Below, piece by piece: positions 1-64,000 of a DNA stretch of 64,000 bases (within the stretch, counting starts at the first letter, position 1; the number at the start of each line of letters is the position of its first letter). The position numbers and the translations under genes were made by a program. The stretch is from Streptomyces sp. CG 926. Lineage in GTDB: Bacteria; Actinomycetota; Actinomycetes; Streptomycetales; Streptomycetaceae. The notes under the pieces were generated by a model, which worked only from the letters and a program-made list of their open reading frames with translations, had not been told where the DNA came from and ran no database searches. Where the stretch lies: the NCBI RefSeq assembly GCF_003148825.1, contig NZ_QGGZ01000011.1, positions 310,001 through 374,000 on the forward strand, read 5' to 3'.

Positions 1-115
1 GTGCCCCGTCCGGGTGTGGGGGAGTCGCCCGGACGGGTGGTGACAATGCGCCGTTCCTGGGGCCGGAGTTGGCCATTCCGGGGCGCGGCAAGGCATCGGT
101 TCCTCTTGGTGGGTA

Positions 116-133
116 GTTCAGCCGCCGTTCACG
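116..133 (+). promoter_or_regulatory. PHO box upstream of the PhoX phosphatase gene
   Basis: Two heptamers, GTTCAGC (116-122) and GTTCACG (127-133), lie exactly 11 bases apart, each matching six of seven positions of the Streptomyces PhoP direct-repeat unit GTTCACC. The site ends 68 bases before the start codon at 202. The spacing and the phosphatase gene downstream make PhoP control under phosphate limitation the natural inference. Binding is not shown by sequence alone. Confidence 0.75.
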
Positions 134-201
134 TGCGGGCGAGAGCGTGTGCGCCGACGACCGCACGACAGGCGCACCACCTCCCCACCCCTGGAGACCT
201 G

Positions 202-1641
202 ATGCCGCTCAGCCGCAGAGACTTCACCGCCCGTACCGTCATCGCCGGCGCGGGAGTCGCGCTCACCGGGACGGTCGGCGCCCTCGCCACCGCCCCGGGG
301 GCGCTCGCCGCCGAGGACAGCACCGATCGCGACGCGCACGGGCGGCCCTGCGAGCCCGGCTACGGCCCGCTCGTCCCCGACCCGGCCGGACTGCTGGCCC
401 TGCCCGCCGGGTTCACGTACCGCGTCATCACGCACAGCGGGGTCACCAAGCTGGACTCCGGCGAGAGCACCCCGTCCAACCACGACGGGACCGCCGCCTT
501 CGAGGGCCACCGCGGGGTCACCCTCCTCGTCAACAACCACGAGCTCAAGGGCAAGCGGGAGAGCTGGCCCCACCCCGTCCCGCTCACCGACGGCCTGGTC
601 TACGACCCGGCAGCGGCCGGCGGGTGCACGGTCGTCGAGGTCCGGCGCGGCGGCGAGGTCGCCGAATGGGTGGGCGTCGCCGGTACGTCGACCAACTGCG
701 CGGGCGGCGCCACCCCCTGGAACACCTGGCTGACCTGCGAGGAGACCGAGGACCTCGCGGGGAAGAACGGCATGACCAAGGACCACGGGTACGTCTTCGA
801 GGTCGACCCGCACGACCGGCGTGCCAACCGCGACCCGCGGCCGATCAAGGCCTTCGGCCGGTACGCCCACGAGGCCGTGGTCATCGACCCGCGCCAGGGC
901 CACGCCTACCTCACCGAGGACGCCTCCGGCCCCAACGGCCTGCTCTACCGCTGGACCCCGCCCCGCGGGTTCCACCACGGGCGCGGCAGGCTCCGTACGC
1001 TCGCGGCCGACGCAGGTGTGCTCCAGGCCGCCAAGTGCATCGACAGCTCCGGCCGGTTCGTCGACGACTTCTCGCGCGCCACCAAGATCGGCACCGTGTA
1101 CGGGGTCGACTGGGTGGACGTGCCCGACCGCGACGCCCGGACCGTACCGGTGCGCAAGCAGTTCGCCGACGGGGTGGTGACGCGCGGGCGCAAGCTGGAG
1201 GGCATGTGGTGGGCGGACGGCGGCGCGTACTTCGTCTCGTCCTACGCCCGTGAGGAGAGCCCGGGCGCGGCCCACGACGGTCAGGTCTGGTTCTACGACC
1301 CCAAGCGGCGCACGGTCCGGCTCACCGTCCTCATCGGGGTCAACGCCACCCCGTCGGTCGACGGCGGCTACGACGGCCCCGACAACATCACCGTGTCGCC
1401 GTACGGCGGCCTGATCATCGCGGAGGACGGCTCGGGGCTGCAGCACCTGTTCGGCGCGACCGAGTCGGGACGCACCTACCCGCTGGCGCGCAACGAGCTG
1501 AACAACGGGTCGGTGGAGGAGCCGGAGTACTCCGAATTCACCGGTGTCTGCTTCTCGCCGGACGGGCGCACGCTGTACGCCAACATCCAGGACCCGGGCA
1601 TCATGCTGGCCATCACCGGGCCGTGGCGGCGCGGGCACTGA
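202..1641 (+). CDS. phoX: PhoX-type (DUF839) Tat-exported alkaline phosphatase
   Basis: A 479-residue protein of the PhoX/DUF839 family, calcium/iron-dependent phosphomonoesterases that free phosphate from organic esters outside the cell. The N-terminus carries a twin-arginine signal (SRRDF at residues 4-8) followed by a hydrophobic, Ala/Gly-rich segment ending near residue 35 with an ALAA-type cleavage site. Family features in the mature part include the Ser/Gly/Asn-rich SNHDGTA stretch, NNHE, TCEE and the acidic EDGSG segment. The reading frame is open to base 1, but the Tat signal and a GGAG at 193-196 choose ATG 202. A PHO box precedes it. Some DUF839 proteins are not proven phosphatases, so the activity is inferred from family plus regulation. 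Confidence 0.85.
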   Translation: MPLSRRDFTARTVIAGAGVALTGTVGALATAPGALAAEDSTDRDAHGRPCEPGYGPLVPDPAGLLALPAGFTYRVITHSGVTKLDSGESTPSNHDGTAAFEGHRGVTLLVNNHELKGKRESWPHPVPLTDGLVYDPAAAGGCTVVEVRRGGEVAEWVGVAGTSTNCAGGATPWNTWLTCEETEDLAGKNGMTKDHGYVFEVDPHDRRANRDPRPIKAFGRYAHEAVVIDPRQGHAYLTEDASGPNGLLYRWTPPRGFHHGRGRLRTLAADAGVLQAAKCIDSSGRFVDDFSRATKIGTVYGVDWVDVPDRDARTVPVRKQFADGVVTRGRKLEGMWWADGGAYFVSSYAREESPGAAHDGQVWFYDPKRRTVRLTVLIGVNATPSVDGGYDGPDNITVSPYGGLIIAEDGSGLQHLFGATESGRTYPLARNELNNGSVEEPEYSEFTGVCFSPDGRTLYANIQDPGIMLAITGPWRRGH

Positions 1642-1651
1642 CGTCGACGGC

Positions 1652-1700
1652 GCCCCGGCGCGGGCGCCACGCGGGCGGCCCGCGGTGCGGGCGCCGGGGC
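1652..1700. terminator. Bidirectional hairpin between convergent genes
   Basis: A perfect 10-base inverted repeat, GCCCCGGCGC (1652-1661) and GCGCCGGGGC (1691-1700), brackets a G+C-rich loop between the stop codon of phoX and the stop of the convergent small gene. There is no T-run, which is usual for terminators in this genome. Confidence 0.5.
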
Positions 1701-1714
1701 ACCGCACGGGCCGC

Positions 1715-1891
1715 CTACTGGGCCGGGGAAACCTCCGTGCGAGAGGCCTCGGCCCACTCGGCGAGCAGGAACTCGTACGCCTCCGAGGGCCACTCGCCGT
1801 CCACCCGGGTCTCGACAAGGTGCCGTATCGCCTCGTTCGCCTCTGCGGCGGACGGGCGGGCGGGACCCGCGGGGCTGAGTGTCTTGTACAT
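1715..1891 (-). CDS. Small conserved-looking hypothetical protein (58 aa)
   Basis: A 58-residue soluble acidic protein starting MYKTL, with a predicted helical body (AEANEAIRHLVETR) and a second helix rich in Ala and Glu near the C-terminus (YEFLLAEWAEA). No membrane segment, metal site or known motif is visible. The frame stays open to 1945 but ATG 1891 is the first start that gives a compact protein. It converges on phoX across the hairpin at 1652-1700. I do not recognise a function; short proteins of this look are common in Streptomyces. Confidence 0.55.
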   Translation of the reverse strand: MYKTLSPAGPARPSAAEANEAIRHLVETRVDGEWPSEAYEFLLAEWAEASRTEVSPAQ

Positions 1892-1993
1892 GGTTTCAAG
1901 GCTACGGGCGGGCACTGACAGCCACCTACGGATTACGCGTGGCATCCATCACCCGGATCGCGCACCGGTGGCCGCATGTGCCCGCCCACCTGC

Positions 1994-3247
1994 TCAGAGT
2001 GCCTGCGCGGCGGGCTTGACCATGCCGCGCACTGTGCGCGACTTCACAAAGTCGCCCATGGCGGTCATCTCCCATTCGCCGGAGAACTGCTTGATCAGCT
2101 TGGCCATCATCACGCCGGTCTGGGGCTCGGCACTCGTCAGGTCGAAGCGCACCAGCTCCTCGCCGCTCGCCGCGTCGATGAGCCTGCAGTAGGCCTTGGC
2201 CACCTCGGTGAACTTCTGGCCGGAGAAGGAATTGACCGTGAAGACCAGGCCGGTGGCGTCGGCGGGGATCCGGCCGAGGTCCACGACGATCACCTCGTCG
2301 TCGCCGGCGCCCTCACCGGTGAGGTTGTCACCGGAGTGCTTGACGGCGCCGCCGAGGATGGACAGCTTGCCGAAGTAGCAGCTGTCGATGTGGTTGCGCT
2401 GGGGGCCGTACGCGATGACGGAGGCGTCGAGGTCGATGTCCTTGCCGCGGAAGGCGGGCTCCCAGCCCAGTCCCATCTTGACCTGCGAGAGCAGCGGACG
2501 GCCGCCCTTGACGAGGGAGACGGTCTGGTTCTTCTGGAGGCTGACCCGACCCTTGTCGAGGTTGATCTTCCCGGCGCCGGCGCCGGCGGCGGGGGCCGGC
2601 GGCGCGGGCGGCGCGACGGGGGCGGCCGGGGCGGGAGCCGCGGGCTGGGTGGCGCCGCCGAGCCAGGGGGAGGCCGGGTAGGAGACCGGCGGGGCCGGGG
2701 GAGCGGCGGGCGCCGGCGGGGTCACGGCCTGGGGCGCCGCGGGCTCCTCGTCCACGGAGACCCCGAAGTCGGTGGCGATGCCGGCGAGGCCGTTAGCATA
2801 CCCCTGGCCGACCGCGCGCACCTTCCACACGCCACCGCGCAGGTAGATCTCGACGACGACGAGCGCGGTCTCCGTGCCCAGCTGCGGCGGGGTGAATCCG
2901 GCGATCACCGCGCCGCCGTCGGCGTTGCGCACGGTGGCGGTGGGCTCGATGCCCTGGAAGCTCTGCCCGGCGGCGTCCGGGCTGGCCGTGACCACGATTC
3001 GCTCGATGCCCGGGGGCACGGCGCCGGTGTCCACGGTGATCGAGTCCGGCGTCGAACCGCCGCCGGACCGGTAGCTGACACCGGGCCCGGTGGGCTGGTT
3101 GAAGAAGATGAAGTCGGCGTCGGAGCGCACCTTGCCGTCCGCCGTCAGGAGCAGCGCCGATACGTCGAGACGCACCGGCGCAGCCACGTCGACCGTCACG
3201 CGGACGGCATTGAGCGGCAGGTTGGATCCAGGGGTCATAGCGGTCAT
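1994..3247 (-). CDS. Two-domain TerD-family (TerD/TerA-like) stress protein
   Basis: A 417-residue cytoplasmic protein. Residues about 5-170 form a TerD-type beta-sandwich (LDVSALLLTADGKVRSDADF, then FFNQP, the region that binds calcium in characterised TerD proteins). A Pro/Ala-rich linker follows (about 178-240), then a second TerD/TerA-like domain (about 242-410; IDLDASVIAYG, GDNLTGEGAGDDE, NSFSGQKF). TerD proteins are linked to tellurite, phage and envelope stress, though their biochemistry is unclear. ATG 3247 (MTAMTPGSN) was chosen over ATG 3238 by family resemblance; neither has a strong Shine-Dalgarno. It stands alone here, without terB/terC. A RING-TerD protein lies at 43052-45655. 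Confidence 0.85.
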   Translation of the reverse strand: MTAMTPGSNLPLNAVRVTVDVAAPVRLDVSALLLTADGKVRSDADFIFFNQPTGPGVSYRSGGGSTPDSITVDTGAVPPGIERIVVTASPDAAGQSFQGIEPTATVRNADGGAVIAGFTPPQLGTETALVVVEIYLRGGVWKVRAVGQGYANGLAGIATDFGVSVDEEPAAPQAVTPPAPAAPPAPPVSYPASPWLGGATQPAAPAPAAPVAPPAPPAPAAGAGAGKINLDKGRVSLQKNQTVSLVKGGRPLLSQVKMGLGWEPAFRGKDIDLDASVIAYGPQRNHIDSCYFGKLSILGGAVKHSGDNLTGEGAGDDEVIVVDLGRIPADATGLVFTVNSFSGQKFTEVAKAYCRLIDAASGEELVRFDLTSAEPQTGVMMAKLIKQFSGEWEMTAMGDFVKSRTVRGMVKPAAQAL

Positions 3248-3348
3248 GCCCGGAGAACGACCGGAGGTGCTTTGCCGTTCCCTTACCCTCGCGACATTTC
3301 CGCGCCGCGTTTCCGTTCCGCTTGCGGCGGGTGGGCTCGTACGGCCGC

Positions 3349-3383
3349 GGGGAGCCCGCCGCCGAAACGGCGGTGGGCTCCCC
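3349..3383 (-). terminator. Strong hairpin after the 124-aa membrane protein gene
   Basis: GGGGAGCCC (3349-3357) pairs with GGGCTCCCC (3375-3383), continued by a G.T pair and CCGCCG/CGGCGG around an AAA loop, giving a nearly continuous 16-pair stem. It sits about 40 bases past the stop of the minus-strand gene at 3424-3798 and upstream of the TerD-family gene. Confidence 0.7.
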
Positions 3384-3423
3384 TGCCGGGCCCGCGTAGG
3401 GACGGGGGGTGACCTGCCGGATG

Positions 3424-3798
3424 TCAGGGACGACGTTCGAAACGGAAGACGGCCGCCGCACCCCAGGCCGTCACCCCGATGGTGAACCAGTCGTCCGTCC
3501 GGTCCGAGCCCATGAAGAACGCGATGAATCCGGCGATGAAGGCGATCAGGCCGCACACCCCCAGCGTGATGCCGAGCGCCGGGCGGACGGTACGCGCCAG
3601 CTGGCGGCGCAGGACGCGGCGGCGGGCGCGGCGCCGACGGCGCTTCAGCCGGCGGATCTCGGTCTTCTGCCGGGCGACCTCGCCGTTGCGGCAGAGCAGC
3701 TCGTGCTCGGCCGCGGCGATCAGGTCGTCCAGGGTGTGCCCCAGGACCGCCGGGGCGTTCGGGTGTTGCGGACCGTACTCATCGGGCATGCTGCTCAT
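3424..3798 (-). CDS. Small membrane protein with basic cytoplasmic segment
   Basis: A 124-residue protein, not recognised. Residues about 1-35 are acidic and helical (LDDLIAAAEHELLCRNG), about 36-65 are a strongly basic run rich in Arg (RRLKRRRRRARRRVLRRQ), and two hydrophobic segments follow (about 75-96, GLIAFIAGFIAFFMG; about 102-117). The basic run suggests an N-terminus facing the cytoplasm and possibly touching nucleic acid or lipid. ATG 3798 has AGGA six bases upstream. It follows another small membrane protein gene and an HTH gene, with strong hairpins on both sides. Confidence 0.65.
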   Translation of the reverse strand: MSSMPDEYGPQHPNAPAVLGHTLDDLIAAAEHELLCRNGEVARQKTEIRRLKRRRRRARRRVLRRQLARTVRPALGITLGVCGLIAFIAGFIAFFMGSDRTDDWFTIGVTAWGAAAVFRFERRP

Positions 3799-3827
3799 GG
3801 GATGTCCTTTCACAGGGGTGTCCGTCG

Positions 3828-3867
3828 GCCCGCTGCTCTCGGTTCGAAGGCCTGGCGAGCAGCGGGC
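3828..3867 (-). terminator. Hairpin between two small membrane protein genes
   Basis: An 11-base perfect inverted repeat, GCCCGCTGCTC (3828-3838) and GAGCAGCGGGC (3857-3867), with an 18-base loop. It lies directly after the minus-strand gene ending at 3884 and before the start of the next gene at 3798. Confidence 0.6.
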
Positions 3868-3883
3868 TTCATGCTGCGCGGGG

Positions 3884-4261
3884 TTACTGCAGCCGTACGG
3901 CGCAGACCGCGGTGAGTGCCGCGGCGCCGATCGTGAGCCAGAGCGGAGCCGCGAACGGCCAGCGCGGCAGAGCCGCCCAGATCTGACCGGGGGGGATCAG
4001 CTGCCAGCCCCCGTCCGCCCGTGTACGGCGCCCGTGGTTGCGGCGCCCCTGGCTACGGCGTCCGCGCCAGAGCCGCCCTTCGGTCTTTTCGGCCGCGCCC
4101 TCCTCGAGCCGGGCGAGACGCTGGGCGACCTCGGCGTACACGTGGTCGAGCTCTGGTTCGACGTCCCTGACGGTGAGCCGCGCACGGGCCCAGGCGTGCA
4201 GCGCCCGGAGGTGCCGGCCGTACCAATTCTCGAAGCCGAGGTTTTCGCCCTCGTTCGTCAT
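3884..4261 (-). CDS. Single-pass C-tail-anchored small protein
   Basis: A 125-residue protein of unknown function. The N-terminal half is helical with many Trp, Arg and Glu residues (WYGRHLRALHAWARARLTV, then a helix ending LARLEEGAAE); a basic Arg/Gly patch follows (about 66-82), and a hydrophobic segment near the end (about 100-121, APLWLTIGAAALTAVCAV) would anchor it with its C-terminus at or across the membrane. ATG 4261 is chosen over ATG 4267 because GAGG sits seven bases upstream of it. Flanked by hairpins at 4303-4346 and 3828-3867. Confidence 0.65.
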   Translation of the reverse strand: MTNEGENLGFENWYGRHLRALHAWARARLTVRDVEPELDHVYAEVAQRLARLEEGAAEKTEGRLWRGRRSQGRRNHGRRTRADGGWQLIPPGQIWAALPRWPFAAPLWLTIGAAALTAVCAVRLQ

Positions 4262-4302
4262 GTGCATCCTCTTTCCAACTTGGCTCTCACTGGCCGGGTA
4301 GT

Positions 4303-4346
4303 GGGCGGGGCCGTCGCCTGGTTGCAGCCGTACGACGGCCCCGCCC
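4303..4346 (-). terminator. 14-pair hairpin after the HTH gene
   Basis: GGGCGGGGCCGTCG (4303-4316) and CGACGGCCCCGCCC (4333-4346) form a perfect 14-base stem with a 16-base loop. It lies between the stop of the HTH gene (4370) and the start of the next minus-strand gene (4261), so it may end or attenuate transcription there. Confidence 0.65.
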
Positions 4347-4369
4347 GCGTGTGTGCGGGACTGCCGTGG

Positions 4370-5014
4370 TCACTCGTCGCTTTCGATGTAGCCGGTCTTC
4401 TCGCCGAAGGGGCGGAGGGCCTCCTTCAGGCTGGGAAACTTCTCCTCGGCGCGCTTGACGGCCGTACGCACCGTCCGGCGGGACACCCCGAGCCGCTTGG
4501 CGATCTTCGCGTCGCTGAGCAGGGCGCCCTCCTCGCTGAAACGCATTTCGAGGATGGCGCGCTGACGGCCTTTGAAGTGCCTGCGGAAGAGGTTCCAGAA
4601 CGCGTTGAGCTCGTCCGGGGCGAACCGGAAGTCGTCCTTGTCCTCGTCCTCGTTCCGGTTCTCGGGTTCCGGTGGCTCGTCGTCGGGGCCGCCGGGGTCG
4701 ACGAGGTGGTCGAAGTACGTCGTGGGGTACGCGTTCCTGCGGTCGCGGTTCTCCTTCCGGTTCAGGATCTTGATCTGGTTGAAGATCTCGTCGGTGAGGA
4801 GGTCCGTCACCTCCTCCAGTCCGGGATTCCTGTCGGCCTGGTCGAGTCGTACGAGCAGGCAAATGGCCGCCTCGCTCATGACCTGGATCTTGCTATCGCC
4901 CGATAGGGCGCGGAAGTCAGGGCTGACCAGTGCCCTCGACTCTGCGGCCCGGTACGCCTCGCGAAGGGTCTCGCGCGGCGGAGGCCCGCATCGCTGGGCA
5001 GGAATCTCGGTCAC
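4370..5014 (-). CDS. Sigma-region-4-like helix-turn-helix protein
   Basis: A 214-residue protein with a C-terminal HTH (about residues 138-195) that resembles sigma-70 region 4 (RQRAILEMRF, then SDAKIAKRLGVSRRTVRTAVKR). There is no recognisable sigma region 2, so it is more likely a DNA-binding regulator than a full sigma factor. The middle is very acidic (PEPENRNEDEDKDD, about 115-130). GTG 5014 is preceded by GGAGG at 5021-5025 with ideal spacing; the open frame upstream to 5209 lacks such a site. A/T-ending and lysine codons are more common than in neighbours, a mild hint of transfer. Two small membrane protein genes follow on the same strand. Confidence 0.7.
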   Translation of the reverse strand: MTEIPAQRCGPPPRETLREAYRAAESRALVSPDFRALSGDSKIQVMSEAAICLLVRLDQADRNPGLEEVTDLLTDEIFNQIKILNRKENRDRRNAYPTTYFDHLVDPGGPDDEPPEPENRNEDEDKDDFRFAPDELNAFWNLFRRHFKGRQRAILEMRFSEEGALLSDAKIAKRLGVSRRTVRTAVKRAEEKFPSLKEALRPFGEKTGYIESDE

Positions 5015-5312
5015 CGGTTGCCTCCACGCACTTGCCGACTCGGGGGTGGGACCGCCTGAAGGTGGTCCTACCCCTTGCGGAAATCGGCGGCAAAGTAGCC
5101 CGAGGCATCCATGTGGGTGCAGTTGACGGAGCGCCACATGGAGAGGGGGTGTTGCGTACGAAAGGCGGCCGCCCTCCCGGGATCGGGAAGGCGGCCGCTC
5201 GGGTCGCACGGGGCTGGGGCTGTGAAGCCGGGCCCCTTCGACGGTGCCGGTGGTGGCGCCGGTGGTGGTTGCGGTGGTCGTTCCGGCTGCCGTAGCGCGG
5301 CGCGCGTTCCGC
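5015..5312. other. Gene-free stretch between HTH gene and aldehyde dehydrogenase
   Basis: Holds the presumed promoter of the HTH gene (right of 5014), the terminator at 5165-5198 and a GGTGG-rich simple stretch (about 5240-5282, variations on GGTGGTGGC). No convincing gene is seen. Confidence 0.5.
5165..5198 (-). terminator. Terminator of the aldehyde dehydrogenase gene
   Basis: GCGGCCGCCCTCCC (5165-5178) pairs with GGGAAGGCGGCCGC (5185-5198) with one mismatch and a six-base loop. On the minus strand the stem is followed by CTTTCG, so it fits the end of the gene whose stop is at 5313. Confidence 0.65.
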
Positions 5313-6836
5313 TCAGCCTCCGGTGACCTGGCGCGGCAGTCCCAGCGGGTTGGACTCGCGCAGCTCCGGCGGAAGGAGCGCGTCCGGCACGGACTGGTAG
5401 GCCACCGGCCGCAGCCAGCGCTCGATCGCGGTGCCGCCCACCGAGGTGGAGTGCGAGGTGGCCGCCGGGTAGGGGCCGCCGTGGTGCTGGGCCGGGGCCA
5501 CCGCCACCCCGGTCGGCCAGCCGTTGACCACGATCCGCCCCGCCAGCCCGGTGACCTGCCCGATCAGCGCGGCGGCCGGACCCGGCGCGCCCTCGGTCTC
5601 GGCGGCCGACAGCTGGAGCGTGGCGCTCAGGTTCCCGCCGAGGAGCCCGAGGACCGCGCCCGCCTCGTCCTGATCGGCGTACCGCACGACGACGGTGACC
5701 GGACCGAAGCACTCCTCCAGGAGGACGTCGTACGCACCGCCCTCCAGGAGCTGTTCGGCCCGCACGGTCAGATAGCCCGCCCCGACGGTGTGTTCCCCGC
5801 CGGAACCGGGGGTCACGGGTGCGTCGACGCCGGGCAGCGCGGTCCGTTCGCGTACCCCGGAGACGAAGTTCTCCCGCATCCGGTGGTCGAGCAGCACCCC
5901 CGGCTCGATCTCCCCGAGCGCCTTGGTGAGCTCTCCGGTGATCCGGTCGCCGTCCGGGCCCTCGGGGACCAGTACCAGGCCGGGCTTCACGCAGAACTGC
6001 CCGACGCCGAGGGTGACCGAGCCCGCGAGCCCGGCGCCGATCTCCTCGGCGCGTTCGGCGGCGGCGGCCGGGGTGACCACGACGGGGTTCAGGGAGCCCA
6101 GTTCACCGTGGAAGGGGATCGGCACGGGCCGGGCGGCGGCCGCGTCGAACAGAGCCCGCCCGCCCCGGATGGAACCGGTGAATCCGGCGGCCGCCACCAA
6201 GGGGTGGCGGATCAGCTCCAGGCCGGCGTCGAACCCGTGGACCACGCTCACCACTTCGGCCGGGAGCCCGGTCGCGACTGCGGCCCGGCGCAGCAGCGAG
6301 GCGCACAGCTCGGAGGTGGCGGGGTGGTCGGGGTGCGCCTTGACGACCACGGGGCAGCCGGCCGCGAGCGCGCTCGCGGTGTCGCCGCCGGGGACGGAGA
6401 AGGCGAGCGGGAAGTTGGAGGCGGCGTAGACGGCGACCACGCCGAGCGGGATCTTGTAGCGGCGCAGCTCGGGGCGCGGCGGGCTGAGGGTGGGATCGGC
6501 ACGGTCGATCCGGATGTCGAGGTAGGACCCGGCGTCCACGGCGTCGGCGAAGGCGCGCAGCTGGCCGGTGGTGCGGGCCAGTTCGCCGGTGAGCCGGCCC
6601 GGGCCCAGCGCGGTCTCGGCGTCGGCGGCCTCGATCACATGGGCGGCCGACTCGTCCAGCAGCGCGGCGGCCGCACGCAGGAAGGCCGCGCGGACGGTGG
6701 CATCGGCGAGCGCGCCGCGGGCGGCGTGGGCGGCCCGTACCGCTTCGTCCACCTCCTGGGGTGTGGCCTCCACCGCAACCTGTTCGCGCTGCTTCCCGGT
6801 GCGGGGGTCCACACTCCAGACTGAAGTCGTTGTCAT
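5313..6836 (-). CDS. Alpha-ketoglutaric semialdehyde dehydrogenase family aldehyde dehydrogenase
   Basis: A 507-residue NAD(P)-dependent aldehyde dehydrogenase that best fits the 2,5-dioxovalerate (alpha-ketoglutaric semialdehyde) dehydrogenase branch, the last step of non-phosphorylating sugar-acid and hydroxyproline catabolism. The catalytic Cys is in GQFCVKPG (about residue 285), the general-base Glu in FHGELGSLNP (about 245), and the nucleotide-binding segment contains ASNFPLAFS and KAHPDHP. Length is normal. ATG 6836 has GGAGG nine bases upstream. It is divergent from an IclR regulator with a perfect palindrome between them, which suggests local control by a sugar-acid-like effector. No other pathway gene is next to it. 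Confidence 0.85.
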   Translation of the reverse strand: MTTTSVWSVDPRTGKQREQVAVEATPQEVDEAVRAAHAARGALADATVRAAFLRAAAALLDESAAHVIEAADAETALGPGRLTGELARTTGQLRAFADAVDAGSYLDIRIDRADPTLSPPRPELRRYKIPLGVVAVYAASNFPLAFSVPGGDTASALAAGCPVVVKAHPDHPATSELCASLLRRAAVATGLPAEVVSVVHGFDAGLELIRHPLVAAAGFTGSIRGGRALFDAAAARPVPIPFHGELGSLNPVVVTPAAAAERAEEIGAGLAGSVTLGVGQFCVKPGLVLVPEGPDGDRITGELTKALGEIEPGVLLDHRMRENFVSGVRERTALPGVDAPVTPGSGGEHTVGAGYLTVRAEQLLEGGAYDVLLEECFGPVTVVVRYADQDEAGAVLGLLGGNLSATLQLSAAETEGAPGPAAALIGQVTGLAGRIVVNGWPTGVAVAPAQHHGGPYPAATSHSTSVGGTAIERWLRPVAYQSVPDALLPPELRESNPLGLPRQVTGG

Positions 6837-6855
6837 GGCCCGCCGCCTCCTGGAT

Positions 6856-6873
6856 CGTTCAGTATTCTGAACG
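6856..6873. promoter_or_regulatory. Perfect 18-base palindrome, candidate IclR operator
   Basis: CGTTCAG (6856-6862), TATT, CTGAACG (6867-6873) forms a perfect inverted repeat 20 bases upstream of the dehydrogenase start and 90 upstream of the IclR gene start. IclR-family proteins bind short palindromes in such divergent regions, so it is the obvious candidate operator. Confidence 0.7.
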
Positions 6874-6963
6874 TCGTTCTGGTGGATGAATGATCACATC
6901 TGCTGTGGACTCTATTTCCGCGTCCTCGGCGTGACAAGAGGCGACCAGAGGGGGAGCAGGCGT

Positions 6964-7746
6964 ATGACGACGGCCGAGTCGGGGATTCCGGTCCAGGCGG
7001 CGCCGGTCAAATCGGCGGTGCGGACCGTTCTGCTGCTGGAGCATTTCGCCGCGCGACCGGGCCTGCACAGCCTGGCCGACATCCAGAACGACCTCTCGCT
7101 GCCGAAGTCCAGCCTCTACATGCTGCTGCGGACGCTGGTGAACCTGGGGTGGGTGGAGACGGACGCGACGGGCACCCGGTACGGCATCGGCGTACGGGCC
7201 CTGCTGGTCGGCAGCTCGTACATCGACGGCGACGAGGTGGTCGCCGCCGCCCGGCCCACCCTGGACCGGCTCTCCGACGACACGACGGAGACGATCCACC
7301 TGGCCCGACTGGACGGGACGAGCGTGGTCTACCTCGCCACCCGGCAGTCCCAGCACTACCTGCGCCCCTTCACCCGGGTCGGGCGGCGGCTGCCCGTGCA
7401 CTCGACGGCGCTGGGCAAGGCCCTGCTGGCCACGCACACGGACCAGGAGGTACGGGGGCTGCTGCCGCGGCGGCTGGAGGCGGTCACCGAGCACACCGTC
7501 ACCGACCGGGAGCAGCTGATCGAGGAGTTGGCGCTGGTGCGGGAGCAGGGGTACGCGGTGGACCGGGAGGAGAACACGCTCGGGCTGCGCTGCTTCGGAG
7601 TGGCCGTGCCGTACCGGACGCCGGCGCGGGACGCGGTGAGCTGCTCGGTGCCGGTGGCCCGGCTGACGGGGGAGCACGAGCAGCTCATCAAGGCGGCGCT
7701 GTTCGAGGCGCGGGACCGCCTGTCGGTGGTGACGCGCCGCATGTGA
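6964..7746 (+). CDS. IclR-family transcriptional regulator
   Basis: A 260-residue regulator. Residues about 14-75 are the winged HTH (VRTVLLLEHF, then LSLPKSSLYMLLRTLVNLGWVE), and about 90-255 the IclR effector-binding (GAF-like) domain with HLARLDGTSVVYL, the typical HSTALGKALLA and the conserved RGYAVDREEN-type segment followed by LGLRCFGVAVPY. ATG 6964 has GGGGGAGC upstream; the open frame to 6886 would place the start inside the operator region. It probably controls the divergent aldehyde dehydrogenase gene and itself. The last codons lie inside a 14-base tandem repeat. Confidence 0.9.
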   Translation: MTTAESGIPVQAAPVKSAVRTVLLLEHFAARPGLHSLADIQNDLSLPKSSLYMLLRTLVNLGWVETDATGTRYGIGVRALLVGSSYIDGDEVVAAARPTLDRLSDDTTETIHLARLDGTSVVYLATRQSQHYLRPFTRVGRRLPVHSTALGKALLATHTDQEVRGLLPRRLEAVTEHTVTDREQLIEELALVREQGYAVDREENTLGLRCFGVAVPYRTPARDAVSCSVPVARLTGEHEQLIKAALFEARDRLSVVTRRM

Positions 7747-7812
7747 CGTGCCGCGTGTGACGCGCCGCGTGTGACGTGCCGCGTGTGACGCGCCGCGTGT
7801 GACGCGCCCGTG
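7729..7812 (+). repeat. 14-base tandem repeat, five units plus a degenerate sixth
   Basis: Units of GTGACGYGCCGCGT start at 7729, 7743, 7757, 7771 and 7785, with a diverged copy at 7799. Y alternates between T and C. The first unit codes for the last residues of the IclR protein and the TGA stop falls in the second. Replication slippage is the likely origin. Confidence 0.9.
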
Positions 7813-7830
7813 GGTGGGTCGGGTGCTGTT

Positions 7831-7875
7831 CCTCCCCCGTGCGGGGGAGGCGGTTACCCATCACGGGGGAGGCGG
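7831..7875. promoter_or_regulatory. Palindrome and spaced direct repeats before the two-component operon
   Basis: CCTCCCCCG, TG, CGGGGGAGG (7831-7850) is a perfect inverted repeat. Its right part belongs to a 12-base direct repeat, CGGGGGAGGCGG at 7842-7853 and 7864-7875, spaced 22 bases, two helical turns. The second copy ends 29 bases before ATG 7905. The arrangement suits binding by a NarL-type response regulator dimer, possibly the one encoded at 10168, but it may also act as a short hairpin. Confidence 0.5.
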
Positions 7876-7904
7876 CGGGGACGCGCAGCCGCGAACGTCG
7901 AGTC

Positions 7905-8897
7905 ATGAACACGCGAGAGACGCACCCGAGTCACCTGACGGAAGCCGAGCCGCCGTCGCCCTCCCCCCTGGGGTCCGGGCGGCGGGTCCTGCGGGCGGTG
8001 GCCCTGGCCTCCACCGTGCCCTATCTGGGGCTCAAGACGCTCTGGCTGTGCGGGAGTCACCTCGGGATACCCGAGGGCAGCGTGCTGCGGGAGCCGGGCC
8101 CGTTCTTCATGGCGGCCAATTCCGTCACGTTGGTCATGGACGCCTGCGTGATCCTGCTCGTGTTCGTGCTCACCGGACCGTGGGGCATACGGGTCCCGGG
8201 CCCGCTGCTGACCGTCCCGGTGTTCGTGGCCACCGGACTGCTGACCCCGATCCTCCTCGGCTTCCCGGGCCAACTGCTCGTACGGGCGCTCGGCTTCGGG
8301 ACGGACCCGACGGGACAGGCGGCGCGGGAACCCTTCCTGGACCCGTGGGTGTTCCACGTCGTCTACACCGGATTCTCGATCCAAGGACTCGCCCTGGCGG
8401 CTCTGTTCGTGCCCTATGCGCGCGAGCGCTGGGGATGGGCCTGGCGGGGCGTGACGGGGGAGCGGCTGCCGTCGTCCACGGGGGTGGTGGCGGCAGCCGC
8501 GGCGGCCGCCGGCCTGGCGGTCGCGGGGGTGTCGCTGTACTGGGCCTTCGGTGGCGCCGCCGGCCTGGGCGCCGAGCGGGCGGCCGCCTACTGCGCCGAC
8601 ACGGCCGTGGTGTCCGCGGTCCACGCGGCGTGCGCGGTCGCCGCCGGAGCCGGCGCTCTGCTGCTGGCCCGTGGCGGGACGCTGCGGGCGGTGTGGTCGC
8701 TGGGCCTCGCCTGGGTCGGCGGGGCGGCGACGCTGAGCTGGGGGGCATGGATGACGGTCGCCGCGCTGGGACCGCAGTTGGACGCCGGTGAAGGGCCTCC
8801 CGGCACCACGGTGTTGATCTACGCTGGCCAGATGATCACCGGACTGCTCGCCGGCACCGTCCTCATACGGTTCCTCGCCACCCGCCGCCCGGCGTGA
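7905..8897 (+). CDS. Polytopic membrane protein of a two-component operon
   Basis: A 330-residue integral membrane protein with about seven or eight hydrophobic segments, for example around residues 25-45, 65-90 (VMDACVILLVFVLTG), 100-125, 145-175, 195-220, 235-260, 270-290 and 305-322. No catalytic or transport motif is recognised. Its stop overlaps the histidine kinase start by four bases, so the two are almost certainly translated together; it could be a sensor partner or the regulated output. ATG 7905 follows the repeat-containing control region; no strong ribosome binding site is visible. Confidence 0.75.
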   Translation: MNTRETHPSHLTEAEPPSPSPLGSGRRVLRAVALASTVPYLGLKTLWLCGSHLGIPEGSVLREPGPFFMAANSVTLVMDACVILLVFVLTGPWGIRVPGPLLTVPVFVATGLLTPILLGFPGQLLVRALGFGTDPTGQAAREPFLDPWVFHVVYTGFSIQGLALAALFVPYARERWGWAWRGVTGERLPSSTGVVAAAAAAAGLAVAGVSLYWAFGGAAGLGAERAAAYCADTAVVSAVHAACAVAAGAGALLLARGGTLRAVWSLGLAWVGGAATLSWGAWMTVAALGPQLDAGEGPPGTTVLIYAGQMITGLLAGTVLIRFLATRRPA

Positions 8898-10171
8898 ACC
8901 GGTCGGCGGTGGCGAGGGCCCGGTGGCGCTGGGTGCACCTGATCCTCGGCGGCGCCCTGCTGATGCCGTACTTCCTCCTCACGGAGGTGGTGGTCGGTGT
9001 CGTCGCGGGTGGGGTCAACGCGCTCAACTCCGGCTCCCTCACCCTCCTGTCCTACGCCGCCTCCCTACCCCTGGTCGCCGTCACGGCGCTGTTCGGGCCG
9101 GTCCGGCCGATGTCGGTGGCCGCCGTCCGGGCCATGTGCGAGGTGCCGGGAGAGGGGTTGGCCGACGGGCCGGCGAGGTCCTGGGCCGCGCGGGTGCGGG
9201 CCTCGGCCTGGTGGACCCTGCACCTGGGGATCGGCGCGCTGATCAGCGCGCTGACCCTCGCGCTACCGCCCATGGCGGTCCTGCTGATCGCGGTGCCCGT
9301 GGTGGGGCGGATGCGGGACGTCGAGTTGGGGTACGGCTGGTTCTCCACGGCCGCCGACCCGTACGTCGCCCCCCTGCTCGGCATCGGACTGCTCGCGGGG
9401 CTCACCCTGTGCGCGGTCGGAGCCGGGAGGCTGCTGGCCGGGACGGCGCCCGTACTGCTCGGGCCCACGGCGGCGGACCGGCTGGCCGCGGCCGAGGAGC
9501 GGGCCGCCGACCTGGCGGTGCGCAACCGGCTGGCCCGCGAGCTGCACGACGCGGTCGGGCACGCCCTGAGCGCCGTCACCCTCCAGGCCGCCGCCGCCCG
9601 GCGGATGCTGGAGCGCGACCCCGACTTCGTACGGGAGGCGCTGGCCGCCATCGAGGACACCACGCGGCGGACGGTGGGCGAGCTCGACGCCGTGCTGGGC
9701 CTGCTGCGGGACGGGGACCCGGCCCGGCCGGACACCGCGCCGGCGCCCACCCTCGCCGCCGACCTCGACGGGCTGCTGGCCCGGACCCGGGCCGCCGGTA
9801 CCACCGTCGTCGCCCACCAGGACCCCGGACCCGCCGGGGACTGGGCCGCCCTCCCCGCGATCGCCTCCCGCGAGGCGTACCGGATCGTCCAGGAGGGCCT
9901 CACCAACGCCCTGCGCCACGGGGCGGGCCCCGTGGATCTGCGGATCCGCGTCCAGGCCGGCCCCGACGCCGCACACCGTGAACTGGAGATCATCATGACC
10001 AATCCCCCGGTGGACCCCGCCGAGGCCCGGGAGACCCGTACCACCGGGGGCCGCGGACTGCGCGGCTCCGCGGAGCGGGCCGCACTGCTCGGCGGCAGCG
10101 TCGAAGCCGGCCCGTACGGGGACCGGTGGCGGCTGCGGGCCGTCCTGCCGCTCGCCGGGGAGGACCGATGA
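8894..10171 (+). CDS. NarL-type sensor histidine kinase
   Basis: A 425-residue membrane kinase. The first 190 residues hold four or five transmembrane segments and replace a classical sensor domain. The HisKA_3 dimerisation domain follows with the phospho-acceptor His in RELHDAVGHALS (about residue 218), then the HATPase domain (N box EGLTNALRHG, about residue 336; G box GGRGLRGSAERAALLGG near 390). GTG 8894 overlaps the stop of the upstream membrane protein gene, and its own stop overlaps the response regulator start. It should phosphorylate the regulator encoded next; the signal is unknown. Confidence 0.9.
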   Translation: MNRSAVARARWRWVHLILGGALLMPYFLLTEVVVGVVAGGVNALNSGSLTLLSYAASLPLVAVTALFGPVRPMSVAAVRAMCEVPGEGLADGPARSWAARVRASAWWTLHLGIGALISALTLALPPMAVLLIAVPVVGRMRDVELGYGWFSTAADPYVAPLLGIGLLAGLTLCAVGAGRLLAGTAPVLLGPTAADRLAAAEERAADLAVRNRLARELHDAVGHALSAVTLQAAAARRMLERDPDFVREALAAIEDTTRRTVGELDAVLGLLRDGDPARPDTAPAPTLAADLDGLLARTRAAGTTVVAHQDPGPAGDWAALPAIASREAYRIVQEGLTNALRHGAGPVDLRIRVQAGPDAAHRELEIIMTNPPVDPAEARETRTTGGRGLRGSAERAALLGGSVEAGPYGDRWRLRAVLPLAGEDR

Positions 10172-10881
10172 CCGTGCCCGCGACCACTCCCACCACCACT
10201 CCCACGACCACTCCGGCACCGCGGCCGCCGTTGCGCATCGTGCTCTGCGACGACGAGCGGATGGTCCGCACCGCGCTGCGGGTCATCCTGGAGGCCGAGG
10301 CCGACCTGGAGGTCGTCGGTGAGGCGGCCACCGGGGCCGAGGCGGTTCCGCTGGTCCGCTCACTGGCCCCCGACGTCGTGCTCATGGACGTCCGGATGCC
10401 CGAGATCGACGGCATCCGGGCCACCGAGCAGATCCTCGCCACCATGGCCGAGCCGCCCCGGATCGTGGTCGTCACCACCTTCGAGAACGACGCCTACGTC
10501 TACGACGCGCTGCGCGCGGGAGCCGCCGGCTTCCTCCTCAAGCGGGCCGACCCCGACGAGCTGATCGGCGCGGTCCGGCTCGTCGCCCGCGGAGACTCGC
10601 TGCTCTTCCCGGCCGCCGTCCGCTCCCTCGCCGCCGCCCACACGGCCGGCGCCCCGCCCGCCGTCGCGCCCTGGGTGGCCCGACTCACCGAGCGCGAGGC
10701 CGACGTACTGCGTCTGATGGCCACCGGGCTGTCCAACCACGAGATGAGCGAGCGCCTCGGGGTCGGACCGCAGACCGTCAAGACCCACGTCGCGGCGGTC
10801 CTCACCAAGACCGGCTCCCGCGACCGTACCCAGGCGGTCATCGCGGCCTACGAGGGAGGCTTCATCATGAAGAAAGGCTGA
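10168..10881 (+). CDS. NarL/LuxR-type response regulator
   Basis: A 237-residue regulator with a receiver domain (about residues 22-140; acidic pocket CDDE, phosphorylated Asp74 in LMDVRMPE, conserved Thr in VVTTF and Lys in FLLKR) and a LuxR-type HTH (about 172-232; LTEREADVLRLMATGLSN, then TVKTHVAAVLTK). ATG 10168 overlaps the kinase stop by four bases. The N-terminus begins with a Thr/Pro tract (TTPTTTPTTTP) coded by a 12-base micro-repeat near 10182-10216, absent from typical regulators and probably a flexible tail. It likely acts on its own promoter region or on unlinked targets. Confidence 0.92.
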   Translation: MTVPATTPTTTPTTTPAPRPPLRIVLCDDERMVRTALRVILEAEADLEVVGEAATGAEAVPLVRSLAPDVVLMDVRMPEIDGIRATEQILATMAEPPRIVVVTTFENDAYVYDALRAGAAGFLLKRADPDELIGAVRLVARGDSLLFPAAVRSLAAAHTAGAPPAVAPWVARLTEREADVLRLMATGLSNHEMSERLGVGPQTVKTHVAAVLTKTGSRDRTQAVIAAYEGGFIMKKG

Positions 10882-10943
10882 GACCCCCGCCACAATCGGG
10901 TCAGAGCGGAACGGTCGGCGCGGTTGGGACGTCCTTCTGGGGG

Positions 10944-12392
10944 ATGAACAAGACGATCAGGCGTGCGTCGGTCTTCTGTCTGCTTCTGGTGCTGGCCCTG
11001 CTGGTCCGTGTCACCTGGGTGCAGGCATACCAAGGCCAGGCCCTCGCAGAAGACAAGCACAACCGCCGGAATCTCATCGCGCAGTACGAGAACCCGCTGG
11101 GCAACATCATCGTGGGCGGGGAGGCGATCACCGGCTCGGAGAAGACGGGCGGCAAGGACTTCGGCTACAAGCGGACCTACGTCGACGGCCCCCTCTACGC
11201 ACCCATCACGGGCTACAGCTCCCAGGCCTACGGCACCACCCTGCTGGAGGGCATCTACAAGAACATCCTCAACGGCTCCGACAGCCGGCTGAGGACCGCG
11301 ATGGACATGCTCACCAACAAGCGGGCTTCTCCCGGCAATGTCCTGACCACCATCGACAAGGACGTCCAGAAGGCCACCTACGACGCGCTCCAGGGCAAGC
11401 AGGGCGCGGCCGTCGCCATGGACCCCAAGACCGGCGAGATCCTGGCCGTCGTGAACAACCCCTCCTTCGACCCGGGCAGCATCGCCGGCGCCAACGACGA
11501 GAAGGCCTGGACCGAGCTGTCCGCCGACAAGGGCAAGGCCATGGAGAACGTGGCGCTGCGCAAGCCGCAGGCGCCCGGCTCCACCTTCAAGCTGGTCACC
11601 CTCGCCGCGGCGATCGAGAACGGCCTCGTCACCGACCTCGACCGACAGACCGGGATCGCCGATCCGTACACGATCCCCGGCACCCGCACCCCGCTGCCCA
11701 GCGAGGCGGGCTCCGCGGCCTGCAACAACGTCTCGGTGCGCACCGCCCTGCGACTCTCCTGCAACAACGTCTTCGCCGAGCTCGCCTCCAAGCTGGGCCA
11801 GGACAAGATGCGGGCGACGGCCGAGAAGCTCGGTTTCAACGTGCAGATCGACACCCCGGTCCGCACCAACCCGCCCAGCAAGTACCCGTCGAAGAAGATG
11901 TCGATCGACCAGGTCGCGCAGACCGGTATCGGCCAGTTCGACGTGCAGGCCACCCCGCTCCAGATGGCGATGGTGACGGCCGCGATCGAGAACGGCGGCA
12001 AGCTCGTCGCCCCGCACCTGGTCTCCGAGGTCACCGACTCGGGCGGCGACGTGCTGGAGAGCTTCAAGGACCCGAAGTCCCAGCAGGTCATGGGTGAGAA
12101 GACCGCCTCGATGATCCGCGACGCCATGCGTACGGTCGCCACCGAGGGCGGCGGCAAGCCGGCCCAGGTGTCCGGCGCCGAGGTCGGCGGCAAGACCGGT
12201 ACCGCCCAGCGCGGCGTCAACAACAGCCTCGCTCCGCTGGCCTGGTTCACCTCCTACGGCAAGTCGAACGGCAAGCAGATCGCGGTCGCCGTGGTGATCG
12301 AGAACTCCGACACCGACCGCTCGGAGATCGGTGGCGGGAAGCTGGCGGCCCCGATCGCCCAGAAGATGATGGCGGCGTGGCTGAAGAAGTAG
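10944..12392 (+). CDS. pbpA: Class B penicillin-binding protein (PbpA/FtsI-like transpeptidase)
   Basis: A 482-residue peptidoglycan DD-transpeptidase. A single N-terminal membrane anchor (about residues 8-28) is followed by a dimerisation region and the penicillin-binding domain with the three active-site motifs: SxxK at 213-216 (STFK), SxN at 271-273 (SCN) and KTG at about 415-417 (GGKTGTAQ). The size and the VLTTIDKDVQKA segment match the Streptomyces PbpA/PBP2 group, which usually sits beside a RodA/FtsW gene; here it stands alone, so it is one of the dispersed paralogues. ATG 10944 was chosen because the anchor follows directly. A strong terminator lies after the stop. Confidence 0.93.
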   Translation: MNKTIRRASVFCLLLVLALLVRVTWVQAYQGQALAEDKHNRRNLIAQYENPLGNIIVGGEAITGSEKTGGKDFGYKRTYVDGPLYAPITGYSSQAYGTTLLEGIYKNILNGSDSRLRTAMDMLTNKRASPGNVLTTIDKDVQKATYDALQGKQGAAVAMDPKTGEILAVVNNPSFDPGSIAGANDEKAWTELSADKGKAMENVALRKPQAPGSTFKLVTLAAAIENGLVTDLDRQTGIADPYTIPGTRTPLPSEAGSAACNNVSVRTALRLSCNNVFAELASKLGQDKMRATAEKLGFNVQIDTPVRTNPPSKYPSKKMSIDQVAQTGIGQFDVQATPLQMAMVTAAIENGGKLVAPHLVSEVTDSGGDVLESFKDPKSQQVMGEKTASMIRDAMRTVATEGGGKPAQVSGAEVGGKTGTAQRGVNNSLAPLAWFTSYGKSNGKQIAVAVVIENSDTDRSEIGGGKLAAPIAQKMMAAWLKK

Positions 12393-12413
12393 CCACGAAC
12401 GCCGCGCGGCCGA

Positions 12414-12444
12414 CGCGCCGGGAACCGTCGAGGTTCCCGGCGCG
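12414..12444 (+). terminator. Perfect 13-pair terminator after the PBP gene
   Basis: CGCGCCGGGAACC (12414-12426), loop GTCGA, GGTTCCCGGCGCG (12432-12444), followed by TTCCC. It lies 22 bases past the PBP stop and only 11 bases before the next start codon. Confidence 0.85.
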
Positions 12445-12455
12445 TTCCCACTCCC

Positions 12456-12953
12456 ATGATCAGAGCCGCGCACCCCGCCGACGTCCCCGCGATCGCCGCC
12501 CTGCACGCCCGGGCCCGCGCCACCTACTACCAGGGCCACATCCCCGAGCAGGCCTACCTGGGCGACGCCGAACTCCAGCGGACCCGCGAGGGCTGGTCGC
12601 GAGCCCTCGCGGACACCGCCGAGGGTGAGGTGCTCTGCGCCGAGCAGGACGGCGAGCTCACGGGGGTCGCCGCGTTCCGCACCCGGGACGGCGAGACCAC
12701 CCTCACCCAGCTCCACGTCGACCCCGTCCACTGGCGCCGCGGCACCGGGGCCGCCCTGCACGCCGCTTGCCTGGACGCCTGGCGGCGGGCCGGAATCCGC
12801 CGGGTCCGCCTGGAGGTCTACGAGCACAACCTCCGCGCCCAGGCCTTCTACGCCACCCAGGGCTGGCTCGCGGACCCGTCGGCACCCCGCTCCGGCTCCC
12901 ACCGGACCCTCTGGCTGCGGGTGGAGCAGGTGCCGGTTCCGTCCGGGGAATGA
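12456..12953 (+). CDS. GNAT-family N-acetyltransferase
   Basis: A 165-residue acetyl-CoA-dependent acetyltransferase. The GNAT fold is visible as LTQLHVDPVHWRRGTGAALHAACL (about residues 87-110), which carries the pyrophosphate-binding R/Q-x-x-G-x-G/A loop as RRGTGA, followed by RLEVYEHNLRAQAFYATQGW (motif B). The acceptor cannot be told from sequence. ATG 12456 has no ribosome binding site and begins 11 bases after the terminator hairpin of the PBP gene, so transcription may start at or near the ATG (leaderless) or a later start may be used. Confidence 0.85.
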   Translation: MIRAAHPADVPAIAALHARARATYYQGHIPEQAYLGDAELQRTREGWSRALADTAEGEVLCAEQDGELTGVAAFRTRDGETTLTQLHVDPVHWRRGTGAALHAACLDAWRRAGIRRVRLEVYEHNLRAQAFYATQGWLADPSAPRSGSHRTLWLRVEQVPVPSGE

Positions 12954-13021
12954 GACGGGCCCCCGAGTGGTTGAACCACAAACCGTTTCACCCCCCCCTG
13001 AACCCGGAGAGAAGAAGGATC

Positions 13022-13729
13022 ATGCGCGTCGAGATCTGGAGCGACATCGCTTGTCCCTGGTGCTACATCGGCAAGGCCCGTTTCACCAAGGGGCTGGCCG
13101 AGTTCGCTCACCGCGACGAGGTGGAGGTCGTCTTCCGGTCCTTCGAGCTCGACCCGGGCGGCGCGAAGGGCGTCACCGCTCCCGTCGTGGAGATGCTCGC
13201 GAAGAAGTACGGCCGCACGCTCGACGAGGCGCGCGGCATGGAGGAGCACGTCGCCGCCAGTGCTCGCGCGGAGGGGCTCACCTACCTCACCGAGGGCCGC
13301 GACCACGGCAACACCTTCGACATCCACCGACTGCTGCACCTGGCCGCCGCCCGGGGTCGGCAGGAGGAGCTGCTCGACCTCGCCTACCGGGCCAACTTCG
13401 GCGAGGAGCGCTCCGTCTTCGACCCCGAGGTGCTGATCGCCCTCGCCGTCGAGGCCGGACTGGACGAGGCCGACGCCCGCGCCGTCCTCGCCGACGACTC
13501 GGCCTACGCCGACGAGGTCCGGGCCGACGAGCGCGAGGCCGCCGAGCTGGGCGCGAACGCCGTACCGTTCTTCGTCCTGGACCGCCGCTACGGGATCTCC
13601 GGCGGACAGCCGGCCGAGGTGTTCACCCAGGCCCTGGAGCAGGCGTGGGCCGGGCGCGAGGTCGAAGAGCCGACCGAGACTGCCGAAGCCTGCGAGCCCG
13701 ACGGCGCGTGCGCGGTCCCGCAGGCGTAA
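13022..13729 (+). CDS. DsbA-family (FrnE-like) thiol oxidoreductase
   Basis: A 235-residue thioredoxin-fold protein with an inserted helical domain and the CPWC active site at residues 12-15 (IACPWCYIGK), typical of the FrnE/2-hydroxychromene-isomerase-like DsbA branch. The cis-Pro loop is visible as GANAVPFFVLD (about 178-188). There is no signal peptide, so it acts in the cytoplasm, probably in disulfide exchange. Two extra Cys occur near the C-terminus (ACEPDGAC), which is unusual and might add a second redox pair. ATG 13022 has GAAGGA upstream. It stands alone between a GNAT gene and an aminotransferase-like gene. Confidence 0.88.
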   Translation: MRVEIWSDIACPWCYIGKARFTKGLAEFAHRDEVEVVFRSFELDPGGAKGVTAPVVEMLAKKYGRTLDEARGMEEHVAASARAEGLTYLTEGRDHGNTFDIHRLLHLAAARGRQEELLDLAYRANFGEERSVFDPEVLIALAVEAGLDEADARAVLADDSAYADEVRADEREAAELGANAVPFFVLDRRYGISGGQPAEVFTQALEQAWAGREVEEPTETAEACEPDGACAVPQA

Positions 13730-13806
13730 GGATCGCCCGGAAAGGTTCGCAGACTCGGCGAACTCGGCAATGGACTGGCGGTCGTTCCTGACGCAGAGTT
13801 GAAGGC

Positions 13807-14868
13807 ATGGATCTTGCGCTAGCCGAAGCGACCCGTGCCGAGTTCGCCCCCTCCACCATCTACCTCAACACTGCCAAGTGCGGGGTCGTCCCGCGCTCCG
13901 CCGTCGCGGCCGTCCGGGAGCTGGCCGAAGCGGCGGGGGCCGGGCTCCCCACCGGTTTCGGCGACTTCGACCGCGTGGACGGGGCCCGGGCGGCCTTCGC
14001 CCGCCTCGTCGGGGTGGACATCGACCGGGTGTCCATCGGCTCGGCCGTCTCCACCCACGTCGGCCTCGTCGCCGCCTCGCTCCCGTCCGGCGCCGAAGTG
14101 CTCTGCCCCGAGGGTGAGTTCTCCTCGGTGATCAACCCCTTCGTGGCACGCGGCGACCTCAAGATGCGCTTCGCCCCGCTCGAATCCGTCGCCGAGCACG
14201 TCGGCCCCGGCACCGCCCTGGTCGCGCTGAGCGTCGTGCAGTCCGCGGACGGCCGCAAGGCCGATCTGGCCGCGGTGCGCGCGGCGGCGACCGCGCACGG
14301 GACCCGGATGCTCGTGGACGCGACCCAGGCGGCCGGCTGGCTCCCCTTCGACGCCTCGCCCTACGAGTACACGGTCACCGGCGGCTTCAAATGGCTGCTC
14401 GGCGTGCGCGGAGCCTCGTACCTGACGGTGTCGCGCGAGGCCCAGCACACGCTGACCCCGCTGCACGCCGGCTGGGTGCCCGCGGTCGCCGACGGGGACG
14501 CCACCTACGGGCCGATGGCGGGACTCGCCCACGGGGCGCGGCGGTTCGACGAGTCCCCCGCCTTCCTGGCCTACCACGCGTCCGCGCCCGCGCTGGCCCT
14601 GCTGGAGCGGATCGGCATCGAGGCCGTGCACGCCCACGACACCGCCCTGGCCGCCCGCTACCGGGCGGGCATCGCGAGCCTGGGCCACGAGCCCGTCCCC
14701 GGCGACGCCGCCATCGTCTCCGTGCCGGGCCTCGTGGACCGGCAGCCCGCCCTGGAGGCCGCCGGCATCGCCACATCGGCCCGCGCGGGCCTGCTGCGGG
14801 CCTCGTTCCACCTCTACAACACGGAGGCGGACGTGGACCGGCTCCTGAACGCCCTCGCCGGCTCCTGA
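13807..14868 (+). CDS. Class V aminotransferase-fold PLP enzyme
   Basis: A 353-residue fold-type I PLP enzyme of the class V/cysteine desulfurase-like group. The PLP-binding Lys is K195 in TGGFKWLLG, and the preceding Asp-x-Thr-Gln is in VDATQAAGW (about residues 162-170), which stacks on PLP. YLNTAKCGVVPRSA near the N-terminus is the substrate-side motif of this group. No desulfurase Cys loop is evident, so the substrate is unknown. It lies 30 bases before an amidohydrolase gene on the same strand and may be co-transcribed with it. Confidence 0.85.
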   Translation: MDLALAEATRAEFAPSTIYLNTAKCGVVPRSAVAAVRELAEAAGAGLPTGFGDFDRVDGARAAFARLVGVDIDRVSIGSAVSTHVGLVAASLPSGAEVLCPEGEFSSVINPFVARGDLKMRFAPLESVAEHVGPGTALVALSVVQSADGRKADLAAVRAAATAHGTRMLVDATQAAGWLPFDASPYEYTVTGGFKWLLGVRGASYLTVSREAQHTLTPLHAGWVPAVADGDATYGPMAGLAHGARRFDESPAFLAYHASAPALALLERIGIEAVHAHDTALAARYRAGIASLGHEPVPGDAAIVSVPGLVDRQPALEAAGIATSARAGLLRASFHLYNTEADVDRLLNALAGS

Positions 14869-14898
14869 CGCGGCAGGTCCCGTGCGTACAGTGCCGCC

Positions 14899-16029
14899 AT
14901 GAGCGATGCGAGGGATGGGAGCGACGTGAATGGTGTGAACGGCGTGAGCGACGTGCTGCACGTGAAGGGGCGGGTACTGGTCGGGCCCGACGAGGTACGC
15001 GACGAGCTCTGGGTGGTCGGCGGGCGGATCTCCTACGAGCGCCCGCTCGGCGCCCGTGAGATCACCACGGTGACCGGCTGGGCGCTGCCCGGACTGGTCG
15101 ACGCGCACTGCCACGTGGGGCTGGACGCCCACGGCCCGGTCGACGCCGAGACCGCCGAGCGCCAGGCCCTCACCGACCGCGACGCCGGGACGCTCCTCAT
15201 CCGCGACGCCGGATCGCCCTCCGACACCCGCTGGATCGACGACCGCGAGGACCTGCCGAAGATCATCCGGGCCGGTCGGCACATCGCGCGCACCCGCCGC
15301 TACATCCGCAACTACGCCCACGAGATCGAGCCGGCCGATCTCGTCGAGTACGTCGGCCGCGAGGCGCTGCGCGGCGACGGCTGGGTCAAGCTCGTCGGCG
15401 ACTGGATCGACCGCGACGCCGGTGACCTCGCCGCCTGTTGGCCGCGCGCCGAGGTCGAGGCGGCCATCGCCGAGGCGCACCGGCTGGGTGCCCGGGTCAC
15501 GGCGCACTGCTTCGCCGAGGACTCGCTGCGCGACCTCGTCGAGGCGGGCATCGACTGCATCGAGCACGCCACCGGCCTCACCGAGGACACCATCCCGCTG
15601 TTCGCGGAGCGCGGGGTCGCGATCGTCCCGACGCTCGTGAACATCGCGAACTTCCCGAAGATGGCGGCGGGCGGCGAGGCGAAGTTCCCGAACTGGTCGG
15701 CGCACATGCGACGGCTCCACGAACGGCGCTACGACACCGTCCGAGCCGCCTACGACGCGGGCATCGAGGTCTTCGTCGGCACGGACGCGGGCGGCTCGCT
15801 GCCGCACGGCCTGGTCGCGGCGGAGGTCGCGGAGCTGGTCAAGGCCGGTATCCCGGCGATCGACGCCCTCTCCGCGACGGCCTGGGCGGCCCGTGAGTGG
15901 CTCGGCAGGCCGGGGCTGACCGAGGGGGCGCCCGCCGACCTGGTGGTGTACGCCGCCGACCCGCGGGCCGACGTGGGCGTGCTGGCGCAGCCGCTTCGGG
16001 TCGTCGTGAACGGCAGGGTCCGGGCCTGA
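14899..16029 (+). CDS. Metal-dependent amidohydrolase (imidazolonepropionase/prolidase-like)
   Basis: A 376-residue TIM-barrel amidohydrolase. The metal-binding HxH is in LVDAHCHVG (about residue 66), a later His is in VTAHCF (about 203) and in IEHATG (about 225), and the Asp is in VGTDAGGS (about 297). A small beta-sandwich made of both termini (residues 15-60 and 340-376) is typical. The substrate is unknown. ATG 14899 has no ribosome binding site, but TACAGT at 14887-14892 would place transcription start at the ATG, so it may be leaderless from its own promoter even though it closely follows the aminotransferase-like gene. Confidence 0.85.
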   Translation: MSDARDGSDVNGVNGVSDVLHVKGRVLVGPDEVRDELWVVGGRISYERPLGAREITTVTGWALPGLVDAHCHVGLDAHGPVDAETAERQALTDRDAGTLLIRDAGSPSDTRWIDDREDLPKIIRAGRHIARTRRYIRNYAHEIEPADLVEYVGREALRGDGWVKLVGDWIDRDAGDLAACWPRAEVEAAIAEAHRLGARVTAHCFAEDSLRDLVEAGIDCIEHATGLTEDTIPLFAERGVAIVPTLVNIANFPKMAAGGEAKFPNWSAHMRRLHERRYDTVRAAYDAGIEVFVGTDAGGSLPHGLVAAEVAELVKAGIPAIDALSATAWAAREWLGRPGLTEGAPADLVVYAADPRADVGVLAQPLRVVVNGRVRA

Positions 16030-16312
16030 GCCGTGGGTCGGCGCCCGGTTGACGTCGCGTGACATCGGTGGCCCGTCGGTCGTTGAAGACGACCGCGCGG
16101 GCGGGATCTCCGTGAAAGGAGGGCACTTGCGTTCACGATGAGGCGCAATGATTCGAATATGCGCCCGGAAACCACCCTTTGGGGTGAAGTAACGTCAGCT
16201 TGCCCCTCGTTCACCCACAGTGCGTAAAGATTCCGGGGTCGAGTCCGTCGGCGCCCGCGGTGTCCCCCATCGGCGGCGCGACGGCACCCAACTCCCCGGG
16301 GGTTCCACCACC
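16030..16312. other. Upstream region of the surface protein gene
   Basis: A 283-base region without a gene. It holds a CACCC-TTTG-GGGTG inverted repeat near 16171-16184 and one isolated GTTCACC heptamer at 16208-16214, which lacks the second 11-base-spaced unit needed for a PHO box. Presumed promoter region of the gene starting at 16313. Confidence 0.4.
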
Positions 16313-17254
16313 GTGAACAGCCATACCTTCCGCATGCCCGCGGCCGTCCTCCTCGCCACGGGAGCGGTCGCCCTGCTCACCGCACCGCCCGCCTTCGCCA
16401 CGGGAGGAGGCGCGGCGGGGGGTGAGGGCAAGGCCGGCGCCGTCGTCCTGCGCGCCGGACTGGACGTGCGCCTGCTCAGCACCGTGCACGTCCCGCTGAA
16501 GACGACCCTCAACGAGGTCAGTGCCCCGGCGACGGCCGAGAAGACCGCGTTGACCGTCACGCTGGACGGTGTCGAGGGGAACAAGCCGGTCAGTGTGCTG
16601 CGCGCCGAGGTGGCCACCTCCAAGGCGACCGCCGACAAGGCCCGATCCGAGGCGGAGGCGAACCTCGCCAAGGCCACCGTCCACGTCCCCGGACTGCCGC
16701 TGCTCTCCCTCATCGAGGTGGAGAAGGTCACCTCCAAGGCCGTCTGCGAGGCGGGCAAGAAGCCGGTGGCCAGTGCGAACGTCCTCGGGACGGTGACGGC
16801 GCTCGGCAAGAAGGTCACCCTGTCCGCGGGCGGCCCCACCAAGGTGGAGGTCCCGGGAGTGGGCCGGATCGACCTGGAGTTGTCCGGTACGGAGACCACC
16901 TCCACCACGGCGGCCGCGGCCGCGCTCCGCCTGAAGATCGCGGTCGACCCGCTCAACCTGAACGTGGCGAAGGTCGACGGCGAGATCGTGCTCGCCGAGG
17001 CGCACTGCCAGTCCCCGGCGGGCGCGGCGCCGGCCCAGCCCGCGAACCCGGACATCAAGCCCCAGACGGCGACCGGTACGGGCGCCGGCCCGGCCACGTC
17101 CGGCGGCGCTGCCGGCACCACAGGCACCACCGGCGCCAACCTCGCCGAGACCGGCGGCGGTTCACTGACCCCCTACGTCGCGGGCGGGGCCCTGACCCTG
17201 CTCGCCATCGGCGGGGGCGCGCTCCTGATCACCCGACGGGGCAGGGCCTCGTAG
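16313..17254 (+). CDS. SCO1860-type sortase-anchored (LAETG) surface protein
   Basis: A 313-residue cell-surface protein. A signal peptide occupies residues about 1-30 (hydrophobic LLATGAVALLTAPPAFA). The body is Ala/Lys/Val/Thr-rich with two Cys. A Gly/Thr/Ala-rich spacer (about 245-280) precedes the sorting signal LAETG, then a hydrophobic segment (YVAGGALTLLAIGGGALLI) and a basic tail (RRGR). LAxTG motifs are substrates of class E sortases in Streptomyces; no sortase gene is in the window. GTG 16313 is chosen because the signal peptide follows; the open frame to 16220 adds residues with no signal character. The function of the family is unknown. Confidence 0.85.
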   Translation: MNSHTFRMPAAVLLATGAVALLTAPPAFATGGGAAGGEGKAGAVVLRAGLDVRLLSTVHVPLKTTLNEVSAPATAEKTALTVTLDGVEGNKPVSVLRAEVATSKATADKARSEAEANLAKATVHVPGLPLLSLIEVEKVTSKAVCEAGKKPVASANVLGTVTALGKKVTLSAGGPTKVEVPGVGRIDLELSGTETTSTTAAAAALRLKIAVDPLNLNVAKVDGEIVLAEAHCQSPAGAAPAQPANPDIKPQTATGTGAGPATSGGAAGTTGTTGANLAETGGGSLTPYVAGGALTLLAIGGGALLITRRGRAS

Positions 17255-17278
17255 GGCGGCCGGGAGCCCCGGGCCGCC
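17255..17278. terminator. Possible hairpin after the surface protein gene
   Basis: GGCGGCC (17255-17261) and GGCCGCC (17272-17278) form a seven-pair stem directly after the TAG stop. Between it and the convergent gene end at 17400 I see no gene. Confidence 0.4.
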
Positions 17279-17399
17279 ACCCGGCACGCCCACCCCGAGG
17301 AGCGCACGGAGGGGAGCGCTCGACGGGGTGACGGGCGAGGACGGGCGGCGGCCCGGGGCGACCCACGGCCGACGGGCTCCCGGCGCGCCCCGGTGCTCC

Positions 17400-18635
17400 T
17401 CAGCGGGCGGCGTGCTCCAGGCCCTGTCCGCCCGCGCCGCGTGTCATCACGGCCTCGGTGACCTGCTGGTCGATCCGCGCGTACTCGCTGCGCTTCGCGG
17501 CCGGGAGCGAGGTGTCCGAGGCCGCGCAGGAGGCGCAGACGACACGGAACGGCGGCCCCATGTCCGAGTACTGCGTGAGGTATTCGGCCTTCACCACCTC
17601 CCAGCGGCCCGGCCGGCCCGCCGCCGGGGAGAAGGTGAAGCGGGGGACCGAGGACTGGTTGCCGCGCAGCTTGTCGGCCGGCACGAAGCTGGCGACCTGG
17701 TCGCCCATCCCGAAGACCACCCAGGTGCCGTTGATCTTCTCGTAGGGCTGCGGAACGTGGTTGTGGGTGCCGATGATCAGATCGATGTCGGGGAGCCCGT
17801 CGGCCGCACGGGAGGCTGTCAGCGCCTGCGCCAGCGCCTTCTGCTGCTCGTCGGGCGCCGTCTGCCACTCGGTACCCCAGTGGACGCTCAGCACCACCAC
17901 GTTCGCGCCCTGCGCCCGGGCGGCCCGGGCGTCCGCGATGATCCGGTCCTGGTCGATCAGATTTACGGCCCACGGCTTGCCCTGCGGAAGCGGGATGCCG
18001 TTCGTGCCGTACGTGTAGGAGAGCTGGGCGACCTTCGCCCCGCCCGCCGCGAGCAGCGCCGGAGCCTTCGCCTCCTCCGCGCTGCGGGCCGAGCCGACGT
18101 GCGGGATGCCGACCCGGTCGAGGTGCTCCAGGGTGCGGGCGAGGCCCTCGTAGCCGTCGTCCAAGGTGTGGTTCGAGGCGGTGGAACAGCTGTCGTACCC
18201 GGCGTCCTTGAGTGCGTCCGCCAACTGGTGCGGGGCCTTGAAGGTGGGATAGCCGGTGTAGGGGCCGCCGGGGCGCCCGTACGGTATCTCGTGGTGGCAT
18301 ATCGCCAGGTCGGCGGCGGACACCAGGGGTTTGACCCCGGCGAGTATCTTCCGGAAGTCGTACTCCCCGGCCTTGCCCGCGTCGTCCGCCGACCGCTGGA
18401 CGATCGACGGGTACGGGATGATGTCGCCGGTCGCCACCAGGGTGAACGGCTTCCCGGCGGCCGCCGGGGCGGTGCCCTCGGGCGTGTCCGCATCGCTCTG
18501 CGCCGGCCTGCCCTGGAACCGCTGCCCCGTGGCGGGCGCCGCCCCGTCGTCCAACAGTCGCGGGACGGCGTAGATCCCGCCGCCCACGACCGCCAGCGCG
18601 GCCAGTACCGCGCCCGTCCTCATGGATGCCTTCAT
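17400..18635 (-). CDS. CapA-family (PGA_cap) calcineurin-like protein, membrane-anchored
   Basis: A 411-residue protein with an N-terminal hydrophobic segment (about residues 5-25) that serves as anchor or signal, then a CapA/PGA_cap metallophosphatase-like domain: ATGDIIPYPSI near 67, CHHE, TASNHTLDDG (metal-ligand Asn-His) near 153, LSVHWGTEW near 240 and IGTHNHVPQ near 285. CapA proteins take part in poly-gamma-glutamate export in Bacillus, but lone homologues in actinobacteria have no settled role. ATG 18635 is preferred over ATG 18653 because GGGGGCGG precedes it. It converges on the surface protein gene. Confidence 0.82.
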   Translation of the reverse strand: MKASMRTGAVLAALAVVGGGIYAVPRLLDDGAAPATGQRFQGRPAQSDADTPEGTAPAAAGKPFTLVATGDIIPYPSIVQRSADDAGKAGEYDFRKILAGVKPLVSAADLAICHHEIPYGRPGGPYTGYPTFKAPHQLADALKDAGYDSCSTASNHTLDDGYEGLARTLEHLDRVGIPHVGSARSAEEAKAPALLAAGGAKVAQLSYTYGTNGIPLPQGKPWAVNLIDQDRIIADARAARAQGANVVVLSVHWGTEWQTAPDEQQKALAQALTASRAADGLPDIDLIIGTHNHVPQPYEKINGTWVVFGMGDQVASFVPADKLRGNQSSVPRFTFSPAAGRPGRWEVVKAEYLTQYSDMGPPFRVVCASCAASDTSLPAAKRSEYARIDQQVTEAVMTRGAGGQGLEHAAR

Positions 18636-18809
18636 GTCCGCCCCCGATGTCATGCGCCGATGCGGGGATCCTCACCCGGCCCCGCCCCCGCGGCCATCGT
18701 AAGGGGCCGAACGGGTGACGGCCCTGTCGGCGCTCGGTGACGAGCCCAGGTCAGGAGCCTGCCGAGGAGGCAGGCGGAACCGGCCCGCCCGCCCCGGCTC
18801 GGCGCGCGG

Positions 18810-20231
18810 TCAGCGGGCGGCCAGTGCGAGGGCGTGGTCCATGGCCTGGAGCAGCCGGCCCGTCGTCGCCCGGTCGCGCACCGCCAGGCGCAGCCAGGAG
18901 TGGTCCAGCCCCGGGAAGGTGTCCCCGCGGCGGACGGCGAAGCCGAGGGCGCGCAGCCGGGTGCGGACCTCCGCCCCGCCCGCCACCCGGATCAGGACGA
19001 ACGGCCCCTCCGCCACCCCGACGGACGTCACCTCGTCGAACTCCGCGAGCCCGGCCAGCAGGTGCGCCCGGTCCACCGCGATCCGCCGGGCCGCCTCCTC
19101 CGCCTCGGCCAGCGCCGCCGGAGCCATGCAGGCCTCGGCCGCCACCAGAGCCGGGGTCGAGACCGGCCACAGCGGCTGCGCGGCCGCCAGCTTCGCGATC
19201 ACCTCGGGCTCGGCCAGTACGTAGCCGATCCGCAGCCCCGCCAACCCCCACGTCTTGGTCAGGCTCCGCAGCACCACCAGCCCCGGCAGGTCCATCCGTC
19301 CGGCCAGGGCCTCCCGCTCGCCCGGGACCGCGTCCATGAACGCCTCGTCCACGACCAGGATCCGGCCGGGCCGGGCCAGCGCGGCCAGGGTTCCCGCCGG
19401 GTGCAGTACGGACGTCGGGTTGGTCGGATTGCCGATCACCACGAGATCCGCGTCCTCGGGCACGTCCGCCGGGTCCAGCCGGAAGCCGTCCGCCGCCCGC
19501 AGCACCACCCGCTCGACCTCGTGCCCGGCGTCCCGCAGGGCCGCTTCCGGCTCGGTGAACTGCGGATGCACCACGACCGGTCGTACGGCTCCCAGAGCCC
19601 GGGCGATCAGTACGAAGGCCTCCGCGGCCCCGGCCGTCAACAGCACCCGCTCGACCGGCAGCCCGTGCCGAGCCGCCACCGCCGCGCGGGCGGGCCGCCC
19701 GTCGGGATATGCGGCCAGATCCCTGAGCGAGGCGGCGATCCGCTGCTTGAGCCAGTCCGGGGGCGTGTCCGCACGGACGTTGACGGCCAGGTCCACCAGC
19801 GCCGAGCCCGCGTCGATCACCTCGGCGTCCCCGTGGTGGCGCAGGTCGTGCGTGTGCGCCGTGGCCACGGCGCAGGTCGCCGCCACCGACCGCCGCTTGG
19901 GCACGAGGAGTTCCCCACCGCCCGCGAGGGCGGCGGCCTCCGCCACCGAGGGGGTCCCGGTGGCGGCACGCGCCGCCTCCGAGGGATGCGGCACGGTGAT
20001 GGCGGCGAGCCGGTCGACGGGATAGCTCACCAGGGGAACGCCGAATCGTTTCGCCGCACCCGTGATCCCGGGCTCGTCCGCCTTCGACTCCACCGTGGCC
20101 AGCGCCGTCACCGACCCCACGGCCAGCCCGGCCCCCCGCAGCGTCTCCTCGACCAAGGCGCAGACCTCCGCGACGGAAACCCCCTCGCGTCCGCCGACCC
20201 CGACCACCACCTGCGTCGTGTACTCGCCCAC
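18810..20231 (-). CDS. cobC: CobE/CbiG C-terminal domain fused to CobC-type PLP enzyme
   Basis: A 473-residue fusion. Residues about 5-120 match the CobE/CbiG C-terminal domain (VVVGVGGREGVSVAEV, ATVESKADEPGI, LVPKRRSVAATCAVA), a cobalamin factor family. Residues about 140-473 are a class I/II aminotransferase of the CobC/CobD threonine-phosphate decarboxylase type, with PLP Lys in SLTKTWGLAGLRIGY (about residue 343) and NPTNPT for phosphate-side binding. It would supply the aminopropanol phosphate side chain. GTG 20231 has GGAGGGAGGG ideally placed; the frame stays open to GTG 20297 without such a site. Mycobacterial Rv2231c is a related CobC-like protein. It is separated from the other cob genes by the ZIP transporter. 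Confidence 0.88.
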   Translation of the reverse strand: MGEYTTQVVVGVGGREGVSVAEVCALVEETLRGAGLAVGSVTALATVESKADEPGITGAAKRFGVPLVSYPVDRLAAITVPHPSEAARAATGTPSVAEAAALAGGGELLVPKRRSVAATCAVATAHTHDLRHHGDAEVIDAGSALVDLAVNVRADTPPDWLKQRIAASLRDLAAYPDGRPARAAVAARHGLPVERVLLTAGAAEAFVLIARALGAVRPVVVHPQFTEPEAALRDAGHEVERVVLRAADGFRLDPADVPEDADLVVIGNPTNPTSVLHPAGTLAALARPGRILVVDEAFMDAVPGEREALAGRMDLPGLVVLRSLTKTWGLAGLRIGYVLAEPEVIAKLAAAQPLWPVSTPALVAAEACMAPAALAEAEEAARRIAVDRAHLLAGLAEFDEVTSVGVAEGPFVLIRVAGGAEVRTRLRALGFAVRRGDTFPGLDHSWLRLAVRDRATTGRLLQAMDHALALAAR

Positions 20232-20406
20232 CGGGGGCCCTCCCTCCGTAGTCACCGTCACCGCCGCCGGCATGGGAACCGGCACCGTCACTTGCACCGA
20301 GACAGCACCGGCACCGCTACCGGAACCGGCCGTTCGTCAACACTCGGTTACCCGCCACCCGCGCGCGGACGTGCGCGCGGCGCGAGGAGTCTGTATTCAG
20401 GGGCGC

Positions 20407-21132
20407 ATGGCCGTGATCGTGGCGCTGGGCGCGTTCCTGATGACCCTGGCGGGCGGATGGGCGGCGCAGCGCGTCACCGACCGCCGCCACCTCGTGCTGG
20501 GCCTGGCCGGCGGGCTGATGCTCGGCGTCGTCGGCCTCGACCTGCTCCCGGAGGCGCTCCACGCGGCGGGCGACGAGGTGTTCGGTGTCCCGCTCGCCCT
20601 GCTGCTCTTCGTGGCCGGCTTCCTGGTCGCGCACGTCGTGGAACGGCTGCTGGCGGTCCGCCAGGCCGCGCACGGCGCCGAGGACGGCGCCCGCGTGCCC
20701 CAGGTCGGGCTCACCGCGGCCGCGGCCATGGTCGGCCACAGCCTCGCCGACGGGGTGGCCCTGGGCGCGGCCTTCCAGGTCGGCGGGGGGATGGGGGTGG
20801 CCGTGGCGCTGGCCGTCATCACCCACGACTTCGCCGACGGGTTCAACACCTACACCCTCACCAGCCTCTACGGGAACGACCGCCGCAAGGCCCTGATCAT
20901 GCTCTTCGCGGACGCCGTCGCCCCGGTCGTGGGCGCGGCGTCCACTCTGCTGTTCACCCTTCCGGAGGAACCCCTCGGCGCGTACCTCGGCTTCTTCGGA
21001 GGCGTCCTGCTGTACCTCGCGTCCGCCGAGATCCTCCCCGAGGCCCACCACAAGCACCCCGCCCTGTCCACGCTGATGTGCACGGTGGGCGGGGTGGCCG
21101 GGATCTGGCTCGTGGTGGGCATCGCGGACTGA
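20407..21132 (+). CDS. ZIP-family divalent metal transporter
   Basis: A 241-residue membrane protein with seven or eight hydrophobic segments. The ZIP signature appears twice as metal-binding helices: GHSLADGVALGAAFQ (about residues 114-128) and THDFADGFNTY (about 138-148), with HxxxD patterns that bind zinc or another divalent metal. The loop between early helices is short (RQAAHGAEDGARVP). It lies between cobC and cobB in opposite orientation, and an attractive guess is cobalt or zinc supply to the chelatase step, but substrate cannot be read from sequence. No Zur-like palindrome was recognised upstream. Confidence 0.8.
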   Translation: MAVIVALGAFLMTLAGGWAAQRVTDRRHLVLGLAGGLMLGVVGLDLLPEALHAAGDEVFGVPLALLLFVAGFLVAHVVERLLAVRQAAHGAEDGARVPQVGLTAAAAMVGHSLADGVALGAAFQVGGGMGVAVALAVITHDFADGFNTYTLTSLYGNDRRKALIMLFADAVAPVVGAASTLLFTLPEEPLGAYLGFFGGVLLYLASAEILPEAHHKHPALSTLMCTVGGVAGIWLVVGIAD

Positions 21133-21152
21133 GCGTCGGCCGGGGACGGAGG

Positions 21153-22562
21153 TCACCGCCGTGCTGCCGCGGCTTCCGTGAAGCGACGGGCGACGGACGG
21201 CTCCGCCGCCCAGTGCGTGTGCAGGTAGCTGGCGTGCACGCCCTGCTGCACGAAGCCCTCGACCCGGCGTTCCGGGTGGGTGAACCCCCAGGCCGGAGCC
21301 GCACCGGCGCCCGGCTCGATCACCGTCCGGTGGAACTCGTGCCCGCGCAGGCGGGTCCCGGCCCGCGCGAGCGCGCTGTCCGACACCGCCACCGCCTCGC
21401 GGTAGCCGAGGGTGAGGCGTTCCGACATCCGCGCGTCGGCGTCGAGCACCCCGCACATGGGCTTCCCGTCCAGCGACCGGCCCAGGTAGAGCAGCCCGGC
21501 GCACTCGGCGGCGACCGGGCCGCCGGCCGCGGCGAAGGCGGCGACGGCCGCCCGCAGCGGCTCGTTGGCGGACAGTTCGGGCGCGTACATCTCCGGGAAG
21601 CCGCCGCCTATCACCAGGCCGGCGGTGCCGGGCGGGAGTGCCTCGTCCCGTAGCGGGTCGAAGGTGACGACCTCCGCTCCGGCGGCGGTGAGCAGCTCGG
21701 TGTGTTCGGCGTAGGAGAAGGTGAACGCGGCGCCGCCGGCGACCGCGATCACCGGTGCGGCTCCGCCGGCGGCGAGGCCGCCCTCGGACCCGGGCGCCTC
21801 GAACCCCGGGGAGGCCGCCTCCGGCCGATGGGGCGACCACGCCTCGCACTCCAGGGGCGGGGCCGTGCGGGCCAAGGCCATCAGGGCATCCAGGTCGCAG
21901 CCCGCCCGGACCTGCGCGGCCAGCGCCGACACCGACGCCAGCGCGTCGGTGTGCCGCTCGGCCACCGGGACCAGCCCCAGGTGGCGCGACGGCGTGGCCA
22001 CCTGCGGAGCCCGCCGCAGGACGCCGAGCACCGGCATCCCCGCCTCCTCCAAGGCCTCCCGCAGCATCACCTCGTGCCGGTCGGAGCCGACCTTGTTCAG
22101 GATCACCCCGCCCAGACGTACCTGCGGGTCGAAGGACGCGAAGCCGTGCACCAGCGCCGCCACCGACCGCGACTGCGAGGAGGCGTCGACCACCAGCACC
22201 ACCGGTGCCCGCAGCAACTTCGCGACCTGCGCCGTCGACGCCAGTTCACCCCGGCCCGCGGCGCCGTCGTAGAGCCCCATGACGCCCTCGACCACGGCCA
22301 GATCGCACCCGGCCGCCCCGTGCGCGAACAGCGGAGCGACGAGGTCCGGCCCGCACATGAAGGCGTCGAGGTTGCGGCCCGGCCGGCCGGTGGCCAGCGC
22401 GTGGTAGCCGGGGTCGATGTAGTCGGGCCCGGCCTTGTGCGGGGACACGGCGAGGCCGCGCTCCGAGAAGGCCGCCATCAGGCCCGTGGCCACGGTGGTC
22501 TTGCCGCTCCCCGAGGAGGGAGCGGCGATGACCAGCCGTGGAATAGGGAACGAAGTCACCAC
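21153..22562 (-). CDS. cobB: Cobyrinate a,c-diamide synthase
   Basis: A 469-residue glutamine-dependent amidotransferase that amidates the a and c carboxylates of the corrin ring. The P-loop ATPase domain begins with APSSGSGKTTVATG (about residues 14-27), followed by KAGPDYIDP, and VVEGVMGLYDG near 90. The C-terminal class I glutaminase has its nucleophile in AAECAGLLYLG (about 348) and His in HASYLHTHW near 444. Two GTG codons, 22562 and 22559, are possible; the second gives a four-base GTGA overlap with the cobO stop. An Ala/Gly/Pro-rich linker separates the domains. Confidence 0.95.
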   Translation of the reverse strand: MVTSFPIPRLVIAAPSSGSGKTTVATGLMAAFSERGLAVSPHKAGPDYIDPGYHALATGRPGRNLDAFMCGPDLVAPLFAHGAAGCDLAVVEGVMGLYDGAAGRGELASTAQVAKLLRAPVVLVVDASSQSRSVAALVHGFASFDPQVRLGGVILNKVGSDRHEVMLREALEEAGMPVLGVLRRAPQVATPSRHLGLVPVAERHTDALASVSALAAQVRAGCDLDALMALARTAPPLECEAWSPHRPEAASPGFEAPGSEGGLAAGGAAPVIAVAGGAAFTFSYAEHTELLTAAGAEVVTFDPLRDEALPPGTAGLVIGGGFPEMYAPELSANEPLRAAVAAFAAAGGPVAAECAGLLYLGRSLDGKPMCGVLDADARMSERLTLGYREAVAVSDSALARAGTRLRGHEFHRTVIEPGAGAAPAWGFTHPERRVEGFVQQGVHASYLHTHWAAEPSVARRFTEAAAARR

Positions 22563-23155
22563 TCGATGCCCTTCTGGCCCTTCTGCCCCGTGTCCATCGG
22601 GTGCTTGACCTTGGTCATCTCGGTGACCAGGTCCGCGAACTCCACCAGCTTCTCCGGCGCGTTGCGGCCCGTGATCACCACGTGCTGCGTGCCGGGGCGG
22701 GTCCGCAGCACCTCGATCACCTCGTCGACGTCGATCCAGCCCCAGTGCATCGGGTAGGCGAACTCGTCGAGCACGTACAGCTTGTGCGTCTCGGCGGCCA
22801 GATCGCGCTTGACCTGCTCCCAGCCTTCCTTGGCCGCCTGCTCGTTGTCGAGCTGCGCGTCACGCTGGACCCAGGACCAGCCCTCGCCCATCTTGTGCCA
22901 GACGACGGATCCGCCCTCGCCGGAGGCGCCGAGCACCTTGAGCGCGTTCTCCTCGCCGACCTTCCACTTCGCCGACTTCACGAACTGGAACACCCCGATC
23001 GGCCAGCCCTGGTTCCAGGCGCGCAGCGCCAGCCCGAAGGCCGCCGTGGACTTGCCCTTGCCGGGGCCGGTGTGGACGAAGACCAGCGGCCGGTTGCGGC
23101 GCTGGCGCGTCGTGAGCCCGTCGTCCGGAACGACGGACGGCTGTCCCTGAGGCAT
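22556..23155 (-). CDS. cobO: Cob(I)yrinic acid a,c-diamide adenosyltransferase
   Basis: A 199-residue CobO/BtuR/CobA-type ATP:corrinoid adenosyltransferase that adds the upper adenosyl ligand. The P-loop is HTGPGKGKSTAAFG (residues 28-41), followed by QFVKSAKWKVGEE, and DEFAYPMHWGWID and VITGRNAP in the C-terminal half. The ATG overlaps the TAA stop of the upstream chelatase gene (TAATG), and its end overlaps cobB, so the three are translated in tandem. Confidence 0.95.
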   Translation of the reverse strand: MPQGQPSVVPDDGLTTRQRRNRPLVFVHTGPGKGKSTAAFGLALRAWNQGWPIGVFQFVKSAKWKVGEENALKVLGASGEGGSVVWHKMGEGWSWVQRDAQLDNEQAAKEGWEQVKRDLAAETHKLYVLDEFAYPMHWGWIDVDEVIEVLRTRPGTQHVVITGRNAPEKLVEFADLVTEMTKVKHPMDTGQKGQKGIEW

Positions 23156-25290
23156 TACGCGGCCCTCCTGTTGCTGCTGTTGGGTGAAGCGGTGGACGCC
23201 ACCGCGGTACGTACGTTCTTCACGAGCCCGGCCAGCGAATCCGCCCGCAGCCCGTCCAGCGTGACGGCGGGCCCGCCCAGGTCACGGGCCAGCACGTCGG
23301 CCAGCCCCAGCCGGACCGGCCCGGACTCGCAGTCCACGACCACCGAGGCGACGCCCCCGGCCTGCAGCAGCCGCGCGCTGTGCCCCGCGAGCTCCCGCGG
23401 GCTGCTGTCCGTACGGCCCCCGACGTTCCCGGCCGAGGTGGCCCGCCCGTCGGTGACCACCACGAGCAGCGGCCGGCGCGAGGGATCCCGGAGCCGCTCG
23501 ATCCGCAGCACCTCGTGCGCCTTCAACAGCCCGGCGGCCAGCGGGGTCCGGCCGCCCGTCGGCAACTGCTCCAGCCGGGCCGCCGCCGCGTCCACCGAGG
23601 AGGTCGGCGGCAGGGCCAGCTCGGCCGTGGCACCCCGGAAGGTGATCAGGCCGACCTTGTCCCGGCGCTGGTACGCGTCGAGGAGCAGCGACAGCACGGC
23701 GCCCTTGACCGCGCTCATGCGCTGCCGGGCGGCCATGGAACCGGAGGCGTCGACGACGAAGAGGACGAGGTTGCCCTCGCGGCCCTCCCGTGTGGCCTGG
23801 CGCAGATCGTCCTTGCGGATCACGAGACCGCGCCCGTCGCGACCGCGCGCCTTCTGATGCGGGGCGGCGGCCTGGATCGTCGCGGTCAGGTGCAGCTTCG
23901 TCAGGTGCCCGCGCGGGCGCTGGGCCCCGGTGGTGCGGCCGTGGGCGGTGCGGGCGCGGGAGCGGCGTCCGGACGCGCCCTCGCCCAGGCCCGGCACGCT
24001 GAGCATCTTGGTCCGGAACGGCTCGGCGGCACGCACCGCGGCCTGCTCGGGGCCGGCGGCCTCCTGGGCGGAGGGCTGCGGAGCCTCGGGCGTCTCCGCG
24101 GGGGCCTCGCCGGAGTCGGGGGCCTCGGCCTCGGGGGTCTCGGCCGGGGCGCCCGGGTCCTGGGACCCGTCGCCCTGCGGGGGCGTACCACCGGGGCCTC
24201 CGTCGGGACCGCCGTCCTCGGGGCCGCTGTCGTCAGGGCCCTCCGGCTCCGGCTCCGGCTCGGGCTCCGGGTCCTCGTCGGGGAACTCGTCCAGGATCCG
24301 ATCGAGCATGTCCTCGTCCAGCCCGGGCGCGTCGAACGGGTTGCGGCGCCGCCGATGGGGGAGCGCCAGCAACGCGGCCTGCCGGACGTCTTCCTTCCGT
24401 ACGTCGGTCCGACCGGCCCAGGCGGCCAGCGCGGTCGCGGTCCGCGCCATCACGATGTCGGCCCGCATCCCGTCGACCTCGAACCCGGCGCAGGTCGCCG
24501 CGATCTGCAGGAGCGCGGTGTCGCCGAGCGAGACCTTCGGGAGCAGCGCCCGCGCGGCCACCACCCGGGCGCGGACCTCGTGCTCGTCCCCGGCCCAGCG
24601 GGTCGCGAAGCCCGCGGGATCGTCCTCGTAGGCGAGCCGGCGGCGGACCACCTCGACGCGCTGGGCGGGCTCGCGGGAGGCGGCCACCTCGACGGTGAGC
24701 CCGAACCGGTCGAGGAGCTGCGGGCGCAGCTCGCCCTCCTCGGGGTTCATGGTGCCGACGAGCAGGAACCGGGCGGCGTGGCGCACGGAGACGCCCTCGC
24801 GCTCGACGTAGGACGACCCCATGGCTGCGGCATCGAGGAGGACGTCCACCAAATGGTCATGGAGAAGATTCACTTCATCCACGTAGAGGATCCCGCGGTG
24901 GGCGTCGGCGAGCAGGCCGGGCTCGAAGGCCTTCACACCCTCGGCGAGGGCCCGTTCGATGTCGAGGGCGCCGACGAGGCGATCCTCGGATGCGCCGACG
25001 GGCAGCTCCACCATGCGGGCGGGCCGGACTCCACCAGGGCCGGACTCGTGCGGGCCGTCCGGGCAGGCCGGGTCCGGCGTGGTGGGCGCGCACGAGAACC
25101 GGCAGCCGGGCACGACCTCGACCTGGGGCAGCAGCGCCGACAGCGCGCGCACGGCCGTGGACTTGGCGGTCCCCTTCTCACCGCGCACGAGCACGCCGCC
25201 GACGGCGGGGCTCACGGCGTTGAGCAGCAGCGCCAGCCGGAGGTCGTCCTGCCCGACAACGGCGGAGAACGGGAAGTGGACGCTGCTCAT
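23155..25290 (-). CDS. Chelatase-type AAA+ ATPase fused to VWA domain (ChlI/ChlD-like)
   Basis: A 711-residue motor subunit of metal chelatases, joining the ChlI/BchI-type AAA+ part and the ChlD-type part. The AAA+ domain has Walker A GEKGTAKST (about residue 38), Walker B ILYVDEVNLL (about 134) and sensor GTMNPEEGEL. An acidic, Pro-rich linker with a DPEPEPEPEPEG run follows (about 338-420), then a VWA domain with MIDAS DASGSMAARQRM near 518. With the cob genes around it, it likely powers cobalt insertion with CobN, which is not in the window. ATG 25290 has GGAG ten bases upstream; 202 bases separate it from cobQ, so a separate promoter is possible. Confidence 0.9.
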   Translation of the reverse strand: MSSVHFPFSAVVGQDDLRLALLLNAVSPAVGGVLVRGEKGTAKSTAVRALSALLPQVEVVPGCRFSCAPTTPDPACPDGPHESGPGGVRPARMVELPVGASEDRLVGALDIERALAEGVKAFEPGLLADAHRGILYVDEVNLLHDHLVDVLLDAAAMGSSYVEREGVSVRHAARFLLVGTMNPEEGELRPQLLDRFGLTVEVAASREPAQRVEVVRRRLAYEDDPAGFATRWAGDEHEVRARVVAARALLPKVSLGDTALLQIAATCAGFEVDGMRADIVMARTATALAAWAGRTDVRKEDVRQAALLALPHRRRRNPFDAPGLDEDMLDRILDEFPDEDPEPEPEPEPEGPDDSGPEDGGPDGGPGGTPPQGDGSQDPGAPAETPEAEAPDSGEAPAETPEAPQPSAQEAAGPEQAAVRAAEPFRTKMLSVPGLGEGASGRRSRARTAHGRTTGAQRPRGHLTKLHLTATIQAAAPHQKARGRDGRGLVIRKDDLRQATREGREGNLVLFVVDASGSMAARQRMSAVKGAVLSLLLDAYQRRDKVGLITFRGATAELALPPTSSVDAAAARLEQLPTGGRTPLAAGLLKAHEVLRIERLRDPSRRPLLVVVTDGRATSAGNVGGRTDSSPRELAGHSARLLQAGGVASVVVDCESGPVRLGLADVLARDLGGPAVTLDGLRADSLAGLVKNVRTAVASTASPNSSNRRAA

Positions 25291-25492
25291 GAAACGGCAA
25301 CTCCTTCGAGTGGCTTGCGATGGATGTCGGCACCGAGACGGCGACGGTTCGCCAGGCTCGACGCATGCTCCCTGCGCCGGCAGGGATGACCCTCTGCTGC
25401 ACGAGCACCTGATCGAGCTGTTGCTCTGCTCCCCGGGACAGCGGGGATGGCGGACCCCTTCGGGGCGAGGACCGCCCGCGGGGCTCCGCCCG
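25291..25492. other. Leader between cobQ and the chelatase gene
   Basis: A 202-base gap with a CCCTGC-CGGC-GCAGGG hairpin near 25370-25385 and no B12 box. It may hold a secondary promoter for chelatase-cobO-cobB, or the genes may be read from the riboswitch promoter. Confidence 0.4.
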
Positions 25493-27013
25493 TCACGGCG
25501 CGCCCGGCGGCAGGAAGGGGAGCCCGGTGGGGGCGCCCCCCTCGATCAGCTTCAGCAGGGCATCCGTGTCCGCGTGCTGCTCGATCAGGTCGCCCAACAG
25601 GTCCAGCTGTTCCTCGCGCAGCGCGCCGAACGAGGTGTCCGGCGCGGGGACGAAGCGCCGCCCCGCGGCCGCGGCCACCTCCCGCAGGAACGCCCGGCGG
25701 AAGCCGTCCGACTCCAGCGATCCGTGCCAGTGGGTGCCCCACACCGACCCGACGCGGCAGCCGTCCAGGAAGGCCTCGCCGCCGAGCACCTCGGCCACGC
25801 CGTGGTGGATCTCGTAGCCCGCGACGTCCTCGCCCAGCGCCGAACCCACCGGCCGGGCCAGGGTCTTCTCCCGCTCGAAGCGGACCCGAACGGGGAGCAG
25901 CCCGAGGCCGTCGACCTCGCCCGCCCGCGATTCGACCTCGTCGGAGATCCGCTCGCCCAGCACCTGGAACCCGCCGCAGATGCCCAGCACCGGCCGCCCC
26001 TCGGCGGCCCGCCGCAGCAGCGCGTCCGCGAGCCCGCGTTCCCGCAGCCACGCCAGGGCCTTCACCGTGCCCCGGGTGCCCGGTACGACGACCAGGTCCG
26101 CGTCGACCAGTTCCTCGGCCCGGTCCACGAACCGCACCACGACCCCCGGCTCCGCCGCGAGCGCGTCCACGTCCGTGAAGTTCGACATCAGCGGCACCGC
26201 GCACACCGCGACCCGCAGCACGTCCTCGCCCACCGGCGGCGCGACCACGGACTCGCGTACCGCACCGCGCAGGGAGACCCGCAGGCCGTCCTCCTCGTCG
26301 ATGCCCAGGCCGTGCTGGAACGGCAGCACCCCGTAGGTGGCCCGGCCCGTCAGGCCGCGCAGCATCTCCATGCCCGGCTCCAGCAGCGACACGTCGCCGC
26401 GGAACTTGTTGACCAGATATCCCGCGATCAGGGACTGGTCCTCGGGGGAGAGCAGCGCCGTCGTCCCGAAGAAGGACGCGAAGACCCCGCCGCGGTCGAT
26501 GTCCCCGACCACGACCACCGGGAACCGCGCGGCGCGCGCGATGCCCATGTTCACGATGTCGGTCCGGCGCAGGTTGATCTCGGCCGGACTCCCCGCCCCC
26601 TCGCAGATCACGGCGTCATACGTGCCCCGCAGCTGCTCCAGGCAGTCCGTGACGATGCCGAGCAACTGCTCCTGACGCCCTCCGTGGTAGCCGCGGGCGC
26701 TCATCTCGCCCACCGGCTTGCCCAGCAGCACCACCTGGCTGCTGCGGTCGCTGCCGGGCTTGAGCAGCACCGGGTTCATCAGCGCGGTCGGCTCCACGCG
26801 GGCCGCCTGGGCCTGCATCGCCTGGGCGCGCCCGATCTCGGCGCCCTCCAGCGTCACGAAGGAGTTCAACGACATGTTCTGCGCCTTGAAGGGCGCCACC
26901 TTCACACCCTGCCGGGCCAGCCAACGGCAGATGCCCGCCGTGACCACGCTCTTGCCCGCGTCCGACGTGGTGCCCGCGACCAGCAGACCCCCGCCGCGCT
27001 TCGCGCCGCTCAT
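25493..27013 (-). CDS. cobQ: Cobyric acid synthase
   Basis: A 506-residue glutamine-dependent amidotransferase that amidates b, d, e and g carboxylates of adenosylcobyrinic acid a,c-diamide. The ATP-binding domain starts with [18 protein letters not shown] (about residues 9-26), followed by [12 protein letters not shown] and [13 protein letters not shown] near 135. The glutaminase part has Cys in [12 protein letters not shown] (about 344) and His in EIHHG (about 408). ATG 27013 overlaps the cobD stop as ATGA. Length is normal. Confidence 0.95.
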
Positions 27014-27966
27014 GCGCGTCCCCCTCGTACTCGTGCCACCAGAGTCCGCGCCACCACGCAGGCGCCCAGCGTCAGCCAGGTCACCTGGCGCGACAGCCGT
27101 ACCGCCCGCTCGATGTCCGCGACCTCCACCGGCCGCCCCGCCCCGCCGTTCAGTACGGCCCGGTGCTCGACCCGGCCGCCGTAGGCGAGGGTTCCGCCCA
27201 GTCTGACGCCCAGCGCCCCGGCGAAGGAGGCCTCCACGGGGCCGGCGTTGGGGCTCGGGTGTGCGGCGGCGTCGGCGCGCCAGGCCCGTACGGCGCCCCG
27301 CCGGTCGGGTCCGGCCACTGCGGCGGCGACCGCCGTCAGCCGGGCCCCCGGCCAGCCGGCCAGGTCGTCGAGCCGGGCGGAGGCCCAGCCGTAGCGCAGG
27401 TGTCGGGGGGACTTGTGGCCGACCATCGCGTCCAGGGTGTTCACGGCGCGGAAGGCCAGCAGCCCGGGGACTCCGGCGACGGCGCCCCATACGAGGGCCC
27501 CGACCACCGCGTCGGAGGTGTTCTCGGCGACGGACTCCACGACGGCGCGGGCCATCTGCTGCCCGTCCAAGGCCTGCGGGTCGCGTCCGCACAGGTGGGG
27601 CAGCCGCTCACGGGCCACCTCGATGTCCCCGGCGGCCAGCGCGCCGCCGATGGCGCGGGCCTCGCGGCCCAGCGAGGTGCCGCCCACGACGGCCCAGGTG
27701 GCGGCGGCGGTCAGGGCGATACGGGCGGCCGCGGGCCGGGAGCGCACGGCGCGGGCGCCCAGCGCTCCGACGGCGGCAGCGCCCCCGGCGCACACCAGGG
27801 TGTGCAGGAGGCCTCGGGCGCGGTCGTCGCGCCACAAGGAGCGTTCGACGGCGGCGGCGGCCCGTCCGAAGGCGGCCACGGGGTGCCCTCGGCGCGGATC
27901 CCCGAGGATCCGGTCGCCGATCAGGCCCGCCGTGGCGCCGTACGCGAAGACGCGATCGGCACGCAT
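27010..27966 (-). CDS. cobD: Adenosylcobinamide-phosphate synthase (CobD/CbiB)
   Basis: A 318-residue membrane protein that attaches the aminopropanol (phosphate) side chain to adenosylcobyric acid. Family features are [14 protein letters not shown] near the N-terminus (here [12 protein letters not shown], about residue 20), [25 protein letters not shown] (about 145-170), [10 protein letters not shown] near 178 and [20 protein letters not shown] near 245. Four or five hydrophobic helices are present. ATG 27966 begins the family-like sequence; the frame continues upstream through the riboswitch but that part is not coding. GAGGAC lies 13 bases upstream. Confidence 0.95.
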
Positions 27967-28004
27967 GGTGGCAGGTATGTCCTCACTCAGGGTCCGCGCC
28001 CTGG

Positions 28005-28157
28005 TTCGACGTGTCCGGCGGCGAGAGTTCCTGGCTCCCGGGACGCACGCGCGGCGTGCGATTCCGGTGACAGTGGCGGGACCGCGCCGGATTCGCACCG
28101 GACTTCCTCTCCATGCCGCCGTATTGGCTCGGGCAGTCCACCACGCACCTCGAACGC
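28005..28157 (-). ncRNA. Cobalamin riboswitch upstream of cobD-cobQ
   Basis: Read on the minus strand, the region shows the cobalamin (B12) riboswitch core: GAGGAAGTCCGGTGCGAATC followed by CCGGCGCGGTCCCGCCACTG at about 28119-28062, then the B12 box GAGCCAGGAACTC near 28036-28024. A small CAGGG/CCCTG hairpin (27988-28003) follows, close to the presumed ribosome binding site of cobD (GAGGAC near 27980), which suits translational shut-off when adenosylcobalamin binds. Boundaries are approximate. Confidence 0.92.
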
Positions 28158-28159
28158 CC

Positions 28160-28176
28160 GTCAACTCGCCGTTGAC
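28160..28176. promoter_or_regulatory. GTCAAC-N5-GTTGAC palindrome above the riboswitch
   Basis: A perfect six-base-arm inverted repeat (28160-28165 and 28171-28176) just upstream of the riboswitch. On the minus strand it contains TTGAC, which could serve as a -35 element, so it may be promoter, operator or both for the cob operon. Confidence 0.45.
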
Positions 28177-28242
28177 CTGCGGTGCGGCGGGGGCGGAGGG
28201 CGCGGGATGGACCGGTGGGCGGACGCGGGAGGGAACGCGAAA

Positions 28243-28271
28243 GCTCCCCCCGGGACGAACCCGGAGGGAGC
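28243..28271 (-). terminator. Terminator of the PiT operon
   Basis: GCTCCCCCCGGG (28243-28254) pairs with CCCGGAGGGAGC (28260-28271) with one mismatch and a five-base loop; on the minus strand it is followed by TTTCG. It closes the phosphate transporter operon and insulates the cob promoter. Confidence 0.75.
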
Positions 28272-28302
28272 CTTCAGACCCGACCCGCCCTGCGAGGGCG
28301 GA

Positions 28303-28524
28303 TCAGGCGACGATCAGGTAGATCCCGTACGTCACGGCCGCCGCGACGAGCGCGAAGCACAGGTACGCGCCGGTGCGGGCGAGGGTGGCGGTGCCGCCCT
28401 GCTCGGTGGCGGTCTCGTGCTTGGACAGGCCCACCAGGCCCAGGGTGAACAGGGCCACGAGCGCGACGGTGGCGGAGAGGCTGACCCCGAAGACGGAGCC
28501 GAGTGCTTCCCAGTCGATCTTCAT
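28303..28524 (-). CDS. Small two-helix membrane protein following PiT
   Basis: A 73-residue protein with two hydrophobic helices (about residues 12-33, SLSATVALVALFTLGLVGL, and 51-72, AYLCFALVAAAVTYGIYLIV) and a short charged loop (SKHETATEQGG). ATG 28524 lies 40 bases after the stop of the PiT gene on the same strand and before a shared terminator, so it is in the PiT operon. It may be a small accessory subunit of the transporter; no function is established to my knowledge. Confidence 0.75.
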   Translation of the reverse strand: MKIDWEALGSVFGVSLSATVALVALFTLGLVGLSKHETATEQGGTATLARTGAYLCFALVAAAVTYGIYLIVA

Positions 28525-28564
28525 ACTGCCACTTTCTGAGTGTCCGGGTCTCTGTATGTCTCGG

Positions 28565-29866
<1,302 letters not shown>

Positions 29867-30187
29867 TTACCCAGGCTTCTGTTTGACGTCAGTGGCTCGG
29901 CGACCGTAGGCAATCTGGGTGAACGGAAGATGAACTGGCGCGGGCGGAGCGGTGTACTGGCGCGGGGTGTGATCGGGCCATTCGTCCTGATTCTTCCGTA
30001 GATAACGCGATTAATGCACGTCAAAGCCGGGTGAATGAGCCCCTCCGGCGGCTGTCCCACGCACGTCCGCCCCCACCGCCGGAGCGCCGAAAGAGACTTA
30101 GATCACTCGGCGGCGGACCGGCTCGCGGCGACGGCGGAGGGATCCGCTCCGGTGGCCCGCCGAAGACCCCGACCCGACACTGGAGCA
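29867..30187. other. Divergent promoter region between PiT and the hydrolase gene
   Basis: A 321-base gene-free region. The left part carries the PHO box at 29918-29935. The part from 29985 to 30030 is comparatively A+T-rich (TTCCGTAGATAACGCGATTAA), fitting a promoter. I see no gene and no other repeat. Confidence 0.5.
29918..29935 (-). promoter_or_regulatory. PHO box upstream of the PiT gene
   Basis: On the minus strand GTTCATC (29935-29929) and GTTCACC (29924-29918) are direct repeats exactly 11 bases apart; the second is a perfect PhoP heptamer and the first matches six of seven. The site lies about 51 bases before the PiT start codon, where PhoP binding could either activate or, if over the promoter, repress. 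Confidence 0.85.
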
Positions 30188-31315
30188 GTGCGTACCGCGA
30201 CAGCGACGGCAGCGGCCGTCACCACGACTCTGCTGGGTGCCGGCGCGGCCGCCGTCGTCATCGGCAGGCACGCCGCCGACGCGGCCCTGCGGCCCGAACC
30301 CGGACGACCCCTGCCCGGCGGACGGCTCAGCGTCCACTCCGTGGCCGACGGCCGGATCACCCTGACCCGCTCGCTCGCCTCCCTGCGCCCAGGTACCTAC
30401 GGCCTGGTCGCACCCGGCGTGCACGCCGTCGTCGGGCCCGTGGTCCCGGGCGCCGACCCCGGCCCGGACGCGGTCGTGCGGCGACTCGTCTCCGTCGGTC
30501 ACGGCACCCTCGCGCCCGGCACCCGGGTCTCCCTCACCCCCCAGGTGTACGTGGGCAACCCGCGCACGGCCCTCGGGCTCGACCACGCCGACGTGGACAT
30601 CCCCGGGGAGCTCGGCGCCCTGCCCGCCTGGTTCCTGCCCGCCGCTCGGGACACCTGGGTGATCACCGTGCACGGGCTCGGCGCCGGCCGCGAGCACCCG
30701 ATGGTGGTCATGCCCTTCCTGCACCGCCATCAGCTGCCCGTCCTGGACCTCGGCTACCGGGGCGACCTGGGCGCCCCCGCCTCCCCGGACGGCCTCGGCC
30801 ACCTCGGTGAATCCGAATGGCGTGACCTGGACGCCGCCATCCGCTACGCCCTGCGCTACGGAGCCCGCCGCGTGATCCTGTACGGCTGGTCCACCGGCGC
30901 CACCATGGCCCTGCGCGCCTTCGAGCGCTCGCCGCTGGCCCACCGGATCTCCGGGCTGGTCCTCGACTCCCCGGTGCTCGACCGGGACGCCACCCTGCGG
31001 GGCCTCGCCGCGGCGCGCGGCGTCCCCCGGGTGGTCCTGCCGCTGGCGGTCCGGGCCGCCGAGGGCCTCACGGGCCTGCGCGCCGCCCCCCGGCCGGCGG
31101 ACGCCGACCCCACAGTGCTGCGCGTCCCCGTACTGATCGTCCACGGCCCGGACGACAGCCTCGCCCCCTGGGGCCCCTCCCGCGCACTCGCCGCCGCCCG
31201 CCCCGACCTCGTCACGCTGCACACCGTGGCCGGGGCCGGGCACGGCGCGATGTGGAACGCTGACCCGGCCGGTTACGAGGAGGCCCTGCGCCGCTTCCTC
31301 ACCCCTCTCATGTGA
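30188..31315 (+). CDS. Alpha/beta-hydrolase with N-terminal membrane anchor
   Basis: A 375-residue protein. A hydrophobic segment at about residues 5-27 (AAAVTTTLLGAGAAAVVIG) suggests a membrane anchor or signal. The C-terminal two thirds is an alpha/beta-hydrolase: oxyanion-side VHGLGAGREH near 160, nucleophile elbow GWSTGA near 236, Asp in IVHGPDDSLAP near 321 and His in AGHGAMWN near 349. Substrate is unknown. GTG 30188 is chosen because the anchor follows at once; GGAG lies unusually close to it, so the exact start is uncertain. It diverges from the PiT gene. Confidence 0.8.
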   Translation: MRTATATAAAVTTTLLGAGAAAVVIGRHAADAALRPEPGRPLPGGRLSVHSVADGRITLTRSLASLRPGTYGLVAPGVHAVVGPVVPGADPGPDAVVRRLVSVGHGTLAPGTRVSLTPQVYVGNPRTALGLDHADVDIPGELGALPAWFLPAARDTWVITVHGLGAGREHPMVVMPFLHRHQLPVLDLGYRGDLGAPASPDGLGHLGESEWRDLDAAIRYALRYGARRVILYGWSTGATMALRAFERSPLAHRISGLVLDSPVLDRDATLRGLAAARGVPRVVLPLAVRAAEGLTGLRAAPRPADADPTVLRVPVLIVHGPDDSLAPWGPSRALAAARPDLVTLHTVAGAGHGAMWNADPAGYEEALRRFLTPLM

Positions 31316-31377
31316 AGACCGTGTCGAGGCCCGCGCCGAAGCCCTCGTGAACGGCCGTGTGAAGGGGTCTCATGTGA

Positions 31378-31400
31378 AGGCCCTGTGACGGACAGGGCCT
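31378..31400 (+). terminator. Hairpin after the hydrolase gene
   Basis: AGGCCCTGT (31378-31386), loop GACGG, ACAGGGCCT (31392-31400), a perfect nine-pair stem 63 bases past the hydrolase stop. A 12-base direct repeat, TCTCATGTGAAG, occurs at 31306-31317 (over the stop codon) and again at 31368-31379. Confidence 0.65.
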
Positions 31401-31494
31401 CACGGGCGGCTTGTCCCGGTCTGCGCTGCGGGTGGGCGGCGGCAACGGCCGGTTCCGTTTGGGCTTTCGGCCAGTGACGGGCGAGACTGCTTCC

Positions 31495-32919
31495 GTGACG
31501 TCCCGAAAGCCTGATGAGCAGTTGGCTCGCGACTCCAGACTCCGACTCGTCTCGCCGCGTTCCGTCGCCGCGGCCCGCAAGGCGGTGACCGACCGACGCA
31601 CCCGGCCCGCGCCCAGGCCCCCGGCGGGTACACCCGCCACGGCCGACCTCGCGAACCGGGCCCGGGCCTCGCTCGCCGACGCCGTACGCCTGACCCGCTG
31701 GGCCGAGCGCAACCTCGGCGCCGGAGACGGCGGCCGGCCCGCCCCCACCGGCGCCCTGCCCGCGTCCGACGTCGAACGCGCCGCCGAGGAACTGGGCCTG
31801 ACGCACGGCCAGATCCAGGTCGGCTGGGACCGCGCCCGCCTCGCCGGACTGGTGGAGGTGCACGGCGGTCACGCCCGCCCCGGCTGGCGGCTGCGCGCCT
31901 GGGACCGCGACGACACCGCCGTACTGCGCGGCTGGGTCGCCCTCTTCGACGCCTGGTCGCTGGTCCATCCCGCACCCGCCGACATCGCCCCCTCGGCCGT
32001 CGCCGAGGTCGTCGAGGCGATGCCCCAACTCCTCTCCCTGCTCCAGCTGTCCGCCGGCCCGGTGACCGTCCCCGACCTGCTCGACCTGCTCGGGCAGCGC
32101 GTCACCGAACTGCGCGACGAGCGGTGCGAGATCCCCTACGAGTCCGAGCCGACCGTGGCACTGACGTCCGCCGCGGGATCCGCGGAGGCCCGCCCCGTCC
32201 CGCTCGCCCGGCTGCTGCGCTGGGCGCTCGGCGGACTCGCCGCCGTGGACGCCGTCACCCTCGGCCCCGCCCGGGCCACGCTCACCCCGCTCGGCAGCTG
32301 GGCCGTCTGGGTCAAGCTGGAGCAGATCTGCGTCGCCGCGCAGAGCCCCGCCGGGAACATCGAGCAGTCCGCCGCCGCCATGCTGCACGGCTGCGCGCGG
32401 CTCACCCCGGGACCCGCCCGCGCCGAGTACCAGGCCTGGCTCGCCGCCCGGCCCGTCGGCCACGCCGTGACCGAGCTGCTGCAGGCCGCCCGGGGCGAGG
32501 ACGCCCTGCTGCGCGGCCTCGCCTTCGAGGCGCTGCGCGTGGTCGGCGCCCCCGCCGAGCCCGAGGTGCGCGCCGCCGTGCGCGAACCGGCCCTGCGCCC
32601 CTACGCCCTGCTCTGGCTCGCCGTGCACGACGGGGTCGACCCCGACGACGCCCAGGACGTCCTGACCGCCGAGGAGTCGACCTGGCTCTGGGTGGACACC
32701 GCGGCCGCCATCGCCGACCACGGGGAGGCCGAGCTGCTGGCCCGCCACCTGGACTCCGCCGTGCGGACCACCGTCCCCCGGCTGCTGGACGAGGTCCGCG
32801 CGGTCGGCCATCCGCGCACGGTGCAGGTGCTGGTCGCGCTCGCCGCGGCTCACCCCGACCCGACGCTGGCCAAGGCGGTCCGCCGGGCCGCCTTCCAGGT
32901 CCACACCGGCGGCGAGTGA
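31495..32919 (+). CDS. Uncharacterised 474-residue Streptomyces protein
   Basis: A soluble, Ala/Leu/Arg-rich protein I do not recognise. The region about 75-140 (SDVERAAEELGLTHGQIQVGW, then RARLAGLVEVHGG) looks like a winged-helix fold. The rest is helical, with repeated Leu-rich helices of about 35-40 residues (for example LLRGLAFEALRVVGAPAEPEV, then VRTTVPRLLDEVRAVGHP, then VQVLVALAAAHPDPTLAKAVR) that resemble HEAT-like repeats. GTG 31495 is chosen since upstream codons are non-conserved in style; no strong ribosome binding site. It may be a DNA-binding or scaffold protein. Confidence 0.7.
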   Translation: MTSRKPDEQLARDSRLRLVSPRSVAAARKAVTDRRTRPAPRPPAGTPATADLANRARASLADAVRLTRWAERNLGAGDGGRPAPTGALPASDVERAAEELGLTHGQIQVGWDRARLAGLVEVHGGHARPGWRLRAWDRDDTAVLRGWVALFDAWSLVHPAPADIAPSAVAEVVEAMPQLLSLLQLSAGPVTVPDLLDLLGQRVTELRDERCEIPYESEPTVALTSAAGSAEARPVPLARLLRWALGGLAAVDAVTLGPARATLTPLGSWAVWVKLEQICVAAQSPAGNIEQSAAAMLHGCARLTPGPARAEYQAWLAARPVGHAVTELLQAARGEDALLRGLAFEALRVVGAPAEPEVRAAVREPALRPYALLWLAVHDGVDPDDAQDVLTAEESTWLWVDTAAAIADHGEAELLARHLDSAVRTTVPRLLDEVRAVGHPRTVQVLVALAAAHPDPTLAKAVRRAAFQVHTGGE

Positions 32920-32961
32920 TCCCGTAGGAGAACGCGGGTGGGAACGGGCGCGCCGTCGGGG

Positions 32962-33357
32962 TCAGACCTGCGGCGCGTACGTCCCGAAGCTCCAGACGTT
33001 GCCCTCCGCGTCACGGGCCATGTAGTCACGGGAGCCGTAGTCCTGGTCGGTGGGCTCCATCACGATCTCCGCGCCGTGCTCGACCGCCCGCCGGTGGTGG
33101 GCGTCCACGTCGGCGACCACCACATAGACCCCCGAGGGGCCGGCTCCCTCCATGGCCTTGTCGAAGGCTCCGCCCCGGCCCGAGCTGCCCAGCATCACCA
33201 TGCCGTTGCCGTACGCCAGCTCGGCGTGCATCACCGAGCCGTCCTCACCTTCGTAGACGGCGACCTGGCTGAAGCCGAAGGCCTCGGTCAGCAGCTTGAT
33301 GGCCGCCTTCGCGTCGCGGTAGACCAGGGTGGGACAGATGGACGGAACGCCTGACAT
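32962..33357 (-). CDS. VOC-superfamily (glyoxalase-like) protein
   Basis: A 131-residue protein with two beta-alpha-beta-beta-beta repeats of the vicinal oxygen chelate fold: CPTLVYRDAKAAIKLLTEAFGF (about 7-28), VMHAELAYGNGMVMLG (about 42-57) and DVDAHHRRAVEHGAEIVMEP (about 82-101), ending in the typical RDAEGNVWSFGTY. The group is near PhnB/bleomycin-resistance-like proteins; substrate cannot be assigned. ATG 33357 has GAGGGAG eight bases upstream; GTG 33366 is less likely. Confidence 0.85.
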   Translation of the reverse strand: MSGVPSICPTLVYRDAKAAIKLLTEAFGFSQVAVYEGEDGSVMHAELAYGNGMVMLGSSGRGGAFDKAMEGAGPSGVYVVVADVDAHHRRAVEHGAEIVMEPTDQDYGSRDYMARDAEGNVWSFGTYAPQV

Positions 33358-33420
33358 GACGATCACTCCCTCTCGTGACGGTGACCCGCGTCACACCAGC
33401 ATGGCAGGCGTCACCGACAG

Positions 33421-34317
33421 TCAGCGGAAGGTGTTGCACTGGGCCATGTCGCCGGTCCGGTAGCCCTGGTAGAACCACTGCTGACGCTGCTCGGCCGAGC
33501 CGTGCGTCCAGGACTCCGGGGACACCCGGCCCTGGAACTTCTCCTGGATCCGGTCGTCGCCGACCGCGGCCGCCGCGTTCAGCCCGTCCCGGATGTCCGC
33601 CTCCGTCAACGACGTGATCAGCGGGCGCCCGGTGGAGGCGTCCGCGACGTTCGTCGCGTTGTGCGCCCACACCCCGGCGTAGCAGTCGGCCTGCAGCTCG
33701 ACCTTGACCGCGTTGCTGTTCGGACCCACCCGGCCGTCCTGGGCCCGCTGGAGGGTTCCGGTCAGGTTCTGGATGTGGTGCCCGTACTCGTGGGCGACGA
33801 CGTAGGCCTGGGCGAAGGGGCCGCCGGTCGCGCCGAACTTCGTCCGCAGGTCGTCGAAGAAGCCCAGGTCCAGATAGACCTGCCGGTCCGCCGGGCAGTA
33901 GAAGGGGCCCACCGCCGCGCTCGCGGTCCCGCACGCGGTGTTCACCCGGTTCTCGAAGAACACGGTCGACGCCGGGCTGTACCGGCCGCCGCGCTCGGCG
34001 AACTCCTGCTTCCAGAAGGCCTGGGTGCTCCGGACGACCGCCACCAGCCGGCAGTCCTCGCGCGCGTTCGCGTCCCGCCCCGACTTGCAGGCCTGCTGCA
34101 CCTGGTTGAGCGACGAGGAGATCGGCGTCGGCTCGGGCTCACCGGTGGACAGCCCCAGCTGGTCCGGCCCCACGCCGAACAGCAGCCCGATGACCAGCGC
34201 GATCAGACCGACGATGCCGCCGCCGACGGTGGCCTTCCCGCCCGGGATCCGGCCGCCACCGCCCCGCATGTCCTTGACCTCGGAGCTGTCGAGACTGGCG
34301 TCGTCGTCGAACTGCAT
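33421..34317 (-). CDS. Neutral zinc metallopeptidase (YpfJ/KPN_02809 family)
   Basis: A 298-residue membrane-anchored protein. An acidic cytoplasmic head (about 1-30) is followed by one hydrophobic helix (about 31-50, VGGGIVGLIALVIGLLFGVG) and an extracytoplasmic peptidase domain with the zincin motif AHEYGHHIQNLTG (about residue 170), the third ligand probably in VELQADCYAGVWAHN (about 200). Paired Cys (CKSG, CRL, CGTA, FYCP, ADC, AQC) fit an exported, disulfide-bonded protein. Such proteins are widespread; substrate unknown. ATG 34317 has GGAGGG nine bases upstream. Confidence 0.88.
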   Translation of the reverse strand: MQFDDDASLDSSEVKDMRGGGGRIPGGKATVGGGIVGLIALVIGLLFGVGPDQLGLSTGEPEPTPISSSLNQVQQACKSGRDANAREDCRLVAVVRSTQAFWKQEFAERGGRYSPASTVFFENRVNTACGTASAAVGPFYCPADRQVYLDLGFFDDLRTKFGATGGPFAQAYVVAHEYGHHIQNLTGTLQRAQDGRVGPNSNAVKVELQADCYAGVWAHNATNVADASTGRPLITSLTEADIRDGLNAAAAVGDDRIQEKFQGRVSPESWTHGSAEQRQQWFYQGYRTGDMAQCNTFR

Positions 34318-34512
34318 CCCGCACCGCCCTCCATCCGTGACCCAGGCGCGGTCGCGTCTCCGCCCATGCGGCGAGTATCAACCCAATCGTCCCTGTATGC
34401 GCCTCGGCCGCTCCGTGGGGCCGCCGGCCCGAACGGGGGATACGGGGGAGCGGATCCCGCAGGCCGGACGGCCGGGCCCGGGCCCGGAAAGTAGTTGCGC
34501 ACCCCCGGTAGA
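34318..34512. other. Region between metallopeptidase and ABC-F genes
   Basis: Divergent promoter region. TAGAAT at 34509-34514 is a good -10 match seven bases before the ATG of the mini-ORF at 34522. No other element is clear. Confidence 0.4.
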
Positions 34513-34545
34513 ATGTCTCTCATGGCAAATCTCCTCGCGGATTAG
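34513..34545 (+). CDS. Putative 10-codon leader peptide before ABC-F
   Basis: ATG 34513 opens MSLMANLLAD and stops at TAG 34543-34545, 62 bases before the ABC-F start. An internal ATG at 34522 (MANLLAD) would be leaderless if transcription starts at the base expected from the TAGAAT element. Short leader ORFs control several antibiotic-resistance ABC-F genes through ribosome stalling; here that is only a possibility. Confidence 0.3.
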   Translation: MSLMANLLAD

Positions 34546-34607
34546 CGGCGTCGAAGCTTCGCGTCCTGCCCCCCTTCCGCCGACCCGACCCGCCCTGGAG
34601 TATTTCC

Positions 34608-36206
<1,599 letters not shown>

Positions 36207-36570
36207 TCGGGTTCCGGTTCCGGTTCCGCTTCTGATCCAATTCCTTATGGATCATTCGGCTCACGGGTGATCCATCATCTGAGTGAGACGGTCTCGTACC
36301 GTTGCGCGTCGTACGACGGCCCCGGCCGCACCTTCGAGGGTGCGCGACCGGGGCCGTTCATTTTCCGCTTCCGCGCCCCTGACCTGGAGATTCCTGGCGC
36401 GGGCAGCGGAGTGTGACGGAAGTCATGCAGCGGAAGGGAAGATTCCGTTCTGCTCGGGTGTCCACCGGTCGAGAAATGCCGTCGTACCGACCTTGCTGAA
36501 TGGGTGGCCAGGAAGCGTGGGAGGGGTGATCATGAGAAGTCCAGAGCGCACTTCCCATGAGGAGGCACGG
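36207..36570. other. Intergenic region between ABC-F and gbn
   Basis: A 364-base region with three tandem GGTTCC hexamers (36210-36227) right after the ABC-F stop, three alternating inverted heptamers TGATCCA/TGGATCA/TGATCCA (36233, 36248, 36268) that each contain GATC, a strong terminator (36316-36357) and then about 200 bases of presumed gbn promoter with a further GATC at 36528-36531. Confidence 0.6.
36316..36357 (+). terminator. Terminator after the ABC-F gene
   Basis: ACGGCCCCGG (36316-36325) pairs with CCGGGGCCGT (36348-36357), with an inner CGCACC/GGTGCG stem and TTCGA loop, followed by TCATTTTCC. A strong intrinsic terminator for the plus-strand ABC-F transcript. Confidence 0.88.
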
Positions 36571-36792
36571 GTGGCCGAGACTCTGAAGAAGGGCAGCCGG
36601 GTAACCGGCGCCGCGCGCGACAAGCTCGCGGCAGACCTGAAGAAGAAGTACGACTCCGGTGCGAGTATCCGGGCGCTGGCCGAAGAGACCGGCCGGTCCT
36701 ACGGATTCGTCCATCGGATGCTCAGTGAGTCCGGGGTGTCGCTGCGTGGTCGCGGAGGCGCGACGCGAGGCAAGAAGGCTGCTACGGCCTGA
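36571..36792 (+). CDS. gbn: GATC-binding nucleoid-associated protein Gbn
   Basis: A 73-residue basic protein that matches my memory of Gbn (SCO1839 of S. coelicolor), described as a small nucleoid-associated protein that binds GATC-containing sites and affects development and antibiotic production. The sequence is basic at both ends (VAETLKKGSR, then GRGGATRGKKAATA) with a central HTH (about 28-55, GASIRALAEETGRSYGFVHR). GTG 36571 gives exactly 73 residues and has GGAGG at 36560-36564; the open frame upstream is not needed. It is monocistronic, between two terminators. Several GATC sites lie upstream, which would suit autoregulation. Confidence 0.9.
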   Translation: MAETLKKGSRVTGAARDKLAADLKKKYDSGASIRALAEETGRSYGFVHRMLSESGVSLRGRGGATRGKKAATA

Positions 36793-36864
36793 CCCCGGGC
36801 CCATCGGTTCCGACGTTCCAACAGCTTCAAGGTTCATCATGATCCGACGGTTCCTTCGGTGACC

Positions 36865-36890
36865 CCCGGTCGGCCTTCCGGTCGACCGGG
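36865..36890 (+). terminator. Terminator after gbn
   Basis: CCCGGTCG (36865-36872) and CGACCGGG (36883-36890) form a perfect eight-pair stem with a 10-base loop, 73 bases past the gbn stop. Confidence 0.55.
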
Positions 36891-36897
36891 TGGTTAC

Positions 36898-36936
36898 TGT
36901 GCAGTCACTTAGGCCGAGCTTGCGGCCGACTGCACA
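36898..36936 (+). promoter_or_regulatory. Nested hairpin just before the echA ribosome binding site
   Basis: TGTGCAGTC (36898-36906) pairs perfectly with GACTGCACA (36928-36936) and encloses a second stem GGCCG (36912-36916) with CGGCC (36923-36927). The right arm ends three bases before the GGAGG at 36939-36943, so as RNA it would sit against the ribosome binding site; as DNA it is an operator-like inverted repeat. Confidence 0.6.
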
Positions 36937-36951
36937 CCGGAGGCATGAGAG

Positions 36952-37731
36952 ATGGCTCTGCTCGACAAGGACGGCGTACGACTCACCGTCGACGACACGG
37001 TCGCCACGGTGACACTGACCAATCCGGCCAAGCGAAATGCCCAATCCCCCGCGCTCTGGCGGGCTTTGGCCGAGGCCGGGAGGTTGTTGCCGGGCACCGT
37101 CCGGATCGTTGTGCTGCGCGGTGAGGGTATGTCCTTCTCCGCAGGGCTCGACCGGCAGGCGTTCACCCCCGAAGGTTTCGAGGGCGAGCCGTCCTTCCTC
37201 GATCTGGCACGCGGTTCGGACGAACTGCTCGACTCCACGATCGCCGAGTACCAGGAGGCATTCACCTGGTGGAGGCGTAACGACATCATCTCCGTCGCCG
37301 CCGTGCAGGGGCACGCGATCGGCGCCGGCTTCCAGCTCGCGCTCGCGTGCGACCTGCGCGTGGTCGCGGACGACGTGCAGTTCGCCATGCGCGAGACCAG
37401 CCTCGGTCTGGTCCCCGACCTGGCCGGTACCCAGCCCCTGACCTCCCTGGTCGGCTACGCCCGCGCGCTGGAGATCTGCGCGACGGGCCGTTTCGTGCAC
37501 GCCGAGGAGGCGGAACGGGTCGGCCTCGCCAACCTCGTCGTGCCCGCGGACGAGCTCGACGCGGCCGTCCAGGACCTCACCACGGCCCTGCTGGCACCCC
37601 CGCGCGACGCCGTGATCGAGACGAAGACGCTGCTGCGTTCCGCCCAGGCCCGCCCCTACGACGACCAGCGCGCCGCCGAGCGCGCGGCCCAGGCCCGCCG
37701 CCTGCGGGACCTGGCCGGTCTCTCCGACTGA
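36952..37731 (+). CDS. echA: Enoyl-CoA hydratase/isomerase family protein
   Basis: A 259-residue crotonase-fold protein. Residues forming the CoA pocket and oxyanion hole are visible as VLRGEGMSFSAGLDRQAF (about 56-73) and QGHAIGAGFQLALACDLRVV (about 119-138). The catalytic Glu positions are partly kept (MRETSLGLVPDLAGTQPL near 146), with Asp at the second position. Role probably in fatty-acid or other acyl-CoA breakdown; the exact reaction is open. ATG 36952 has GGAGG eight bases upstream; a nested hairpin lies before it. Confidence 0.88.
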   Translation: MALLDKDGVRLTVDDTVATVTLTNPAKRNAQSPALWRALAEAGRLLPGTVRIVVLRGEGMSFSAGLDRQAFTPEGFEGEPSFLDLARGSDELLDSTIAEYQEAFTWWRRNDIISVAAVQGHAIGAGFQLALACDLRVVADDVQFAMRETSLGLVPDLAGTQPLTSLVGYARALEICATGRFVHAEEAERVGLANLVVPADELDAAVQDLTTALLAPPRDAVIETKTLLRSAQARPYDDQRAAERAAQARRLRDLAGLSD

Positions 37732-37750
37732 GGGTCGCCGCGACACCGGA

Positions 37751-37793
37751 GCCCCGGGCGAAGTCGGCCAGCCGACCGGCGTAGTCCCGGGGC
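37751..37793 (+). terminator. Hairpin after echA
   Basis: GCCCCGGG (37751-37758) pairs with CCCGGGGC (37786-37793), with an inner TCGG/CCGA stem. It lies 20 bases past the echA stop and before the Asp23 operon. Confidence 0.6.
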
Positions 37794-37858
37794 GCCGTCG
37801 CGTTCCGGCGCCTAACGTGGTGCGGAGTGAGTCCGCTCTCCACGCGAAGGGACACGCG

Positions 37859-38290
37859 ATGACCGAATCCGTATCAGGGGGCTCCGGCAAGGAGCCCGGC
37901 GACCGGGGACGTACGAGCATCGCCGACGGGGTGGTCGAGAAGATCGCCGGACTGGCCGCCCGCGAGGTGGTCGGCGTGCACGCCATGGGCAGCGGCAGCG
38001 GCCTCTCCCGCACCTTCGGCGCCGTCCGCGACCGGGTACCAGGCGGCCAGAAGGCCCAGGTCAGCCGCGGGGTCAAGGCAGAGGTCGGCGAGGTCCAGAC
38101 CGCCCTCGACCTGGAGATCGTCGTGGACTACGGGGTCTCCATCCGCGACGTGGCGCGGGCGGTCCGGGAGAACGTCATCTCGGCCGTCGAGCGGATGACC
38201 GGCCTGGAGGTCGTCGAGGTCAACATCGCGGTGAGCGACGTCAAGCTGCCGGATGAGCCCGACGAGGAGCCGGAATCCCGACTCCAGTAG
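37859..38290 (+). CDS. Asp23/Gls24 family envelope stress protein (first copy)
   Basis: A 143-residue Asp23/Gls24-domain protein: SIADGVVEKIAGLAAREVVGVHAMG (about 21-45), then VQTALDLEIVVDYGVSIRDVARAVRENV (about 81-108) and MTGLEVVEVNIAVSDVKL (about 114-131). In Staphylococcus Asp23 is held at the membrane by AmaP and responds to envelope stress. It is first in a five-gene set with a DUF2273 protein, a second Gls24-like protein, a DUF6286-like protein and AmaP. ATG 37859 has GAAGGGA upstream. Confidence 0.9.
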   Translation: MTESVSGGSGKEPGDRGRTSIADGVVEKIAGLAAREVVGVHAMGSGSGLSRTFGAVRDRVPGGQKAQVSRGVKAEVGEVQTALDLEIVVDYGVSIRDVARAVRENVISAVERMTGLEVVEVNIAVSDVKLPDEPDEEPESRLQ

Positions 38291-38305
38291 CCGAGAGGAC
38301 CCCGC

Positions 38306-38491
38306 ATGAGCATGGCGATCGCCGGAATGTTCGCCGGCATGGCCCTCGCGTTCGCCGGCTACTTCGGTGGATTCGGGGCCTTCCTGCTGGTGGCCGCCCT
38401 CGGCGCCATCGGTTTCGTCGCCGGACGGTTCCTCGACGGGGACCTGGAACCGGGTGACCTGTTCCGCCGCCGAGACGACCGGCGCGGGTGA
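38306..38491 (+). CDS. DUF2273-like small membrane protein
   Basis: A 61-residue protein with two adjacent hydrophobic helices (about residues 3-20 and 22-42) and a charged tail (DGDLEPGDLFRRRDDRRG). Small proteins of this form occur beside asp23 genes in Gram-positive bacteria as a possible second membrane anchor. It starts 16 bases after the first Asp23-like gene and ends eight bases before the next start, so it is plainly co-translated. ATG 38306 has GAGAGGA upstream. Confidence 0.82.
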   Translation: MSMAIAGMFAGMALAFAGYFGGFGAFLLVAALGAIGFVAGRFLDGDLEPGDLFRRRDDRRG

Positions 38492-38498
38492 GGCGCCG

Positions 38499-38864
38499 AT
38501 GAGCAGCCCACCACGCTCCGCCCCGCCCCGGGTGGACGCCGCCGAGCGCGGTGCCACCCGAATCGCCGACCGGGTCGTCGCGAAGATCGCCGCCCAGGCC
38601 GCCCGGGAGGCGCTCACCACCACCCCGGGCACGCCCCCGCACGCCGCCGTCACCGTGCACCACGACATCGCCCGGGTCCGGATCAGCCTGGAGCTGGACT
38701 ACCCCTCCGACCTGGCCGCCCAGTGCGCGTCCGTCCGCCGGCAGGTCGCGCTGCGGATCGAGGAGTGCGCGTCGATGTCCGTACCCGAGGTGGACATCGA
38801 CATCGAGCACCTGCACTCCGCCCAGGCCCGGACCGCCACCGGGCGCGACCGGCGGCTGCGGTGA
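38499..38864 (+). CDS. Asp23/Gls24-like protein (second copy)
   Basis: A 121-residue protein with the same order of elements as the first copy in this operon but shorter: RIADRVVAKIAAQAAREAL (about 21-39), VTVHHDIARVRISLELDYPSDL (about 51-72) and VDIDIEHLH near the end. It has no membrane segment and is likely an AmaP-recruited cytoplasmic protein. Its stop overlaps the next gene's GTG by four bases. Confidence 0.82.
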   Translation: MSSPPRSAPPRVDAAERGATRIADRVVAKIAAQAAREALTTTPGTPPHAAVTVHHDIARVRISLELDYPSDLAAQCASVRRQVALRIEECASMSVPEVDIDIEHLHSAQARTATGRDRRLR

Positions 38865-39439
38865 CGGCCCGCGGATCCGGGGCAGGCCCGGCCTCGGGCT
38901 CTCGCCGGGTCCACCGCCTCCGCTCCGCCCGCCGGGTGCCCGCCGCGCTCACCGCCCTGGTCGTGCTCGGGGTGGCGGGCTTGTTCCTGTACGACCTGGC
39001 CGCCGTACGGGCCGGCCGACCCGGGATGAGCTGGCGCGGCGACCTGGCCGACCGGCTGGCGACGCACACCCCCGCGGACCTGGAGGTACAGCTGATCGCC
39101 GGGGCCCTGGCCCTGGCCGGGGCGCTCCTCCTGCTGCTGGCGATCACCCCCGGGCTGCGCCGGATCCTGCCGATGCTGCCCCCGGACCGGCCGGCGGGCG
39201 TCCGGGCCGGGCTCGGCCGCAAGGACGCCGCGCAGATCCTGCGGGACCGGGCCATGGAGGTGTCCGGAGTGCGGTCGGTCCGGGTCAAGGTCGGCCGGTC
39301 CCGCGTCGGGGTGCGGGCCACCTCGCACTTCCGTGAGCTGGACGACGTACGGGCCGACCTCGACGCGGTGGTCGCCGTCGGCATCGAGGAACTGGGTCTC
39401 GCGCGTCCGCCGCAGCCGCGCGTACGGGTCAGGAGGTGA
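38861..39439 (+). CDS. DUF6286-like membrane protein of the Asp23 operon
   Basis: A 192-residue protein with a basic N-terminus, two hydrophobic helices (about 27-47, VPAALTALVVLGVAGLFLYDL, and about 78-97, LIAGALALAGALLLLLAI) and a C-terminal cytoplasmic domain (about 115-190, DAAQILRDRAMEVSGVRSVRVKVGR) that looks like AmaP's. GTG 38861 overlaps the preceding stop. Likely a second AmaP-type anchor. Confidence 0.8.
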   Translation: MTARGSGAGPASGSRRVHRLRSARRVPAALTALVVLGVAGLFLYDLAAVRAGRPGMSWRGDLADRLATHTPADLEVQLIAGALALAGALLLLLAITPGLRRILPMLPPDRPAGVRAGLGRKDAAQILRDRAMEVSGVRSVRVKVGRSRVGVRATSHFRELDDVRADLDAVVAVGIEELGLARPPQPRVRVRR

Positions 39440-39443
39440 ACGG

Positions 39444-40001
39444 ATGCTCGCGACGGTGAACCGGATCCTGCTGGCCGTGGTCGGAACGATCCTTCTGGCG
39501 GCCGGGATCGTGGTGCTGAGCGGCGTTCGGCCGCTGCACGGTCGCCACGCGCCGCTGCTCGGCGAGGCGACCAGGGACCGGTACTGGCACGCCGACGGCT
39601 GGTGGTGGTGGGCGGTCATCGCCGCTCTCGCGGTGACCGTGCTGCTGGCGCTGTGGTGGCTGCTGTCCCAGCTCAGGCGGCCGCGACTGCCGGCGGTGGT
39701 CGTGGACACCGGGGACGGGGCGTACGCCGTGCTGCGCGGGCGGGCGCTGGAGGAAGCGGTGGCCGCGGAGGCCGGAGCCCTGGACGGGGTCGCCGGGTGC
39801 CGGGTCGCCCTGCGCGGGCGGCGCGGATCGCCGGCGCTCCGGGTCGCGCTGGAGCTGGAACCCCACGCGGTCCCCGCCGACGCCCTGGCCGCTGTGGCCG
39901 GCCCGGTCCTGACCCACGCCCGAACCTCGGCGGGCCTCCCGGAACTGCCCGCGGAGGCCCGCCTCAAGGTGACGTCCCACCGCGCCCAGCGGGTGACGTA
40001 G
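39444..40001 (+). CDS. amaP: Alkaline shock membrane anchor AmaP
   Basis: A 185-residue protein with two hydrophobic helices (about 5-27, NRILLAVVGTILLAAGIVVL, and about 53-75) and a cytoplasmic domain with VAGCRVALRGRRGSPALRVALELE (about 116-139) typical of AmaP, which holds Asp23 at the membrane. ATG 39444 has AGGAGG eight bases upstream and begins five bases after the preceding stop. Last gene of the operon, convergent with an SDR gene only 15 bases away. Confidence 0.88.
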   Translation: MLATVNRILLAVVGTILLAAGIVVLSGVRPLHGRHAPLLGEATRDRYWHADGWWWWAVIAALAVTVLLALWWLLSQLRRPRLPAVVVDTGDGAYAVLRGRALEEAVAAEAGALDGVAGCRVALRGRRGSPALRVALELEPHAVPADALAAVAGPVLTHARTSAGLPELPAEARLKVTSHRAQRVT

Positions 40002-40016
40002 CCAGGTCGCGGTGGG

Positions 40017-40772
40017 TCAGAAGCCGTGCCGGGAGCCGCCGTCGACCGGCAGCATGACGCCCGTCAGGTACGACGCCGCCGGGGAGAGCAGGAAGGCCGC
40101 CGTGCGGCCGAACTCCTCCGGGGCGCCGTAGCGGCGCAGCGGAATGCGGGACTCGTTGCCCGCCCGCGCGGCGGCCGCGTCACCGGACAGCGCGTCGAGC
40201 TCGCGCACCCGGTCGGTGTCGATGCGGGCCGGCAGCAGGCCGACCACCCGGATCCCGCGCGGGCCGAGCTCCAGCGACAGGGACTTCGCGAACCCCGCGA
40301 GGCCCGGGCGCAGGCCGTTGGAGATGGTCAGGCCGGGGATCGGCTCGTGGACCGAGCCCGACAGGACGAAGCCGATCACCCCGCCCTCGCCCAGCTCGGC
40401 GGCCGCCGCCCGGGCCAACCGGACCGCGCCCAGGAAGACCGAATCGAAGGCCGCCGACCACTGCGCGTCGGTGTTGTCCGCGGCGAAACCCGGAGCCGGG
40501 CCGCCCACGCTGATCAGGATGCCGTCGAGGCGGCCGAAGCGCTCCCGCGCGGTGGCGACCAGCCGCGCGGCCGCCTCCGGGTCGGAGTTGTCGGCCGCCA
40601 CACCGGCCGCGTTCGGGCCGAGCTCGGCGGCGGCGTCCGCCGCCCGCTTCTCGTCACGGCCCGTCAGGAGGACCTTCGCGCCGTCGGCGGTCAGTTCCCG
40701 GGCGGAGGCGAGGCCGAGGCCGCGCGTGGCCCCGGTGACGATGTAGACACGGTCTTTCAGTCCAAGATCCAT
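40017..40772 (-). CDS. SDR-family protein lacking the catalytic Tyr and Lys
   Basis: A 251-residue Rossmann-fold short-chain dehydrogenase-like protein. The nucleotide-binding TGATRGLG (residues 13-20) and NNAG-equivalent SVGG are present, and it ends with the usual TGVMLPVDGG. In the active-site segment FVLSGSVHEPIPGLTISNGLRPG the Tyr-x-x-x-Lys is replaced by Ser-Asn-Gly-Leu-Arg. It fits the BKR-like SDR subgroup without a complete catalytic tetrad, so oxidoreductase activity is uncertain. ATG 40772 is the first start. The SURF1 gene stop is nine bases upstream. Confidence 0.88.
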   Translation of the reverse strand: MDLGLKDRVYIVTGATRGLGLASARELTADGAKVLLTGRDEKRAADAAAELGPNAAGVAADNSDPEAAARLVATARERFGRLDGILISVGGPAPGFAADNTDAQWSAAFDSVFLGAVRLARAAAAELGEGGVIGFVLSGSVHEPIPGLTISNGLRPGLAGFAKSLSLELGPRGIRVVGLLPARIDTDRVRELDALSGDAAAARAGNESRIPLRRYGAPEEFGRTAAFLLSPAASYLTGVMLPVDGGSRHGF

Positions 40773-40781
40773 GCCGACACG

Positions 40782-41573
40782 CTACGCCGTCGCCGGCTCC
40801 TGCCGGGAGGTCTCGGCCCGGGCGGCCTCTTCCTCGCGCTCGCGCTTCTCCCGCCGTACGAGGACCACCCAGCCCACCGGAACCGCGGCGGCGAACAGCC
40901 ACCACTGGACGGCGTACGCCATGTGGGGGCCGATCGAGTCGTGGTCGGGGTCGGCGACGGTCTCCGGGCTGCCGTCCGCCGGGGCCGGAGCGGTGAGCTC
41001 CAGGTATCCGCCGAGGACCGTCCGGCCCAGGTACTGCGCCTGCTGCTCGCTGTTGATCAGCATCACCTGACGGTCCGGCAGGCCCTTGCGGTCCTTGATG
41101 CCGCTGCCGCCGCTGGTCTCGTCGGCCTTCAGCCGGCCGGTGACGGTGACCTCGCCCGCGGGCGCGGTCGGCACCGGCGGGTAGGCGCGCGGGTCGTCGC
41201 CGCCCGGCACCCAGCCCCGGTTGACCAGGACCACCCGGCCGTCGGAGAGGACCAGCGGGGTCAGGACGTGGAAGCCGACCTTGTCGTCGTTGTCGGTGCG
41301 CATCCGTACGACGACCTCGTGCGCGGTGTCGTACGTGCCGGTCGCGGTGACCGCCCGCCAGAAGTCCGCGCGGGGCACCCGGTGCCCGGGGGAGGTGACC
41401 TCGGTCATGGGGACCGGCTTCGCCCGCAGGTTGGCCTCGATCAGCTGGTTCTGCGCGACCCGGTGCTCATGGCGGTGGTACTGCCAGAACCCCAGCTTGA
41501 TCATCGCGGGGATGAGGGCGAGGGCCATCAGGGTGAGGAACACCCACTGCCGGGTCAGCACAAAGCGGTACAC
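40782..41573 (-). CDS. SURF1-family cytochrome oxidase assembly protein
   Basis: A 263-residue membrane protein with one helix near each end (about 5-28, LTRQWVFLTLMALALIPAMI, and about 218-237, QWWLFAAAVPVGWVVLV) and an extracytoplasmic domain between, containing GFWQYHRHEHR, GFHVLTPLVL, VLVNRGWVP and HMAYAVQWW, the SURF1 hallmarks. It helps mature the aa3-type terminal oxidase. GTG 41573 (VYRFVLT) agrees with the family start; ATG 41633 in the same frame is possible but has no ribosome binding site. It precedes the SDR gene on the same strand. Confidence 0.9.
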   Translation of the reverse strand: MYRFVLTRQWVFLTLMALALIPAMIKLGFWQYHRHEHRVAQNQLIEANLRAKPVPMTEVTSPGHRVPRADFWRAVTATGTYDTAHEVVVRMRTDNDDKVGFHVLTPLVLSDGRVVLVNRGWVPGGDDPRAYPPVPTAPAGEVTVTGRLKADETSGGSGIKDRKGLPDRQVMLINSEQQAQYLGRTVLGGYLELTAPAPADGSPETVADPDHDSIGPHMAYAVQWWLFAAAVPVGWVVLVRREKREREEEAARAETSRQEPATA

Positions 41574-41694
41574 GCCCACGACGGTACCCGCAACGCGAAG
41601 GACCCCGGCGGCCGGGTGGCCGTCCGGGGTCATGGCGTACGGATCGGGGTGTCGGCGCGGGGATGCCCGCACCGGGTTTCGAGGGCCGCGGGCG

Positions 41695-41928
41695 TCAGAC
41701 GCGGTCGACGATGCCCACCTTCCCCTCCTCCCGGGCGCAGTGCGCCCCGCAGAACCACTGCCCCTCGACCTCGACGCCCTGACCGATGATCGAGACCCGG
41801 CAGTGCTCGCAGACGGGCGCCATGCGGTGGATGGCGCAGGAGAAGCAGTCGAAGACGTGCACGGCGCCCTGCGCGTGCACCTCGAAGGACATGCCGTAAT
41901 CGTTTCCGCAGACCTCACAACGTGCCAT
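41695..41928 (-). CDS. Small Cys/His-rich putative zinc protein
   Basis: A 77-residue protein with paired CxxC-type sites: CEVCGNDYG (4-7), CFSCAIH (about 28-34), CEHC (about 41-44) and CGAHC (about 60-64), enough ligands for two zinc ions. The body is otherwise plain, starting MARCEVCG. No DNA-binding motif beyond the zinc knuckles is visible. ATG 41928 begins right at the first CxxC; the open frame to 41964 adds nothing of note. Function unknown. Confidence 0.8.
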   Translation of the reverse strand: MARCEVCGNDYGMSFEVHAQGAVHVFDCFSCAIHRMAPVCEHCRVSIIGQGVEVEGQWFCGAHCAREEGKVGIVDRV

Positions 41929-42020
41929 GGCCCGAATGCTGCGCACGGGGAACGAGCGGAACAAGATCCAGCGGGGTGAGTCGCCGCGCCTGCACCCGGC
42001 CGGCGCAACGGCCCCGCCGT

Positions 42021-42992
42021 TCAGGACTCGGCCGCAGCCACGTCCCGCAGCAGCTGGGTGAAGGCCGCCTCGTCGACGACCGGCGTCCCGAAGCTCTTCG
42101 CCTTGACCGTCTTGGAGGTCGCCGAATCGGGGTCGTTGGTCACCAGGAGGCTGGTGAGCCGCGACACACTCGTCGCGATGTGCAGACCCGCCTCGACGGC
42201 ACGGTCCTCCAGCAGCTCCCGCTCCACCGAGGTGTCACCGGAGAAGGCGATCCGCATGCCCTGCTTCAGCGGCTTGCCGTCCTCGAAGCGCCCCGGATTC
42301 GGGTGCGGGCACGGCGGCCGCTTGCGCGAGGGCCGCCAGCTGTTGCCCCGGTAGGAGGCCTGGTATCCGATCCGCGGGGTGACGGGGGAGTCCGACCACT
42401 CCGTCAGCGGCCGGCACTCCAGCAGAGGAAGCCGTACGCCGCCCTCCGCGGCCGCGTGCAACGAGGGGCGGAACGCCTCCGCGAGCACCCGGGCGTCGTC
42501 GAGCGCGTGGTGGGCGCGCTGCTGGACCACACCGAAGTGCGCGGCGAGCGACTCCAGCTTGTGGTTGGGCAGCGGCAGGTTCAGTTCCTTCGACAGGGCG
42601 ATGGTGCACAGCCGCTGACGGACCGGTGCGGTCGCGGCGGCCCGCGCGTACTCCCGGGCGATCATCTGCCAGTCGAAGATGGCGTTGTGCGCGACCAGCA
42701 CCCGGTCGGCGAGCCGGTCGGCGAACTCCTCGGCGATGTCCTCGAAGAGCGGGGCGTCGGCGAGCATCGCGCTCGTCAGCCCGTGGATCCACACCGGTCC
42801 CGGGTCCCGACGCGGATTGACCAGCGTGTACCAGTGGTCCTCCACATTGCCCTGGGCGTCGAGCCGGTAGACGGCGGCGGAGACTATCCGGTCGTCGCGA
42901 GCGAGCCCGGTGGTCTCCACGTCGACGACCGCGTACCCCTTTGGGTACGCGGTCGGCCACATCGTCTCTGCGGTCGTACGGTCGTCGAGCAT
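42021..42992 (-). CDS. DEDDh 3'-5' exonuclease with C-terminal BRCT domain
   Basis: A 323-residue protein. The exonuclease (about residues 20-180) has ExoI VVDVETTGL, ExoII HNAIFDWQMI and ExoIII HHALDDAR motifs of the DnaQ/epsilon group. A Pro/Arg-rich linker (about 205-235) precedes a BRCT domain (about 238-320; GMRIAFSGDTSVERELLEDRAVEAG, LTSLLVTNDPDSATSK and KSFGTPVVDEAAF). This suits repair or RNA/DNA end processing, not the replicative proofreading subunit. ATG 42992 was chosen; GTG 42998 is also possible. Shine-Dalgarno is weak for both. Confidence 0.9.
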   Translation of the reverse strand: MLDDRTTAETMWPTAYPKGYAVVDVETTGLARDDRIVSAAVYRLDAQGNVEDHWYTLVNPRRDPGPVWIHGLTSAMLADAPLFEDIAEEFADRLADRVLVAHNAIFDWQMIAREYARAAATAPVRQRLCTIALSKELNLPLPNHKLESLAAHFGVVQQRAHHALDDARVLAEAFRPSLHAAAEGGVRLPLLECRPLTEWSDSPVTPRIGYQASYRGNSWRPSRKRPPCPHPNPGRFEDGKPLKQGMRIAFSGDTSVERELLEDRAVEAGLHIATSVSRLTSLLVTNDPDSATSKTVKAKSFGTPVVDEAAFTQLLRDVAAAES

Positions 42993-43051
42993 GGTCACAG
43001 AGGATATCGGCCCCGACTGACACCCGTGGCCGCGCAGGCGCTTCCCGGCCG

Positions 43052-45655
43052 TCAGCCGAGGGCGGCGACCAGGTCGCCCGCCGCGAGCTGTTCGAGGCCA
43101 CAGCCGTCAACCGGCCCCGGCAGCAGCCGGTATACGGAGCCGCTCGCGCCCGCGGGCGCCACCTCGCCGTCCACCAGCGCGAGGAACACCGACCGGCCCG
43201 AGGCGGCGCTGCCGGCGAGGGAGTCGACCTCCGCGGAGGCCAGCACGGCGTCCGGATCGCGCAGCTCGACGAGCCGCGCGGCGAAGGCCGCGGTGTCCTC
43301 GCCGGAGCCCCGGCGGTAGGTCCACAGCTCGTCGGGATCGCTCGGCCGAGGGGTGCGGCGCAGCACGGTCACCTCGCGGCAGCGCGCGGCCGCGTGCCAG
43401 CCGGCCAGCTCCCACAGCGTGGTGCGGCCGGTCGAGAAGTACTGGAACAGGTCGCGCCCGATCCGCGCCAGGTCCTCCTGGTGCGCCCACACGCTGTGGT
43501 AGCCCTCGTCGTCGGGCAGGTGGACGTCCGTCCACAGGAAGCCGCGCCGCTCCAGGTCGACGAGGAGCGGCACATGGATCCGGGAGTTGCCGACCAGGTC
43601 GTAGCGCTGGCGCACGGTCCGGGGGTCGTAGCGGGCGGTGCGGCCGGAGCGGGTGGGCAGGGCCATGAAGCCGGCGAAGGCGTCGGGCAGCAGCTCGAAG
43701 GGGATGTTGTTGTAGCTGAAGACGACGGGCATGGCGAAACGCACACCGGTGTCGGCGAGGGCGTCCAGGTCGATGTCCACGTACTCGCTCGCCCCGTGGG
43801 GCGCCGGCGCCGAGACGAGGTCGCCGGAGTGGACGACGGCCCGCGCGCCGTGGACGAGGTTCGTGTAGTCGCACAGGCCCACGTAGTTCCAGTCGGTGTC
43901 GAACAGCACCACCGACAGGTCCAGGTCCACGCGGTTGCGCGCGGGTTCCATCCAGTGCAGGAACATGCGCAGCACCTCGCCGTCCGGCAGCGCCTGGAAG
44001 CTGCCCTTGGGTACGGTGACCAGCGCCTTGGCCGCCGCGCGCTCGGCGGAGGGGACGTGCAGGTGGGCGAGGCGGGAGTCGAGGACCGCCAGGTCGCAGG
44101 GGTCGGCCGAGGCCAGCCTGCGCAGCACCTCGTTCTCGAACAGCGCGCACACCGAACGGGTCACCGCCTCGGCCAGTGGGGCCCGGTCGTCCGTGACGGT
44201 GAAGGAGTGGGCGACCTGCCCGCGCGGGAAGAACACCCGCCGGGTGCCGGGCAGATGGCGGATCCGCAGCCGTCCGAGCGCGGACAGCAGGGGTCCGGGG
44301 CCGGCCTTCGGCAGCCGCTCGGCCAGCACCTCGGCGACCCGGGGCGCCAGGGTGTCGGCCGCGTACAGCCGCAGCAGGTGGTCGAGGCGCCGGACGAGTT
44401 CGCCGGGGCGTTCGGCCAGTACGGCGAGCGCCCGGTCCGGATCCCCGCCGCGCAGGGCCTCTTCGGCGCGCGCGAGCCAGGTGGCCGCCCGGACCCGCGA
44501 GCCGTCGACCCGGACCGCGTGCGGGTACGCGGCGGCGGTGGCGAGCAGTGCGGTGCCGAGGGCGGTGCCGGTGGTGGCGGTCCCGGTGATGTCGGTGCCG
44601 CGCAGTACGGCGAAGGCGAGGGCGGCCCGCGGGTGGCGGGCGTGCTGCTCGAAGGGGTGCAGGATCTCGGAGGCCCGCTTCCACAGGTCCTCGTGGCGCA
44701 GTACGTCCTCGACGAGCAGCGCGGGATCGAGCCCGTCCAGGACGGCCAGCAGTTCACGCCGCAGCGGGCGCGGCAGGGAGCGTACGCGCGGGGGTTCCAG
44801 GAGGTCGGCCTCCCCGCCGGACCACACGGCGAGCAGCCGCAGCACATCGGTGGCGGTGGTGAGCCGCTCCGGCAGCAGGGCCCGTACGGCCTCCCGCGTA
44901 CGGCGCTCGCGCAGCAGGGTGCCCAGGACCAGGGCCTTGGTCTCCCGAACCGGTATGTCGTCCGGGAGCCAGTCGAGGTCGGCCGGCGCGTGGGCGAGGA
45001 GCACCCGGGTCTCGGTCCTGTCCTGCGGGGAGAGCGGGGTACGGCGGGCGAGCAGCTTCCCGAGGGCGGTGACGGAGTCGGCCGCGCGGTCGGTGGAGAA
45101 GGCCAGCAGCCGCAGCGGGCCGCCCCCGGTGGGCACCTCCCCCGCGGGCGGGGACGGCCGGATGAACGGGTCGGCGGGGTCGACGCGTCGGTGGCAGACC
45201 GGGCAGCCGCTGTAGTCGGCGCCGTCCCAGCAGGTCCGGCAGACCAGGTGGGCGCACGGCGCGACGGGATGCACGCTGCCGACGGCCCGACACAGCACGC
45301 ACGGCTGGTCCGGCCACTGCAGGAGCAGGGTCAGGACCCGGTCGGTCCACAGCGCGAGGGTGTCGTCGGGCACCGAGGCCGGGAACGAGCGGAACAGCGG
45401 CATGTGGGTGCGGTCCGCGCCCAGCAGGATGTCGATGTCCCGGATCAACTGCGCGCCGGCGGCGGCGAGTCCGGCGGGTCCGAGCCAGGCGAGCGCCGAA
45501 CGCAGCGGGACCGTGAGGGCGTAGCCCCGGTCGAGCAGTTCGGCTTCCAGGGCCGTCAGGCCCTCGGTCGTCGACGGGTCGCTCGGGCGTGGCCCGGCCT
45601 GGTCGACGTAGACGGTGTGCAGACGGCGCAACAGGACGGTCGACAGCTCGGGCAA
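43052..45655 (-). CDS. RING-TerD protein of the MXAN_6230/SCO0854 family
   Basis: An 867-residue protein. Residues 119-154 form a canonical C3HC4 RING: CVLC, then CAHLVCRTC, then CPVC, with spacing C-x2-C-x11-C-x-H-x2-C-x2-C-x8-C-x2-C. A long Leu/Ala-rich helical region follows (about 160-560), then a TerD-like beta-sandwich (about 570-680; VDLDLSVVLFDTDW, SEYVDIDLDALAD, PVVFSYNNIPFELLPDAF) and a C-terminal domain. TTG 45655 (LPELSTVLL) has GGAGG ten bases upstream; the open frame to 45787 is low-complexity. Bacterial RING proteins are rare; E3-like activity or scaffolding in a Ter-type stress response are both open. A convergent or linked E1/E2 gene was not seen. Confidence 0.85.
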   Translation of the reverse strand: MPELSTVLLRRLHTVYVDQAGPRPSDPSTTEGLTALEAELLDRGYALTVPLRSALAWLGPAGLAAAGAQLIRDIDILLGADRTHMPLFRSFPASVPDDTLALWTDRVLTLLLQWPDQPCVLCRAVGSVHPVAPCAHLVCRTCWDGADYSGCPVCHRRVDPADPFIRPSPPAGEVPTGGGPLRLLAFSTDRAADSVTALGKLLARRTPLSPQDRTETRVLLAHAPADLDWLPDDIPVRETKALVLGTLLRERRTREAVRALLPERLTTATDVLRLLAVWSGGEADLLEPPRVRSLPRPLRRELLAVLDGLDPALLVEDVLRHEDLWKRASEILHPFEQHARHPRAALAFAVLRGTDITGTATTGTALGTALLATAAAYPHAVRVDGSRVRAATWLARAEEALRGGDPDRALAVLAERPGELVRRLDHLLRLYAADTLAPRVAEVLAERLPKAGPGPLLSALGRLRIRHLPGTRRVFFPRGQVAHSFTVTDDRAPLAEAVTRSVCALFENEVLRRLASADPCDLAVLDSRLAHLHVPSAERAAAKALVTVPKGSFQALPDGEVLRMFLHWMEPARNRVDLDLSVVLFDTDWNYVGLCDYTNLVHGARAVVHSGDLVSAPAPHGASEYVDIDLDALADTGVRFAMPVVFSYNNIPFELLPDAFAGFMALPTRSGRTARYDPRTVRQRYDLVGNSRIHVPLLVDLERRGFLWTDVHLPDDEGYHSVWAHQEDLARIGRDLFQYFSTGRTTLWELAGWHAAARCREVTVLRRTPRPSDPDELWTYRRGSGEDTAAFAARLVELRDPDAVLASAEVDSLAGSAASGRSVFLALVDGEVAPAGASGSVYRLLPGPVDGCGLEQLAAGDLVAALG

Positions 45656-45805
45656 AGGGGGGAGTCCTCCGGAACCGGAAAGGGAGAGTGGGCGGGGCCG
45701 GAGAGGGGACGCGCTACGGTTTTCGGAGAAGTGAGAAGGAAGCACGTCGCGGAGCCGCCCCCGCGCCGCAGATACAACCACGGGCACGGGAGCGCGCCAA
45801 GCGAT
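45656..45805. other. Gap between RING-TerD and TetR genes
   Basis: A 150-base region holding the GGAGG before the TTG start at 45655 and presumed promoter sequence; the TetR gene stop lies at its right edge. No repeat or gene seen. Confidence 0.4.
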
Positions 45806-46507
45806 TTATCGCGGCGGGGCGGCGCCGGTCGCATCGCACGCGTCGGTCGCATCGGACGTGCCGGACGCGCCGGCAGCGTCGGCCGCGCCGCCCGGCGCGA
45901 GCAGGGCGTGCACCAGGGCCCGTACGGACAGCAGGAACAGCCGGTCCGGATCGGCCGGGCGGGCCAGGGCGCGGGCGAGGGCCGGATCGTGAGGGGCCGC
46001 GGCCGGGTCCCAGAGCTCGCTCTCGGCCGGGGACTGCGCGGGGGAGCGCTCACGGTTGCGCTCGACGAGCAGGTACCCGACGACCTGGAACTGGACGGCG
46101 CGCACCGCGTCCGCCGCCCGGGCGCCGCGCAGCCCGGCGGCGTGCACCTCGTGGACGAGCGCCTGCTGGGCGGGCAGGAACATCCGCTCGGTGAGCCCGC
46201 GTTCGTGGACCATCGCGATCAGGTGCGGACGCTTGCGCAGTTCCCGGCGCAGGACCCGGGCCACGGACAGGATCCGGTCGGCCGGGGTGCGGCCGGTGGG
46301 CCGGATCGCCCCCATCTCCTCCACGGTCCGCTCGACGAGGGCGTCCAGCAGCGACTCCCGGTTGCCGACGTGCCAGTAGATGGAGGTCACGGCGGTGCCC
46401 AGCTCGGCGGCGAGTTTGCGCATGGTGAGCGCGGCCGGACCGTGCTGCATCACCAGGGCCGCGGCGGCGTCGAGCACCTCGTCGCGAGTGAGCGTGGTTC
46501 TGGCCAC
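45806..46507 (-). CDS. TetR-family transcriptional regulator
   Basis: A 233-residue repressor. Residues about 6-55 are the TetR HTH (LTRDEVLDAAAALVMQHG, then LTMRKLAAELGTAVTSIYWHVGNRESLLDAL). The C-terminal ligand domain (about 75-205) belongs to the TetR_C group (RKRPHLIAMVHERG, FLPAQQALVHEV, QFQVVGYLLVERNRE). The last 25 residues are a low-complexity Gly/Ala/Ser/Thr/Asp tail (TSDATDACDATGAAPP). ATG 46507 is the first start. It faces the catabolic operon starting at 46638 across 130 bases with two palindromes. Confidence 0.9.
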   Translation of the reverse strand: MARTTLTRDEVLDAAAALVMQHGPAALTMRKLAAELGTAVTSIYWHVGNRESLLDALVERTVEEMGAIRPTGRTPADRILSVARVLRRELRKRPHLIAMVHERGLTERMFLPAQQALVHEVHAAGLRGARAADAVRAVQFQVVGYLLVERNRERSPAQSPAESELWDPAAAPHDPALARALARPADPDRLFLLSVRALVHALLAPGGAADAAGASGTSDATDACDATGAAPPR

Positions 46508-46552
46508 GGCGGCCCACCACCAATCTGTCGATCCGTCAATTCTGGTCCGTGC

Positions 46553-46568
46553 AAGGGTCTTTACCCTT
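46553..46568. promoter_or_regulatory. Palindrome AAGGGT-CTTT-ACCCTT
   Basis: A perfect six-base-arm inverted repeat 46 bases upstream of the TetR gene start. It lies 12 bases from the second palindrome, so the two could form a composite operator. Confidence 0.45.
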
Positions 46569-46580
46569 CATCGGTGGCGG

Positions 46581-46595
46581 TGTAACTGTGTTACA
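46581..46595. promoter_or_regulatory. Palindrome TGTAAC-TGT-GTTACA, candidate TetR operator
   Basis: A perfect 15-base inverted repeat 42 bases upstream of ATG 46638. The GTTAC/GTAAC core is seen in several TetR operators, and the placement between divergent TetR and catabolic genes suits repression of both. Confidence 0.65.
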
Positions 46596-46637
46596 GAACC
46601 GAACCGACTCCCCCCGAGCCGAGGGATGGTGCGAGAC

Positions 46638-47447
46638 ATGGCACGCGTACGGTACGGAGCGCGGACCGAGGCCGAGATCGCGGCGTCGCGCGAGAAGAGT
46701 TCCGAACTCCCCGACATCTGGTCCACCGGCGTCGTGGCCGTCTGGGAGAGCGACCCCGACGTGGTCGCGGCGGTCCTGCCGCCGCCGCTGAAACCGGCCG
46801 ACCGGCCCCTGGTACGGGCCAACATCAGCAAGGTCGACCTGCCCGGCTACCCGCTCGGCGCCGGCTCGGTGGCCGTCGCCGCCCGGCACGACGGGATCGA
46901 GGGCTGGTACCCGCTGGTCATGCCGATGACCCTCGAACGCGCCCTGACCGGCGGCCGCGAGGTCTTCGGCGAGCCGAAGAAGCTGGGCGAGGTCACCGTG
47001 GAGCGCGACGGCCTCGTCGTACGGGCCGCTCTCGCCCGGCACGGGATCGCCTTCGTCGAGGTGCGCGGGGCGGTGGACCGCGCGCTGCCACTGCCCGAGC
47101 CCACCCGGAAGATCGACTTCTACTTCAAGTTCCTGCCCGCCGTGGACGGTTCGGGCTTCGACGTGGACCCGGTGCTCGTGCACTGCACGCGCAACGAGAA
47201 GGTCCGCAAGCTGGAGCACATCACCGGCGACGTCGTCCTGCGCGAGTCGATGTACGACCCGGTCGCCGACCTGCCCGTCCGCCGGATCGTGGAGATCACC
47301 ATCGGCGAGAAGACCACCGACCAGAGGGGCCGCGTCGTCGAACGGGTCAGCGCCCAGGCCCTGCTCCCGTACATCCACCAGCGCTACGACGACCCGATGC
47401 AGATCCTCGACGCGCCCCCGGAGGGATCGTCAGGGGGGAGGGGCTGA
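46638..47447 (+). CDS. Acetoacetate decarboxylase-like protein
   Basis: A 269-residue protein of the acetoacetate decarboxylase (ADC) superfamily. The ADC core is visible as GWYPLVMPMTLERALTGGREVFGEPKKLGEVTV (given in parts: the Schiff-base Lys should be one of the two in EPKKLGE, about residue 115-116, with the acidic residue before it). KIDFYFKFLPAVDGSGF and HCTRNEKVRKLEHITGD occur in the C-terminal half. Substrate is probably a beta-keto acid or a related compound, not necessarily acetoacetate. First gene of an operon with an SDR and two amidohydrolases; the SDR starts one base after its stop. ATG 46638 preferred over ATG 46626. Confidence 0.85.
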   Translation: MARVRYGARTEAEIAASREKSSELPDIWSTGVVAVWESDPDVVAAVLPPPLKPADRPLVRANISKVDLPGYPLGAGSVAVAARHDGIEGWYPLVMPMTLERALTGGREVFGEPKKLGEVTVERDGLVVRAALARHGIAFVEVRGAVDRALPLPEPTRKIDFYFKFLPAVDGSGFDVDPVLVHCTRNEKVRKLEHITGDVVLRESMYDPVADLPVRRIVEITIGEKTTDQRGRVVERVSAQALLPYIHQRYDDPMQILDAPPEGSSGGRG

Positions 47448-47448
47448 T

Positions 47449-48333
47449 ATGCGACTCGAACCAGGACAGGTGGCCGTGGTCACCGGAGCCGCCGGCGGCA
47501 TCGGCCTGGCCATGGCCCGCCGCTTCGCCGCCGAAGGGCTGAAGGTGGTCCTCGCCGACGTCGAGGAGGGCGCCCTGCGCAAGGCCGCCGACGAACTCGC
47601 CGCGGACGGGGCCCAGGTGCGCGCCGAGCTCGTCGACGTGAGCGACCGCGACTCCGTGGTCGCGCTGGCCGACGCCGCCTACGAGACCTTCGGCGCCGTG
47701 CACGTGCTCTGCAACAATGCGGGCGTCGGCTCCGGCGCCGAGGGCCGCATGTGGGAGCACGAGCCCAACGACTGGAAATGGGCCTTCTCCGTCAACGTGT
47801 GGGGCGTCTTCCACGGCATCCAGGCCTTCGTCCCGCGCATGATCGCCGCCGGCGGCCCCGGCCACATCGTCAACACCTCCTCCGGCGACGGCGGTATCGC
47901 CCCGCTGCCCACCGCCTCCGTGTACGCCGTCACCAAGGCGGCCGTGGTCACCATGACCGAGTCGCTCTACGCCCACCTCAAGGCGGAAGGCGCCGCCGTC
48001 GGGGCCTCCGTCCTCTTCCCCGGCCCGCACATGCTGCGCACCGGGCTGTGGGAGTCGCACCGCAACCGGCCCGAGCGGTACGCGAAGGAACGGCCGCGCA
48101 AGGCTCCGTACCGCACCCTCGACCAGTACGAGGCGGCGATGAGGCAGGCCGGCCACGAGGTGCGCTTCACCCCGGTCGAGGAGGTCGCCGAGCACGTCGT
48201 CGACGGCATCCGCGCCGACCGCTTCTGGATGCTCCCGGCGAGCGAGCACAGCGACCGGCAGATCCGCGCCCGGTCGCAGTCGATGCTCGACCGGAGCAAC
48301 CCCGGCTACCTGGAAAGCTTCATCCTCGACTGA
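47449..48333 (+). CDS. Short-chain dehydrogenase/reductase with intact active site
   Basis: A 294-residue NAD(P)-dependent SDR. The cofactor motif TGAAGGIG is at residues 13-20, with ADVEEG after beta-2, CNNAGVG near 87, and the catalytic Ser-Tyr-Lys in NTSSGDGGIAPLPTASVYAVTK (Ser 144, Tyr and Lys near 158-162). A C-terminal extension (about 215-294) exceeds the classical 250-residue length. It follows the ADC-like gene by one base and likely oxidises or reduces an intermediate of the same pathway. ATG 47449. Confidence 0.92.
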   Translation: MRLEPGQVAVVTGAAGGIGLAMARRFAAEGLKVVLADVEEGALRKAADELAADGAQVRAELVDVSDRDSVVALADAAYETFGAVHVLCNNAGVGSGAEGRMWEHEPNDWKWAFSVNVWGVFHGIQAFVPRMIAAGGPGHIVNTSSGDGGIAPLPTASVYAVTKAAVVTMTESLYAHLKAEGAAVGASVLFPGPHMLRTGLWESHRNRPERYAKERPRKAPYRTLDQYEAAMRQAGHEVRFTPVEEVAEHVVDGIRADRFWMLPASEHSDRQIRARSQSMLDRSNPGYLESFILD

Positions 48334-48342
48334 GGGGCGTGT

Positions 48343-49722
48343 GTGGTGCGTACCGACGAAGACCGGACCGGAAGCGAAACCGGCACCGGAAACGAAACCG
48401 GAAACGAAACCGGAACCGGAATCGGAACCGGAAGCGGAGACCGGACCGAAGACCCGTACTTGATCATCTCCTCCGACTGCCACGCGGGCCTGCCCACCGA
48501 GCAGTACCGGCCCTACCTGGACTCCCGCTTCCATCCCCAGTTCGACGAGTTCCTCGGCGAACGCGACGCCCGCCGCGCGGAGGCCACCCGGCTCGGCGTC
48601 CGCAACGAGGCCTTCGCCGAGAAGTGGTTCCACGACCACGAGGAAGGCCTCAAGGGCGGCTGGGACACCGGGCAGCGGTTGAAGGAACTCGACGGCGACG
48701 GCGTGGCCGCCGAGGTCGTCTTCCCCGACGCGGACGCCGTGGACAGCCAGACCGCCGCCCCCTTCGGCGTCGGCCTCGGCCTCTCCGGCGACCAGGACCC
48801 CGAGCTCGGCATGGCGGGCGCGCAGGCGCACAACCGCTGGCTCGCCGAGTTCGTCGGACAGCATCCGGAACGCCACTGCGGAGTCGCTCTGCTACCTATC
48901 ACCGGCGAGCCCTCGAAGGTCGTGGCGGAGATCCACCGGGCCAAGGCGTCCGGGCTGGGCGCCCTGATGATCCCCGCGATGTGGGTGGACAAGGCGCCCT
49001 ACCACGACCGACGTTACGATCCCGTGTGGGCGGCGGCCGCCGAGACGCAGATGCCGATCGTCACCCACTCCGGGTCCTCGCCGCGCCACGAGTACGGCGA
49101 CCACCTGGGCATCTTCGTCTCCGAGGTCACCTGGTGGCCGGCCCGACCCCTGTGGTTCCTGCTCTGGTCCGGCGTCTTCGAGCGCCACCCCGGCCTGAGG
49201 TTCGGCGTCGCGGAGGCGGGCTGCTGGTGGCTGCCGAACCAGCTGTGGTTCATGGACCGCCTCTACCTCGGCGCGCACGGCGGCAAGAAGCTCTCGCCGT
49301 TCGAGGAGCTGAAGCGGCCGCCCAGCGAGTACCTGGACCGCCAGGTCTTCATCTGCGCGACGAACACCAAGCGGCGCGAGCTCGCCCAGCGCTACGAGAT
49401 CGGGGTGGACAACATCCTGTGGGGCTCGGACTTCCCGCACCCCGAAGGCACCTGGCCGAACACCCGGGCCTGGCTGAAGAACACCTTCCACGACATCCCG
49501 GTCGCGGAGACCCGCCGGATGCTGGGGCTCGCGGCGGCCGAGGTCTTCGGCTTCGACACCGCGAAGCTGGCCCCGATCGCCCGCCGGATCGGCCCCACCC
49601 CGGCGGAACTGGGCCAGTCCCCGGACCAGGCGGCGGTGGAGGCCTCCTGGGCCCGCTCCCGCGAGGTGGGCCGCCACTGGCTCACCGACAACGACTTCCC
49701 CGTACTGGGGGTGTCGTCATGA
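48343..49722 (+). CDS. Amidohydrolase-2 (ACMSD-like) family protein, copy 1
   Basis: A 459-residue TIM-barrel metal hydrolase or decarboxylase of the amidohydrolase-2 family. Metal-side motifs are SSDCHAG (about residue 44), VTHSGSSPRHEYG (about 240) and LWGSDFPHPEGTWP (about 365). The first 33 residues are a Gly/Thr/Glu/Asn low-complexity tract coded by a hexanucleotide repeat, unlike its homologue downstream. Such enzymes decarboxylate or hydrolyse ring-opened aromatic or keto acids. GTG 48343 follows GAGGGG. Its stop overlaps the next start by four bases. Confidence 0.87.
   Translation: MVRTDEDRTGSETGTGNETGNETGTGIGTGSGDRTEDPYLIISSDCHAGLPTEQYRPYLDSRFHPQFDEFLGERDARRAEATRLGVRNEAFAEKWFHDHEEGLKGGWDTGQRLKELDGDGVAAEVVFPDADAVDSQTAAPFGVGLGLSGDQDPELGMAGAQAHNRWLAEFVGQHPERHCGVALLPITGEPSKVVAEIHRAKASGLGALMIPAMWVDKAPYHDRRYDPVWAAAAETQMPIVTHSGSSPRHEYGDHLGIFVSEVTWWPARPLWFLLWSGVFERHPGLRFGVAEAGCWWLPNQLWFMDRLYLGAHGGKKLSPFEELKRPPSEYLDRQVFICATNTKRRELAQRYEIGVDNILWGSDFPHPEGTWPNTRAWLKNTFHDIPVAETRRMLGLAAAEVFGFDTAKLAPIARRIGPTPAELGQSPDQAAVEASWARSREVGRHWLTDNDFPVLGVSS
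48363..48446 (+). repeat. Hexanucleotide-based simple repeat (GGAACC family)
   Basis: About 14 degenerate units related to ACCGGA/GGAACC/GAAACC code for the low-complexity N-terminus GSETGTGNETGNETGTG and following Gly/Thr residues of the amidohydrolase. The same GGTTCC hexamer, in the other orientation, is repeated three times at 36210-36227. Slippage-prone coding repeats of this type may vary between strains. Confidence 0.85.
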
Positions 49723-50939
49723 CGGAGGACCGCTACACGGTGATCTCGGCGGACTGCCACGCCGGCGCCGACCTGGTGGACTACAAGCCGTACCTGGCCG
49801 AGCGGTACCACGAGGACTTCGACGCCTGGGCCGCCACCTACGTGAACCCGTACGAGGACCTTCTCGCGGACACCGCCGACCGCAACTGGAACTCGGCGCG
49901 CCGCCTCGCCGAACTCGAAGCGGACGGCATCGTCGCGGAGGTCCTCTTCCCGAACACCATCCCGCCGTTCTTCCCCAAGGCCTCGCTGATGGCCCAGCCC
50001 CCGACGCGGGCCGAGTACGAGATGCGCTGGGCAGGGCTGCAGGCCCACAACCGCTGGCTCGCGGACTTCTGCGCGGACGCGCCCGGGCGGCGGGCGGGGG
50101 TGGCGCAGATCCTGCTCAACGACGTGGACGCGGCGGTCGGGGAGATCCGCCGGACGCGGGCGGCCGGCCTGACGGGCGGCATCCTGCTGCCGGGCGTCCC
50201 GCCCGGGTCCACCGTCCCGGAGCTCTACTCCGCCGCCTACGACCCCATCTGGGCGGTGTGCGACGAGCTGGACGTCCCGGTCAACCACCACGGCGGCTCG
50301 GCCTCACCCCCGCTGGGCGACGAACCGGCGGCCCGGGCCGTTTTCATGGTGGAGACGACCTGGTTCTCGCACCGCGCCCTGTGGCACCTCGTCTTCGGCG
50401 GGGCCTTCCATCGGCACCCGGGCCTCAAGCTGGTCCTGACAGAGCAGGGATCGGGGTGGATCCCCGGCGTGCTGGAGATGCTGGACTACTACCACGGACG
50501 GCTGGTCGCGGCGTCGGCCACGGCCGAGTCCAAGTTCGGGGCGGGCCTGGCGGAGTCGATGGGCCGGGGCCCGAGCGAGGTCTGGCGGGACAACTGCTTC
50601 GTGGGAGCGAGCTTCATGCGCCCCCACGAGGTCCCGTTGCGGGAGCGGATCGGCCTCGACAAGATCATGTGGGGCAGCGACTACCCCCACGACGAGGGCA
50701 CGACGCCCTTCTCCCGCGAAGGCCTCCGCATCGCCTACGCGGGCCTCCCCCGCGAGGAGGTCGCCGCGATGGTCGGCGGCAACGCGGCCCGCGTGTACGG
50801 CTTCGACCTCGCCCTGCTGGACGCGGTGGCGGCCAAGCACGGCCCCCTGGTCACGGAGATCGCGGAACCCCTGACGGCCGTACCCCCACAGGCCACCAGC
50901 CCGGCCTTCGCCAAGGGCGGCTCGGTCCGGGTCTGGTAG
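49719..50939 (+). CDS. Amidohydrolase-2 family protein, copy 2
   Basis: A 406-residue paralogue of the preceding gene product, without the repeat-coded N-terminus. Metal-side motifs: ISADCHAG (about residue 10-16), VPVNHHGGSASPPLG (about 188), HPGLKLVLTEQGSGWIP (about 230) and IMWGSDYPHDEGTTP (about 317). ATG 49719 overlaps the copy 1 stop as ATGA. The two copies may act on successive intermediates or form a heteromer. Last gene of the ADC operon; its stop is 24 bases from the convergent NACHT gene. Confidence 0.9.
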   Translation: MTEDRYTVISADCHAGADLVDYKPYLAERYHEDFDAWAATYVNPYEDLLADTADRNWNSARRLAELEADGIVAEVLFPNTIPPFFPKASLMAQPPTRAEYEMRWAGLQAHNRWLADFCADAPGRRAGVAQILLNDVDAAVGEIRRTRAAGLTGGILLPGVPPGSTVPELYSAAYDPIWAVCDELDVPVNHHGGSASPPLGDEPAARAVFMVETTWFSHRALWHLVFGGAFHRHPGLKLVLTEQGSGWIPGVLEMLDYYHGRLVAASATAESKFGAGLAESMGRGPSEVWRDNCFVGASFMRPHEVPLRERIGLDKIMWGSDYPHDEGTTPFSREGLRIAYAGLPREEVAAMVGGNAARVYGFDLALLDAVAAKHGPLVTEIAEPLTAVPPQATSPAFAKGGSVRVW

Positions 50940-50963
50940 CCGTCGGACTCCCGCCGGGGTGGC

Positions 50964-53900
50964 TCAGCTCATGTAGCGCAGCCGCTCCGGCGGGAACAGC
51001 TCGGTGCCGAGCAAGTTGTTGGGGCCGTACACCTCGACGACGAGGTCGTCCTTCGCCGCCAGCGGCGAGAGGTCGACCGGCCCGCCGCAGAAGCTCACCA
51101 CGAACCGGGTCAGTTGCGGCAGTGTGAGAAGGGGTTCCAGCCCCGAGCCCAGTGTGCACTTCAGCAGGGTGAGGTCGGTCAGTTCCTGATGCCGGACCAG
51201 CATCGAAGCAACGACCACCATCCCGTTCAGCTGGAGCAGTCTCAGAGCCGGCACCGACTGCTGGTCCGCCAGCTGACGGGCCTGCCGTTCGCCGGAGATG
51301 ACCAGCGATCCGAGCTCCGACCAGCGCTCGATCCCGTCGAGACCGACGCGGAGCGCTCCCTTGAACAGTGCGAGCGAGCGCAGCGTGCTGGGCAAGGGGA
51401 GATCGGAGAGTGCGGCAATGCCGGCGTTGTAATCCAGCGTGAATCCGGTGAGCGAGGAGAGCGTGGCCAGCGGCGCCAAGGACACACCGGACGCGATCCG
51501 CGAGAGGCTCAGGGAACGCAAGGGCAGCTCGGACAACGGGGTGAGGTCGCAGATCCCGGGACATTCGTAGAGCCCCAGGTACCTGAGGTCGTGGAGGGCG
51601 GTCAGCGGTGAGAGGTCTGTGAGCCGGTCGTCGCGGTGAACGGTCAGCGCTTCCAGATCCGGCCGGGCGACGACGACGTCGGGCAGCCAGTGCCCGTCCC
51701 TGAGGCTGATGTGCCGGGCGTGCACCAGCAGCGACAGATGGGCCAGTTCCTCGGAGGTGTAGACACTCACGTAGACGGTGGTCAGATCGGCGTGCGCAAG
51801 GACGGACTCGACGTAGGCGGAGGTGGGGAACCTCCGCCAGTTGTCGGCCAGTTCAATCGCTACTTGCGGGCGGGTGTCCGTCCGGAAGCGGGCGATGAGG
51901 CCGAGTGCCTGCGGACCGCCCACCAGGGCGGCGGTTCGGACGGTGACTGCGGCCTCCCTTTCGGTGAGGTCGGCCGGGCCGGGCAGCAGGTCCAGGACCA
52001 GCTCACCGGCCCTGGCCAGTTCCTCCGCCTGCGGGAACCGGCTGGGGGGCAGCAGGTCGGCGGTACGCGCCTGGACTTCGGCGCGGACCGCCGGGTCCAG
52101 TTCGGGGGCGTGTTCCAGGCAGGCCGCCGCCAGTAGGACGAGGCGGTCGTGGACCGACTTCACCTTGTCCGCCCGGCGGAGCAGACCCCTCAGCAGGCGG
52201 ACGCGTTCGTCCGGGCGGGCGTGGCCCACCGCCATGCGGACCACGTCGTCCCAGGAGTCGTCCTGCGCGTTCTTCACCAGCACGCCGAAGTCCCGCGACT
52301 CCACCGCCGCCTTGGCACCCAGATAGTCCTGGAAGGTGCGATGGACGAAGACCACCGATCCCGGGGTCGGCTCCAGGAGCAGTCCGCTGCGGATCAGCAG
52401 GTGGGTGAAGACCTGCTCCGCCCCGCCCTGCGCCCGCACCTGCGGCATCGCGTCCAGCCACTCGGCCACCATCTCGACGGCCTCGCCCCGGCCCGCCTCC
52501 AACTGCCCGTTGCGGATCAGCCAGTACGCCAGTCGCTGGAGCAGCGCGATCTGCTCCTCGCGGGTGAGGTGGACCCCCTCGACCCCGCAGATCTCCCGTT
52601 CCGTGTCCCGCCGGACCAGCAGCATGTCCAGCGCCGCGTCGTACAGCTCCTTACGGGCCCGGGGGAGCTGCATCCGGCGGTCCTGGTTCAGGGCGCACAG
52701 CAGCGCGCACATCAGCGGGTTCGTGGCCAGCCGGGCCAGATCCCGCCGGGAGGAGACCGCCTCCAGCAGCGAGGCCTCGTACGCGTCCACCTCCTGCCCG
52801 CCCGCACGGGCCGCCGCGTGCCAGTGCTTCACGAAGGCACGGATGTCCCGCTGGTCCATCGGCAGCATCGTGTGCGTGGCGAACCCGAGGCCCGCGAGCC
52901 AGTCCTCCGGGACCGCCGACGGGCGGGTGGTCACCACGTACCGCGCCTTCGGATAGGCGGCGACGAGCGAGCGCAGCCAGGTCTCCGTGCGGGTGCGCAG
53001 CCGCTGCGGGACTTCGTCCACCCCGTCCACCAGGACCAGCGCCCGGCCGCTCAGCATGAGGTCCTCGACCCAGCCCGACGGCGCGGACAGCGGTACGCCA
53101 CCCGCGCGCGGGAAGTCCTCCGGCAGGGGCAGGTCGCCCGACGCCGTGAACGAGCGCAGCCGCAGCACGAACGGCACGCACGTGTTCCACGGGCCGGCGC
53201 TCTGCCGGGCGGCGTTCAGGGCCAGCCACTGGACCAGGGTCGACTTTCCCGAGCCCGCCGGGCCGCGCAGCAGGACCCGGTCGGCACGGGCGAGGGCCTG
53301 CTCGGCCCGGACCTGGGTCCGGTGGAGCTCCGGCTCGCCGGGCAGCAGCGGCTGCTCACCGCTGACCGCGAGGCTGATGTACGCCACGTCCAGCGGCCAT
53401 TCCTGGCGGGAGCGGCTGAGGGTCAGGCCGAACAGCTGGAGCCGGCCGTGGGTGTGCTCGATGTACTGCGCGTACCGGGCCTCGAAGGCGTACGCCGTCC
53501 CGTCCCCGGTGGCGCCGAGTCGGTCCACCGCTCGTGCCAGCTCGCCCGTCCGGCGGACCAGTTCCACCCCCGTCCGGGCTCCGAAGGCCGGCAGGGTCGT
53601 CACGTACTCCACCGCGTGCGCGCAGCACAGTCGCACCAGCCGGCCGTACAGGGCCTCGGCCGAGGGGGACAGGCCCGCCGGGGGTGGGGGGACGGTCGCC
53701 GCCAGGGCCGCCGGGTCGAGGTCCGTTGCGAAGAGGGCCTCCGCGTCCAAGGGGCCGAGCGCCGCGAAGGCGTCGCCGACCGCGTCCAGTGCCGCCAGAC
53801 GCTCGTGCTCCGGCAGCGCCGCGCACTCCGGGCCCAGCCGGGCCGCCAAGGCTTCGGTCAGGCGCCGCATCTCGCCGTCGCCGAGCTCCGCCGGGGGCTT

Positions 53901-54032
53901 GCGCCACCTCGGGGCCGGCCGCGCCGGATCGGGCGCCAGGCCCGCCCCCGGGGCCCGCGCGAGGAGCGACTTCACCAGCGTCCCCGCCGCCGTCCCCGCC
54001 ACCCGTAAGAGAACCGTCTCGACGCCCGTCAT
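50964..54032 (-). CDS. NACHT-LRR protein (bacterial NLR-like, candidate phage defence)
   Basis: A 1022-residue STAND ATPase. Residues about 1-250 form an N-terminal helical domain of the NNH type found in bacterial NACHT proteins. The NACHT domain (about 250-430) has Walker A GPAGSGKSTLVQW (about 257), Walker B LVLVDGVDEVP (about 328) and sensor TTRPSAVPE. A winged-helix/helical linker follows (about 500-780), then leucine-rich repeats (about 790-1000; LTDLSPLTALHDLRYLGL, LTPLSELPLRSLSL and similar). Bacterial NACHT proteins related to NLRs protect against phages, the C-terminus usually acting as sensor and the N-terminus as effector. The LRR-coding part is less G+C-rich. ATG 54032 has GGGAGG about eight bases upstream. 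Confidence 0.92.
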   Translation of the reverse strand: MTGVETVLLRVAGTAAGTLVKSLLARAPGAGLAPDPARPAPRWRKPPAELGDGEMRRLTEALAARLGPECAALPEHERLAALDAVGDAFAALGPLDAEALFATDLDPAALAATVPPPPAGLSPSAEALYGRLVRLCCAHAVEYVTTLPAFGARTGVELVRRTGELARAVDRLGATGDGTAYAFEARYAQYIEHTHGRLQLFGLTLSRSRQEWPLDVAYISLAVSGEQPLLPGEPELHRTQVRAEQALARADRVLLRGPAGSGKSTLVQWLALNAARQSAGPWNTCVPFVLRLRSFTASGDLPLPEDFPRAGGVPLSAPSGWVEDLMLSGRALVLVDGVDEVPQRLRTRTETWLRSLVAAYPKARYVVTTRPSAVPEDWLAGLGFATHTMLPMDQRDIRAFVKHWHAAARAGGQEVDAYEASLLEAVSSRRDLARLATNPLMCALLCALNQDRRMQLPRARKELYDAALDMLLVRRDTEREICGVEGVHLTREEQIALLQRLAYWLIRNGQLEAGRGEAVEMVAEWLDAMPQVRAQGGAEQVFTHLLIRSGLLLEPTPGSVVFVHRTFQDYLGAKAAVESRDFGVLVKNAQDDSWDDVVRMAVGHARPDERVRLLRGLLRRADKVKSVHDRLVLLAAACLEHAPELDPAVRAEVQARTADLLPPSRFPQAEELARAGELVLDLLPGPADLTEREAAVTVRTAALVGGPQALGLIARFRTDTRPQVAIELADNWRRFPTSAYVESVLAHADLTTVYVSVYTSEELAHLSLLVHARHISLRDGHWLPDVVVARPDLEALTVHRDDRLTDLSPLTALHDLRYLGLYECPGICDLTPLSELPLRSLSLSRIASGVSLAPLATLSSLTGFTLDYNAGIAALSDLPLPSTLRSLALFKGALRVGLDGIERWSELGSLVISGERQARQLADQQSVPALRLLQLNGMVVVASMLVRHQELTDLTLLKCTLGSGLEPLLTLPQLTRFVVSFCGGPVDLSPLAAKDDLVVEVYGPNNLLGTELFPPERLRYMS

Positions 54033-54090
54033 ACCCCGCCCTCCCCTTGGCCCGGACATCATCTCGCGAACCGCTGGTAACCCCGATGGA

Positions 54091-54102
54091 TACCGATCGG
54101 TA
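54091..54102. promoter_or_regulatory. TACCGATCGGTA palindrome between NACHT and hydroxylase genes
   Basis: A perfect 12-base palindrome 59 bases upstream of the NACHT start and 46 bases upstream of ATG 54148. It contains GATC, so it could be a Gbn site as well as an operator. GGTAAC also occurs as a direct repeat at 54076-54081 and 54099-54104. Confidence 0.5.
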
Positions 54103-54147
54103 ACAACCCCTAGCGGCACCCCCGAGAGCGCCTCTATGGTGCGGGAC

Positions 54148-55200
54148 ATGCCGAACCTGCCCGATGTCGTGCTGTGGTCCATACCTGCCTTTGTGCTGCT
54201 CACCGTCATCGAGGTGGTGAGTTACCGGCTCCATCCGGACGAGGATGCGGTCGGTTACGACACCAAGGACGCCGCCACGAGCATCACCATGGGGCTCGGC
54301 AGCATCGGCTTCGACCTGCTCTGGAAGATCCCGGTCGTCGCCGTCTTCACCGCGGTCTACGAACTGACCCCGCTGCGGGTGCCGTTCCTGTGGTGGACCG
54401 CCCTGCTGATGCTGCTGGCGCAGGACTTCCTCTACTACTGGCAGCACCGCCTCCACCACGTGATCCGCATCCTGTGGGCCTGCCACGTGGTCCACCACAG
54501 CAGCAAGCGGTTCAACCTCACCACCGCCCTGCGTCAGCCCTGGACCAGCGCCACGACCTGGTGGTTCTACCTGCCCATGGTGGCTCTCGGCGTACACCCG
54601 GCGGCGATCCCGTTCTGCTACGGACTCAACCTCCTCTACCAGTTCTGGGTCCACACCGAGCGCATAGGCAAGCTGCCGCGGCCGTACGAGTACGTCTTCA
54701 ACACCCCCTCCCACCACCGCGTCCACCACGCCTCGCAGGGCGGTTACCTGGACCGCAACTTCGGCGGCATCCTGATCGTCTGGGACCGGATGTTCGGCTC
54801 CTGGGTGGGGGAGACGGACAAGCCCGTCTACGGGCTGACCAAGAACATCGGCACCCACAACCCGCTGCGCGTGGCCACGCACGAGTACGCCGCCATCGCG
54901 CGTGACGTGCGCGCCGCCGGGAGCTGGGGCCAGCGGGCCGGACACGTCTTCCGCGGCCCCGGCTGGCAGCCCGCCCCCGCCCCAGTGGGGGCGGCCACCG
55001 CCGCGCCCGCCCCGGAGCCCGCCCCGGCAACCGCCCCCGCCGCCCCGGAACCCGCCCCGGCAACCGCAGCCGCCCCGGCGACGGGCACGGCGATCGCCCC
55101 CGCCCCGGCGACCGGCACCGCAGCCGCCCCGGCGACCCGCGCCACCCCCGCCCCCGCGGCTTCCGACGCCGCCCCGGCCGTGCAGGAGACCACCGCGTGA
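54148..55200 (+). CDS. Fatty acid hydroxylase/sterol desaturase family membrane protein
   Basis: A 350-residue di-iron membrane oxygenase-like protein. The His clusters that bind iron are present: HRLHH (about 107-111), HVVHHSS (about 119-125) and HHRVHH (about 194-199), with further His in the same segment. About four or five membrane helices surround them. The C-terminal 85 residues are an Ala/Pro repeat (APAPEPAPATAPAAPEPAPA and the like) of no known role, longer than in homologues. ATG 54148 was chosen over ATG 54136 because the former fits the family start. Overlaps the next gene by four bases (GTGA). Confidence 0.87.
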   Translation: MPNLPDVVLWSIPAFVLLTVIEVVSYRLHPDEDAVGYDTKDAATSITMGLGSIGFDLLWKIPVVAVFTAVYELTPLRVPFLWWTALLMLLAQDFLYYWQHRLHHVIRILWACHVVHHSSKRFNLTTALRQPWTSATTWWFYLPMVALGVHPAAIPFCYGLNLLYQFWVHTERIGKLPRPYEYVFNTPSHHRVHHASQGGYLDRNFGGILIVWDRMFGSWVGETDKPVYGLTKNIGTHNPLRVATHEYAAIARDVRAAGSWGQRAGHVFRGPGWQPAPAPVGAATAAPAPEPAPATAPAAPEPAPATAAAPATGTAIAPAPATGTAAAPATRATPAPAASDAAPAVQETTA

Positions 55201-55883
55201 GCACCGCCGAGTCCCCGGGCCGACCCGCCCCCGCCTGGGCGGCGGACCAGGCTCCGGCCGGCCCCTCGCGCCTCGGGCAGATCGCCCTCGTGGCCTTCGC
55301 CGTGGCCGCCGCCGTCGACCTGATCTCGCTGCTGGCCGGCTGGCACCCCGGGCACCTCATCGCCAAGCCGCTGCTGATGCCGCTGCTCGTGACCCACATG
55401 GCCACCCGCGGCGCGCCCCGCCTGCTGCTCGCCGCCCTGCTGTTCGGCTGGGGCGGCGACCTGGCCCTGCTCTTCGACGCCGACATCGCCTTCCTCGTCG
55501 GCATGGGCTCCTTCGCCGTCGGGCACGTCTGCTACCTGGTCCTCTTCGGCAAGCGGCCCGCGAACCCCCTGCTCGGCGGCGCGTACCTGCTCGCCCTCCT
55601 CGGCACGGTCGCCCTGCTGTGGTCCGATCTGCCGGCCGACCTGCGGATCCCCGTGGCCGGCTACAGCCTGCTGCTCACCGCCATGGCGTTCCGCTCCAGC
55701 GCGCTCGGCCTGCGCGCCGGCATCGGCGGCGCGCTCTTCCTGCTCTCCGACACCCTCATCGCCACCGGTGTCGCCGAATGGCCCCAGCTGCCCCGCCCGG
55801 ACTTCTGGATCATGGCCACCTACCTGGCCGCCCAGTACCTTCTGGCCACTGGCGCGATCACGCGGGAAGCAGGCGTACGGTAG
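55197..55883 (+). CDS. Lysoplasmalogenase (YhhN/TMEM86 family)
   Basis: A 228-residue membrane protein with about seven or eight hydrophobic helices of the YhhN/TMEM86 type, enzymes that cleave the vinyl-ether bond of lysoplasmalogens. Conserved acidic positions lie in LFGWGGDLALLFDAD (about 81-95) and LLSDTLIATG (about 182-191). GTG 55197 overlaps the fatty acid hydroxylase stop. The coupling to a desaturase-like enzyme suggests ether-lipid turnover. No clear signal peptide is seen. Confidence 0.85.
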   Translation: MSTAESPGRPAPAWAADQAPAGPSRLGQIALVAFAVAAAVDLISLLAGWHPGHLIAKPLLMPLLVTHMATRGAPRLLLAALLFGWGGDLALLFDADIAFLVGMGSFAVGHVCYLVLFGKRPANPLLGGAYLLALLGTVALLWSDLPADLRIPVAGYSLLLTAMAFRSSALGLRAGIGGALFLLSDTLIATGVAEWPQLPRPDFWIMATYLAAQYLLATGAITREAGVR

Positions 55884-55939
55884 GACGGTTCCACAGTCGT
55901 ACAAGACTGAACGATCCCGATCCGGAGGACTGCACCACC

Positions 55940-56983
55940 ATGCGCGCCACCGTCATCCACGCCCCGCACGACATACGCGTGGAGGAGGTGCCCGACGCTG
56001 CGATCCAGCGCCCCGAGGACGCCGTCGTCCGCGTCCTGCGTGCCTGTATCTGCGGCAGCGACCTGTGGGCCTACCGCGGCGAAGCCGCCCGTCAGCCCGG
56101 CCAGCGCATCGGCCACGAGTTCCTGGGCATCGTCGAGGAGACCGGCTCCGCCGTGTCCGACCTGCGAGCCGGCGACCTGGTCGTCGCGCCCTTCATGTGG
56201 TCCGACGGCACCTGCGAGTACTGCGTCGAGGGCCTCTTCACCTCCTGCGAGCACGGGGGCTTCTGGGGCTCGGTCGGCCACGACGGAGGCCAGGGCGAGG
56301 CCGTCCGCGTCCCGCACGCCGACGGCACCCTGGTGAAGCTGCCCGCCGAGGCCGTCTCCGACGACCACCTGCTCACCGGGCTGCTCGCGCTGTCCGACGT
56401 GATGGGCACCGGCCACCACGCGGCGCTGGGCGCCGGCGTCCGCGAGGGCTCCACGGTCGCCGTCGTCGGCGACGGCGCGGTCGGCCTGTGCGGCGTCCTC
56501 GCCGCCAAGCGTCTGGGCGCCGAGCGGATCATCGCCCTGGGCCGCCACACCGTACGTACGGACATCGCCAAGCTCTTCGGAGCCACCGATGTCGTCGCCG
56601 AGCGCGGCGAGGCGGCCGAGGCGGCCGTGCGCGAGCTCCTCGGCGGCCGGGGCGCGCACGCCGTCATCGAGGCGGTGGGCACCGAGCAGTCCATGCGCAC
56701 CGCCGTGAACATCACCCGTGACGGCGGGGCCATCGGCTACGTCGGCGTCCCGCACGGCAGCGGCACCGGTCTCGACCTCGGTGTCATGTTCGACCGCAAC
56801 ATCACCCTGCGCGGTGGCGTGGCCCCGGTCCGCGCCTACATCCCGGAGCTGCTGAAGGACGTGCTCAGCGGTGTGATCGACCCGGCGCCCGTCTTCGACC
56901 GCGCCGTGTCCCTGGACGAGGTCCCGGACGGCTACCGGGCGATGGACGACCGCAGCGCGCTCAAGGTCATGATCAAGCCCTGA
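55940..56983 (+). CDS. Zinc-dependent alcohol dehydrogenase
   Basis: A 347-residue medium-chain dehydrogenase. The catalytic zinc site is in RACICGSDLWAYRG (Cys about residue 36) and GHEFLG (His about 59); Cys of a structural-zinc lobe are in GTCEYCVEGLFTSCEHG (about 92-108). The Rossmann GDGAVGLCGVLAAKRLGA lies near 176. The missing fourth lobe Cys is common in some homologues. Substrate unknown. ATG 55940 has GGAGG 11 bases upstream. Separated from the lysoplasmalogenase by 56 bases and followed by a strong terminator. Confidence 0.92.
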   Translation: MRATVIHAPHDIRVEEVPDAAIQRPEDAVVRVLRACICGSDLWAYRGEAARQPGQRIGHEFLGIVEETGSAVSDLRAGDLVVAPFMWSDGTCEYCVEGLFTSCEHGGFWGSVGHDGGQGEAVRVPHADGTLVKLPAEAVSDDHLLTGLLALSDVMGTGHHAALGAGVREGSTVAVVGDGAVGLCGVLAAKRLGAERIIALGRHTVRTDIAKLFGATDVVAERGEAAEAAVRELLGGRGAHAVIEAVGTEQSMRTAVNITRDGGAIGYVGVPHGSGTGLDLGVMFDRNITLRGGVAPVRAYIPELLKDVLSGVIDPAPVFDRAVSLDEVPDGYRAMDDRSALKVMIKP

Positions 56984-57005
56984 CGGGCCGAGGCCGAGCG
57001 AAAGG

Positions 57006-57042
57006 GACGGGCCGGGCGGGAGATCATCCCGCCCGGCCCGTC
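57006..57042. terminator. Perfect 16-pair bidirectional terminator
   Basis: GACGGGCCGGGCGGGA (57006-57021), loop GATCA, TCCCGCCCGGCCCGTC (57027-57042), followed on the plus strand by GCCTTTTA and on the minus strand by CCTTTCG. It separates the dehydrogenase from the convergent protease gene. Confidence 0.95.
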
Positions 57043-57103
57043 GCCTTTTATCCGTCCCCTTTCACCTGAGCCCGTGCGCGTGCCCGTGCCCGCGTGACCG
57101 GAC

Positions 57104-58660
57104 CTACTTCACGGCCTTGAGCGCGTCGATCACGCCGTAGCCGTAGTAGCCCGTCTGCCCCCACTTGCTCGTGCAGGTGGTGGCGTCGATCAGGGTGCCC
57201 GCGGCGTCGTATATCTGCGTCGGGCAGGCCGCCTTCGTGGCCTGGGCCTTCAGCATCGCCTGGAGCTGCGAGGGCGTGGCCGACGGGTGGGCGCTCTTGA
57301 GGAGCGCGGCGACGCCCGCGACGTGCGGGGCGGCCATCGAGGTGCCCTGCTTGTAGCCGTAGCCCCCGCCCGGGACGGTCGACAGCACCCGCCCGTTGGC
57401 GTCCGGGGTGTTCGGGACCTGCCACTTGTCACCGCCAGGGGCGGCGACGTCCACGACCCCGAGGCCGTAGCTGGAGTAGTAGGAGCGCAGGCCCTTGTCG
57501 CCGGTCGCCGAGACGGTGACCACACCCGGCAGCTGCGTCGGCAGGTCCAGGCAGACCTTCGGGTCGATGGTGCGCGGCACCGGGGTGGCGTCGTCCGGGC
57601 TGGTCTCGTCGACGAGGGAGTCGGCCGCCAGGTCCTGGTCGGAGTTGCCGGCCGAGGCGATGTGGAGCGTGCCCTTGCGCTCGGCGTACTTGGTGGCCCG
57701 GCCGATGGCCTCCACCAGCGCCTTCTGGTCGTCGTCGGACTTGCAGTTGAAGAGCCACGGGTCGACGTAGTAGCTGTTGTTGGTCACCTCGATCCCCTTC
57801 TCGGCGGCGAACATGAAGCCGCAGACGACCGCCTCGGTGTAGAAGAGGCTGGTCCCGGGCTCGCTCACCTTGATCGCGGCGATCTTCACGCCCGGCGCGA
57901 CACCGCTGACGCCGATGCCGTTGCGCGCGGCCCCGATGGTGCCCGCCACGTGCGTGCCGTGGTCGCTGCCGTCGGCGTACGGGCGCCAGGCGCCTTCCGT
58001 GGTGTCGGCGACGCCGCCCACGCAGTTGGCCGACTGGCTCTTGGAGAAGTTCGGGGCGAGATCGGGGTGGGTGTCGTCGACACCCGTGTCGATGATGCCC
58101 ACGGTGACGTTCCGACTGCCATCGTTGATCTTGTGAGCCTTGTCGGCCTTGATCGTCCGCAGGTCCCACTGGTTGGGCTCCAGCGGCTCCTGACCCTCCT
58201 GGGCCGCTGCCGCCGCCTTGGCGGCGTCCGCCGAGCTCAGCTGCTGGGTCGCGCCCTCCTCGGTGGTCCGGGCCGCCGTCATCGGGGCCGTCCGGGTGGC
58301 GCCGACCGACACGAACAGACCGCGCTGGGCGCGCAGCTGCTTGGCGAAGTCCGGGTTCTGGGAGTGTGCGACCACGACCCCTATCTGCTCGTAGGCCGTC
58401 ACGACCGTTCCGCCGGCCCGCTCGACGGCCTTCTTCGCCGCCTTCATCGTGGCGTATTCGTTCAGGTTGGCCACGTACGACAGCTTGGGGCCGGAGGGGT
58501 CGGCCTTCGAGGCCGGCGCCGTGTCGGCCGCGCCGCCCAGCGGGACGGCCGAGGCCGAGACCGTGGGCAGGAAGGCGAGCGAGGCGGTGAGCGCCAGGCC
58601 GACCGGTACGGCGAGAGCACGGCTGCGCTTCTTGGGCGCACGCGACCCCAGCTGATCCAT
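57104..58660 (-). CDS. Secreted subtilisin-like (S8) serine protease
   Basis: A 518-residue protease. The signal peptide is at about residues 1-37 (ALAVPVGLALTASLAFLPTVSASA), followed by a propeptide-like region (about 45-140) and the S8 domain with Asp in IIDTGVDDTHPDL (about 191), His in DHGTHVAGTI (about 235), Asn in ASAGNSDQ (about 336) and catalytic Ser in GTSMAAPHVAG (about 434). Length is usual for Streptomyces subtilases. ATG 58660 precedes the signal peptide. Convergent with the dehydrogenase gene; no close partner. Confidence 0.93.
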   Translation of the reverse strand: MDQLGSRAPKKRSRALAVPVGLALTASLAFLPTVSASAVPLGGAADTAPASKADPSGPKLSYVANLNEYATMKAAKKAVERAGGTVVTAYEQIGVVVAHSQNPDFAKQLRAQRGLFVSVGATRTAPMTAARTTEEGATQQLSSADAAKAAAAAQEGQEPLEPNQWDLRTIKADKAHKINDGSRNVTVGIIDTGVDDTHPDLAPNFSKSQSANCVGGVADTTEGAWRPYADGSDHGTHVAGTIGAARNGIGVSGVAPGVKIAAIKVSEPGTSLFYTEAVVCGFMFAAEKGIEVTNNSYYVDPWLFNCKSDDDQKALVEAIGRATKYAERKGTLHIASAGNSDQDLAADSLVDETSPDDATPVPRTIDPKVCLDLPTQLPGVVTVSATGDKGLRSYYSSYGLGVVDVAAPGGDKWQVPNTPDANGRVLSTVPGGGYGYKQGTSMAAPHVAGVAALLKSAHPSATPSQLQAMLKAQATKAACPTQIYDAAGTLIDATTCTSKWGQTGYYGYGVIDALKAVK

Positions 58661-58923
58661 GGGTTCTCCAGATCATCTCGGAATGGGAAAAAGCCGCCCG
58701 GACGCGATCGCGCCGGACGGGTTCATGACAAGCGAACCTAGCGTCGCCGTTCCCCTCCACGCCATCAGTTCGAGAAATCAGTTCCCCAAGAATCACCGGG
58801 TGTTGAACCGTCCCGACGCGCCGTCCGTGCCGTTGACAGGGGGGATCGGCACCACCGTCCCCCCACACGGAGGTTGTTTTGTCCGTCGTCCCCACCGCAC
58901 CCGCGTCACAAGGAGAGCCCCCC
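58661..58923. other. Divergent promoter region, protease and acetate symporter genes
   Basis: A 263-base region. CGCGATCGCG (58703-58712) is a perfect palindrome containing GATC, in a G+C-rich inverted-repeat context (CCGGACG...CGTCCGG-like flanks). The rest shows no gene. Confidence 0.4.
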
Positions 58924-59289
58924 GTGACCACCGAAGCAGCGCCGCCCCCGGGCAGCGCGGGAACGCCACCGGCGACCCCCACGGCCGATGACTACACGAG
59001 CGTCCAGCAGAGCGCGGAATTCGGCGAACTGCGCAGCTCCTACCGCTCCTTCGCCTTCCCGCTCACCGTGGCCTTCATCGCCTGGTACCTGCTCTACGTC
59101 CTGCTGTCCAACTACGCGGGCGGCTTCATGGGGACCAAGCTCTTCGGCAACATCAACGTCGCCCTCGTGCTCGGCCTCGCCCAGTTCGCCACGACCTTCC
59201 TGATCGCCTGGTTCTACGCGCGGTACGCGGCGAGGAAGCTCGACCCCCAGGCGGAGGCCATCAAGGCGCGGATGGAGGCCGCCGAATGA
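58924..59289 (+). CDS. DUF485 membrane protein preceding the acetate symporter
   Basis: A 121-residue protein with two hydrophobic helices (about 45-65, FPLTVAFIAWYLLYVLLS, and about 78-100, VALVLGLAQFATTFLIAWFY) and a basic/acidic tail (ARKLDPQAEAIKARMEAAE). DUF485 proteins are regularly coded next to ActP-type symporters and may assist them. GTG 58924 has AGGAGA upstream; TTG 58879 with GGAGG five bases before it is a second option. Its stop overlaps the symporter ATG by four bases. Confidence 0.85.
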   Translation: MTTEAAPPPGSAGTPPATPTADDYTSVQQSAEFGELRSSYRSFAFPLTVAFIAWYLLYVLLSNYAGGFMGTKLFGNINVALVLGLAQFATTFLIAWFYARYAARKLDPQAEAIKARMEAAE

Positions 59290-60914
59290 GCGGCACGCAC
59301 CACCTGACGACGCTCGCCGCGGGAGCCACCGAGCACCGCCCGCTGATCATCACCCTCTTCGGGCTGTTCGTCGTCGCCACGCTGATCATCACCGTCTGGG
59401 CCGGCCGCCAGACCAAGGGCGCCGCCGACTTCTACGCGGGCGGTCGCCAGTTCACCGGCTTCCAGAACGGCCTCGCCATCTCCGGCGACTACATGTCGGC
59501 CGCGTCCTTCCTCGGCATCGCCGGAGCCATCGCCCTCTTCGGCTACGACGGCTTCCTCTACTCCATCGGCTTCCTCGTCGCCTGGCTGGTCGCCCTGCTG
59601 CTCGTCGCCGAGCCGCTGCGCAACTCCGGCCGCTACACCATGGGCGACGTCCTGGCGTACCGGATGCGCCAGCGGCCCGTCCGTACCGCCGCCGGCACCT
59701 CCACCATCGTGGTCTCGATCTTCTACCTGCTCGCCCAGATGGCCGGCGCCGGCGTGCTCGTCTCCCTGCTCCTGGGCATCACCAGCGACGGCGGCAAGGT
59801 GGCCGTGGTCGCCCTGGTCGGCGTACTGATGATCGTCTACGTGACCATCGGCGGCATGAAGGGCACCACCTGGGTCCAGATGATCAAGGCGGTGCTGCTG
59901 ATCGCGGGCGCGCTCCTGATCACCTTGCTGGTCCTGGTGAAGTTCAACTTCAACATCTCCGACCTGCTGGGCAAGGCGGCCGAGAACAGCGGACAGGGGG
60001 CGAAGTTCCTCGAACCCGGCCTCAAGTACGGCAAGGACTCCACCTCCAAGCTGGACTTCATCTCGCTCGGCCTCGCCCTCGTCCTCGGCACCGCCGGACT
60101 GCCGCACATCCTGATCCGCTTCTACACGGTTCCCACCGCGCAGGCCGCCCGTAAGTCCGTCCTGTGGGCCATCGGCATCATCGGCGGCTTCTACCTGATG
60201 ACGATCGCCCTCGGCTTCGGCGCCGCGGCCCTGCTCGAGCGGGCCGACATCATCGCCTCCAACAAGGCCGGCAACACCGCCGCCCCGCTGCTCGCCCAGG
60301 CCGTCGGCGGCGGCCCCGACTCCACCGGCGGCGCCATCCTGCTCGCCGTGATCTCCGCCGTCGCCTTCGCCACCATCCTGGCCGTCGTCGCCGGCCTCAC
60401 CCTCGCCTCCTCCTCGTCCTTCGCGCACGACCTGTACGTGAACGTGATCCGCAAGGGCAAGGCCACCGAGAAGGAGGAGATGCGCGCGGCCCGCTGGTCC
60501 ACCGTCGTCATCGGAGCCGTGGCCATCGGCCTGGGAGCGCTGGCCCGCGACCTGAACGTGGCCGGCCTGGTCGCGCTCGCCTTCGCGGTCGCCGCCTCCG
60601 CGAACCTGCCGACCATCCTCTACAGCCTCTTCTGGAAGCGCTTCACCACCCAGGGCGCGCTCTGGTCCATCTACGGCGGGCTGATCTCGGCCGTCGGCCT
60701 GGTGCTGTTCTCCCCGGTCGTGTCCGGAAAGCCCACCTCGATGTTCAAGGACGCCGACTTCTTCTGGTTCCCGCTGGAGAACCCGGGGATCATCTCCATC
60801 CCCCTCGGCTTCCTCCTCGGGTGGCTGGGAACGGTCCTCACCAAGGAGAAGGCCGACCCCCAGAAGTTCGCCGAGCTGGAGGTGCGCTCCCTCACCGGAA
60901 CAGGGGCGCACTGA
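59286..60914 (+). CDS. actP: Cation/acetate symporter (ActP, SSS family)
   Basis: A 542-residue sodium:solute symporter with about 13 membrane helices. GRQFTGFQNGLAISGDYMSAASFLGIAGA (in parts, about residues 56-84) and GGMKGTTWVQMIKAVLLIAGAL (about 192-213) mark the acetate/short-chain carboxylate SSS group. It would import acetate or related acids with Na+ or H+. ATG 59286 overlaps the DUF485 stop. A terminator follows. Confidence 0.92.
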   Translation: MSGTHHLTTLAAGATEHRPLIITLFGLFVVATLIITVWAGRQTKGAADFYAGGRQFTGFQNGLAISGDYMSAASFLGIAGAIALFGYDGFLYSIGFLVAWLVALLLVAEPLRNSGRYTMGDVLAYRMRQRPVRTAAGTSTIVVSIFYLLAQMAGAGVLVSLLLGITSDGGKVAVVALVGVLMIVYVTIGGMKGTTWVQMIKAVLLIAGALLITLLVLVKFNFNISDLLGKAAENSGQGAKFLEPGLKYGKDSTSKLDFISLGLALVLGTAGLPHILIRFYTVPTAQAARKSVLWAIGIIGGFYLMTIALGFGAAALLERADIIASNKAGNTAAPLLAQAVGGGPDSTGGAILLAVISAVAFATILAVVAGLTLASSSSFAHDLYVNVIRKGKATEKEEMRAARWSTVVIGAVAIGLGALARDLNVAGLVALAFAVAASANLPTILYSLFWKRFTTQGALWSIYGGLISAVGLVLFSPVVSGKPTSMFKDADFFWFPLENPGIISIPLGFLLGWLGTVLTKEKADPQKFAELEVRSLTGTGAH

Positions 60915-60932
60915 CATCGTCCGAACACCCAG

Positions 60933-60968
60933 CGTGGCCGCGTGGTAGTTCCCTACGACGCGGCCACG
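60933..60968 (+). terminator. Terminator after actP
   Basis: CGTGGCCGCG (60933-60942) pairs with CGCGGCCACG (60959-60968), with an inner T-A pair and GTAG/CTAC stem around TTCC. Perfect 10-pair outer stem 19 bases past the stop. Confidence 0.8.
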
Positions 60969-61035
60969 TCACGTCTCGTTCATTTGGGCACCTCTCGATG
61001 ACACAGGCGTCACGTAGTCTCGAAATAGAACGCGT

Positions 61036-61070
61036 GAAGTAGATCCACTATCCGCGCGTACCTCTACTTC
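61036..61070 (+). promoter_or_regulatory. GAAGTAGA inverted repeat before moaA
   Basis: GAAGTAGA (61036-61043) and TCTACTTC (61063-61070) form a perfect eight-base inverted repeat with a 19-base interior, ending 22 bases before the moaA GTG. It may be an operator or a leader hairpin; no known Moco riboswitch pattern was recognised. Confidence 0.45.
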
Positions 61071-61092
61071 CGGACAGGGGAGGGGGCCCACA

Positions 61093-62082
61093 GTGCTTCT
61101 CGACACCTATGGCCGCGTGGCCACTGACCTGCGCGTCTCGCTGACCGACAAGTGCAATCTGCGCTGCACCTACTGCATGCCCGAAGAGGGGCTGCAGTGG
61201 CTCGGCAAGTCGGACCTGCTCAGCGACGACGAGATCGTCCGGCTGATCCGGATCGCGGTCACGCAGCTGGGGATCACCGAGGTCCGCTTCACCGGCGGCG
61301 AGCCGCTGCTGCGGCCCGGCCTGGTCGGGATCGTCGAGCGGTGCGCCGCCCTGGAGCCCCGCCCCAAGATGTCCCTCACCACCAACGGCATCGGTCTGAG
61401 GCGCACCGCGCAGGCCCTGAAGGCCGCCGGCCTGGACCGGGTGAACGTGTCCCTGGACACCCTGCGGCCCGAGGTCTTCAAGACCCTCACCCGCCGCGAC
61501 CGGCACAAGGACGTCATCGAGGGCATGGCCGCGGCCCGCGAGGCCGGCCTCACCCCCGTCAAGGTCAACGCCGTGCTCATGCCCGGCCTCAACGACGACG
61601 AGGCCCCCGACCTGCTGGCCTGGGCCGTGGAGAACGAGTACGAGCTCCGCTTCATCGAGCAGATGCCCCTCGACGCCCAGCACGGCTGGAAGCGCGACGG
61701 CATGATCACCGCCGGGGACATCCTGGAGTCCCTGCGCACCCGCTTCACGCTCACCGAGGAAGGCGCCGACGAGCGCGGCTCCGCCCCGGCCGAGCGCTGG
61801 GTGGTCGACGGCGGCCCGGCCACCGTCGGGGTCATCGCCTCGGTCACCCGACCGTTCTGCGGCGCCTGTGACCGTACCCGGCTCACGGCCGACGGCCAGG
61901 TGCGCACGTGCCTGTTCGCGACCGAGGAGTCGGACCTGCGCGCGGCCCTGCGCTCGGGCGCCCCGGACGAGGAGATCGCCCGGCTGTGGAAGGTCGCGAT
62001 GTGGGGCAAGAAGGCCGGCGCCGGTCTCGACGACCCGTCCTTCGTGCAGCCCGACCGCCCGATGTCGGCGATCGGCGGCTGA
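61093..62082 (+). CDS. moaA: GTP 3',8-cyclase MoaA
   Basis: A 329-residue radical SAM enzyme of molybdenum cofactor synthesis that makes 3',8-cH2GTP. The N-terminal [4Fe-4S] motif is CNLRCTYC (Cys about 20, 24, 27), followed by FTGGEPLLRPG for SAM binding. The C-terminal cluster is CGACDRTRLTADGQVRTC (in parts, Cys at about 257, 260, 274). The C-terminal Gly-Gly required for activity is present (SAIGG). GTG 61093 has GGGAGGGGG upstream. Other moa genes are not nearby. Confidence 0.96.
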   Translation: MLLDTYGRVATDLRVSLTDKCNLRCTYCMPEEGLQWLGKSDLLSDDEIVRLIRIAVTQLGITEVRFTGGEPLLRPGLVGIVERCAALEPRPKMSLTTNGIGLRRTAQALKAAGLDRVNVSLDTLRPEVFKTLTRRDRHKDVIEGMAAAREAGLTPVKVNAVLMPGLNDDEAPDLLAWAVENEYELRFIEQMPLDAQHGWKRDGMITAGDILESLRTRFTLTEEGADERGSAPAERWVVDGGPATVGVIASVTRPFCGACDRTRLTADGQVRTCLFATEESDLRAALRSGAPDEEIARLWKVAMWGKKAGAGLDDPSFVQPDRPMSAIGG

Positions 62083-62107
62083 CCCGGGGCGCGCGACGCG
62101 GGTGCGG

Positions 62108-62359
62108 TCAGCGGGGGCGTTCCGAGCCCTCCGGCTGCACCCACTCGTCCAGCTTCACCGCGTCCTTGAGGAAACCGCGGACCCCCAGGAACTGGGAGAG
62201 GTGTTCGCGGTGCTCCTCGCACGCCAGCCAGGTCTTGCGTCGTTCAGGCGTGTGCAGCGTCGGGTTGTTCCACGCCAGGACCCACACGGCCACGTCGCGG
62301 CAGCCCTTGGCGGAGCAGGTGGGATTCTCGTCGGTGCCGGAGGCGTCGGAGGAAGTCAC
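62108..62359 (-). CDS. Small conserved-looking hypothetical protein (83 aa)
   Basis: An 83-residue soluble protein with two Cys near the N-terminus (CSAKGC) and one later (CEEHREH), possibly a metal-binding trio with His. The sequence VAVWVLAWNNPTLHTPERRKTWLACEEHREHLSQFL (in parts) is distinctive and suggests a conserved family, but I do not recognise it. ATG 62359 starts the protein. Convergent with moaA, 25 bases away. Confidence 0.65.
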   Translation of the reverse strand: MTSSDASGTDENPTCSAKGCRDVAVWVLAWNNPTLHTPERRKTWLACEEHREHLSQFLGVRGFLKDAVKLDEWVQPEGSERPR

Positions 62360-62495
62360 GACCCCACATTAGAACGGAATGGCGACGCCGAGCAGCCACG
62401 GGGGGAGCTGCCCGGCGTCGGTCCGTCGCTCCGACGGGGGATGCGGAGCGCGTGAGCAGTATGTCACGCAGGACCCGGTGGAGTGCACAGGAACT

Positions 62496-62837
62496 TCACG
62501 ATTGATCTGAGCTTTTATTGAGGTTCCCCGCGTCCAGCGCCGGCCGCACGGGGGCCGGAATGAAGTGCGAGGGCAGTGAGGGCGTCGACTCCCGCCCGGC
62601 GTTGGCGATGACCACGGCGATGTAGGGGAGCAGGGCTCCGGCCACGAGCGTCACGACGGCCACCGGGCGCTGAACGTTCCACAACAGCACGGTCGCGATG
62701 ACCGACAGGGTCCTGATCCCCATCGAGATCACATACCGACGCTGGCGGCCCCGCACGTCCTCGTCGAGGCCCATGCGCGCGCCGGTGATCCGGAAGACCT
62801 CGGCCCCGTTCCGCTTCTGCCGCTTCGTCCGCTCCAC
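62496..62837 (-). CDS. DUF3099 membrane protein
   Basis: A 113-residue protein with two hydrophobic helices (about 38-54 and 58-76, VRTLSVIATVLLWNV-like and VAVVTLVAGALLPYIAVVIA) after a segment EVFRITGARMGLDEDVRGRQRRYVISMGIR (in parts) that marks DUF3099. The tail contains ANAGRE. The open frame runs to 62990; GTG 62837 is the best-sited start but its Shine-Dalgarno is unusually close, so the start is uncertain. Function unknown. Confidence 0.7.
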   Translation of the reverse strand: MERTKRQKRNGAEVFRITGARMGLDEDVRGRQRRYVISMGIRTLSVIATVLLWNVQRPVAVVTLVAGALLPYIAVVIANAGRESTPSLPSHFIPAPVRPALDAGNLNKSSDQS

Positions 62838-63013
62838 GCTCCACCACCCGATCGCCCGCCGGGCACTCCCGGCCCGGACCCCTCCCACGGTACGCCCGCC
62901 CCCGTGCCGTGAGGAGAGGGGGACCCCCGTACGGGGCTGTTCGAAATGCGTGGTATGCCGGATGGGTCGAGACTGGGCCCACGTGCGCACAACGCGCCAG
63001 GAGGAGGCTCGAC

Positions 63014-63289
63014 ATGGGTTGGTTGTGGGCGATCATCGTCGGTTTCGTGCTGGGGCTGATAGCCAAGGCCATCCTGCCGGGCAAGCAGCACCAGCCGCTG
63101 TGGCTGACCACCCTCTTCGGCATCGCCGGTGCCGTCCTCGGCAACGCGGTGGCCACATGGATCGGTGTCGGAGAGACCAGGGGCATCGACTGGACCCGCC
63201 ACCTGCTGCAGATCGTCGGTGCGGTGGTCATCGTCGCGCTCGGCGAGATGGCGTACGGGGCGATCAAGGGCAAGCGGCGGACGGCCTGA
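63014..63289 (+). CDS. GlsB/YeaQ/YmgE family (transglycosylase-associated) membrane protein
   Basis: A 91-residue protein with three hydrophobic helices (about 3-20, WLWAIIVGFVLGLIAKAI; about 31-50; about 65-83) and the family pattern GLIAKAILPGK and GIAGAVLGNAVATWIGVG. The name transglycosylase-associated is historical; real function is unknown, possibly envelope stress. ATG 63014 has GGAGG upstream. Followed by a bidirectional terminator. Confidence 0.9.
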   Translation: MGWLWAIIVGFVLGLIAKAILPGKQHQPLWLTTLFGIAGAVLGNAVATWIGVGETRGIDWTRHLLQIVGAVVIVALGEMAYGAIKGKRRTA

Positions 63290-63310
63290 CGCACCGCGGG
63301 CCATGACGAA

Positions 63311-63348
63311 GGGGCCGGCCGGACGATGTAAGCGTCCGCACCGGCCCC
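63311..63348. terminator. Bidirectional terminator before tyrS end
   Basis: GGGGCCGG (63311-63318) pairs with CCGGCCCC (63341-63348), with an inner CGGACG/CGTCCG stem. It lies between the convergent stops at 63289 and 63390. Confidence 0.85.
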
Positions 63349-63389
63349 TCCGCCGTGCTCCGTGGTGCTCCGTGGTGTCCTACGACACG

Positions 63390-64000
63390 TCAGGCGCCGG
63401 TGACCTCCACCGCGGCCAGGTTCTTCTTGCCCCGGCGCAGCACCAGCCAGCGCCCGTGCAGCAGGTCCTCCTCGGCGGGGACCGCGTCCTCGGCGGTGAC
63501 CTTCGCGTTGTTCACGTAGGCGCCGCCCTCCTTCACGGTCCGGCGGGCGGCCGACTTGCTCGCGACCAGGCCGGTCTCCGCGAGCAGGTCCACCACCAGG
63601 CCGAGCTCCGTCACCTGTGCGTGCGGCAGCTCGGACAGGGCCGCGGCCAGCGTGGCCTCGTCCAGCTCCGCCAGGTCGCCCTGACCGAACAGCGCCTTCG
63701 ACGCGGCGATCACGGCGGCGCACTGGTCGGCGCCGTGCACGAGCGCCGTCAGCTCCTCGGCCAGCGCCCGCTGGGCGGCGCGCGCCTGCGGCCGCTCGGC
63801 GGTCTGCGCCTCCAGTGCCTCCAGCTCCTCACGGGACTCGAAGGACAGGATCCGCATGTAGGTGGAGATGTCCCGATCGTCCACATTCAGCCAGAACTGG
63901 TAGAACGCGTACGGCGTGGTCATCTCCGGGTCGAGCCACACGGCCCCGCTCTCGGACTTGCCGAACTTCGTGCCGTCCGCCTTGACCATCAGCGGCGTCG
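63390..64000 (-). CDS. tyrS: Tyrosyl-tRNA synthetase, C-terminal part (truncated by window)
   Basis: Reading from the right edge, TPLMVKADGTKFGKSESGAVWLD contains the KFGKS version of the class I KMSKS loop, just after a Met at 63989. The linker and the C-terminal S4 RNA-binding domain follow (about the last 80 residues; SKSAARRTVKEGGAYVNNAKVTAED, then WLVLRRGKKNLAAVEV, in parts). The N-terminal catalytic half lies beyond base 64000. The protein attaches tyrosine to tRNA-Tyr. Confidence 0.95.
   Translation of the reverse strand, partial: TPLMVKADGTKFGKSESGAVWLDPEMTTPYAFYQFWLNVDDRDISTYMRILSFESREELEALEAQTAERPQARAAQRALAEELTALVHGADQCAAVIAASKALFGQGDLAELDEATLAAALSELPHAQVTELGLVVDLLAETGLVASKSAARRTVKEGGAYVNNAKVTAEDAVPAEEDLLHGRWLVLRRGKKNLAAVEVTGA

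Follow-up and report, generated by a model that had tools for sequence, protein, structure and literature searches.

RING fingers are usually taken as a sign of ubiquitin-type conjugation. Prokaryotic RING-type E3s are known from complete operons for ubiquitin-like proteins (Ubl; PMC7159879). Ter proteins, for their part, are proposed sensors of nucleotide-like signals that counter phages and xenobiotics, and those of jumbo phages have been argued to act in superinfection conflict or competition, with TerD as the ligand sensor (PMC7824862). In the gut Jug phages, the TerD genes are highly transcribed (PMC12363816). The protein analysed here combines a RING with a TerD domain and belongs to the NCBIfam family NF041916 (MXAN_6230/SCO0854 family RING domain-containing protein); the literature searched contained no mention of either MXAN_6230 or SCO0854.

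The RING-TerD gene and its domains

The gene lies in a 64,000-nucleotide stretch (the window) of the 8.5 Mb genome of Streptomyces sp. CG 926, and its closest RING relatives are also found in Streptomyces. The features discussed below are as follows.

43052..45655, minus strand: MXAN_6230/SCO0854-family RING-TerD protein, 867 aa, TTG start, NF041916 match
45666..45670, minus strand: probable ribosome binding site GGAGG, 10 nt before the TTG, judged from sequence
45326..45655, minus strand: family-wide N-terminal domain, residues 1–110, with motif F91-P92, kept in 83 bacterial and phage members
45194..45301, minus strand: C3HC4 RING, residues 119–154 (Pfam; PDB profile search)
44051..45088, minus strand: helical (HEAT-like) domain, residues 190–535, with near-invariant Arg residues and a TATDVLR motif (AlphaFold2 secondary structure; conservation)
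43517..44020, minus strand: TerD beta-sandwich, residues 546–713, with DxDLS, HSGD and GxxE motifs (hhalign; Foldseek)
43055..43498, minus strand: C-terminal alpha/beta extension, residues 720–867, complete in the RING clade (alignment and model)
42021..42998, minus strand: DEDDh exonuclease-BRCT protein, directly downstream of the RING-TerD gene; a core Streptomyces gene

Translation is taken to start at TTG 45655, with GTG 45787 as an upstream alternative in the open frame. Coding bias is strong, GC3 being 93% in the RING-TerD ORF versus 77% in the long antisense ORF. The product matches NF041916 over model positions 2–842 with 1113 bits (cut-off 600 bits), and is a full-length member showing no difference from the family. 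The initial annotation, made from the sequence alone, had named this family and had described a RING and a TerD domain within one bacterial protein; both statements hold, the RING being recognised by Pfam Prok-RING_4 and the TerD domain by hhalign and predicted fold. The AlphaFold2 model of the whole protein has a pLDDT of 86.8 and a pTM of 0.83, and its RING region is of low confidence (block mean pLDDT 46–75).

The RING comprises eight ordered ligands (C119, C122, C134, H136, C139, C142, C151 and C154) whose cross-brace spacing predicts zinc sites, in agreement with the C3HC4 finger originally proposed at residues 119–154. Prok-RING_4 matches the protein with E = 9.6e-20 (70.7 bits) and matched nothing else in a search of the source genome, while the complete ligand pattern arose in 0 of 20,000 shuffles of the protein. 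When the family profile was compared with PDB sequences, the RINGs of CBL-B and CBL were the top matches (1.3e-6), and a full RING is present in at least 79 of the 81 family members examined. The family shares its eight ligands and C3HC4 spacing with Prok-RING_4 and with eukaryotic RING E3s such as CBL-B, but differs from them in that His replaces the linchpin Arg in most members, the E2/Ubl context is lacking, and some relatives have one zinc site only. At the linchpin position, which follows the last Cys and is not decisive for E3 activity, His is found in 58 of 76 members and Arg in 5; 60 of the 76 have a hydrophobic VL separating the first two Cys.

Pfam TerD (PF02342) gives no match to the protein itself. 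The TerD-type sandwich reported in the initial annotation is nevertheless borne out, as kinship, by two independent methods, profile-profile comparison and predicted fold. Using hhalign, residues 546–710 were aligned with the TerD proteins of the same genome (95.4%, E = 1.7e-8), NF041916 positions 558–671 match a true TerD protein (P0004) at 1.6e-6, and the TerD structure 3ibz is the only PDB match below E = 1e-3 for the AlphaFold2 model (Foldseek E = 3.4e-5, TM-target 0.73). In common with TerD (PF02342; structures 3ibz and 2kxt), the domain has a predicted beta-sandwich fold and the DxDxS and HSGD motifs. It differs in falling below Pfam detection, in being embedded in a long multidomain protein and in only partly keeping the classical GDDE acidic motif, where the E is present and DD has become AS. 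The separate TerD protein noted earlier at 1994–3247 (minus strand) is a true TerD (Pfam 3.6e-69). TerD paralogues are common in this genome (14 matches), so that the presence of Ter genes alongside the family carries little weight. A classical ter cluster sits elsewhere in the genome (L021), and no linked TerB, TerC, PRTase or HAD genes were seen among the recurrent neighbours of the RING loci.

A core shared with plasmids and large phages

Residues 1–110 and the helical-TerD core define a wider family, new here, which extends beyond the RING proteins. The core was recovered by tblastn and profile scans from plasmids, among them those of Deinococcus, Variovorax, Vibrio and Niallia, and from phages such as Weasels2, XacN1, RcXuper and an uncultured one of 485 kb. 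A first scan of viral contigs with a single protein as the query returned no matches; alignment-based scans of IMG/VR gave 11, 64 and 66 loci, and 82 distinct phage/plasmid members remained after copies were removed. The phage family phrog_33734 aligns to residues 387–732 (E = 2.2e-39) and so has the same helical-TerD core as the Streptomyces protein, but its phage members tested carry either a partial RING, which we call a hemi-RING, or no RING at all. One contig from the phage collection (L145) encodes a full RING. BFVD models of phage proteins match the model of the Streptomyces protein over much of its length and, for a phage hemi-RING member, the predicted order of elements is the same, with TerD structures among the best matches of the model.

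The hemi-RING (C-x-H...CPxC) occupies the RING position in ten diverged members, namely seven phage contigs and the Variovorax, Vibrio and Deinococcus plasmids. Its residues would retain the ligands of zinc site 2 and lack those of site 1. Zero matches to the pattern are expected by shuffling, and most of the hemi-RINGs tested align to the second half of Prok-RING_4 (positions 12–44), the best at 1.5e-8, 1.7e-6 and 1.5e-5 (Pfam), while the Vibrio hemi-RING reaches only 0.022 and the Deinococcus one has no Pfam match. Most phage members have neither a full RING nor a hemi-RING. An intermediate zinc pattern, with the site 2 ligands and an extra Cys at the position of the fifth ligand, was observed in one phage member (L223:8001-10205).

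In a tree built from the core with the RING columns left out, the complete RING forms one actinobacterial clade (SH-aLRT 99), hemi-RINGs fall in two places, and four changes account for all labels; this tree has long branches and is without a settled root or direction of change.

Proposed function of the core and the RING

Across 83 diverse members, the positions conserved in at least 88% of the sequences are mainly D577, D579, S581, H609-D612, G621, E624 and D627 within TerD and, elsewhere, F91-P92 of the N-terminal domain together with eight Arg/Lys sites that lie in the helical region or where it joins TerD. The RING, unlike these motifs and basic sites, varies. This pattern of residues suggests that what the members have in common is binding of a ligand or metal by the core, with the RING as an accessory. 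We lean, on balance, towards a stand-alone Ter-type protein that senses a ligand or metal, in which the RING is a clade-specific protein-binding module and which acts, independently of ubiquitin, in stress or in conflict with phages. The core would sense a metal ion or a small or nucleotide-like ligand through the DxDLS, HSGD and GxxE motifs of TerD and the arginines conserved in the helical domain. The RING would be a zinc-stabilised docking module that recruits or holds a partner protein, and not a ubiquitin E3. The most likely setting is stress or conflict with phages and mobile elements, as proposed for other Ter proteins.

An alternative, possible but doubtful, is that anti-phage action or superinfection exclusion is the main role of the protein, which phages and their hosts would exchange and in which the RING would dock an effector. 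The core occurs in the 82 distinct phage/plasmid loci, many of them from large phages, and the Ter system of jumbo phages has been proposed to act in this way (PMC7824862). The distribution in Streptomyces is also patchy: among 199 genomes, 32 have a RING form that scores above the family cut-off and 48 have a RING-less paralogue, and the two nearly exclude each other, occurring together in one genome, that of the window, against 7.7 expected (hypergeometric p = 8e-4, uncorrected for phylogeny and scoring only the top candidates per genome). However, PADLOC gives no match for the RING-TerD protein, no defence neighbours recur and there is no conserved phage neighbour. A defence island was rejected since no PADLOC family is recurrent among 136 neighbours, as was a conserved phage partner, the commonest neighbour cluster being present in only 9 of 82 loci.

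Two observations concern the surroundings of these genes. An NNH1-NACHT-LRR protein, resembling bacterial NLRs, is encoded in the window at 50964–54032 (minus strand; Pfam NACHT 2.6e-22; weak match to the antiphage protein EruA), and in 9 of 81 loci a member of its family is found close to the RING gene, directly upstream in L075 and L122. The RING-less paralogue of the source genome (L020:7091-9262), which has no Cys cluster at the RING position, adjoins a gene for an NAD-dependent DNA ligase with a BRCT domain (4480–6546; G000:C14).

More speculatively, and in our view unlikely, the complete RING was assembled from, or has decayed to, a one-zinc hemi-RING with no link to ubiquitin, in a family of bacteria and huge phages that joins a nucleotide- or RNA-binding, possibly Ro60-like, helical core to a TerD metal sensor. 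If this is true, steps in RING evolution are visible in prokaryotes.

Ubiquitin, RNA and the adjacent exonuclease

An E3 role for the protein is unlikely. Such a role would have the RING recruit an E2 charged with a ubiquitin-like protein while the TerD and helical parts pick substrates under stress, making this a true bacterial E3. The closeness of the RING to that of CBL-B by profile, the hydrophobic VL found in most members and the precedent of RING-type E3s in complete Ubl operons (PMC7159879) all speak for it, yet we judge it improbable. The linchpin Arg is missing in most members, and relatives persist that have zinc site 2 only or no RING; the first zinc site, which shapes an E2-binding face, is missing from the diverged relatives. 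The initial annotation had hinted at a Ter network with ubiquitin-like features, and this found no support: among 136 neighbour proteins of 35 RING loci outside shared synteny, no Ub, E1, E2, JAB or Ter family recurs, and the families which do recur are regulators, transporters, hydrolases and other common enzymes. The JAB protein of the source genome adjoins a gene for a 92-residue MoaD/CysO-like protein, which is the housekeeping CysO/Mec arrangement, and the genome encodes only two ThiF proteins. The E2 models PF14461 (199 genomes) and PF14457 (own genome) gave no match, a result which leaves absence unproven as the positive controls were also silent.

Slimmer still are the chances of an RNA-binding, Ro60-like particle protein, in which the helical domain would be a TROVE-like ring and TerD would replace the vWA domain. 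A phage model matches Deinococcus Ro (2nvo) with a Foldseek probability of 0.99 over 384 columns, the arginines are near-invariant and the Variovorax plasmids have an rtcR gene 1.3 kb upstream. However, the same match has E = 0.027 and a TM-target of only 0.32, Ro is outside the 50 best matches for the model of the Streptomyces protein, and hhalign against Streptomyces TROVE proteins was negative. Pfam finds no TROVE in the protein, and TROVE kinship was rejected for want of sequence-profile support. The likeness to Ro60/Rsr (TROVE) is a loose similarity of the helical domain in one predicted model, without similarity of sequence profiles and with TerD instead of vWA, and we regard this fold match as a weak lead. 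Further RNA-repair genes were seen, namely RNA-ligase genes on the Vibrio and S. halstedii plasmids and RtcB in phage Weasels2, but RNA-ligase genes are no nearer to phage members than chance (2 within 5 kb versus 2.2 expected) and RNA repair was therefore rejected as a general link. In five other Streptomyces (G108, at C12:104177 and 105534; G023; G129; G183; G194), though not in the source genome, a TROVE (Ro60-like) match lies 1.4–4.1 kb from a TerD gene resembling that at 1994–3247.

A partnership of the RING-TerD protein with the neighbouring DEDDh exonuclease-BRCT protein in the processing of DNA or RNA is very improbable: in 45 of 81 loci the exonuclease gene directly follows the RING gene on the same strand, and left flanks vary, but it is near-universal in Streptomyces (191 of 199 genomes, against 32 for the RING gene) and absent from the roughly 10 kb flanks examined at 35 RING loci, so that the adjacency looks like a shared insertion site. 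The exonuclease is a conserved neighbour and no dedicated partner. Despite its ubiquity, it scores 252 bits to the PADLOC phage-defence candidate PDC-S48. Close by, at 41695–41892 (minus strand), is a gene for a 65-aa Cys/His-rich protein with LIM-like spacing by eye and no Pfam match, which in 36 of 81 loci is kept between the gene for the exonuclease and that for SURF1.

The core is common to many large phages in which it carries half a RING or none, and on this basis the RING-TerD protein probably binds a ligand and serves in stress, independently of ubiquitin. An unexplained Streptomyces family is thereby tied to phage biology; the putative Ter-type sensor that is its conserved heart also occurs in dozens of large phages. 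As a RING family with one-zinc or zinc-less relatives, it also offers a test case for ubiquitin-independent RING function and for the origin or decay of the two-zinc RING.
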